34,867 bases of DNA from positions 1 to 34,867 of IMG/VR virus record IMGVR_UViG_3300028548_007929; one strand, written 5' to 3'. Positions 1-34,867 of this stretch are shown piece by piece. The stretch is from a virus. Positions within the stretch are counted from its first letter, which is position 1; each line of letters starts with the position of its first letter. Made by a program: the position numbers and the translations under genes. Under the pieces are notes generated by a model, which worked only from the letters and a program-made list of their open reading frames with translations, was not told where the DNA came from and searched no databases.

Positions 1-28
1 TTTTTATTAATTATTATTATATTATATC

Positions 29-871
29 ATGGCTAAAAAGCAAACAACAAAGGCTAATGTAGCGCCTGAAATGAAAGCTACAAATGAAATGCAACAAGTT
101 ATTATTGAAACAGCAGTTGCAGAAAAAAAAGTAGAAACTCCTAAGAACGATTGGGAGATCAAAGATAGATTGTACTATTTAAAAGGCAATAAAAAGCCTT
201 TATCAAGGATGATCAGATCTGCTAATATATTTTTCTTTGACGAAAGCAAAGGTTTTGAAAGAGAGTTAAAGTATTGTGAAAACCAAAGAACAGTTTTTGT
301 TGATGAAATGAAAGGTGATCAAAGATTATCTCACATCATATTTAGAAACGGAGCTTTGTTTGTACCAAAAGAAAAAACGGTATTACAAAAGTTTTTATCT
401 TTACATCACCCAGATAGAGATGTAATGTACTTTGAAAACAAGCCTGCTGAAGTTGCGGCTGATCAATTAGATTACATTGAAATGGAAATTGAAGCGTTAA
501 TGATAGCTAGAGATTTAGATATTGATCTAGCTGAAGCTGTTATGCGCGTAGAGATTGGATCTAGGGTATCAGAGATGAGTTCTAAGGAATTAAAAAGAGA
601 TTTACTATTATACGCTAAAAGAAATCCTGGTTTATTCTTAGAATTAGTAAATGATGAAAATGTATCTTTAAGAAATACAGGTATTAAAGCTACTGAAATG
701 GGTATATTAAAGTTATCTAGCGATCAAAGAACTTTTACATGGGGTTCTAACGATAGAAAACTAATGAACGTACCTTTTGACGAGCATCCTTATTCAGCTT
801 TAGCATCTTGGTTTAAAACTGACGAAGGCATGGAGGTTTTCTCCAGTATTGAAAAGCGCTTAAACGCGTAA
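29..871 (+). CDS. Hypothetical protein at the left end of the virion gene block
   Basis: A 280-residue protein that I do not recognise by function. The first 40 residues are rich in Lys, Ala, Glu and Thr and look flexible. Residues about 45-130 look like a mixed alpha/beta domain with many aromatic and basic residues. Residues about 145-210 are helical and acidic, and the C-terminus looks globular. There is no signal peptide, membrane segment or catalytic motif. The ATG at 29 follows a pure A/T leader with no Shine-Dalgarno sequence, as for its neighbours. It lies directly before adaptor- and tail-type genes and is separated from them by a stem-loop. A head-associated or packaging-associated virion role is an inference from position only. 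That the gene is real is fairly sure; its function is unknown. Confidence 0.8.
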   Translation: MAKKQTTKANVAPEMKATNEMQQVIIETAVAEKKVETPKNDWEIKDRLYYLKGNKKPLSRMIRSANIFFFDESKGFERELKYCENQRTVFVDEMKGDQRLSHIIFRNGALFVPKEKTVLQKFLSLHHPDRDVMYFENKPAEVAADQLDYIEMEIEALMIARDLDIDLAEAVMRVEIGSRVSEMSSKELKRDLLLYAKRNPGLFLELVNDENVSLRNTGIKATEMGILKLSSDQRTFTWGSNDRKLMNVPFDEHPYSALASWFKTDEGMEVFSSIEKRLNA

Positions 872-884
872 CTATCCTATGGTA

Positions 885-912
885 GAGCAGCCACTCTTCG
901 GGGTGGTTGCTT
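885..912 (+). terminator. Stem-loop with UUCG tetraloop between genes
   Basis: Positions 887-896 pair with 901-910 over ten base pairs (two of them G-T) around the loop TTCG at 897-900; two more pairs (886-911, 885-912) can be added. The C(UUCG)G closing is the very stable tetraloop common in phage terminators. The run after it is TTAACTATAAAAAA rather than a clean T tract. It may therefore be a weak or attenuating terminator, or a 3'-end stabilising or processing hairpin separating the first gene from the 933 gene. Confidence 0.5.
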
Positions 913-932
913 AACTATAAAAAAAAGACATA

Positions 933-1643
933 ATGGCAGTAGATGTAAATAAAGTTTATCAAAGAGTTTTGGCTATCGCCAACAAAGAACAAAGAGGTTA
1001 CATTACTCCTCAAGAATTCAACATACTAGCTAATCAAGCGCAGCTAGATATATTTGACCAGTATTTTTATGATCTTGGACAGTTTTTAAGAGTACACGGA
1101 AACAACACTACGTTTGCGGATGCTGTAGAAATGTTAAAAGAAAAAATAAGTACTTTTGAAAAATACAATACTACAGTAGGATCTGGCGTTACTCTACCTA
1201 CAGATCTTTATAGGCTAAACTGCGTTAGATTTAACAGTGTTGAAGCCGAGCTTATTTCTCTTAAAGATTTTTACAGAATACAAAACAGCTATTTACTATC
1301 ACCAAGAGACGAATATCCAATTTACATAAGGACAGAGGGCTCAATAAAAGTATACGGCCACACGTCAGCAACTAATCATGCTTTGTCGCAAAAAGTATCT
1401 AACGTAGCATGTGACTATATAAAGAAGCCAAGCTTAGTAAACTGGACTTATAACGTTGTTTTAAGCAACGCAATATACAACTCTAGTGCAAGTGATGTTC
1501 AACATTTCGAAGTTCACGAATCAGAAGAGTCTAATTTAGTGTATACTATTTTGAAGTTTGCTGGCATGGCTATTAAAGATCCTTCAGTATATCAGTATGG
1601 TGCTGGTGAAGAAATAAAAGATATACAACAAGAAAAACAATAA
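933..1643 (+). CDS. Putative head-tail adaptor / neck protein
   Basis: A 236-residue soluble protein. The N-terminal 60 residues are helical, with a motif (LANQAQLDIFDQYFYDL, residues about 32-48) that resembles the start of phage adaptor and tail-tube-A type proteins. The middle is beta-rich with a typical LPTDLYRL segment around residue 90, and the C-terminal 40 residues are helical and charged. It is followed after three bases by the 1647 gene, and both precede the giant tail protein, as adaptor genes do in short-tailed phages. The start ATG lies in AAGACATAATGG with no Shine-Dalgarno. The adaptor role is an inference from composition and order, not a proven family match. Confidence 0.5.
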   Translation: MAVDVNKVYQRVLAIANKEQRGYITPQEFNILANQAQLDIFDQYFYDLGQFLRVHGNNTTFADAVEMLKEKISTFEKYNTTVGSGVTLPTDLYRLNCVRFNSVEAELISLKDFYRIQNSYLLSPRDEYPIYIRTEGSIKVYGHTSATNHALSQKVSNVACDYIKKPSLVNWTYNVVLSNAIYNSSASDVQHFEVHESEESNLVYTILKFAGMAIKDPSVYQYGAGEEIKDIQQEKQ

Positions 1644-1646
1644 TAT

Positions 1647-2540
1647 ATGGCTCAAATATCACAAACACAAGCGGGCTACTATGGCGCTTCAAGTGGTCAT
1701 GGGGCTTATCAATTCACTTCACTTAGAGACATTATAAATGCGTTTCTTGTAATATACGTTGGAGAAGATAAGCTAATAAGTAAAATTAGCAAAACCGACG
1801 TTAGATTTCACGCTCAAAGAGCTTTGCAAGAATTAAGCTTTGACACTTTAAAATCAGTAAAGTCCTTAGAAATAGAAGTTCCATCAACATTACAAATGTC
1901 GCTTCCTCAAGATTACGTTAACTACGTTAAAATTACTAGAACAGACAGTAGTGGTATAGAAAGAGTTTTGTATCCAGCTATAAATACCAGTAATCCAACC
2001 GCACCTTTGCAAACAGGTTCAATTGGAGATGAGGGCTTTATTGATGCTAACGCCGATGGTGCTATTGACCTACAATCAGAGTCTGATACTTGGACTGCGT
2101 TTAAAGGACAAACTGGTTCAAACGTTGGCGAAGACGCCTATAACTTTGATACTGATTTATTTGACTTATTTTTAGGTCAAAGATATGGTATAAATCCTGC
2201 TAACGCGCAGATAAACGGAACGTTTTACATTGACGAATTAAATGGAAAAATACACTTTGGTTCTTCTATAGCTGGTAAAACAGTGACTGTTAAATACATA
2301 AGCGACAGTTTAGGTACGGATGCAGAGTCTAGAGTTCACAAGTTTGCTGAAGAAGCAATGTACAAGTGTATAGCATACGCTGTTGTAGCTAATAGAGCTA
2401 ACATGCCTGAGTATGTTGTTCAAAGGCTTAGAAAAGAAAAGAAAGCAGCTACAAGACAAGCTAAGCTTAGATTATCAAACATTAAGTTAGAAGAAATATC
2501 TCAAATACTAAGAGGTAAGTCTAAACAAATTAAACACTAG
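1647..2540 (+). CDS. Putative tail-tube / adaptor protein
   Basis: A 297-residue protein. Residues about 22-70 are helical, with a motif (RFHAQRALQELSFDTL, about residues 53-68) similar in layout to the N-terminal helices of the preceding protein. Then follows LPQDYVNYVKI (about residue 93), characteristic of phage adaptor and neck-type proteins. The middle (about 115-190) is an acidic, Asp/Gly-rich insert. The C-terminal third has a beta segment and then a long basic helix (about 260-290). It ends in TAG immediately followed by in-frame TAA, a tandem stop, and the ATG of the 2766-residue protein comes next. Function is inferred from position and motif style. Confidence 0.5.
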   Translation: MAQISQTQAGYYGASSGHGAYQFTSLRDIINAFLVIYVGEDKLISKISKTDVRFHAQRALQELSFDTLKSVKSLEIEVPSTLQMSLPQDYVNYVKITRTDSSGIERVLYPAINTSNPTAPLQTGSIGDEGFIDANADGAIDLQSESDTWTAFKGQTGSNVGEDAYNFDTDLFDLFLGQRYGINPANAQINGTFYIDELNGKIHFGSSIAGKTVTVKYISDSLGTDAESRVHKFAEEAMYKCIAYAVVANRANMPEYVVQRLRKEKKAATRQAKLRLSNIKLEEISQILRGKSKQIKH

Positions 2541-2543
2541 TAA

Positions 2544-5500
2544 ATGGCTGAGATTAAAAGAACTTTTCTCAAAAGCAAGATGAACAAAGATCTCGACGAG
2601 AGATTAGTTCCTAGCGGAGAATATAGAGATGCTTTAAACATAGAGGTAACTACCTCAGAAGGAGCTAACGTTGGATCTGTTCAAAACTTAAAGGGTAACA
2701 TTAATACTACGGTTGTAGATCATAATGGATTTTCTTTAATATCCGGCAGTAGAGCATTGAGCTCTAACGCTACTACTATTGGCGTGCACGCTGACGATTC
2801 TACCAAAGCTATTTACAATTTTATCCACCTAGCTCAAGATCTCGTTGCTAATGGTATATACGTGGGTGGCACTAGGTTTACTGGAGTTAAGTCAGACTGT
2901 ATTACCGAATTTAAACCTTACTTAAATCAAGACGGTGGAGGAACAAGGCCTATTGTAGTTGACGTTTTTGAAGCTAGATCAGCAGCTACACCTTTCGTAG
3001 CAGGAGATAACGACAGAATAATAAGTGGATTAGAAACAGTTTTTACAGATTCTAGTGTTCAGGGTAGTAGCAGTGTTCCAGCTGGTATAAGAGTTGGGAT
3101 GAGAGTTAGAAAAGTTAACCTTGACGGAGCTGCAGTAGACTCTGATAACACTAAAATATACGTAAAGAAAATACTAGGCTCTGACGAAGCAAACGGAAAA
3201 ATAGAAGTTACTGGTGGAGTATTTATTCCTTACAACCAAGTAGATCTTGACACTGGAGTTGTTTTTAAGTTTACAGCAGAAAGAGTTTTAAATTTTGAAG
3301 CTGGCGTTAACAAAATAGAAGAAAATACAGATGGAACTCCTTCTACTAAAACTCCTGAAGATAAGATCATATCATCGATAAATCTTGTTGACGATATACT
3401 TTACTACACGGACAACAGAACAGAACCAAAAAGAATATCTCTTACTAGATTCAGAGAAAAACTTAGTTTTATATACAAGCACTCTTCGCACATCTGGAAA
3501 GACGTTAGCGGAACTTTCGTAAAAACACCGCTAGAAGAGTCTTTAATAACGGTAATAAGAAAAAATCCTTTAACTCCACCTGTTGTAGAAACTATAACAA
3601 CCACGAGGCAGCCTATTGCTATTAGGGTTAACAATGCGGATGACTATGGAGATTTTGGAAATATTGTAACACAAGACGAACAAGGATCAGCGACAGCTTT
3701 TAACTATTCAGAAGCTACTACCTCTCTGGTTTTGCTACTCGATGATGAATCACCTACTGGTGTCAGCCCTTTTTCTTTTACTACGGCAGAAAACGAGGTT
3801 TTTTTACCTGACGGTAGTAATATGCCTAACGGTAACAACCTACTAGCTTTATCTGCTTCAACAGAAAGAGTAAACTGGAGAACTGGTGATGTTCTTCAAC
3901 TAACTGGAAATATTACAAACTCAACTGCGCTAGTACAAATCCATCTTTCGCACGCAAATGGAGTTGTAGACGGAGATCCTACCCAAAACTTATTTACAAC
4001 GTTTAGAGTAAAGTTAATTTCTACGTCGCAAGAATACACTGGCACCGAACCAGATGAGTCTTGGTTAGCAGAAATACATGATAGAGATAAAGTGTATGAG
4101 GATGACTTTGTTTGCTTTGCCTATAGATATAAATATGTTGACGGTGAATATTCTGCAATATCACCATACTCTAACGTAGCTTTTAAAGCTGGTTTTTACT
4201 CTTATAATCCAATAAAAGGATTTAATGGTGGTATGGTTAACAGGGCAAAAAGTATAAAAGTATCTGATTTTATACCTCCTCACACACCTAGAGACGTTGA
4301 AAAAGTTCAACTTTTATTTAAGAAAACAAACTCAGCACTAGTCAACGTTATTAGAACTTACGAAAGAAATTCTTTTGACTGGAATATTCAAGGAACTATT
4401 GGTAGTAATTACAAAGGGGCGTTAGAAATAAGCTCAGAAGTATTTGGAGCGGCGCTTGGTGAAGATCAATCACTTAGGATATTTGACAATGTTCCAGTAA
4501 AAGCTAGATCTCAAGAGTTTAGCTCTAGTAGACTACTATATGGAAACTACCACGAAAACTATAACGTACAAGATGAATCTTTTACTAACATAGATCCTAG
4601 GATTAATTCTGGATTTGAATCTTTGTTTACTGACTTTACCGCTAGTTTTGAAAGTAGTTCAAATATGAGTTCTACGCAGCCAAGCGTTGCGCCAGAGGGT
4701 AATGATCTGGACTCTGACTTAATGTATCAAATTAGTACTGACTTAACTCCAGGCATCCCTGGCGGTCTTCAGAGTATGACGCCTAACTTCAATCCTCAAG
4801 ATTTTACAATTAACTATGCAGAAGGAACTAACGACACGGTATCGAATCCTTTTGGTGGTCTTCCAGCAACTATAGAAGTTGATCCTTCAAATGCCTACTC
4901 TAATGTAATACCTGGCTCAAACTTAGTTTCTTTAGGGTGGCGTTGTTCAGAAGGGCCTTACTATGAGGCTTCGGTGTCTGGAAGTTACACTTTTAAAGCT
5001 AGCGTTGACGTAAAGTTTATGTATGCACAGTTTACAGCGCTTGCTGACAAACCAGCTAGCCATAAAGGATTATTTTTTGGGCTGGCAAGAACAACCAGCA
5101 GCGGCGAATGGCTAGATCATGAAAACCTACACGGCGATAACGGCGATTATAACTCTGTTACTATAAACGAAGCCAACCCAAATATACTGCATATTGAAGC
5201 TGTAAGCGGTAACAATTTAAACACAACAGTAAATTTTTTCAACAACGGAGCAGGACCATTTCAAAGTTTTTCTTTTGAAAAAACAGTATATCTAAACGCT
5301 GGAGAAAAAGTTGCAGCTGGATTCATAGGCTCGCACAAAATACTAAGTCTTACTAACGATGCTTACTATAATACACTTTCTGGCGCAGCGTTTGATGGTA
5401 TTGCTGGTAACTTTCTTAGCTTGCCAATATTGAACAACTCTTACTTTGCAGTAACAAGTTCTCCTGGTGAAGTAGACACTTTTATTGGCGCACAAGCTAA

Positions 5501-8500
5501 AAGTTCTGTAAAGTCTGATAGAGAATACCAGGTTGGTGTAGTTTATTCAGATGAGTACGGTAGAGAATCTTCTGTACTAATAGGAAATAGCAAAGGTTTA
5601 AAAATTACCAAAGAATCTAGCAATACTCAAAACAGAATTTTTGCTAAAATACAAAACAAAGCGCCTTATTGGGCTAAGCATTACAAGTTTTATTTAAAAG
5701 AAATAGCTGAAGAGTACCACAATATTGTTCTTTACAAAGCATACAGCACAGGTGGTTTAAATGATGATAACGATGCTGATGGAAACATAAACTTTGTCTG
5801 GCTAGCTTTTAACTCTGCTGATGTAAATAAAGTTTCTAAAGGAAGTTATTTAATACACAAGAAACAACACGGTAATACAACTGCTGTTTTAGATCCTAGC
5901 GCTAAGTATAGAGTGCTAGATATTATTGGTAACGCTACTATTGATGAAGAAGAAATAAGTGTTGGTGGTTTAGACTTAGATGCTTTAGGTGCTACTTTTG
6001 ATGACGTAAATGGAAAGTTTTTTGTAAAAATAGAGACAGACAATAACTTTGTGTTGAATATAGGTGACGGAGAATCTATTACAAATGATGAAAACGTAAG
6101 CAGTGGCGCTGTGTTTGAGGTTGTAAAAACTACACCCGTAGACATAGACTTGTTTTATGAAGTAAGCCAAGCTTTTCCAATTTACTTAGACAAGAACAAT
6201 GCTAGCACGATTATAAAGGCTGGTGATGTAATTACTCTTGAAGAAGGCTGGAGTCAAAACGAATTCAACAACTGGAGTTTACAAAACCTAGCCGTTGTTG
6301 CTGGCGAACAATCTGCTTACTCTTTAGGTCAAAGCAACGTGCAATTCAATGAATCTGGCTCTGTTATTGTTACTCTTCAAGAAAACTTTAATTACGCTCT
6401 TAACGCTGGATCTGACGCTAATAAAACACTTAGATTTACTAGACCAGATGGTAGCTACTACATACTAGCTGCCACAGGTCTTAACTTAGCTGGGAATACT
6501 ATAAGAATATATCCTTTTACTCACAAGACTTCTCAGTCTAACTTTTCTAGTAAACATTTGTTAAACTTTTTTAATTGTTTTACTTTTGGAAACGGAGTAG
6601 AATCTGATAGAGTTAGAGACGACTTTAACGCCAACGTAATATATCCTTATACTAGTGTTGGTAAAGCAAGTGGATTCAAAGCCTCTCTACCTGATGATGA
6701 TTACAAAAGAAATCACAAGAAAAACGATATAATATTTTCTCAAATAAAAAACGAAGTTGGTGGTTTGAATAGAACTAACGAGTTTTTAATGGCAGAAAAC
6801 ATTGTAAAAAGACTAAGCTCAGAGTACGGTAGTATACAAAAGTTGTTTACTAGAAACACAGACGTAATTGCTTTCTGTGAAGGTAAAGTCTTAAAAATAC
6901 TAGCAAACAAAGATGCTTTGTTTAACGCTGACGGAAACTCTCAATTATTGTCTTCAACAAATGTTTTAGGTCAAGCAGTACCTTTTACGGCTGACTATGG
7001 CATATCTAAAAACCCAGAATCATTTGCGGTAGACGAGTTTAGATCATACTTTGTCGATAAAGACAGAGGAGCAGTACTAAGGCTTTCTAGAGACGGTATA
7101 AGCGCTATATCAGACTTTGGTATGAAGGACTTTTTTAGAGACAATTTAAAAGACTCTGTAGTTTGCATTGGTAGTTATGACAGAAGAAAAGAAGAGTATA
7201 ATCTAACGATACACACATACGACTCTCCTAATCCTTCTAACAAAAACGTATACACACTATCATACAGTGAAAGCGCTAAAGGATGGATAAGCTTTAAGTC
7301 TTGGATAAAAGAGTCTGGAGTTTCTTTAAGCAATGATTACTACACTTTTAAAAATAGCAAGATGCACCTGCATCATGTTAATAGCAAGTTTCACAATAAT
7401 TTTTATGGAACACAGCAAAAGTCTACTATAACGCCTATATTCAACGATTCTAGTGGTACAGTAAAGCACTTTGACACTGTTAGCTACGAAGGAACTCAAA
7501 GCAAGGTTATTAAGTTTACAAATGAAGTTGTTGACGGCGTTACTTATAACGATGGAGAATATTATAATGCTGTTGCCAAAAACGGATGGCACATAGAATC
7601 TATAGTAACAGACTTACAAGAAGGTTATATAGACGAGTTTATTGACAAAGAAAACAAATGGTTTAATTATATAAAAGGAATATCTACTTCTCACACAAAC
7701 CTTGCTGACGGAGATGTTACGAGCAACTTAGACTTTAACGAAATAAACATGCAAGGTATAGGTGACCTAAGTGCCAATGCAACGTCTAACGTTGGTGGTT
7801 TTAGCGAAGGGCACGATATTAACGTAAGTGTATCAAACTCCGACAACGCACAATGGTCTTCTGCCGGCTATGAGATTTACAATCAGTCTTCATACCCAGG
7901 AACAGCAACATTTGTTATAATTCCAAATGCTGGATACGCGGTTGGAGCTGCAAACTTCAGCATTACCAACAGCTTACCCATTTGGATTACTAGTGTTTCT
8001 TTCTCTGATTCTACTATTGCAGGAACTGCTGACAATACTGTTATTGGTACAATAACTTTCTCAGGACAAACTCTTTCTTCAGATGTTTCTCATAGTTTAC
8101 AAATAGACACTGTTGCCGCACCAACGGCTATGCTATGGACAGGAAATATAAATATTTATGGTTCAGGAATAGGTCAACAGGGTGGTGAAACGTTTTCGCT
8201 AACATTGAACGATGACTTTGTTGGTCAATTAATAGGACCAACAATAGAAAACGGTTATGCTTCTTATTTCGTAATAGCTTACATTTCCAGTCAAGCTAAT
8301 AATTTTTCACCTTTACTAAAGTTTTCTGCAAACAGCGGCGTTAACTACTTTTATCCTTTAAGTAACTTGTTGAGCACTTCTGTTAGCCCTATAAGCGAGG
8401 CTGAAAATTATAACTTTGAGCAACAAGTGCCAGGATCACTTAACGCTATTGCGGCTACAACTCAAGGCGTAGAAATAGAGTACGCATACCAAGGCGAAAA

Positions 8501-10844
8501 CGTAGGTGTTGATCAAGACAACATAATAAGCATATATACTAACTCTCAGCAAGTTCAATGCGAGTTTAACAGCTATATTCCAGACGCTAGCAATGAAAAT
8601 ACGCCAACCGCTACATTTGACGACAACGGTGGGTTTAACAATGTAGGATTAGTAACTAATGTTGGAACTCCATCTGTAAAAGTTGTTGCTACAGACGATG
8701 ATCTTGATTGGCTTACACCACAAACAATAACAAACTACATACAACAAGGCGGTGGCCCTGTATTAGGACAGGTTACCTCTGAAGCATGTAGCTTTACTCT
8801 TTCGCAAAACAACGGAAACACTAGAGATTTAGAACTACATCTTTTTTCAGCTATAAACAATACTAATACTCCAGATGACATACTAGCTATAAAACAACAA
8901 GAAGCTGATGTTATAAACGCTGGAATACAAATACAAAGCATTATAAACGAAGTTGGAAACCCTGACTATGGTCAAGTTTACGACAATTTAAACGGCACTA
9001 CTTTTGGCTCAGGCGTTCCTGGCCCAAAACTTACGCAAGAGGCGTATCCACCTTTTATGCTGAGGGTTGTAGCAGACTGCAATGTGCAAGCAGGTGATGG
9101 TTTTTCTGATGCTAACTTCACAATAACATATTCTGATCCAGCAAATCCTTTTGCTCAGTCTAACGGACCAATACCAGTATATGGACCTGTTGTACCACAT
9201 AGTGGAAACTTAAATGTTTCTTTTACAGATAACAATGGATCTTACGCTCATGCTCCTTTGATTTTACTGGAAAACGAAACAACTCAAGATAGAACTCTAA
9301 CTATTACTGTTACGCATCCAAGCGATAGCTCAGTAAGTAAAACAATAATTGTAACTCAAAAAGCGGCTTATAGTTCCGCTGATAACACTTTAAGATTTTT
9401 AAACAACATCGGTGGTTTGGCTAACTCAAATACCTCACCTAACTTTGATGAGCTAGAACAGTTTTTTAACGATGTTGATCCTGAAGAAACAGTAGAAATA
9501 TCTGCGAATGGTGGCTACAAAGAGTTATATATTAAAATTCCCAACGAAGACTATCAATTTATACAAGAAAATGCAACAGCAAATAATGAGCTTGCAGGGT
9601 CAGCTCTTCCTTCTGTCTCTCTACATGAAGCGCAGCTAGCTGGAAGCTACAATCCAGATGAGGGTGTACCTGGATGGTTGCAAAGCCCTGGTATAGATGA
9701 AAACGGTAATCCAGTATTTAGTGGAGGTGATGAATACTACGTTACAGAAACTAATGTAGGTACATTTAGCTTAATACCTTTTTTCAATGGTTTTGTTCAA
9801 AACTATTACGGAATAAACTTAGCTCAGTACTATTATGAATTTAATTTTACTGAAAACAACTATATTATACCAGGAAACTCTGTTCCTGATACTAGAAAGT
9901 TTGAGATTAGAGGTAAGCATCCTTTTAACAACACTGGGCAATACGATAGTAAAATAAAGATTAAACAACCAGCAACACCTTACGCTCAGTTTTTATCTAT
10001 AGAAGATATAGTGGCTAGTGACACTGATAATAACGGAAACTATGTGGTAAATATTCCTGGCGTTGCAAACAATGGAACACCTCAATTTGGACAATGGTTA
10101 AATGGGCAAAATATTTATTCCGATGAAGACTACACTGCAGGAAACGTTCCAGCTGGCCTTATTAGCTACGCGCTTTTTGAGCAAACTACACCTACTTGGC
10201 TTATTGAATCAAGCGTAAACTTTAACTCTGGTACATCAACAACGCAAGATTATAACTGCCAAGTTGTTGTTCAGCCTAACTTTACAGGATTTACTAGAGA
10301 GGTTAACGTTAAAGTTGTAAACGCTAACTCTACTTTTGACTTCAACATAAATGGTCCGGCTATTGACGATACGTTTCAGCAATCAAGAAAAATAATAATA
10401 CCTGGCGCTATAGGATTTTTGTATTTAGGAGATCAAAACCTTTCGCCTTTCATAGTCCAAAATTTTCTTCACACCGGAACTAACAACGATTTTTTAGTTA
10501 ACATGAATGAATCTGAGGAAATACCGCCAAAGTCGTTGCCTCAATCCCAAGGAAACGTAAGCATGAGCACTGTAGTAAACTTTAACGGTCCAGTTCCTTA
10601 CGTAGCAAACATTAAAATAAAAGAACAAGGTGAAGAAGATTATACTTTTATTACAGATGAAGCTGAAGCTACTTGGATTAGCGTTTTACCAAATATTTCA
10701 ACGCCAACGCAAAATGAAGTATCTCACAAGTTAAAAGTATCGTTTACTGGAACCGGTGGAGATCCAGGTTCAATATTAAAATTTGATGTTATTCACGGGG
10801 CAAATCAAAACTTAGTAAAATCTTACACTATATTTAGAGCATAA
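2544..10844 (+). CDS. Giant tail/nozzle structural protein with C-terminal BACON-like and Ig-like segments
   Basis: A 2766-residue virion protein, one of the two largest genes here. The N-terminus (residues 1-60) has the pattern KMNKDLDERLVPSGEYRDALN, which I associate with large tail or stopper proteins of marine phages. Residues about 290-320, 520-545, 985-1010 and 1440-1540 carry aromatic, Asp/Gly-rich strands such as YRYKYVDGEYSAISPYS, EYQVGVVYSDEYGRESSV and FVDKDRGAVLRLSRDG. These suggest a beta-propeller or nozzle-type tail body. From about residue 1700 the protein becomes a string of Ig-like beta domains. Segments near 2050-2120 and 2205-2276 end in the '..TLTITV..TIIVTQKA' type seen in BACON domains. 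No signal peptide or enzyme motif is visible. Tail location follows from position after the adaptors and before ejection-type genes. Confidence 0.65.
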   Translation: MAEIKRTFLKSKMNKDLDERLVPSGEYRDALNIEVTTSEGANVGSVQNLKGNINTTVVDHNGFSLISGSRALSSNATTIGVHADDSTKAIYNFIHLAQDLVANGIYVGGTRFTGVKSDCITEFKPYLNQDGGGTRPIVVDVFEARSAATPFVAGDNDRIISGLETVFTDSSVQGSSSVPAGIRVGMRVRKVNLDGAAVDSDNTKIYVKKILGSDEANGKIEVTGGVFIPYNQVDLDTGVVFKFTAERVLNFEAGVNKIEENTDGTPSTKTPEDKIISSINLVDDILYYTDNRTEPKRISLTRFREKLSFIYKHSSHIWKDVSGTFVKTPLEESLITVIRKNPLTPPVVETITTTRQPIAIRVNNADDYGDFGNIVTQDEQGSATAFNYSEATTSLVLLLDDESPTGVSPFSFTTAENEVFLPDGSNMPNGNNLLALSASTERVNWRTGDVLQLTGNITNSTALVQIHLSHANGVVDGDPTQNLFTTFRVKLISTSQEYTGTEPDESWLAEIHDRDKVYEDDFVCFAYRYKYVDGEYSAISPYSNVAFKAGFYSYNPIKGFNGGMVNRAKSIKVSDFIPPHTPRDVEKVQLLFKKTNSALVNVIRTYERNSFDWNIQGTIGSNYKGALEISSEVFGAALGEDQSLRIFDNVPVKARSQEFSSSRLLYGNYHENYNVQDESFTNIDPRINSGFESLFTDFTASFESSSNMSSTQPSVAPEGNDLDSDLMYQISTDLTPGIPGGLQSMTPNFNPQDFTINYAEGTNDTVSNPFGGLPATIEVDPSNAYSNVIPGSNLVSLGWRCSEGPYYEASVSGSYTFKASVDVKFMYAQFTALADKPASHKGLFFGLARTTSSGEWLDHENLHGDNGDYNSVTINEANPNILHIEAVSGNNLNTTVNFFNNGAGPFQSFSFEKTVYLNAGEKVAAGFIGSHKILSLTNDAYYNTLSGAAFDGIAGNFLSLPILNNSYFAVTSSPGEVDTFIGAQAKSSVKSDREYQVGVVYSDEYGRESSVLIGNSKGLKITKESSNTQNRIFAKIQNKAPYWAKHYKFYLKEIAEEYHNIVLYKAYSTGGLNDDNDADGNINFVWLAFNSADVNKVSKGSYLIHKKQHGNTTAVLDPSAKYRVLDIIGNATIDEEEISVGGLDLDALGATFDDVNGKFFVKIETDNNFVLNIGDGESITNDENVSSGAVFEVVKTTPVDIDLFYEVSQAFPIYLDKNNASTIIKAGDVITLEEGWSQNEFNNWSLQNLAVVAGEQSAYSLGQSNVQFNESGSVIVTLQENFNYALNAGSDANKTLRFTRPDGSYYILAATGLNLAGNTIRIYPFTHKTSQSNFSSKHLLNFFNCFTFGNGVESDRVRDDFNANVIYPYTSVGKASGFKASLPDDDYKRNHKKNDIIFSQIKNEVGGLNRTNEFLMAENIVKRLSSEYGSIQKLFTRNTDVIAFCEGKVLKILANKDALFNADGNSQLLSSTNVLGQAVPFTADYGISKNPESFAVDEFRSYFVDKDRGAVLRLSRDGISAISDFGMKDFFRDNLKDSVVCIGSYDRRKEEYNLTIHTYDSPNPSNKNVYTLSYSESAKGWISFKSWIKESGVSLSNDYYTFKNSKMHLHHVNSKFHNNFYGTQQKSTITPIFNDSSGTVKHFDTVSYEGTQSKVIKFTNEVVDGVTYNDGEYYNAVAKNGWHIESIVTDLQEGYIDEFIDKENKWFNYIKGISTSHTNLADGDVTSNLDFNEINMQGIGDLSANATSNVGGFSEGHDINVSVSNSDNAQWSSAGYEIYNQSSYPGTATFVIIPNAGYAVGAANFSITNSLPIWITSVSFSDSTIAGTADNTVIGTITFSGQTLSSDVSHSLQIDTVAAPTAMLWTGNINIYGSGIGQQGGETFSLTLNDDFVGQLIGPTIENGYASYFVIAYISSQANNFSPLLKFSANSGVNYFYPLSNLLSTSVSPISEAENYNFEQQVPGSLNAIAATTQGVEIEYAYQGENVGVDQDNIISIYTNSQQVQCEFNSYIPDASNENTPTATFDDNGGFNNVGLVTNVGTPSVKVVATDDDLDWLTPQTITNYIQQGGGPVLGQVTSEACSFTLSQNNGNTRDLELHLFSAINNTNTPDDILAIKQQEADVINAGIQIQSIINEVGNPDYGQVYDNLNGTTFGSGVPGPKLTQEAYPPFMLRVVADCNVQAGDGFSDANFTITYSDPANPFAQSNGPIPVYGPVVPHSGNLNVSFTDNNGSYAHAPLILLENETTQDRTLTITVTHPSDSSVSKTIIVTQKAAYSSADNTLRFLNNIGGLANSNTSPNFDELEQFFNDVDPEETVEISANGGYKELYIKIPNEDYQFIQENATANNELAGSALPSVSLHEAQLAGSYNPDEGVPGWLQSPGIDENGNPVFSGGDEYYVTETNVGTFSLIPFFNGFVQNYYGINLAQYYYEFNFTENNYIIPGNSVPDTRKFEIRGKHPFNNTGQYDSKIKIKQPATPYAQFLSIEDIVASDTDNNGNYVVNIPGVANNGTPQFGQWLNGQNIYSDEDYTAGNVPAGLISYALFEQTTPTWLIESSVNFNSGTSTTQDYNCQVVVQPNFTGFTREVNVKVVNANSTFDFNINGPAIDDTFQQSRKIIIPGAIGFLYLGDQNLSPFIVQNFLHTGTNNDFLVNMNESEEIPPKSLPQSQGNVSMSTVVNFNGPVPYVANIKIKEQGEEDYTFITDEAEATWISVLPNISTPTQNEVSHKLKVSFTGTGGDPGSILKFDVIHGANQNLVKSYTIFRA

Positions 10845-10846
10845 TT

Positions 10847-11701
10847 ATGGCAATAACAACATTATTTTTTTCAATAGATCCACAGTCAACAGGCGCCGCT
10901 ATAGGTGACACTGCTTATTATATAGACGATGGCAACTTAGTTGCAACTGGTGGATTTGATACTAGCTCAAGCATTAATAATGTAATTAACATGGGCACTA
11001 TAACTGGTTTTGGTTTTCAAAACTCTTCTACCGTTGCTGCTATTAAATCAACACACATTATAGTTTTTACAAGTGAAACTTTTAACTCTGGAGATATAAA
11101 CTTTGAATACGTAGTAAACAGCGGAGTTCCATATTCTAACGCTCAGACTTCGTCAAACTTTTTTCTTTACTACAATGCTGATCCTGGATACACTCAAAAT
11201 CAAGTCATTAGCCCTGGTGTTCTCTCTACTGGAACGCCAAAAAAAATAGGTGTTGCGCCTTCTGGTACAGCAGCTGGTAGAGCCGCTAACTTTAAAAGTG
11301 CTATTGAGTTTGCTTCTCAAGGAGCTTTAACTTGTGCTTTGTCTACTACTTCTGCAGCAAACGACACGCTAACAGTAACTCAAAATATAGCTGGAGAAAG
11401 CGGTAACTTACCTGTTAATGATTTTGTAGGTAACATGGATAGTATAACTTCATCTTTTCCTACTGCTTTTACTAGTGGAGCTGATGCAACAACTAGTTTT
11501 GATGCTTATACCATGACTGTGGAAACAGACAACTTGTATGACTTGCCAACAACTAATGACTATATATTCTTTAGCAGAGATAATTCTGTAAACTTAAGTT
11601 CGCTAATAGGATACTATGCAGAGCCTAAGTTTGTAAATGACTCCACTAACTACGCGGAACTGTTTAGCGTAGGCTTAGGTGTAACAGAAAGCAGTAAATA
11701 A
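10847..11701 (+). CDS. Beta-rich virion protein with an inserted domain
   Basis: A 284-residue Ser/Thr/Asn-rich protein, probably all beta. Its two ends look like one small domain (residues 1-100 and 215-284, the latter with DYIFFSRDNSVNLSSLIGYY). Between them, residues about 104-190 form an insert with AANFKSAIEFA and NDTLTVTQNIAGESGN. A comparable insert is visible in the 25360 protein of this window. The gene starts two bases after the giant tail gene, in ATAATTATGG, so it is co-transcribed with it. A tail, fibre-attachment or decoration role is likely; I do not recognise the exact family. Confidence 0.55.
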   Translation: MAITTLFFSIDPQSTGAAIGDTAYYIDDGNLVATGGFDTSSSINNVINMGTITGFGFQNSSTVAAIKSTHIIVFTSETFNSGDINFEYVVNSGVPYSNAQTSSNFFLYYNADPGYTQNQVISPGVLSTGTPKKIGVAPSGTAAGRAANFKSAIEFASQGALTCALSTTSAANDTLTVTQNIAGESGNLPVNDFVGNMDSITSSFPTAFTSGADATTSFDAYTMTVETDNLYDLPTTNDYIFFSRDNSVNLSSLIGYYAEPKFVNDSTNYAELFSVGLGVTESSK

Positions 11702-11743
11702 CAACCTTAAAGTGTAATTATTAATAGATATAATTAAATCATA

Positions 11744-12643
11744 ATGGTAAACAAAAAAGAATCACCTATGAAGTTAGCTCCACTAGCCGCTATGGCTATA
11801 GTAAGTGGCGTTAAAGCGGGTGTTGATATATTTAGTGGTTTTGCTGCTAAAAGAAAAGCTCAAAAAGACTTAAAGAAACAGCAAGCAGAACTTGACAAAA
11901 GCATGTCTGCTTATGAAAACTTTGACTTTAGAATTCAAAATCCTTACGAAGACTTAACTGTATCTACAGAGGGTCAAAAGCTAGCTAACGAACAAATGAC
12001 ACAACAGTCCGCTAATACTTTGCAATCGCTAAAAGCAGGTACAACAGGTGCTGGAGCAGCGTCTTTAGCCACGGCTATATCTAGACAAGGTGCTTCAAAT
12101 GCTAGAGCTGCGCAGGCTAGTACTGCTAACCAAGAGGCTGCTAACCAAAGATTAGCCGCGGGTGCTCAAGAGCAAATTGATCAAAATGTAAAACAACAAA
12201 ACTTTGGAAGAACAGAAACACTAGCGGCACTATCGCAACAAAATGTTGCTACGTCTCAAGGTATGTTAAACGATGCTAACGCTCAAATAACTGGTGGCGT
12301 TGGGGATTTACTAGGTTCTGTAACAAGCTTTGCGTCACAAGGCGGTTTTGGTGGTGGAGAAAAAACAATGACAGATCCAGTTGTTGGCAATATAGATGGT
12401 GACGCTGCAGATGTTGCGTACAACACTAGAAGCGGTCAAACGTTTGGTATGAATAATCCAAGCACGCTAAACAAAACAGGAATCTTATACGAAGATCTTA
12501 ACATGACAATAAAAAGATTACAAGAAGATCCAAACTTTAGACACTTGAACAGTGGTCAACTTAAAAGTATATTTGATGAGCAAAACCAAGGCACAGGTAT
12601 AGGTTTTACTCCTAACTTAACGCTTGGAGGCATAACAGGATAA
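11744..12643 (+). CDS. Putative internal virion / DNA-ejection protein (Ala/Gln-rich)
   Basis: A 299-residue protein. Residues 9-35 are hydrophobic and Ala/Gly-rich, followed by a short basic coiled coil (about 36-60). A long Ala/Gln/Ser-rich helical region (about 75-185), then a Gly-rich stretch, come next. This composition, small and helical with a membrane-active-looking N-terminus, is typical of ejection proteins of short-tailed phages such as P22 gp7 or T7 gp14. The following two genes are larger helical proteins, as expected for such a set. Either the ATG at 11744 or the one at 11768 (MKLAPLAAMA) could be the start. The function is an inference from composition and gene order. Confidence 0.5.
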   Translation: MVNKKESPMKLAPLAAMAIVSGVKAGVDIFSGFAAKRKAQKDLKKQQAELDKSMSAYENFDFRIQNPYEDLTVSTEGQKLANEQMTQQSANTLQSLKAGTTGAGAASLATAISRQGASNARAAQASTANQEAANQRLAAGAQEQIDQNVKQQNFGRTETLAALSQQNVATSQGMLNDANAQITGGVGDLLGSVTSFASQGGFGGGEKTMTDPVVGNIDGDAADVAYNTRSGQTFGMNNPSTLNKTGILYEDLNMTIKRLQEDPNFRHLNSGQLKSIFDEQNQGTGIGFTPNLTLGGITG

Positions 12644-12648
12644 TAATT

Positions 12649-14274
12649 ATGGCAAAAACAAACGCACTATTAGCAGGTAATGCTGCTATTAACAAAGCTA
12701 AAGCGGCTTCGGTAATAGACTACGGATCTATGCTTGACAAAAGCGTAGAAATATTAAACACAAGATTTCAACTAGCCAACGATACTACCGTTGCTTTTTT
12801 AAATAACATGCCAGAAGACTTTTCTGCTGAGATTGTTCCAGTTGAAGGTAGAGAGCTTCTAACAAACTTTCTTAGAGAAAATAAAGATAGATATGCTGAG
12901 CTTTCAAAGACAGCAGGTAAGTACTCTAACAGACCTACTAGCGAAGAGTATTTAAACGCTACTAGAGAGCTAGACAAAATAAAAAACTCTTTTGCCTCTA
13001 CTAAAGAATCTTTAGAAAACTTTTCTAAAACAAGAGAAGACGCAGCTAACAATGTTGGCAATTGGTCTCCGGCTATGACAGGCGTTGATCAAAACACTTA
13101 TAAAGAAATAATAGGTAAAGAAGCTTATAAAAACTTAGAGTACACTACTGACGGTATATTTTATACCGATGCTGCTGGAAAAAGAACAAATATAAATGAT
13201 TTAAGCGGTGTTGATACTAGAGCTTCAGGCGCAACAGACGCGCTTTACACTGCTTTAGATGCTAGTGCAAAAGCTGGTGGACAAGGATTAGAATTTACTT
13301 TTGATGAAAACGGAAATCCATCTGACTTAAATTCTAGGATGGTTTTAAGAAATGTAAACAACATACTGCTAGACAAGAAATCTGCAGCTGATTTGTTTAT
13401 AGGTGGTGTTCCTGGTTACGAAGGAGACTTGAGCACAAATCCTTCTTATCAATACATAAACGAACAAGCGTCTTTAGGTAATGCAGATTATACTAGCATG
13501 CCTGTAGGAACTGATGGCAACGTAGACTTTACTAGTGACGAATATTTAATGAAACTAGAAGAACTTAAGTCAAACGTGCCTACAGAGTGGTTAAGCGGCT
13601 TTGTTATGGATATGATGAAGGACGCTAATAGTGAAGGGTTTGGTAAGTACAACGAAAGCGTAAAAACTAAAGGTGGCAAAGGCAGTGGCTTTGGAGATGA
13701 AACAAATTTTGCTGGCTTCTTTACAGACCTTTACAATGGATCAATGATGAAAATACCTGGTCTTGGTCAAAAAGTTCAATACGCAAAATATAATACTGAA
13801 AATCAACAAGTAGAAATATACAACTCTGACAGAGCTACGATTGGTGATCCAATGTCGTTAGGTGAGTTTATGGGTGAAGTTGGTGTTCCACAAGACGCTA
13901 GACAAAAAGTATTAGACTACTTTACTGGAGCGCAAGATCCTGTATCAACAGAAACTAAAATGAGTCCGAAGGATGAAGAAAGAGTTAGAGATGCTTTTCC
14001 AGGAAGCAAAGAGGGTGGAAAGAAAATGAGAGTTGGTAGCAAAAATGATAACGACGACGATGAGGCTGTAGATAAACTAAGAACTTTATTTCCAGATATT
14101 GAAATTGATGTTTCAGAGTTTAATCTTAAAGAAAAAATAAGAATAGCAGATAAAGACTTTAAAATTAGAAGTGACGACTTTGATCCTCAGCAAGTTATAG
14201 ATCACTTAAACGATGTAATGTACGGCAAAAAATCTTCATCTAATAAGGTGGATGACGCATTAAACAAAAAATAA
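12649..14274 (+). CDS. Putative internal virion protein
   Basis: A 541-residue, highly charged, mostly helical protein without cysteines in its first half and without signal peptide. Residues about 20-150 are helical. Residues about 155-400 are mixed, with several Asp/Gly turns. The last 120 residues are very hydrophilic (Lys/Asp/Glu-rich, with a run of Asp near 470). It lies five bases after the 11744 gene and eleven before the 2465-residue gene. The three-gene order of small, medium and very large helical proteins mirrors internal-core/ejection genes such as T7 gp14, gp15 and gp16. There is no clear sequence match, so the role is inferred. Confidence 0.5.
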   Translation: MAKTNALLAGNAAINKAKAASVIDYGSMLDKSVEILNTRFQLANDTTVAFLNNMPEDFSAEIVPVEGRELLTNFLRENKDRYAELSKTAGKYSNRPTSEEYLNATRELDKIKNSFASTKESLENFSKTREDAANNVGNWSPAMTGVDQNTYKEIIGKEAYKNLEYTTDGIFYTDAAGKRTNINDLSGVDTRASGATDALYTALDASAKAGGQGLEFTFDENGNPSDLNSRMVLRNVNNILLDKKSAADLFIGGVPGYEGDLSTNPSYQYINEQASLGNADYTSMPVGTDGNVDFTSDEYLMKLEELKSNVPTEWLSGFVMDMMKDANSEGFGKYNESVKTKGGKGSGFGDETNFAGFFTDLYNGSMMKIPGLGQKVQYAKYNTENQQVEIYNSDRATIGDPMSLGEFMGEVGVPQDARQKVLDYFTGAQDPVSTETKMSPKDEERVRDAFPGSKEGGKKMRVGSKNDNDDDEAVDKLRTLFPDIEIDVSEFNLKEKIRIADKDFKIRSDDFDPQQVIDHLNDVMYGKKSSSNKVDDALNKK

Positions 14275-14285
14275 ATTATTAATAC

Positions 14286-17200
14286 ATGTTTGAACTAAAC
14301 GGCGTAGAGCTAACATCACAAGACATAAAAAATTATGCTCAAGAAAACGATATGTCTTTTACAGAAGGCTATGAGTTTCTCTTAGGCAAAGGTCTTAAAG
14401 AGAAAAGCGTAGAGTCATCTGTTGGCCTTATGGAAAACTTGTTTCCACAAATAGACCCTGTTGAGGAAATAGAAGATGTTTCTTCTGTTAAAGACGCTGG
14501 CGTTTGGGCAATGACAGGTATTGTAGACGCTATGGATGACCTTGGGAATATTTTTACTGGTAGCGTGCAAAGAGCTAAGCTACTAGATCCAATAAGTAGA
14601 ATTAAAAAAGGTACAGCAACAGACGAAGATATTCAACAAGTTCTTGAGTTTAACAAGAATCCAGACATCGGCATGACTGACGAAATACTTAAGCAGGATT
14701 TTGAAAGAGAACTAATAGCTGAAAAGTATGGTAAACCAGCCGCGTTCTTTATGACGTTTTTTAAAGAAGGTACTGCGCAGAAATTTCTTCAAAGCACATT
14801 TCTTCAGGTTGGCGCTCTTGCAACAGAAAGAGGTAGAGCACAAGCCGCCAAAGGAGCTGGTATAGGAGTTGGTACAGCGGCATCGTTAAACCTTGTCCCT
14901 GGTTTAGCGTTTTTACCAGAAGAAATAGCTTCAATACCTATAATGGCGCTTTCAGGAGGTTATGCCGGGATAAGCCAAGCTTTAGAAGTTCAACTTACAT
15001 TGTCAGAGCTTATTACCGAAGAGCTTTTAGAAAAAGGTATAAATGCTAACGACGCAACAGTAGAAGACGTTAGAGCCATAATGGAAGATGAAGAGGTGTT
15101 TAGCGATATTAGAAAGAGAGCCGTAAGAAGAGGTAACACTATTGGAACAATAGATGGTTTTACTGGTATTTTTCTGAAAGGAGCTATTAGAAAAGGTAGA
15201 GGCGTTACTAAGCGTAGTATACCTACTAGAAGCAGAACGTCAGGATATTTAGCAGGAAGTGCGTTTGAAACAGGTATGGGTTTAACCAGTGAATTAGCTG
15301 GGCAAATAGCAGGTGAACAAGACTTAGACATTACAGCTATACTTGAAGAAGGTTTTATAGATAAAACCATGGCGCCGGTAAGCCTTGCGTCTAACCTTTA
15401 CAAAGGTCCTGCTACTTACAGCATAAACGGCAAAGAAGGTGATAGTGGAAAAATGTCTGCTAAAAAGTTTTTTAAATACGTAAATAGCTTGTCAGACACA
15501 GAGCTTTACGAGCAAATGCCTTTGTTTAAAGTAGAAAACGATAAGCTTGCTAGCAACATATTGAACCAAAGAGTTTACGATGTAGCTGTTGATATGGAAG
15601 TTGACACTAGAATTAACGATCCTAAAAAAAGAGCTGAAGCAATAAAACTTCAAAAAGAGCTTAATAAAATAAAAGACAAAAAAGGTGCTACTTACGATAA
15701 AAGAAGAAGCAAGTTAAAAGAAAAAATCAACGCAATAGCAGACGAGTTTGCTGACAATGAAGTTGACGTTACTAAAGAACAACAAAATGAAGCTATTAAG
15801 CTTGAAAGAAAAGACAACGTAAAAAAGTTAATAAAAAGCGAATCTGAAAAGCTAAAAGAAATGGGTAAAGACCTTGGAGGTCTTGATCTAGACGCTTACG
15901 ATACGGAACAAGAAATGGTTGACGCCTTTGTAGCTGCAGGCGGTAACATAAACGAAATAAGTAGAGACGCTGACGGTAAGGTAACACAAGAAGCTTTGAT
16001 ACTAGGCGAAAAAATGTTTATCAACATAGATCGCGCTGCTGCAATAGAATCTATAAATCCAGCATCTCACGAGGTACTACACAGAGTAATAGGTAACTCA
16101 TTTGCAAGCCTTGATGAAGCTACTAGGCTTAAAGTTGCTGGAGGCTTTTTCAACACAATGACTAAGTCACAAAGAAAGTTTGTTACACAAAGACTTAAAG
16201 ATGATTACAATGTAGACGCTGTTGATGATAGCTTTTTCAAAACTAATCAGGCAGAAGAAATATTTACAGTGTTTGCTCAAGGTATAAGAGATAATGATAT
16301 TACTTTTGATGAAGGATTGTTTAGTAAACTAGGTCTTATACTACAGGAGTTTCTTAGAAAGTCACCTATATTCAAGGGTAAGTTTAAAGGAGAATTTACC
16401 AACGGTAAACAAGTGTACAATTTCTTAAAGCAGTATAATCAAGACATCGAGACTGGAAAGTTTAGTGAAAGAGTAAAAGACTTTGCCGCTGTAGACAGAG
16501 CTGAAGGAACTAAAACCGCAGCATCTAACAGACAAATTTCTGATGAAGCTAAAAAAATACAAGCTGAAGTTGATGCTTTAGGCAAAAAAGCTGATGGTAG
16601 CAAGATGACCAAAGCAGAGTATGATGCTGGACCTAACATTAAAGCATACGAAGAGCTTATTTCTAAAGGCAAGTTAAGAACATTAATTAAAAACCAACTT
16701 GTAAAGCAAGGTATAGACATACAAGCAGAAGACGCTAATGTTAATGGAATACCTTTGCAAGAGTTTTTAGAAGATGTTGAAGGAAGGCTTACTACGGAAA
16801 TATTAAATTTTAATCCAGATAAAGAAACTACAACTCAAGGTAAGTTTGGACTTTCTGGTTTTATAAACCAAAGAATAATATTTAGAACTGGTGACGTTGC
16901 TAAAACTGGTAAGAAGAGAGTTGATACTAAGTCGCTAGATAAAGAGCAAGAGTCTGCAGGCGGAAAGTCTATGGCTGACAACATACAAGATAAAGAAGAT
17001 GCTAGCTTAGAAGACTTAGAAACAGAAGATTTATCTGCTCAAGCGCAGCAAGACAAGAAGATAAAAGAAGATAAAGGAGAAGCTGGCATATTTTCTAAGC
17101 TTAGAAAAAGACTAACCTTAAAAGGACAACCTATACTAGGTGAAAGAACTAACTCTGAGTCTATTGTAAATACTATACTAGTAGAAGTAAGAAGAATATT

Positions 17201-20200
17201 TGTTTCAGAAAGAACACCTTTGTCTAGCGATAGTTTTTTAGCTAACTTAGAAAAGTCTTTAGACGCAAGATTATTTAAGCTTATAAAAAATGCTTTAGGT
17301 ACTAAAAAAGCTTACGATGACTTTATAATAGAAAACGCTTCTGAAATAGCTAATCTACCTACTAAGCACTTAGTTGCTTTAGAAAGAGAGGTTAAAGACG
17401 ATGCTGATCGTATGTTTACTGAGTTTGACAAAAAGCTTACGTCAAAAGAAGATGTTCAAAGAGCTGTAGATCAAGGACTATTAGACAAAGATGCTTTAAC
17501 TAAAATAGACAAAGGACAAGCTGTTAATCTTTACAGAAAGAAAAACAACATAAACCTTGACAACGTGGTTAAGTTTTTTGACGCACCACCTGTAAACCCT
17601 AAGACTAGTAAGCGCAGTGGTTTAAAAGGTACTAGAAAAGATACATTGGCTAGAAGATTTGCTTTTGAGTTAGCTCAAGATGCTTTACCAGAGATCGCTA
17701 GCATGCCTGAGGTTGCAGATTACAGAAGTTTAATAGATAATGCTGAGTTTGGTAAGGTTCAAATAAACGAGCTCTCTAGAATGATTAATAGAGAGCCTAG
17801 GTTAATGTTTTCAGAAACAAAAGCTTCAGGTAAAAGAGCGCCTCTTACTAACACACAAAAAGCGCTACAGAAAGGCTCAAATATAAGCGTCCCTGTTCAA
17901 AATTATCTTGAAAAATTATTGAATGGCGAGCTTAAACAAAGTGAAATTGACGAAAATGACATAAATCAACTATTAGCTAACAAGTTTTTTTTAGAAAGAC
18001 CGTATGAAAGAATTTCAGACAAAGGAATACTTAAAGACTTGCTAAGTGAAATAACAAAATTAAGAAAGAAAGGTTTTAAAACGCAGAAGATTTACAAAAT
18101 GTACGAGCAGCACTTTATTGCTTTAGCTAATGCCGTAATGCAAGAAAACTCTGCTATTTCCGCTGATAAGGTTGTTAGAGAAGGAGGTAGACCTGATCTT
18201 ACGTTTATATACGATAACAGCGGCACTATAGTTGGTGTTGAAATAAAAATGGATACAGCTAGAGGAGTTGCTCAAACAGCCTCATTTAAGCTTGTTAACG
18301 ATAAGTTTGAAGTTTCTTTTTCAAACCCTAATCCTCAAGACACACAGGCTGAACAAGATCTTCAAAATAAAATGTCAGAAAGGCTTGCGCAATTGCTTGA
18401 AGGCATTAGCTTTGACAATGAAAACCAAGGCGTAAGCACTGATGACGCTAATAAATTAAAGCTGATTTCACACACGTTCTTGAAAGATATGCGCGTTGAG
18501 ATTACTGCTGCTTACATTGCGGCGCACTACAACATGAAAAACTTACCAGAAACATTTATAAACATAGGTAACGCTGGCTTGTTCTATATGCTAGAGAATG
18601 TTGTAAAACCTGAACAATCAAAGTTCTACAAAGATAAAGTTAAAAAGCTTGTTAGCGAGGGTATAAGCGAGGCAGACGCTCAAAAACAAGCTCGCAAAGA
18701 GTTTGTAGAAACAAGAGAAATAACGATGAGAGTAGCTGAAGCCTTAAATATACCTGAGTTAAAGTCAAATCAAAAATTATACTTAGGCGCTAGACTAATT
18801 ATTAGTGACGCTAGAAAAACAAAAGGCAACACGCACAGAGTTACGGGTAAAATAGAGCCTCAAATAGATTCTAAAAACTTTGACAAGTCAACGTTTGGAA
18901 ATCTTTCTAATCCTAAAGACATGGCTAGGTTTGTTGAAGCTTTAAACAATGACTCAGTTAAGTACGGTTCAAAGTCTTCTAACAGAAACCTTCAAAAAGC
19001 GGCAATGAATGCTAGGCTAGTAGACAAAAACACTAAAGCCAAAGGTATTAGTATATGGGACTTTGATGACACCCTAGCTCAGACTAAATCTAATGTACTT
19101 TTCACTGATCCTAACGGCAAGAAAGGAAAGCTTAATGCAGAAGACTTTGCTAAGAAAGGAGCTGATCTATTGTCAAAAGGATACGTGTTTGACTTTTCAG
19201 AGTTTAGCAAGGTAACAGATGGTACGCCTGGGCCTTTCTTCAAAAAGGCTATTGACAGAATTAAAAAGTTTGGAAATAAAGATAACTTCATATTAACAGC
19301 AAGACCTGCCGACGCTGCTGGTCCTATTAAGCAGTTTTTAGACAGCTTAGGTTTAGACATACCTTTAGAAAATATAACTGGACTAACAAACTCTACTCCG
19401 CAAGCAAAAGCTCTTTGGATAGTAGATAAGGTTGCCGATGGATACAATGACATTTACTTTGCAGACGATGCTTTAGCTAACGTTCAAGTTGTTAAAGATG
19501 TATTAGAGCAGTTTGATATAAAGTCCGACGTACAACAAGCTAAAATAAAAGCTAGCAATAGAAGAAGTGTAGACTTTAATAAAATACTAGAAAGAAAAAC
19601 TGGTGTTCCTTTTAACGAAACATTTTCTAGAGCAAGAGCTATAAAAAGAGGTAAGGATAAAAATAAATTTCAATTGTTTGTTCCTCCAAGCGCTGAGGAT
19701 TTTGTAGGACTAATATACTACATGATTGGCAAGGGCAGACAAGGAGAACAAGACTTTCAGTTTTTAAAGAAAAACTTAATAGATCCTTTTGCTAGAGCTA
19801 GTAGAGAGGTGGATATGGCTAGACAGTCGATAGTGAACGATTGGAACAACGTTAGAAAAAAACATAAAGCCGCGGTTAAAAAGCTAAGTAAAAAAATACC
19901 AGGCATGGATTACACTTATGATGATGCTATTAGAGTGTTTTTGTGGGAGATTACTGGTCAAGAAATACCTGGCTTAGATAAAAAAGAAATTAGAGAGCTA
20001 AGAGACGTTGTAGTAAAAAACATGGGGCTAATAAAGTTTGCTATGGATCTTAAGCTTATAGTACAACTAAAAGATGGATACGTTAAGCCCGGTGAATCAT
20101 GGACGGCTGGTAGTATAGCGTCAGATGTTAACGAAGCTGTAAACGACATTAGAAGAAGTGAGTTTTTACAAGAATGGTCACAAAACATTAAAGAGCTATT

Positions 20201-21683
20201 TACCGAAGAGAACTTAAACAAACTTGAAGCATTGTTTGGAACTACATACAGACAGTCGCTTGAAGACATTCTTTATAGAATGGAAAAAGGTAAAAATAGA
20301 CCTAAAGGAACAGACGCTGCTACAAATAGATTTATGAATTGGTTAGCTGGGTCTGTTGGTGCTATAATGTTTTTTAACGTTAAGTCTGCTGTTCTTCAAA
20401 ATATATCTATATTAAACTACATAAACTACACAGATAATAACCCTATTCAAGCAGCTAAAGCTTTTGCTAATCAAAAGCAATACTGGGCAGACTTTGCTTT
20501 TATATTTAATTCTGACTTTTTAAAACAAAGAAGATCTGGCCTTAACACACACATCGAGTCTAACGAGCTAGCTTCAATAGCTGCAAACGCGACAAATAAA
20601 GCTAGAGCAATACTAGCTTACTTGCTTAAAATAGGTTTTACACCTACTCAAATAGCAGATAGCTTTGCAATTTCAGTGGGAGGAGCAACATTTTATAGAA
20701 ACAGAGTAAAAAGATTTGTTAGTGAAGGCATGAGTCAAGCAGAAGCTGAAACACAAGCTTTTGCAGAGTTTAGAGAAACAACAGAAGAGTCTCAACAGTC
20801 TGCTAGACCTGATAGAATATCGAAGCAACAAGCTTCAAGCTTGGGAAGGTTATTGTTAAACTTTCAAAACTATCCAATGCAGCAAAACAGAATAATAAAG
20901 AAAACTGTTTTAGATATGAAAAACGGTAGAGGAGACATGAAGCAACATGTTTCTAGGTTATTGTACTATGGATTTGCTCAAAACATAATATTTTTATCTC
21001 TTCAAAACGCTTTATTTGCAATGCTGTTTGAGGAAGCAGAAGATGATGACGAGCTTTTAGACACTAAGACTGAAAGAATATTTAACGGTGTGGCAGACAC
21101 GCTGCTTAGAGGATCTGGAATAGTTGGTGGAGTAATAGCTACAGTTAAGAATACTTTGTTAATGGCAGACACGCAGCTAAAGAAAGGTAGAAAAGGTGAA
21201 GGCGCTAAAGTACTGATAGAAGTGGCAAATCTATCACCATCGGTAGGTAGCAAATTAAGAAAGATATATAAAGGATACAAAAGTGCAGATTGGGACAGAA
21301 ACGCTATATCAGAAATGCCTTTATACGATTCTAGAAATCCTATATGGAGTATATCTGCGCCAGTTATTGAAGCCACTACAAACGCACCTGTTGACAGAAT
21401 TGTAAGAAAAATAAACAATATAAGACTAGCTCTAGACTCTAACTACTCTGCAATGGCTAGACTATCGATGTTTCTTGGTGTTAGTCCTTACGAGCTAGGT
21501 ATAAACCCAAGTAAAGATGTTAAAGACGCTAAGCAAAGAGCAAAAGACAAAAATAAAGGCAAAGGTAATCAGTCTACTTCTACTAAGAAAGGAGAAAAAA
21601 GATGCAAAGCTGCTACTAGCTCTGGCCCACGATGTAAAAACATGACGAACAACAAAAACGGTAGGTGTTATGCTCACCAATAA
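14286..21683 (+). CDS. Giant multi-domain internal virion (polyvalent-type) protein: zincin, PD-ExK nuclease-like, HAD phosphatase-like, Cys/His knuckle
   Basis: A 2465-residue protein with several separate motifs. A Gly/Ala-rich hydrophobic stretch lies at about 188-235 and a basic coiled coil at about 447-533. HEVLH at 595-599 with a Glu pair at 657-658 fits a gluzincin-like metallopeptidase. PD at 1303-1304 and E1319-I-K1321 fit a PD-(D/E)XK nuclease core. D1592-F-D-D-T1596, T1671 in ILTARP, and D1727-D1728 fit HAD motifs I, II and IV. The region about 2020-2300 has amphipathic and hydrophobic helices typical of large ejection proteins. The C-terminus has a C-x9-C-x10-C-x2-H cluster (C2440, C2450, C2461, H2464). 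The likely role is injection with the genome, delivering enzymes into the host, by analogy with T7 gp16 and with 'polyvalent proteins'. Catalytic activity of each domain is inferred from motifs only. Confidence 0.7.
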   Translation: MFELNGVELTSQDIKNYAQENDMSFTEGYEFLLGKGLKEKSVESSVGLMENLFPQIDPVEEIEDVSSVKDAGVWAMTGIVDAMDDLGNIFTGSVQRAKLLDPISRIKKGTATDEDIQQVLEFNKNPDIGMTDEILKQDFERELIAEKYGKPAAFFMTFFKEGTAQKFLQSTFLQVGALATERGRAQAAKGAGIGVGTAASLNLVPGLAFLPEEIASIPIMALSGGYAGISQALEVQLTLSELITEELLEKGINANDATVEDVRAIMEDEEVFSDIRKRAVRRGNTIGTIDGFTGIFLKGAIRKGRGVTKRSIPTRSRTSGYLAGSAFETGMGLTSELAGQIAGEQDLDITAILEEGFIDKTMAPVSLASNLYKGPATYSINGKEGDSGKMSAKKFFKYVNSLSDTELYEQMPLFKVENDKLASNILNQRVYDVAVDMEVDTRINDPKKRAEAIKLQKELNKIKDKKGATYDKRRSKLKEKINAIADEFADNEVDVTKEQQNEAIKLERKDNVKKLIKSESEKLKEMGKDLGGLDLDAYDTEQEMVDAFVAAGGNINEISRDADGKVTQEALILGEKMFINIDRAAAIESINPASHEVLHRVIGNSFASLDEATRLKVAGGFFNTMTKSQRKFVTQRLKDDYNVDAVDDSFFKTNQAEEIFTVFAQGIRDNDITFDEGLFSKLGLILQEFLRKSPIFKGKFKGEFTNGKQVYNFLKQYNQDIETGKFSERVKDFAAVDRAEGTKTAASNRQISDEAKKIQAEVDALGKKADGSKMTKAEYDAGPNIKAYEELISKGKLRTLIKNQLVKQGIDIQAEDANVNGIPLQEFLEDVEGRLTTEILNFNPDKETTTQGKFGLSGFINQRIIFRTGDVAKTGKKRVDTKSLDKEQESAGGKSMADNIQDKEDASLEDLETEDLSAQAQQDKKIKEDKGEAGIFSKLRKRLTLKGQPILGERTNSESIVNTILVEVRRIFVSERTPLSSDSFLANLEKSLDARLFKLIKNALGTKKAYDDFIIENASEIANLPTKHLVALEREVKDDADRMFTEFDKKLTSKEDVQRAVDQGLLDKDALTKIDKGQAVNLYRKKNNINLDNVVKFFDAPPVNPKTSKRSGLKGTRKDTLARRFAFELAQDALPEIASMPEVADYRSLIDNAEFGKVQINELSRMINREPRLMFSETKASGKRAPLTNTQKALQKGSNISVPVQNYLEKLLNGELKQSEIDENDINQLLANKFFLERPYERISDKGILKDLLSEITKLRKKGFKTQKIYKMYEQHFIALANAVMQENSAISADKVVREGGRPDLTFIYDNSGTIVGVEIKMDTARGVAQTASFKLVNDKFEVSFSNPNPQDTQAEQDLQNKMSERLAQLLEGISFDNENQGVSTDDANKLKLISHTFLKDMRVEITAAYIAAHYNMKNLPETFINIGNAGLFYMLENVVKPEQSKFYKDKVKKLVSEGISEADAQKQARKEFVETREITMRVAEALNIPELKSNQKLYLGARLIISDARKTKGNTHRVTGKIEPQIDSKNFDKSTFGNLSNPKDMARFVEALNNDSVKYGSKSSNRNLQKAAMNARLVDKNTKAKGISIWDFDDTLAQTKSNVLFTDPNGKKGKLNAEDFAKKGADLLSKGYVFDFSEFSKVTDGTPGPFFKKAIDRIKKFGNKDNFILTARPADAAGPIKQFLDSLGLDIPLENITGLTNSTPQAKALWIVDKVADGYNDIYFADDALANVQVVKDVLEQFDIKSDVQQAKIKASNRRSVDFNKILERKTGVPFNETFSRARAIKRGKDKNKFQLFVPPSAEDFVGLIYYMIGKGRQGEQDFQFLKKNLIDPFARASREVDMARQSIVNDWNNVRKKHKAAVKKLSKKIPGMDYTYDDAIRVFLWEITGQEIPGLDKKEIRELRDVVVKNMGLIKFAMDLKLIVQLKDGYVKPGESWTAGSIASDVNEAVNDIRRSEFLQEWSQNIKELFTEENLNKLEALFGTTYRQSLEDILYRMEKGKNRPKGTDAATNRFMNWLAGSVGAIMFFNVKSAVLQNISILNYINYTDNNPIQAAKAFANQKQYWADFAFIFNSDFLKQRRSGLNTHIESNELASIAANATNKARAILAYLLKIGFTPTQIADSFAISVGGATFYRNRVKRFVSEGMSQAEAETQAFAEFRETTEESQQSARPDRISKQQASSLGRLLLNFQNYPMQQNRIIKKTVLDMKNGRGDMKQHVSRLLYYGFAQNIIFLSLQNALFAMLFEEAEDDDELLDTKTERIFNGVADTLLRGSGIVGGVIATVKNTLLMADTQLKKGRKGEGAKVLIEVANLSPSVGSKLRKIYKGYKSADWDRNAISEMPLYDSRNPIWSISAPVIEATTNAPVDRIVRKINNIRLALDSNYSAMARLSMFLGVSPYELGINPSKDVKDAKQRAKDKNKGKGNQSTSTKKGEKRCKAATSSGPRCKNMTNNKNGRCYAHQ

Positions 21684-21702
21684 TCGTGTAATAATTAATA
21701 CT

Positions 21703-22740
21703 ATGACACTAAGAATTATTATATTCTTGCTTTTAGTTTTATCTGCTAGTAAATCTGAAGCACAAATTAAAAAAGCTTTTAAGTTTTCTACGTTCTACGT
21801 AGCAGCTAACGGAGGAACTTCTTTGTCTGACAGAGATGTATACTCTGTGGATAATAGCATGCTAGTGTATGATACTATATTTACTCCTTTTGACTACTCA
21901 CTAACAATGGGTATAAGGAAGATCAAGAGATTTCCATACGAAGCTAGAACTCAGTTTAAAGACGGTTTAGAAACTTCGTTTTCTGATGCTGCTAGCGTTG
22001 GATTATCTCCGTTTGAGTATTTGTTCGAGCTAGACTATAGAAGACAAGAAGGCGTAGAGTACTTTGATCAAAACCACTTTTTAAGATACGTTAAGCCATT
22101 ATGGTTAGCTAAAGTAGAGTATTTAAAAGAAGGATTTGCAGATATAGAGTACTTTGAGTCTACGGCTAGACTAAGAATAAACTCTAAGAAGAAACTATCT
22201 TTTAATATTGGCGCTGTAAATAGACTAGCAGAGCCATACGGATACGATCCTTTAGAAGAGTGGACTATGTCTACTGGTAATGTTCACTACACGCAATTGG
22301 CTATTCAGGAGGGATATAGCATTGATGTGTTTCAATCAGAGTATAAAGATCCGAACGGAAACATTGTTGCGAATAACTCTGCTGTTTGGGAAGAGGTAGT
22401 AATACCTACTGTATTGAAAAATTATGTAGATAAAAAAAGAAATCAATTGCCACAACAACTACAAAACTCGCTAGTTATTGGCTTTGACTTCTATCATTAT
22501 AAGAAAAACTTCTGGTTACATTCATGGGGTAATTTAATGCCATATCATTACGATAACGGCGATCAGTTTTCATATCACAACTTTAACGATGGAGAACAGT
22601 GGAACGATTACTCTGGTGGTTTAATATTTGGCTATAAGCTAAACAAAAGCCTAGGATGTTTCATAGAGGGTAAATATAACAAGTACTGGAATAAAGAGTG
22701 GTACGATTTTAAAGCAGGGATAAATTACATAATATTTTAA
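21703..22740 (+). CDS. Exported outer-membrane beta-barrel-like protein
   Basis: A 345-residue protein with a signal peptide: a hydrophobic core at residues 5-15 and a probable signal peptidase I site after SEA (A20), leaving Gln at +1. The mature part is rich in Tyr, Phe, Trp and alternating hydrophobic strands. It ends in Phe after FKAGINYIIF, like the C-terminal beta-signal recognised by the BAM outer-membrane assembly machine. An upstream in-frame ATG at 21670 lies inside the preceding gene and would put 11 extra residues before the signal peptide, so 21703 was chosen. It opens the cassette of exported proteins and is followed after one base by a membrane protein. Outer-membrane location is inferred; a host-surface role (exclusion or lysis) or a virion role cannot be separated from sequence. 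Confidence 0.65.
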   Translation: MTLRIIIFLLLVLSASKSEAQIKKAFKFSTFYVAANGGTSLSDRDVYSVDNSMLVYDTIFTPFDYSLTMGIRKIKRFPYEARTQFKDGLETSFSDAASVGLSPFEYLFELDYRRQEGVEYFDQNHFLRYVKPLWLAKVEYLKEGFADIEYFESTARLRINSKKKLSFNIGAVNRLAEPYGYDPLEEWTMSTGNVHYTQLAIQEGYSIDVFQSEYKDPNGNIVANNSAVWEEVVIPTVLKNYVDKKRNQLPQQLQNSLVIGFDFYHYKKNFWLHSWGNLMPYHYDNGDQFSYHNFNDGEQWNDYSGGLIFGYKLNKSLGCFIEGKYNKYWNKEWYDFKAGINYIIF

Positions 22741-22741
22741 C

Positions 22742-23026
22742 ATGGCAAAGGAGTTAAATGAAAACACTAGTTTTAAAGTTAGTGTACAAACGTTAATAGC
22801 AATGGGGTTTGGTATGGCAACAGTTATAAGCATGTGGTTTGTTCTACAGGCCGATATAGCTGAGGCAAAAGAATTACCAGTTCCACCGCCACAAGATGTT
22901 AGCCGCATGGAGTTTGACATGAAAGATAAGAATATTAGGTTGTCTATTGAAAACACTGAGAAAGCTGTTGATGATTTAAAAGATAGACTTATTAGGATGG
23001 AAGATAAATTAGATAAACTTAGATAA
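22742..23026 (+). CDS. One-pass membrane protein with C-terminal coiled coil (holin or spanin candidate)
   Basis: A 94-residue protein. Residues about 15-37 form a single hydrophobic membrane segment after a short charged N-terminus. Residues about 44-52 are a Pro-rich linker (PVPPPQ), and residues about 55-94 form a charged heptad-like coiled coil ending in MEDKLDKLR. This layout suits an inner-membrane protein with its coiled coil in the periplasm, as in inner-membrane spanins, or a one-segment holin. The stop overlaps the next start (ATAATGA), so translation is probably coupled to the thioredoxin-like gene. The membrane topology is well supported; the lysis role is only a suggestion. Confidence 0.6.
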   Translation: MAKELNENTSFKVSVQTLIAMGFGMATVISMWFVLQADIAEAKELPVPPPQDVSRMEFDMKDKNIRLSIENTEKAVDDLKDRLIRMEDKLDKLR

Positions 23027-23346
23027 TGAAAACTATAGCTTTATTATTGTTAATATCTTCAACTGCTTGGGGACAAATAGTAGTAACTCACTTTAATGCT
23101 GACTGGAACAGTCCTAACAAGGTAAGTTACATTGGAGATTTAACAGACTGTGATATAGTATACGTTGATATAGCTGTAGCACCAGTGTTACAAGCTAAAC
23201 ACGAGATAGTTGTAGTACCTACGGTTGTTATATTTAAAGACGGAGAAGAAGTAAAAAGATTTCAAGCTGATATATCTTTTAGCATGAAAGCAACAAGAGA
23301 GGATATGCAGGAGATAATTGATGAACTAATAATGAGTGATTTTTAA
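23026..23346 (+). CDS. Exported thioredoxin-fold protein lacking both catalytic cysteines
   Basis: A 106-residue protein with a signal peptide (residues 1-16, cleavage after TAWG, Gln at +1). The mature part follows the thioredoxin pattern: strand VVTHFNADW, then an active-site-like WNSPNK (27-32) where WCGPCK is expected, and the cis-proline segment VVPTVVIFKDGEEV (P65). Both catalytic cysteines are Asn (N28, N31), so disulfide exchange is not expected. The only Cys is C42. The helical C-terminus is short. It overlaps the upstream membrane-protein gene. It may act as a periplasmic binding or chaperone-like module; that is inference. The fold assignment is quite sure, and export is likely. 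Confidence 0.7.
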   Translation: MKTIALLLLISSTAWGQIVVTHFNADWNSPNKVSYIGDLTDCDIVYVDIAVAPVLQAKHEIVVVPTVVIFKDGEEVKRFQADISFSMKATREDMQEIIDELIMSDF

Positions 23347-23356
23347 AAAAAATATT

Positions 23357-23542
23357 ATGGCTTACAAAATGAAAGGACTGTCAGGCTTTGGACCAACAAA
23401 ACCTAAAAGCGTAGTTGCAGCGAAGAAGAAGAAAATAAAAAAAGATCCAACGTTTGAGTATGGCTATGAAGAGTCTGAAAAAATAATGAAGCTCAGAAGA
23501 AAAGGTTTAATACCTGGATCTCAAAAGTTTGGTAAAAAATAA
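23357..23542 (+). CDS. Small basic hypothetical protein
   Basis: A 61-residue, Lys-rich protein starting MAYKMKGLSGFG. Residues 13-35 hold a cluster of lysines and the rest is charged and probably helical. The ATG at 23357 was chosen over an upstream in-frame GTG at 23336, which would overlap the thioredoxin-like gene. It ends one base before the start of the T9SS-sorted protein. There is no signal peptide or membrane segment, in contrast to its neighbours. I do not recognise a function. Short basic proteins with this MAYKxKG start seem common in marine phage virion regions, which is an impression, not a search result. Confidence 0.6.
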   Translation: MAYKMKGLSGFGPTKPKSVVAAKKKKIKKDPTFEYGYEESEKIMKLRRKGLIPGSQKFGKK

Positions 23543-23543
23543 T

Positions 23544-25355
23544 ATGAAGTACTTATTCACACTATTACTACTAGTAAATATAGCCTTTGCTCAGTGTCCT
23601 AACGGAACTTACGTAAACATAATTATTAACCCGGACCAATACCCAATTGAAACATCTTGGGCTATAATTGATTACTTTGAAGATACTATTGCTACAGGTG
23701 GTCCTTACGACGATATAGTTGGATACGAGCCGCAGCTAATGCAAGTATGTATACCTAATGGTGATTACTTGTTTAATATATCCGATCAATATGGTGATGG
23801 TGTTGCTGGTAGTTTATGGGGTGGACAAGATGGATCTTACTATGTAGTGCATTGTGGTGATACTATAGTGCAACCAGACTCTGCTAACTTTGGCTTCGCT
23901 GCTTTTCATGGGTTTACACTAGATGATTGTGCTCCGGCACCGCCATTGTATGGTTGCATGGATGATAACTACATAGAATTTTTACCTGTAGCTACTGTTG
24001 ATACAGGTATGTGTTTCATTGAGAAAGCATTTGGCTGTACAGAAGAAGACGCGTTTAACTATGATGAGTATGCTAACACTGATATTACAGTTGATAGCTG
24101 CTTACACACGCTAGAACTTACAGATTTAGCTGGTAACGGCTGGGCTGGAGCTTACGTACAGGTTATACAAGGTTATAATTCTTTAGGTGTATTTACACTA
24201 GAGGATGGCTTTGATACTACGTTTACATTTAGCTTAGATATATCGCAAATAGTAGAGGTTATATTCTTTACAACACAACAATCACAGTTTACTTCAGTAC
24301 AGTGTGGTTACAATTTGTATTCAGAAGAGCACGTTACTATAAGCGAACCAGGAGGATTTGCTAATCCACTTATACCTTTTCAACCAATGCTTGGTATGCC
24401 TTATTGTGGTAATAGTTGCATAGATAAAATATATGGCTGTACAGATGATACAGCTTTAAATTACAACGAGAGTGTGAATACAGATGACGAGAGTTGCTAC
24501 TACGTTTCTGGGTGTACTAATCCAATATACTTAGAGTATAACGCAGACGCTGACTTTGATAACGGAACCTGTGAGACGCTCGTGGTTCTAGGTTGCATGG
24601 ATGAAGCGGCCTTGAATTATAACCCTGAAGCAAACACAGAGTTAGATGGCTCTTGCGTTGATGTAGTTTTGGGATGTATGAGTGAATTAGCGTTTAACTT
24701 TAATCCTAACGCAAACGTAGATGACAACTCGTGTATAGCATACTCGTATGGTTGCACTGATCCATTTGCCTTTAACTATGATTCAATTGCCAACACCGAT
24801 GATGGTGGTTGCATAGAAGTAATTAACGGCTGTACTGATACTACGGCACTAAACTATAATGTAGTTGCAAACACTGATAATGGTTCTTGTATTTATCCAT
24901 TGCCTGGTTGTACTGACCCGACCGCTGAGAATTATAATATATCGGCTAACGTGCCAGACTCTAGTTGTTACTATTCTGCTGGTTGCTACGTTGGTGATAT
25001 ATACTACATTCCTAATGAGTGTTTTAGCTGGGTGATTGAAGTTGATCCTCTTTGCTGTAACAACGATTGGGATAACACGTGTCAAGAATTGTACACATAC
25101 TGCCAGGACGGTTGGACAGGGCCAACAGACATTACAGAGTTTAGAAATAGTTTAGTTATATATCCTAATCCTACAAGTGATTATATAAACATAAGTAAAA
25201 AAGTTGACGCTAGAGTATTTAACTCTATTGGCAAGCTTATCTTATCTAAAAAACATATAGACGTCTTAGATGTCTCTAGATTAAGCAAGGGAATATACTA
25301 CATTGTATTTGATTACAACAAAATAAAGATTAATAAAAAAATTATAAAACAATAG
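23544..25355 (+). CDS. T9SS-sorted cysteine-rich surface protein with GCTDP-type tandem repeats
   Basis: A 603-residue protein built like a secreted Bacteroidota surface protein. Residues 1-16 are a signal peptide (cleavage after AFA, Gln at +1). Residues about 18-130 form a beta domain with NPDQYPIETSW and SDQYGDGVAGS. Two divergent Cys repeats begin at 137 and 164 and a second beta domain covers about 188-295. Seven tandem repeats of about 26 residues begin at 298, 323, 350, 377, 403, 429 and 455, with consensus GCTDxxAxNYNxxANxDDGSC. A Cys-rich segment follows at about 480-520. Residues 535-603 match a type A T9SS sorting domain (IYPNPTSDYINI, then VFNSIGKLI and LSKGIYYIVF). It should cross the inner membrane by Sec and the outer membrane by the host T9SS. 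A TTG at 23529 would add five residues before the signal peptide and was rejected. Confidence 0.8.
   Translation: MKYLFTLLLLVNIAFAQCPNGTYVNIIINPDQYPIETSWAIIDYFEDTIATGGPYDDIVGYEPQLMQVCIPNGDYLFNISDQYGDGVAGSLWGGQDGSYYVVHCGDTIVQPDSANFGFAAFHGFTLDDCAPAPPLYGCMDDNYIEFLPVATVDTGMCFIEKAFGCTEEDAFNYDEYANTDITVDSCLHTLELTDLAGNGWAGAYVQVIQGYNSLGVFTLEDGFDTTFTFSLDISQIVEVIFFTTQQSQFTSVQCGYNLYSEEHVTISEPGGFANPLIPFQPMLGMPYCGNSCIDKIYGCTDDTALNYNESVNTDDESCYYVSGCTNPIYLEYNADADFDNGTCETLVVLGCMDEAALNYNPEANTELDGSCVDVVLGCMSELAFNFNPNANVDDNSCIAYSYGCTDPFAFNYDSIANTDDGGCIEVINGCTDTTALNYNVVANTDNGSCIYPLPGCTDPTAENYNISANVPDSSCYYSAGCYVGDIYYIPNECFSWVIEVDPLCCNNDWDNTCQELYTYCQDGWTGPTDITEFRNSLVIYPNPTSDYINISKKVDARVFNSIGKLILSKKHIDVLDVSRLSKGIYYIVFDYNKIKINKKIIKQ
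24435..24974 (+). repeat. Seven coding tandem repeats of about 78 bases (GCTDP-type)
   Basis: Within the T9SS-sorted protein gene, units begin at 24435, 24510, 24591, 24672, 24750, 24828 and 24906, a period of 75-81 bases. Each unit encodes Gly-Cys near its start, an A-x-N-Y/F-N core and a closing D-x-S/G-C or equivalent, so it has two cysteines likely to pair within the unit. The nucleotide sequences have diverged, so this is an old protein repeat rather than a recent DNA duplication. Confidence 0.8.
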
Positions 25356-25359
25356 CAAA

Positions 25360-26226
25360 ATGGCAACAGTAACACCAACATTAACTTTATCTAGCAGCGA
25401 TCTACTAACGGACGCGCTAAGCTTAACTACTACTACTAGCATTACAGCTGCTAATACTAGTGGACTAAGAAGAGACACTATAACATCTGTGTCTAGAACA
25501 AATAGAATATCATGTGTAGATGGTGACTTAGATGTACCAGCTGCTTTAGCTACTCAAGGTCAGTTTATAGACATAACAGACAATCATGGTCTTAACAGAA
25601 GATATGTTTTTATAGACGGAACAAACTCATCCGTAGCAACTGGATCTATTATTGCAACAGGAACAGACATTGGATCTGATACTCCTGCTAACTTAGGTTT
25701 ACTTGAGTTGGTTGGTGGTATAGCTCTTGACGTTACAGATGGTATGCAACAAAGAGATTTTATAGCAGAGCTTAGGACTGGCATAAACCATGCTAATGGG
25801 CACAACGGATCTATAACTGCAGCGGCTGTAGCTTCAGAAGCAGACGGACCACAATCAACAACTCTTACAAACCCAACATCAGGTGAATCTGCAGCTTTTT
25901 TAGTAGACGCTGCTAACTCTACGCTTAGCTTTCTAGACAATACAAAAGATGCCGCAGCAACTAACAGCTCCGCTGATCATCCAATAATTGTTTCTAAAAG
26001 TACGTTTACTTCTCCTGCTTTTGTTTACTTAAAAAATACAGCAACTTTTAACTCTTCAACTGGTAGATTATTTTTCTACTACGATAACCATGCCGCTGAA
26101 GAAATTTTAGAGCTTAGAGGTGGTGAATTTGCTTTTATTCCACTTAACGTACAGAATAACCTTAGAGTATACACTTCTACTTCTGGAACTGTTGTAGAAT
26201 CTATGGTATTTGGTACTAACTCTTAA
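25360..26226 (+). CDS. Beta-rich virion protein, fibre or receptor-binding type
   Basis: A 288-residue protein very rich in Ser, Thr, Ala and Asn, without signal peptide. Residues about 80-185 hold a domain with RYVFIDG, RDFIAELRTGINHANG and TTLTNPTSGES, resembling the insert in the 10847 protein. The C-terminal 85 residues are a compact beta domain with VYLKNTATFNSSTGRLFFYYD and ELRGGEFAFIPL (about 218-270), of the sort found in small phage surface proteins. It starts four bases after the amber stop of the T9SS-sorted gene, so it shares the transcript. A tail-fibre or head-decoration role is likely; it cannot be pinned down further. Confidence 0.5.
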   Translation: MATVTPTLTLSSSDLLTDALSLTTTTSITAANTSGLRRDTITSVSRTNRISCVDGDLDVPAALATQGQFIDITDNHGLNRRYVFIDGTNSSVATGSIIATGTDIGSDTPANLGLLELVGGIALDVTDGMQQRDFIAELRTGINHANGHNGSITAAAVASEADGPQSTTLTNPTSGESAAFLVDAANSTLSFLDNTKDAAATNSSADHPIIVSKSTFTSPAFVYLKNTATFNSSTGRLFFYYDNHAAEEILELRGGEFAFIPLNVQNNLRVYTSTSGTVVESMVFGTNS

Positions 26227-26228
26227 TT

Positions 26229-26696
26229 ATGAAGTTAGAAGTAGTAAGGTTTAGCTCTCAAGTGGACTCAACATCAGGCTTGCTCTTTGAGGTAACAGAT
26301 ATTAGAAAACACTTTTTGTGTTATACTCTTGAAGATGAGCGTCGAGCTTTTAAGGTTAAAGGTGAAACTAGAGTTCCAGCTGGCACTTACAAGATAGACT
26401 TAAGAACCGAGGGAGGATTTCACTCTAGGTATGACAGAAAATATCCTGGTGTACACATTGGTATGCTACATGTTCTTGACGTACCAAACTTTGAGTATAT
26501 ATTAATACACACCGGTAACACAGATGAGCACACCGCTGGTTGCTTGATAGTTGGTGACGCACAAGAAAACAATAGGATACTATCAGACGGTTTTGTGGGT
26601 AAGTCTGTAAACGCTTATAAAAGAATATATCCTAGTATTGCTAAAGCAATTCAACAAGGAGAAGAAGTAACAATAACATACATAGACTACGACTAA
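26229..26696 (+). CDS. DUF5675-like protein, candidate cell-wall-active protein
   Basis: A 155-residue protein resembling the DUF5675 family found in Bacteroidota and their phages. Visible features are CYTLEDE (31-37), VPAGTYKI (49-56) and a conserved core IHTGNTDEHTAGCLIVG (93-109). The core has H94, H101 and C105 in an arrangement loosely like the H...GC signature of L,D-transpeptidase (YkuD) catalytic sites. There is no signal peptide. A role on peptidoglycan, for lysis or for wall passage at infection, is inferred from that resemblance and from the lack of another visible lysin in the window. It sits between two virion genes, two bases after the first and overlapping the second by one base (TAATG). 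Confidence 0.6.
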   Translation: MKLEVVRFSSQVDSTSGLLFEVTDIRKHFLCYTLEDERRAFKVKGETRVPAGTYKIDLRTEGGFHSRYDRKYPGVHIGMLHVLDVPNFEYILIHTGNTDEHTAGCLIVGDAQENNRILSDGFVGKSVNAYKRIYPSIAKAIQQGEEVTITYIDYD

Positions 26697-27196
26697 TGGG
26701 AACTTTAACGCTTAGCATAACAGAGAACATAAACTTAACCAACGGAGGTTATGAGTACAACTATACTACTGCTGGAACTTCTGATGACTTAAACATCGCT
26801 GATGTTGATGCGTACACTGCTACAACACTAAGCATACCTACTGCGTTTACTCAGGTTGCTAAATTTTCTTCTGGAGCTACTGTTGGTATGGGCCTTTATG
26901 ATTCCGCAAAGTTTAAGTACATGAGGTTTATGAACACTGACTCTACTAACTTTGTTACTCTTCAGTTAAGCGATGCAACTAACAATAAGCAGGTAAACTA
27001 CAAAGTTTTAGCTGGACAATCAATGTATTTTACTAGCCTAGTGTTTGAGTGTAATAGTTCTACAACTGCAGCATCTCAAGACGTTGTTCAAGGAACATCT
27101 AACATTGCTGGTCTAACTGCTACAGCCGACGAAGTGCAACTTAAAGCTAACAGTTCTGCTTGTAATGTAGATATATTAATAGCTTATGATCTGTAG
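26696..27196 (+). CDS. Small beta-sandwich virion protein, in frame with the downstream fibre gene
   Basis: A 166-residue Thr/Ser/Asn-rich, all-beta-looking protein. A core of KFKYMRFMNTDSTNFVTLQL (about 80-99), then YKVLAGQSMYF, is typical of small phage surface beta-sandwich proteins. It begins at the A of the previous stop (TAATG) and ends in TAG at 27194-27196. The next codon is the ATG of the tail-fibre gene in the same frame, so reading through one amber codon would fuse the two proteins. No export signal is present. It is probably a virion component; the exact role is unknown. Confidence 0.55.
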   Translation: MGTLTLSITENINLTNGGYEYNYTTAGTSDDLNIADVDAYTATTLSIPTAFTQVAKFSSGATVGMGLYDSAKFKYMRFMNTDSTNFVTLQLSDATNNKQVNYKVLAGQSMYFTSLVFECNSSTTAASQDVVQGTSNIAGLTATADEVQLKANSSACNVDILIAYDL

Positions 27197-28912
27197 ATGG
27201 CTAGAAGAAAACAAAAATCACCAGGGTTTCGATATGTAGGTAAAACTGTTGAAACAAGCCCTATTCGCTTTGATAATGATGTATTTATTGAAAAAGCCAA
27301 AGCTAGCGCTGCTGGAGGATTAACCACCTTAGCATTTGACTCTAGCGGAAAAGTAATAAAAGAACTTCAACCTAGAAGAATTAATAATCTACCAGATACT
27401 AATGCGGCCTTTGTTGTCAGCGATTTTTTTCAATCAGGCATTAACTTAAACTTAGCGGAAGGTACAACGGGTGGCGTAACAGCTAATAGAACGCACCAAA
27501 TGCCTACTGCTACTGAGTTTGCCAACAATGCTTTGTCTGATATACTTACTAGCTTTGAATTTATTATAGTAAATCTAGACGACGAGTTTAATGTTGAGCC
27601 AACCACTAACACGGGTTTAACTTTAATTGGATCAATGAGGGTTTCTCCTGGCACATCTGCAACTTTTACGTGTATTAGAACTTCCTCAAAGTCAGCAACA
27701 AACGCTGTTACTATTGTAAGAGCTGCAAGCGATGCTTTTAGTCCTGCTGATGGGGGAGATATAACTTCTGTTGTAGCTGGAACAAACTTAACTGGTGGAG
27801 CTACTTCTGGAGCAGCTACTATAAATTTAGCTGACGCTAGCACTTCTGCAAAAGGAGCAGCAAGTTTTAGCTCTGATAATTTTGCCGCGTCTTCAGGTGC
27901 TATTACAATAAAAGACGGTGGTGTAGATTTAGCAGCTGAGGTTACTGGAGTTTTGCCTAGCGCCAATATGGACGGTGATACTGCTCACTTAACTACAAAT
28001 CAAACTTTCACTGGCACTAAAACTTTTGATGAAACAATATCTGGTAGTGTTGACGGTAACGCGGCCACAGTAACTACAAACGCAAATTTAACAGGACACG
28101 TTACATCAAGTGGTAATGCCGCTGTATTAGGATCTTTTACTGTATCACAACTAAGCACAGCTATTTCTAATGCTACAATATCAGGCAGCAATACTGGTGA
28201 TGAAACTAAATCTGATATAGATGCTTTGGCAATTACAACCGTAGGAACATTAGATACTGGTAATGCAACTGCAATTGTTAGTGCTGCATCAGCAACGGCT
28301 GCTGGTAAAGTAGAGCTAGCAACAACTGCTGAAGCTAATTCAGGGACTGATACAGCTAGAGCTATTACAGCAGCGGGTTTAAAGTCTCATGTTGATGCTA
28401 GATTTAGTTATCAAAACATAAGCTTCACTGGTCAATCAACTGTTCCCTCAGATGGTGATTGGATGACGGTGTCTGGTAATGGTATATCTAATCACACGTG
28501 GAATACAAATTTAGGATCAGGAGGTACTTCTGTTGGAAGCACTACTGTAACAATACCAACAGGGCAAATATGCCAAGGCATTATAGTACCTTATGACTGT
28601 GTTCTAGTAGGATTTGCTAGCTTAATTAGAAGCGTAGGTAATCATCAATCTAAAGTAGGCCTAGCGGTTGGAGTTCCAACTTACAATGATTTTGCAACGT
28701 TTGATTGCACGCTAAGAGCGTATAACGCTGCAGATGTTAGCGCTGGTCCAGATTCTAACTATAGTCAAAGACCGGTTAGAGCAGATTTTCTTACTGCTAA
28801 TTACGCTATGTCAGCTGGACATGTTATATTTCCTTTGATTGGAAGTGTAGCTAGTAACTCAAGATCAGTACAATGGAACTGTACTTTAGTTCTTAAAACA
28901 TTAATACCATAA
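27197..28912 (+). CDS. Putative tail fibre protein
   Basis: A 571-residue protein with fibre hallmarks. Residues 1-110 are a probable virion-attachment part with a basic N-terminus (MARRKQKSP). Residues about 115-180 form a beta domain. Then come low-complexity Gly/Thr/Ser/Ala repeats: GDITSVVAGTNLTGG (about 194-208), SSGAITIKDGGVDLAAEVTG and TNQTFTGTKTFDETI. The stretch AAGKVELATTAEANSGTDTARAITAAGLKSHV (about 365-396) is the typical pattern before fibre tips. The last 170 residues form a separate beta domain, the likely receptor-binding tip. It directly follows an in-frame amber stop and its own stop overlaps the next start. The fibre assignment is fairly sure; the receptor is unknown. Confidence 0.75.
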   Translation: MARRKQKSPGFRYVGKTVETSPIRFDNDVFIEKAKASAAGGLTTLAFDSSGKVIKELQPRRINNLPDTNAAFVVSDFFQSGINLNLAEGTTGGVTANRTHQMPTATEFANNALSDILTSFEFIIVNLDDEFNVEPTTNTGLTLIGSMRVSPGTSATFTCIRTSSKSATNAVTIVRAASDAFSPADGGDITSVVAGTNLTGGATSGAATINLADASTSAKGAASFSSDNFAASSGAITIKDGGVDLAAEVTGVLPSANMDGDTAHLTTNQTFTGTKTFDETISGSVDGNAATVTTNANLTGHVTSSGNAAVLGSFTVSQLSTAISNATISGSNTGDETKSDIDALAITTVGTLDTGNATAIVSAASATAAGKVELATTAEANSGTDTARAITAAGLKSHVDARFSYQNISFTGQSTVPSDGDWMTVSGNGISNHTWNTNLGSGGTSVGSTTVTIPTGQICQGIIVPYDCVLVGFASLIRSVGNHQSKVGLAVGVPTYNDFATFDCTLRAYNAADVSAGPDSNYSQRPVRADFLTANYAMSAGHVIFPLIGSVASNSRSVQWNCTLVLKTLIP

Positions 28913-29064
28913 TGGCAGATATAAAAACAATGACACAAGAGTTGACTGACATGTCAGTTGACATAGAACAATCAATGCTTAGTGGTGACTACGTTGAAGT
29001 TGTTGCTATATTAAAAAAAATAGTAGAAAAGCTAAACGAAGTGGTGGTTAAAGTTAATGAATAA
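28912..29064 (+). CDS. Small hypothetical protein (50 residues)
   Basis: The ATG at 28912 overlaps the TAA of the fibre gene (TAATG), the same junction used elsewhere in this block. The reading frame runs 50 codons to TAA at 29062-29064. The product is acidic in its first half (TQELTDMSVDIEQSM) and has a Val/Lys-rich helix in its second half (ILKKIVEKLNEVVVKV), so it is probably a short helical or coiled-coil protein. Coupled translation and filling of the gap between two virion genes argue that it is real. It could be a small fibre-associated or chaperone-like protein; no family is recognised. Confidence 0.55.
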   Translation: MADIKTMTQELTDMSVDIEQSMLSGDYVEVVAILKKIVEKLNEVVVKVNE

Positions 29065-29114
29065 TTGACAATTTTTTAACATAAAAAAACAGCAACAGTA
29101 AATTTAAGGTAATT

Positions 29115-29486
29115 ATGGCAAAAATAAATACAATATCGCTAAGCGGAGATTCTTTTGTCGACATAGGAACAGATAACATAATAGGAATAATAGTGTCTAA
29201 TACTGACAATGAAGATGTAACTATTGACCTTGTTATTGGTGGTAAAGTTTTGAACGGAACAACATCAACTACAGGGGCAATTTTTGTATTAAAAGATATA
29301 CCAATTCCTATTGGTTCTTCTTTCGTTTGGGACGACGACAATATATTGAGTGGTATTTTTAGCAGCGGCTCAACAGTTTCAAACTTCAACACCTTAAAAA
29401 GAAAGTTTGAAATATTAAGAAATAATACTTTCTTAATTAGAGCGGGTAGCGGTCACACCGCGGATGTTTTGCTTAAGAGAAAATAA
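29115..29486 (+). CDS. Small beta-sandwich virion protein
   Basis: A 123-residue, mostly beta protein. It has alternating hydrophobic strands (NIIGIIVSNTDNEDVTIDLVI, about 20-40; GAIFVLKDIPIPIGSSFVWDD, about 54-74) and a basic end (HTADVLLKRK). It is the last gene of the plus-strand block. It is one of the few genes with a purine stretch upstream (AAGG about seven bases before the ATG). The style is that of small decoration or tail-associated proteins that bind ions or sugars; the exact role is unknown. About 130 bases downstream the minus-strand genes converge. Confidence 0.6.
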   Translation: MAKINTISLSGDSFVDIGTDNIIGIIVSNTDNEDVTIDLVIGGKVLNGTTSTTGAIFVLKDIPIPIGSSFVWDDDNILSGIFSSGSTVSNFNTLKRKFEILRNNTFLIRAGSGHTADVLLKRK

Positions 29487-29511
29487 CAATTTCTTAGCAT
29501 TGCTTTCATAT

Positions 29512-29551
29512 AAAAAACGGTCCACAAGGTGATTATAACCCTATGGACCGT
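29512..29551 (-). terminator. Rho-independent terminator of the minus-strand block
   Basis: Positions 29517-29524 and 29544-29551 form a perfect eight-base-pair stem (ACGGTCCA with TGGACCGT), with three further inner pairs (29527-29529 with 29540-29542). Read on the minus strand, the stem is followed at once by six T residues (29517 is the first A-T pair, tract to 29512). This is a classic intrinsic terminator placed just after the last minus-strand gene. In the plus direction there is no T tract, so it should stop mainly leftward transcripts. Confidence 0.8.
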
Positions 29552-29617
29552 AAAATTGATATAAGCAACTTGCTTTACGTAGCGATAATGATTATCGTAT
29601 ACGTTATAGCTGTTTAA
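29543..29617 (+). CDS. Possible 24-residue membrane peptide
   Basis: A short reading frame runs from the ATG at 29543, inside the right arm of the terminator hairpin, to TAA at 29615-29617. The peptide has a charged head (MDRKIDISN) and then a purely hydrophobic stretch of about 15 residues rich in Ile, Val, Leu and Tyr, so it could be a single membrane segment. Its end overlaps the converging minus-strand gene by four bases. It lacks a clear ribosome site and may be chance in AT-rich DNA. Hydrophobicity and position are the only support. Confidence 0.3.
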   Translation: MDRKIDISNLLYVAIMIIVYVIAV

Positions 29618-29805
29618 GCTGCTACAGTATTCTTCTTCTCTTGAACTTCAATTCTAACTTTTTGAGCTAGATCTTTGATAGCCTGCATGTTCTTACGAAC
29701 TCTCGTACCAGCAGAAGAATTTCCATCTTCAAACTTTTCTAAATCGTTAATACCTTGTTCTAAGGCTACTAACATGTTGTTGTACATTCTCTGTAATTCT
29801 GTCAT
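29614..29805 (-). CDS. Hc1 / histone H1-like small DNA-binding protein
   Basis: A 63-residue helical protein: a first amphipathic helix (about 3-24), the segment GNSSAGTRVRKNMQ (about 28-41) and a second helix (about 42-59) ending in EVQEKKN. The order GN-x-x-AG-x-R-x-RK, then IK-x-x-AQ-x-x-R, matches the N-terminal helical part of Hc1-type histone H1-like proteins of chlamydiae and Bacteroidota. The long Lys/Ala/Pro-rich tail of full-length members is absent. It would bind or compact DNA, phage or host, or modulate transcription. It is the last gene before the leftward terminator and lies 20 bases after the ribonucleotide reductase gene. The family match is from memory of the pattern. Confidence 0.6.
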   Translation of the reverse strand: MTELQRMYNNMLVALEQGINDLEKFEDGNSSAGTRVRKNMQAIKDLAQKVRIEVQEKKNTVAA

Positions 29806-29825
29806 AATAAATATATTAAATTAAA

Positions 29826-31679
29826 TTAAACTACTTCACAGTTACCACCAGCGCAAGCAAGCTCGCCTGATAGATCCGTGTTGTCATCTAGCTCAACTAC
29901 TTTAGTTAAGTCTACATTAGATAACACTTTCGACATTTCATTAAACTTAGCTTCGTCAATGTCTTCAAACGGAGCCTGTGTGTATGTACCGCCGTTGTAA
30001 GGCAATACAGATAAACCATTGTAATGGTTTCTATTCTCCCACATCCATTTTCCAGCTTCATCCCACTCATCCTCTCGTAAGGAGATCGTAGCCGAAACAT
30101 TATGGCTGTTTGAACCTGTTCTGTGACCTGACTTAACCCACTCAGTAGCTACACGTTTTACACGTTCAAGCGTATCAAATGGTGATTCAGTTCTCATAAT
30201 AGATCCTTCAGGAGCTTTTTGAGGTACAGATATTACTGCTGTATCGTGAGGTCTGAAGAACTCGTCTTCTATTAGCTCAGGATGATTTACAGACAAATAA
30301 GTATATATAGCCTCATTTTTTCCTACGCGCATCCTACGGACATAATAATCATTATGCCATGCATGAATACCCGATGACGTTCCTAGTACCAGAGATGTTG
30401 TCCCTGCAGGCTTAACGGTTGTAGATCGTGCTGATTTGTTTATGCCAATTAGCTTGGCAACTCTAGCGTTCTCTTTGTTAACTATTTTAGCCGCATCAGA
30501 CATATCATATTTAAGCACAGCGCCTGAACCAATACCAGTCATTGACACTCCGATAAGAGCATCTCTTTCAGTTGTTTCCTTCCACACTTCGCGTAAGTAA
30601 TGAAAGTCAGTGTAACCTGCTTGAAGCGTTCCTATAAACGCAGCGGCTTTCACCCTAGCATTAAAGTCATCTTGACTTTCTATATCTGAGACATTAACCT
30701 CACATAAGTTACAAAACTGAAAAGGTCTTAGTGCTATTTCACAGCAAGGATTTGTTCCCCAGTCTTTATCGTTGTTTAGATAAATACCAGGCTCACCAGC
30801 ACCAGACAGTTCAACACGTTTCCACAGATTCATAAAAAAGTCTTCTGTAATTTTGTGTCGCATTAATACAGCAGAGTTGTTAGCTCTACCACGCTGTGGG
30901 TTACTCTCCCACCAATCACCTGATTTACAGGAGATCATTTCATCATCAGCAGCGCTGAATAAACTAATTAAAGCCGCACGTCTTATACCGCCAGCAAGTA
31001 CAGCATCAGCAATATGGCAGATAATATCGTGAACCTCAATAGAACTGAGAGTCGATCCGTCTTCTTTCGCATTTAAAATTCCTTCTAACTTCATTAAACA
31101 TTCCTTTAGCGGCTGAGGACCTGGAGCTTTACCACCAGATGTAACTAGCCTAGCGCCTTTTGGCCTAATATCAGTGTAGTCAAACAACACTTTAGACGTA
31201 CGCTTGTTGCCAAGGTAAGACTTAACTAAAACCTTTACAGCATCTGACCAACCTTCAATTGAATCACCAATAACAAACCTTCTAGTTCGTTTATCAAACG
31301 GCTTAGTTATGTTTGGTAGATCTTTAATGTGGTGTTGTTGTACTGAGTAACCTACTCCACAACCGGACAACAGCAAGAACATAATCTCTGAGAAACAATC
31401 AGGATGGTCAGCAGGCAGATATGAACAGTTATATAAGCGATTAGGAGATATTTCAATGGGCTTACCTGCAAACTGTAACGAACGCATGCTTGGTAAAATC
31501 TTTTTATTGTAGACATATTTATATGCTTCATCTATTTGGTCTATTAGTTCTGGGTATTTCTTTTTGTGCATTTTGATATTACGGTCTACAAGTTCAGACC
31601 AAGTCTCTCGGCGATTAAGCTCCGGGTTGTACTTGGCGTACTTCATGTGTACGGTAATATCTGAGAGGATGTTATTCAT
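29826..31679 (-). CDS. nrdJ: Class II (adenosylcobalamin-dependent) ribonucleotide reductase, monomeric type
   Basis: A 617-residue enzyme that reduces ribonucleotides to deoxyribonucleotides. C312 in N310-P-C-C-E314 corresponds to the thiyl-radical Cys with its Asn and Glu partners. C85 (LYNCSYLP) and C323 (FCNLCE, eleven residues after C312) form the redox pair, with the same spacing as C408/C419 in the Lactobacillus leichmannii enzyme. The C-terminus has C609-x4-C614, the shuttle pair that re-reduces the active site. SGGKAPGP (181-188) is the usual substrate-loop region. No N-terminal ATP-cone is present. These features fit the B12-dependent monomeric RTPR class, common in marine phages, rather than class I, and no small subunit gene is nearby. 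It shares the operon with thymidylate synthase and MazG-type genes. Confidence 0.92.
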   Translation of the reverse strand: MNNILSDITVHMKYAKYNPELNRRETWSELVDRNIKMHKKKYPELIDQIDEAYKYVYNKKILPSMRSLQFAGKPIEISPNRLYNCSYLPADHPDCFSEIMFLLLSGCGVGYSVQQHHIKDLPNITKPFDKRTRRFVIGDSIEGWSDAVKVLVKSYLGNKRTSKVLFDYTDIRPKGARLVTSGGKAPGPQPLKECLMKLEGILNAKEDGSTLSSIEVHDIICHIADAVLAGGIRRAALISLFSAADDEMISCKSGDWWESNPQRGRANNSAVLMRHKITEDFFMNLWKRVELSGAGEPGIYLNNDKDWGTNPCCEIALRPFQFCNLCEVNVSDIESQDDFNARVKAAAFIGTLQAGYTDFHYLREVWKETTERDALIGVSMTGIGSGAVLKYDMSDAAKIVNKENARVAKLIGINKSARSTTVKPAGTTSLVLGTSSGIHAWHNDYYVRRMRVGKNEAIYTYLSVNHPELIEDEFFRPHDTAVISVPQKAPEGSIMRTESPFDTLERVKRVATEWVKSGHRTGSNSHNVSATISLREDEWDEAGKWMWENRNHYNGLSVLPYNGGTYTQAPFEDIDEAKFNEMSKVLSNVDLTKVVELDDNTDLSGELACAGGNCEVV

Positions 31680-31686
31680 TTTTTTT

Positions 31687-31824
31687 TTAGTTTTTATAAA
31701 TTGTTATACAAATGTCTATAAAACCAATGTAGATTACATGGTTATTTTTAAATTCTTCTTGGTACGTTCTAGCGCCAAATAATAGGCCTGGAATAAATCC
31801 AAAGCTTAGTTCCCATTCATTCAT
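31687..31824 (-). CDS. Small hypothetical protein (45 residues), probably membrane-associated
   Basis: This reading frame fills the 147-base gap between the endonuclease and ribonucleotide reductase genes. ATG at 31824 to TAA at 31687 gives 45 residues. The product starts MNEWELSFGFIPGLLFGART, has a charged middle (YQEEFKNN) and a second hydrophobic strand or helix (VIYIGFIDICITIYKN). It starts two bases after the stop of the endonuclease gene and ends seven bases before the reductase start, exactly filling the operon. That fit, and the non-random alternation of hydrophobic and charged parts, support a real gene. Function unknown. Confidence 0.65.
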   Translation of the reverse strand: MNEWELSFGFIPGLLFGARTYQEEFKNNHVIYIGFIDICITIYKN

Positions 31825-31826
31825 AA

Positions 31827-32270
31827 TTATTTTTGTTTTAAAATTAATAATACTGTTTCTTCGCAGTCTTTTTGATTTTGAGGTTTATATAGAGTTACAT
31901 GAGGTAAATTGTCTTTTACGTGTTTTTTAAACATTTTCCATCTCATTGGAAAACTTTCGTTTGCTCTACCTTTGCATTCAATAATAAATGTATCAGCAAC
32001 AAAGTCTGGAGTGTACTTTACGTTAAGTATTTTTTTATTACCCCTGTTTTTGTACTCACCTTTACCATTGCCTTGTTTTTCATAACAATCGTTAGCAAAC
32101 TCAAAGCTCTCTTGCAATACGTATGTTTGTCCTTCGTAGTGAGATTGTATTTTAGCTTTTTTTAAGGCTAAATACATATACTTCTCTAAACCTGAAGCAA
32201 ACTGAATACCATCACAGACAACTTTTTTAGCACGCACTGGACCACGTTTTCTAGACTTTTTCATCATCAT
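31827..32270 (-). CDS. PD-(D/E)XK endonuclease (endonuclease I / DUF1064-like)
   Basis: A 147-residue nuclease. An early FASGLEKYMY contains E29, followed by YTPDF (D89) and IIECKGR (E98, K100), which form the canonical E...PD...ExK metal site. The basic N-terminus (KKSRKRGPVRAKK) suits DNA binding. The layout resembles phage T7 endonuclease I and DUF1064 proteins, which resolve branched DNA or cut DNA for packaging or host-DNA breakdown; which of these applies here is inference. A Lys/Gly-rich insert lies between E29 and D89 (about 66-80). Three consecutive ATGs (32270, 32267, 32264) could start it; the first is used here, overlapping the upstream gene by 20 bases. Confidence 0.75.
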   Translation of the reverse strand: MMMKKSRKRGPVRAKKVVCDGIQFASGLEKYMYLALKKAKIQSHYEGQTYVLQESFEFANDCYEKQGNGKGEYKNRGNKKILNVKYTPDFVADTFIIECKGRANESFPMRWKMFKKHVKDNLPHVTLYKPQNQKDCEETVLLILKQK

Positions 32271-32520
32271 CAAACTTTTTGATTAAAGCTTCTTCAGATA
32301 AGTCTTGAAGCTCTTCGCGCGCAGCTTGTATGTATAGCACGGCATCCATAAGCTCTTCTTGTACATCGTTTAAGTAGCCTACTAAGTTTTTCATTTTAGT
32401 AGTACGCTCACTATGTAGTGTTTGGCCATACTTTTCAAAGCCTATGTCAGATCGCTGAACAAACTTGTTTACAACATTTCTAACTACTGGATCTCTAAAT
32501 TCAATTGTTTGCTTTATCAT
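32251..32520 (-). CDS. Small all-alpha NTP-pyrophosphatase-like protein
   Basis: An 89-residue helical protein. FEKYGQTL (28-35) is followed by a helix with VQEELMDAVLYIQAAREEL (about 53-71), where E55, E56 and D59 form an EExxD pattern. This resembles the metal-binding helix of MazG-like all-alpha NTP pyrophosphohydrolases, and similar short proteins occur next to nucleotide-metabolism genes in phages. It lacks a second full ExxD motif, so it may be a binding subunit or a diverged enzyme. It ends in TAG and overlaps the endonuclease start. It begins one base after the larger MazG-fusion gene, which suggests a shared role in nucleotide-pool control. Confidence 0.5.
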   Translation of the reverse strand: MIKQTIEFRDPVVRNVVNKFVQRSDIGFEKYGQTLHSERTTKMKNLVGYLNDVQEELMDAVLYIQAAREELQDLSEEALIKKFDDDEKV

Positions 32521-32521
32521 A

Positions 32522-33523
32522 TTAGTTATCTTTTACAAATGTTCCATTAATCATTTTGCCTTTACGTTTTGAAATTACATCGTAAGCTTCTTGAATACAC
32601 TCTTCAATTGAAACTCCGCAAAGTTCAGCTAAGTTAGTTAACACAACGACCATATCACCAATACCATCAACTACTTCGTCAATATCATCTTTTAACAAAG
32701 CTCTACCAACTTCGCCAGCTTCTTCCATAAGCTTTATGTATTGAGTTTTAGGATCGCCTTTATCATATAAGCCTCTTTCATCAGCCCACTCTCTAATACA
32801 CTCAAATATATTTTCATTGCATTGGTTGCAATTAGCTGCGGATTGGTTTTTGTATTCTGCAAATAGCTCTGCAAATCTCATTAGTTGATCTTGATCGTAT
32901 TCAGGTTTTTCAGCTGGATCAAATATAGTATCCCATTCGCCAAGAGATTCTTGAAACTCTTCAGCAGCAGTCATAGTGTAATAATCTACTAAAGCTTCTT
33001 GATCAGTCTTAGCATCGTATGTTGTACCAACAATAATATTTCTGTGCGGATCTTTATCGTAAAACAAGCTAAAAGCTTTGTTGTATATGTAACACCTTTC
33101 ACTGCTGAACTGAGAAGATCTAACATTAGCCATTATCCAGTTTACTGTTTGGCTTGTGATAGTAAATTCACCGTGCTCAGTTTGCCATTGCATACCAATT
33201 TCATCCATCAACTGGCCTTTTAACTTGTTGATAGGGCAAGGAAACGTTGTTGTTGCCTCTGTTACGTTTATTTTCATTTTCTTAAATTGTTTAAAGTTAT
33301 TACTGTATAGGTCTTTGTAGAGCTGTTCGTCAACCTTGTAACCAAAAGAGTCTTGCATTTCATGCTCTAGCTTTGATATGTAGCCTATGTCGTCAGACCA
33401 AGCTAATATTTCAAACTCACCCTCTTGGTATCCTTGTTGTTTTACAACTCTTTCTTCAATGTTGTTTGTTACACCAACCTTTTTTCCAGGTATGTGGTAT
33501 AACGCATAAGTTTTGTTTATCAT
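32522..33523 (-). CDS. GIY-YIG-like domain fused to MazG nucleotide pyrophosphohydrolase
   Basis: A 333-residue two-part protein. Residues 5-65 look like a GIY-YIG-type domain: YALYHIPGKKVGVTNNIEER (strand, turn and KVGxTxNxxxR) and then KLEHEMQDSFGYKVD with candidate catalytic E53 or E55. Residues about 90-250 are a poorly defined middle with two close Cys (NCNQCN, 231-236). Residues about 255-330 are MazG: EEAGE (267-271) and DEVVDGIGD (282-290) supply the metal ligands, ending in the RKGKMINGTFVK tail usual for phage MazG proteins. MazG hydrolyses (d)NTPs and, in host cells, can lower ppGpp. Its start overlaps the thymidylate synthase stop (ATGA), so the two are coupled. The fusion is clear; activity of the first domain is uncertain. 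Confidence 0.7.
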   Translation of the reverse strand: MINKTYALYHIPGKKVGVTNNIEERVVKQQGYQEGEFEILAWSDDIGYISKLEHEMQDSFGYKVDEQLYKDLYSNNFKQFKKMKINVTEATTTFPCPINKLKGQLMDEIGMQWQTEHGEFTITSQTVNWIMANVRSSQFSSERCYIYNKAFSLFYDKDPHRNIIVGTTYDAKTDQEALVDYYTMTAAEEFQESLGEWDTIFDPAEKPEYDQDQLMRFAELFAEYKNQSAANCNQCNENIFECIREWADERGLYDKGDPKTQYIKLMEEAGEVGRALLKDDIDEVVDGIGDMVVVLTNLAELCGVSIEECIQEAYDVISKRKGKMINGTFVKDN

Positions 33524-34206
33524 AAGTGGTAATTTCTAGTTTTTAAATTAGGTATTTTATCGTTATACAAGTGTAGGTTGTGCGCAAAGTGGTAATATGT
33601 ACCAAGCTCATATCCTGTCTCGTAAGCAACTAACATCTGCAAACTTGAAAAACAGTATTGATCATTACAGAAGCCGTACCAGATGTCATTAGAACGCATT
33701 ACAACAGACATGTTAAGCTTATTGTCTACAACTGTGAATTGAACAGCGTAAGTACACGGTGTGTCTGTGTCATACATGTGTTGCTCTTTACCATCGTATA
33801 TAGATATTGCCGCTTGCCTAGTGTTTTTGTTTTGCTTTAATTGTTCTATAACTTTATCTAACTGTTTAAATCTATTCCATTGATAACCGTAGTTAGAATT
33901 AACTTGACCGTATTTATCAGCCATTGTTCTCCATATAACTGGAACCTTACCATATATCTCGCCAAGCTTTGATATGTTAGGATCACCAGATAGATACCAT
34001 TGCCATTCAGCTTCAGCATACTCTTGTGACCACTTGCGATCTTTGTTAAGTATGTAGTTGTTCTTTGGGTTAGTAATATAAAAGCCTACATTAAATAAAG
34101 CTTTTGTATTTGCAAACTCAACGCCATCACGAAACAATTTCCAGTACCAATAATCATACGCTTCTGATGCAGAGTTGAATGATGTTTTAGTTGTAGGACT
34201 AAGCAT
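33520..34206 (-). CDS. thyA: Thymidylate synthase (ThyA-type)
   Basis: Numbered from the ATG at 34206, this is a 228-residue enzyme that methylates dUMP to dTMP with methylene-tetrahydrofolate. C151 in DTPCTYAVQF is the catalytic Cys. R171-S-N-D174-IWYGFCND is the phosphate- and nucleotide-binding segment, and H212-L-Y214-N matches the HxYxN motif. AEAEWQWYLSG (64-74) and YGYQW (106-110) are typical of phage members. Another in-frame ATG at 34284 would add 26 residues, but they run through a separate small gene and are not ThyA-like. The 34206 start overlaps that gene's stop by eight bases, fitting coupled translation. It ends in TGA overlapping the next ATG. At 228 residues it is shorter than the usual 260 or so. 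Confidence 0.85.
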   Translation of the reverse strand: MLSPTTKTSFNSASEAYDYWYWKLFRDGVEFANTKALFNVGFYITNPKNNYILNKDRKWSQEYAEAEWQWYLSGDPNISKLGEIYGKVPVIWRTMADKYGQVNSNYGYQWNRFKQLDKVIEQLKQNKNTRQAAISIYDGKEQHMYDTDTPCTYAVQFTVVDNKLNMSVVMRSNDIWYGFCNDQYCFSSLQMLVAYETGYELGTYYHFAHNLHLYNDKIPNLKTRNYHL

Positions 34207-34336
34207 AAGCCTGTCCGTTATAAACAAACCACTCTTTGATTTTAGCAGTCTCATACACTTTTTGCAAAACTCTAGTTTTACCATTCATTGTTAATGAAAT
34301 TCTTTTATTTGATAGTACTTTAATTATATTTGTCAT
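34199..34336 (-). CDS. Small hypothetical protein (45 residues) overlapping the thymidylate synthase start
   Basis: ATG at 34336 to TAG at 34199-34201 gives 45 residues. The frame overlaps the upstream 85-residue gene by 17 bases and the thymidylate synthase start at 34206 by eight bases, so it bridges what would otherwise be a gap. The peptide is basic (MTNIIKVLSNKRISL, then KTRVLQKVYETAKIKEWFVYNG) and mixed alpha/beta. It is in a different frame from the longer thymidylate synthase extension, so only one of the two can be a real coding stretch; the overlap pattern favours this one. Function unknown. Confidence 0.55.
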   Translation of the reverse strand: MTNIIKVLSNKRISLTMNGKTRVLQKVYETAKIKEWFVYNGQAYA

Positions 34337-34577
34337 AATAATATTTATAATATTCTATTTGTTTTTCTAAGACTTCCTGCTTCTCAAAGTTAGGACTAAA
34401 GTTTGACTTGCCTTTAATGATGATCTCAACGCAGAAATTTTTACCAATATCTGCAAAGCCATTAGACTTTACAACACAGCAAGTTATGCCATTGTTAATA
34501 CACCATTGTATCATTTTAGAATCTAATCTTGTAAGAGGCAAAAAGCCTGGTTTAAAAGGCTTAGTTTTTCTAGCCAT
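34320..34577 (-). CDS. Hypothetical protein (85 residues)
   Basis: An 85-residue protein starting MARKTKPFKPG. The ATG at 34577 overlaps the stop of the helicase fragment (TAATG), which is why it is chosen over a TTG further upstream at 34589. The N-terminus is basic. The middle (about 18-60) alternates strands and turns, with four Cys of which two are adjacent (ITCCVV). The last 25 residues form a Lys/Glu/Tyr-rich helix (EKQIEYYKYYYDKYN). There is no recognised domain. Its place between a replicative helicase and thymidylate synthase suggests a replication-related or nucleotide-related role, by association only. Confidence 0.6.
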   Translation of the reverse strand: MARKTKPFKPGFLPLTRLDSKMIQWCINNGITCCVVKSNGFADIGKNFCVEIIIKGKSNFSPNFEKQEVLEKQIEYYKYYYDKYN

Positions 34578-34807
34578 TAGTTCTCCCAAGGCATTGGTTC
34601 ATCCTCAGCAACATCAGAAGCTATTGGTAAAAAGCTACCAGATCTATATTCCCACTTGAAGTGAGCTTCAGCACCATTTTCGCCAAGGTTTTGAAACTTA
34701 ACTTTTAAGACTTTAGCCTTAACGGTTTTAGCTTCATAATCTCTGTGAACCAACAAGCCGTGATAACTAGCATCATACCATTCACCACCACCTTTAATAT
34801 TGTACAT
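34577..34807 (-). CDS. C-terminal part of a Twinkle/DnaB-type replicative helicase, downstream of an in-frame amber
   Basis: The 76 residues correspond to the last part of a phage hexameric helicase. MYNIKGGGEWYDASYHGLL is the typical 'I-x-GG-x-x-x-x-D' segment and LVHRDYEAKTVKAKVLKVKF fits the closing strands (compare the IRGSG... and RILKCRFTGDTG segments of T7 gp4). Directly upstream in the same frame, the bases encode the expected preceding helicase residues but are interrupted by TAG at 34814-34816. This ORF therefore starts at an internal Met of the family, not at a natural N-terminus. It may be made by re-initiation or readthrough, or the amber may be an error or mutation. The helicase identity is quite sure. 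Confidence 0.7.
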   Translation of the reverse strand: MYNIKGGGEWYDASYHGLLVHRDYEAKTVKAKVLKVKFQNLGENGAEAHFKWEYRSGSFLPIASDVAEDEPMPWEN

Positions 34808-34813
34808 AGTTGG

Positions 34814-34867
34814 CTATTCAATTTTACCATCTGAACCTTTGTACATTTTAGTAGGATGAGCAACAAC
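34814..34867 (-). pseudogene. Truncated upstream part of the helicase gene, ending in an amber codon (runs off the window)
   Basis: In frame with the 34577-34807 ORF, positions 34817-34867 encode VVAHPTKMYKGSDGKIE. This is the expected helicase segment just before PTMYNIKGG (the HP-x-KM motif of Twinkle/DnaB-like helicases). It is followed by TAG at 34814-34816 and then Pro-Thr-Met without any frame change. The continuity of the family motif across the stop shows that this was one gene. The rest of the helicase lies beyond the window, so its condition is unknown. Confidence 0.6.

Follow-up and report, generated by a model that had tools for sequence, protein, structure and literature searches.

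A short, tail-less Hc1-family protein encoded directly behind the ribonucleotide reductase gene of a phage with a probable Bacteroidota host

The stretch of viral DNA analyzed here, referred to below as the window, comprises 34,867 nucleotides (IMG/VR record IMGVR_UViG_3300028548_007929), and its minus strand bears a unit of DNA-precursor and recombination genes that ends in a small gene of the Hc1 family. In order, the unit encodes a thymidylate synthase of the ThyA type (33520..34284; PF00303, E 1.4e-29), a MazG-domain pyrophosphohydrolase (32522..33523; PF03819; phrog_1992, E 1e-33), a DUF1064 or phage Holliday-junction-resolvase-like nuclease (31827..32273; PF06356, E 4e-10; phrog_190, E 1e-14), an adenosylcobalamin-dependent (class II) ribonucleotide reductase, or RNR (29826..31679; phrog_367, E 3e-131; TIGR02505 at 275.8 bits, below the curated cut-off of 340), and, from an ATG start, a 63-aa Hc1-family (PF07432) protein (29614..29805). 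Only 20 nt separate the RNR stop from the Hc1 start, and just downstream of Hc1 on the same strand lies a strong intrinsic-terminator-like hairpin (29517..29551) with a 14-bp stem, a 7-nt loop and a U run, whose fold z-score is -6.3 against shuffled sequences. Hc1 is therefore the last gene of the minus-strand unit, which converges with a plus-strand module whose genes include virion structural proteins. An Rfam scan of the window gave no matches.

The window is a fragment of a fuller phage, as a 63.6-kb contig (L002) contains a 100% identical stretch. Farther upstream on the Hc1 strand, the fuller copy encodes an Erf annealing protein together with exonuclease VIII-like and sigma-factor-like genes. 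The RNR-Hc1 order, with a gap of 15-21 nt, is kept in 14 contigs (L002-L014 and L077) plus the window. Class II RNRs of Vibrio phage VPs20 and Oceanospirillum phage PD0307 (H24-H26), 61-62% identical to that of the window, carry the public annotation “recombinase”, which is probably a misannotation.

Several plus-strand genes of this phage are also worth recording. GroEL-like and GroES-like genes adjoin one another in the fuller copy (L105:14715-16530). Several small lysine- and methionine-rich proteins, most of them starting MAFKM, are encoded at L105:12834-14344 and possibly at 23336-23542 of the window; the two of them that were scanned had no match in PHROGs. A 608-aa protein encoded at 23529-25355 of the window possesses repeats of the type GCTD..ALNYN..AN.D.GSC and a C-terminal Por_Secre_tail domain for type IX secretion sorting (PF18962, E 1e-10). 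Such a protein is odd for a phage and points to a Bacteroidota host; the host of the window phage most likely belongs to that group.

The 63-aa ORF, whose product is MTELQRMYNNMLVALEQGINDLEKFEDGNSSAGTRVRKNMQAIKDLAQKVRIEVQEKKNTVAA, is a genuine gene under purifying selection, since it is kept in related phage contigs (13 from IMG/VR, all of one lineage and 59-100% identical, comprising twelve and one that is 100% identical) with a dN/dS of 0.10-0.27 in the pairs where this was measurable. The original prediction had recognized an Hc1-type N-terminal motif here, and both the named pattern and the family assignment hold up. In a profile search the protein scored 62.1 bits against Pfam PF07432 (E 4.6e-17; curated cut-off 23.5), with residues 8-60 aligned to profile positions 4-57 of 57 (54 of the 57 positions), a score far beyond chance; no other ORF in the whole record matched the family. 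The chlamydial HctA equivalog NF051889 reached 18.8 bits over residues 8-48, well below its cut-off of 100, which places the protein in the Hc1 domain family but not as HctA itself. No linker-histone family was among its Pfam matches, and PHROGs offered no convincing family (best E 0.0046). On this profile evidence, the window protein is a true PF07432 member of the short form common in Bacteroidota, sharing with it a length of about 57-68 aa, an AGTRxRK core and the absence of a basic tail. Examples of that form, annotated as Hc1 or “histone H1”, come from Marivirga (L022) and Flammeovirga (L026), and the pattern in common is DxxKF...AGTRxRK...K..AQ..R...Q..K.

The fold is predicted with high confidence. 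AlphaFold2, supplied with a 29-sequence alignment, modeled a hairpin made of two helices (residues 3-26 and residues 31-62) at a mean pLDDT of 96.4, as the original prediction had anticipated, and the hairpin has no strands, which sets it apart from the winged helix of eukaryotic H1/H5. Conservation was judged across two sets, 37 further distinct copies from phages and 28 from cells, the latter being the best-scoring HMM matches, and the invariant or near-invariant residues are D21, K24, F25, N29, A32-G33-T34-R35, R37-K38, K44, Q48, R51 and K58. R37, K44, R51 and K58 follow one another at seven-residue spacing on helix 2 and would thus line one face of it as a basic stripe. All four are invariant in the 28 cell copies; R37 and R51 are invariant and K44 and K58 nearly so in the 37 phage copies, where conservation partly reflects selection by search patterns built on GTRVRK, with K44, R51 and K58 lying outside the pattern of the second phage search.

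A sequence search of solved structures with the window protein gave no match even at E 10, and no experimentally determined Hc1 structure turned up that could serve as a reference. Foldseek and VIA-align searches of the PDB returned generic helical hairpins only (no E below 0.36; Z up to 9.3), including Med11/22, CDK2AP1/2, Aqs1, FemA and designed bundles. Scores of this size also arise between unrelated helical bundles, and the fold was therefore not taken as a guide to function. The nearest predicted viral proteins by fold were a protein of Virus NIOZ-UU157 (51% identical) and a “Histone H1 [uncultured virus]”; the latter superposes on the window model with TM scores of 0.87/0.89, but at an E of 0.11.

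The window protein matches only the first, N-terminal part of chlamydial Hc1. In that protein the N-terminal domain serves for dimerization and the C-terminal domain for DNA binding (PMC2848022), the latter being the lysine-rich tail of HctA. The window protein has no such tail; it ends in ...QEKKNTVAA and has a net charge of +1. To this extent the original prediction of a missing tail stands, but its absence is no phage peculiarity, since cellular copies of Bacteroidota are mostly tail-less too. PF07432 is carried by 177 of the 296 Bacteroidota genomes sampled, lengths ranged from 57 to 68 aa in the 42 cellular copies that were read completely, and a K-rich tail was seen in just one of the nine longest open frames of cellular Hc1. 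That one (L108; G085:C27) possesses an alanine/proline/lysine-rich, H1-like tail and is rare among those examined. All 37 distinct phage copies are likewise short (58-69 aa). Judged from these sequences, the tail-less form is the usual Hc1 of Bacteroidota. Phage copies differ from cell copies in having a few extra N-terminal residues and in being less basic, with a mean net charge of +0.7 versus +3.1 (Mann-Whitney p 4e-7, kinship ignored). Given the missing tail, the charge near zero and the lower basicity relative to cells, DNA binding by phage Hc1 may be weak or absent.

Hc1 genes of other phages often have DNA-related neighbors, with the SSB and UvsX families scanned in representatives and judged by sequence likeness in the remainder. 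In most members of a second phage lineage, Hc1 directly follows a gp32-like single-stranded DNA-binding protein (SSB) gene, with UvsX shortly downstream; SSB-Hc1 pairs occur in L015, L016, L081, L083-L085 and L093-L097, and L082 retains SSB upstream. Elsewhere, Hc1 directly follows UvsX (L020) or has phage exonuclease genes nearby (L019 and L078). There are exceptions: an HldE-like nucleotidyltransferase is the neighbor in L087-L102 (in L090, the one scanned, an exonuclease gene also lies two genes downstream), PhoH lies beside Hc1 in L017 and L018, virion-type genes do so in L103, and the neighborhood in L092 was unreadable. Overall, the link of phage Hc1 with replication and recombination genes is suggestive. 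In a single contig (L017:349-821, plus strand), Hc1 abuts a SET-domain gene (PF00856); methylation of Hc1 by a chlamydial SET protein has been both reported and disputed (PMC2904774).

In Bacteroidota cells, Hc1 adjoins other genes. The commonest neighbor is a BioF/serine-palmitoyltransferase-like gene located upstream on the same strand at 18 loci, several of them from one genus; its best NCBIfam match was SerpalmtaseCFB, at 313 bits (below the cut-off of 640). In L021, L022, L035, L045-L049 and others, the cellular Hc1 lies about 90-340 nt downstream of this gene. In a tree built on 64 columns, and hence of poor resolution, starred branches force at least two changes between phage and cell, so that a single origin for all phage copies is disfavored.

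Phage-encoded PF07432 proteins are already known. Moraphages, jumbo phages with predicted Bacteroidota hosts, encode a histone H1-like PF07432 protein for which packaging was suggested (PMC12619734); the window protein resembles it in family and in predicted host group, whereas no association with an RNR operon is reported for moraphages. The “histone H1” of Synechococcus phage S-SRM01 (QPX48246.1) is also tail-less, at 62 aa with an AGTRARK motif, and is 44.9% identical to the window protein over 49 residues, although this is a cyanophage protein whose neighbors are mostly hypothetical. New to the present analysis are the conservation of the RNR-Hc1 pairing and, in a second lineage, the placement of Hc1 among SSB and UvsX genes, as well as the demonstration that lacking a tail is the norm. 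A literature search found no study of a short Bacteroidota Hc1 protein.

What might such a protein do? The reading we favor, tentatively and at a little less than even odds, is that it is a small dimerizing accessory or architectural factor that serves phage DNA during replication or recombination. It would be made alongside the nucleotide-synthesis enzymes during phage DNA replication and, by analogy with the N-terminal dimerization domain of chlamydial Hc1, could pair via its hairpin; the basic face of helix 2 (R37, K44, R51 and K58, with R35 and K38) would then make contact with nucleic acid, either DNA or RNA, or with a partner bound to DNA, and the dimer could act as an organizing factor on the phage DNA. 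Dimer formation, contact with nucleic acid or replisome and an early role are all inferred, and the reading draws on the Pfam match, the hairpin, the dN/dS values and the basic stripe, on the adjacency to RNR, the terminator and the Erf, exonuclease and sigma-factor genes upstream, and on the SSB, UvsX and exonuclease neighbors in other phages. Against it, the part of chlamydial Hc1 that binds DNA is precisely the tail that is missing, phage copies are the less basic ones, and the phage neighbors are not universal. Confidence in a function is restrained mainly because the serine-palmitoyltransferase-like neighbor in cells does not point to DNA.

Other roles were weighed against this accessory one. 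The original prediction proposed that a tail-less protein could be a dominant-negative competitor of the host nucleoid protein, and this was rejected, as Bacteroidota host copies usually lack the tail themselves and would seldom offer a tailed target. A host-directed role could nevertheless take another form, in which phage Hc1 pairs with the short Hc1 of the host, or replaces it on a partner, and so disturbs the nucleoid or expression early in infection. The hairpin core common to phage and host proteins makes mixed dimers conceivable, identity with Bacteroidota proteins reaches about 67% in the matched region, and the lower basicity of the phage copies would fit; yet 119 of the 296 genomes are without PF07432, and the gene sits at the end of a nucleotide-metabolism unit, so that we regard this role as unlikely. 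Still more doubtful is a role in assisting or regulating the phage RNR, with which Hc1 would be co-translated. The preserved gene order and spacing speak for such a role, but Vibrio phage VPs20, Microcystis phage Mel-JY01 and Oceanospirillum phage PD0307, with RNRs 61-66% identical, gave no Hc1 match, and in the majority of other phages with Hc1 the gene is not next to an RNR. That similar RNRs in phages of other hosts come without an Hc1 match speaks against Hc1 being an obligatory subunit of RNR and favors a trait shared by phages whose hosts carry the Hc1 family.

Packaging of phage DNA by a condensing virion protein, put forward in the original prediction and by the moraphage authors, has the family name and the precedent of chlamydial DNA compaction in its favor. 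It was rejected as very improbable, because the gene lies outside the late, plus-strand structural module, within the nucleotide-metabolism and recombination unit, and elsewhere beside SSB, UvsX and exonuclease genes. Moreover, its product has no basic tail and a charge of only +1, and the small lysine-rich proteins encoded on the plus strand of the same phage would fit better.

Short Hc1 proteins occur in more than half of the Bacteroidota sampled and are named “histone H1” by homology, though the part that binds DNA in chlamydiae is absent from them. The phage copies, located in replication and nucleotide-metabolism units, provide an independent hint at the role of the domain alone, and the window protein is small and easy to test. 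It is conceivable, if rather doubtful, that Bacteroidota phages acquired a short Hc1 on repeated occasions and built it into their replication units as a dedicated small organizer of their replicating DNA, with RNR in one lineage and with SSB and UvsX in another. If true, this would be the first functional setting for the whole tail-less Hc1 family.
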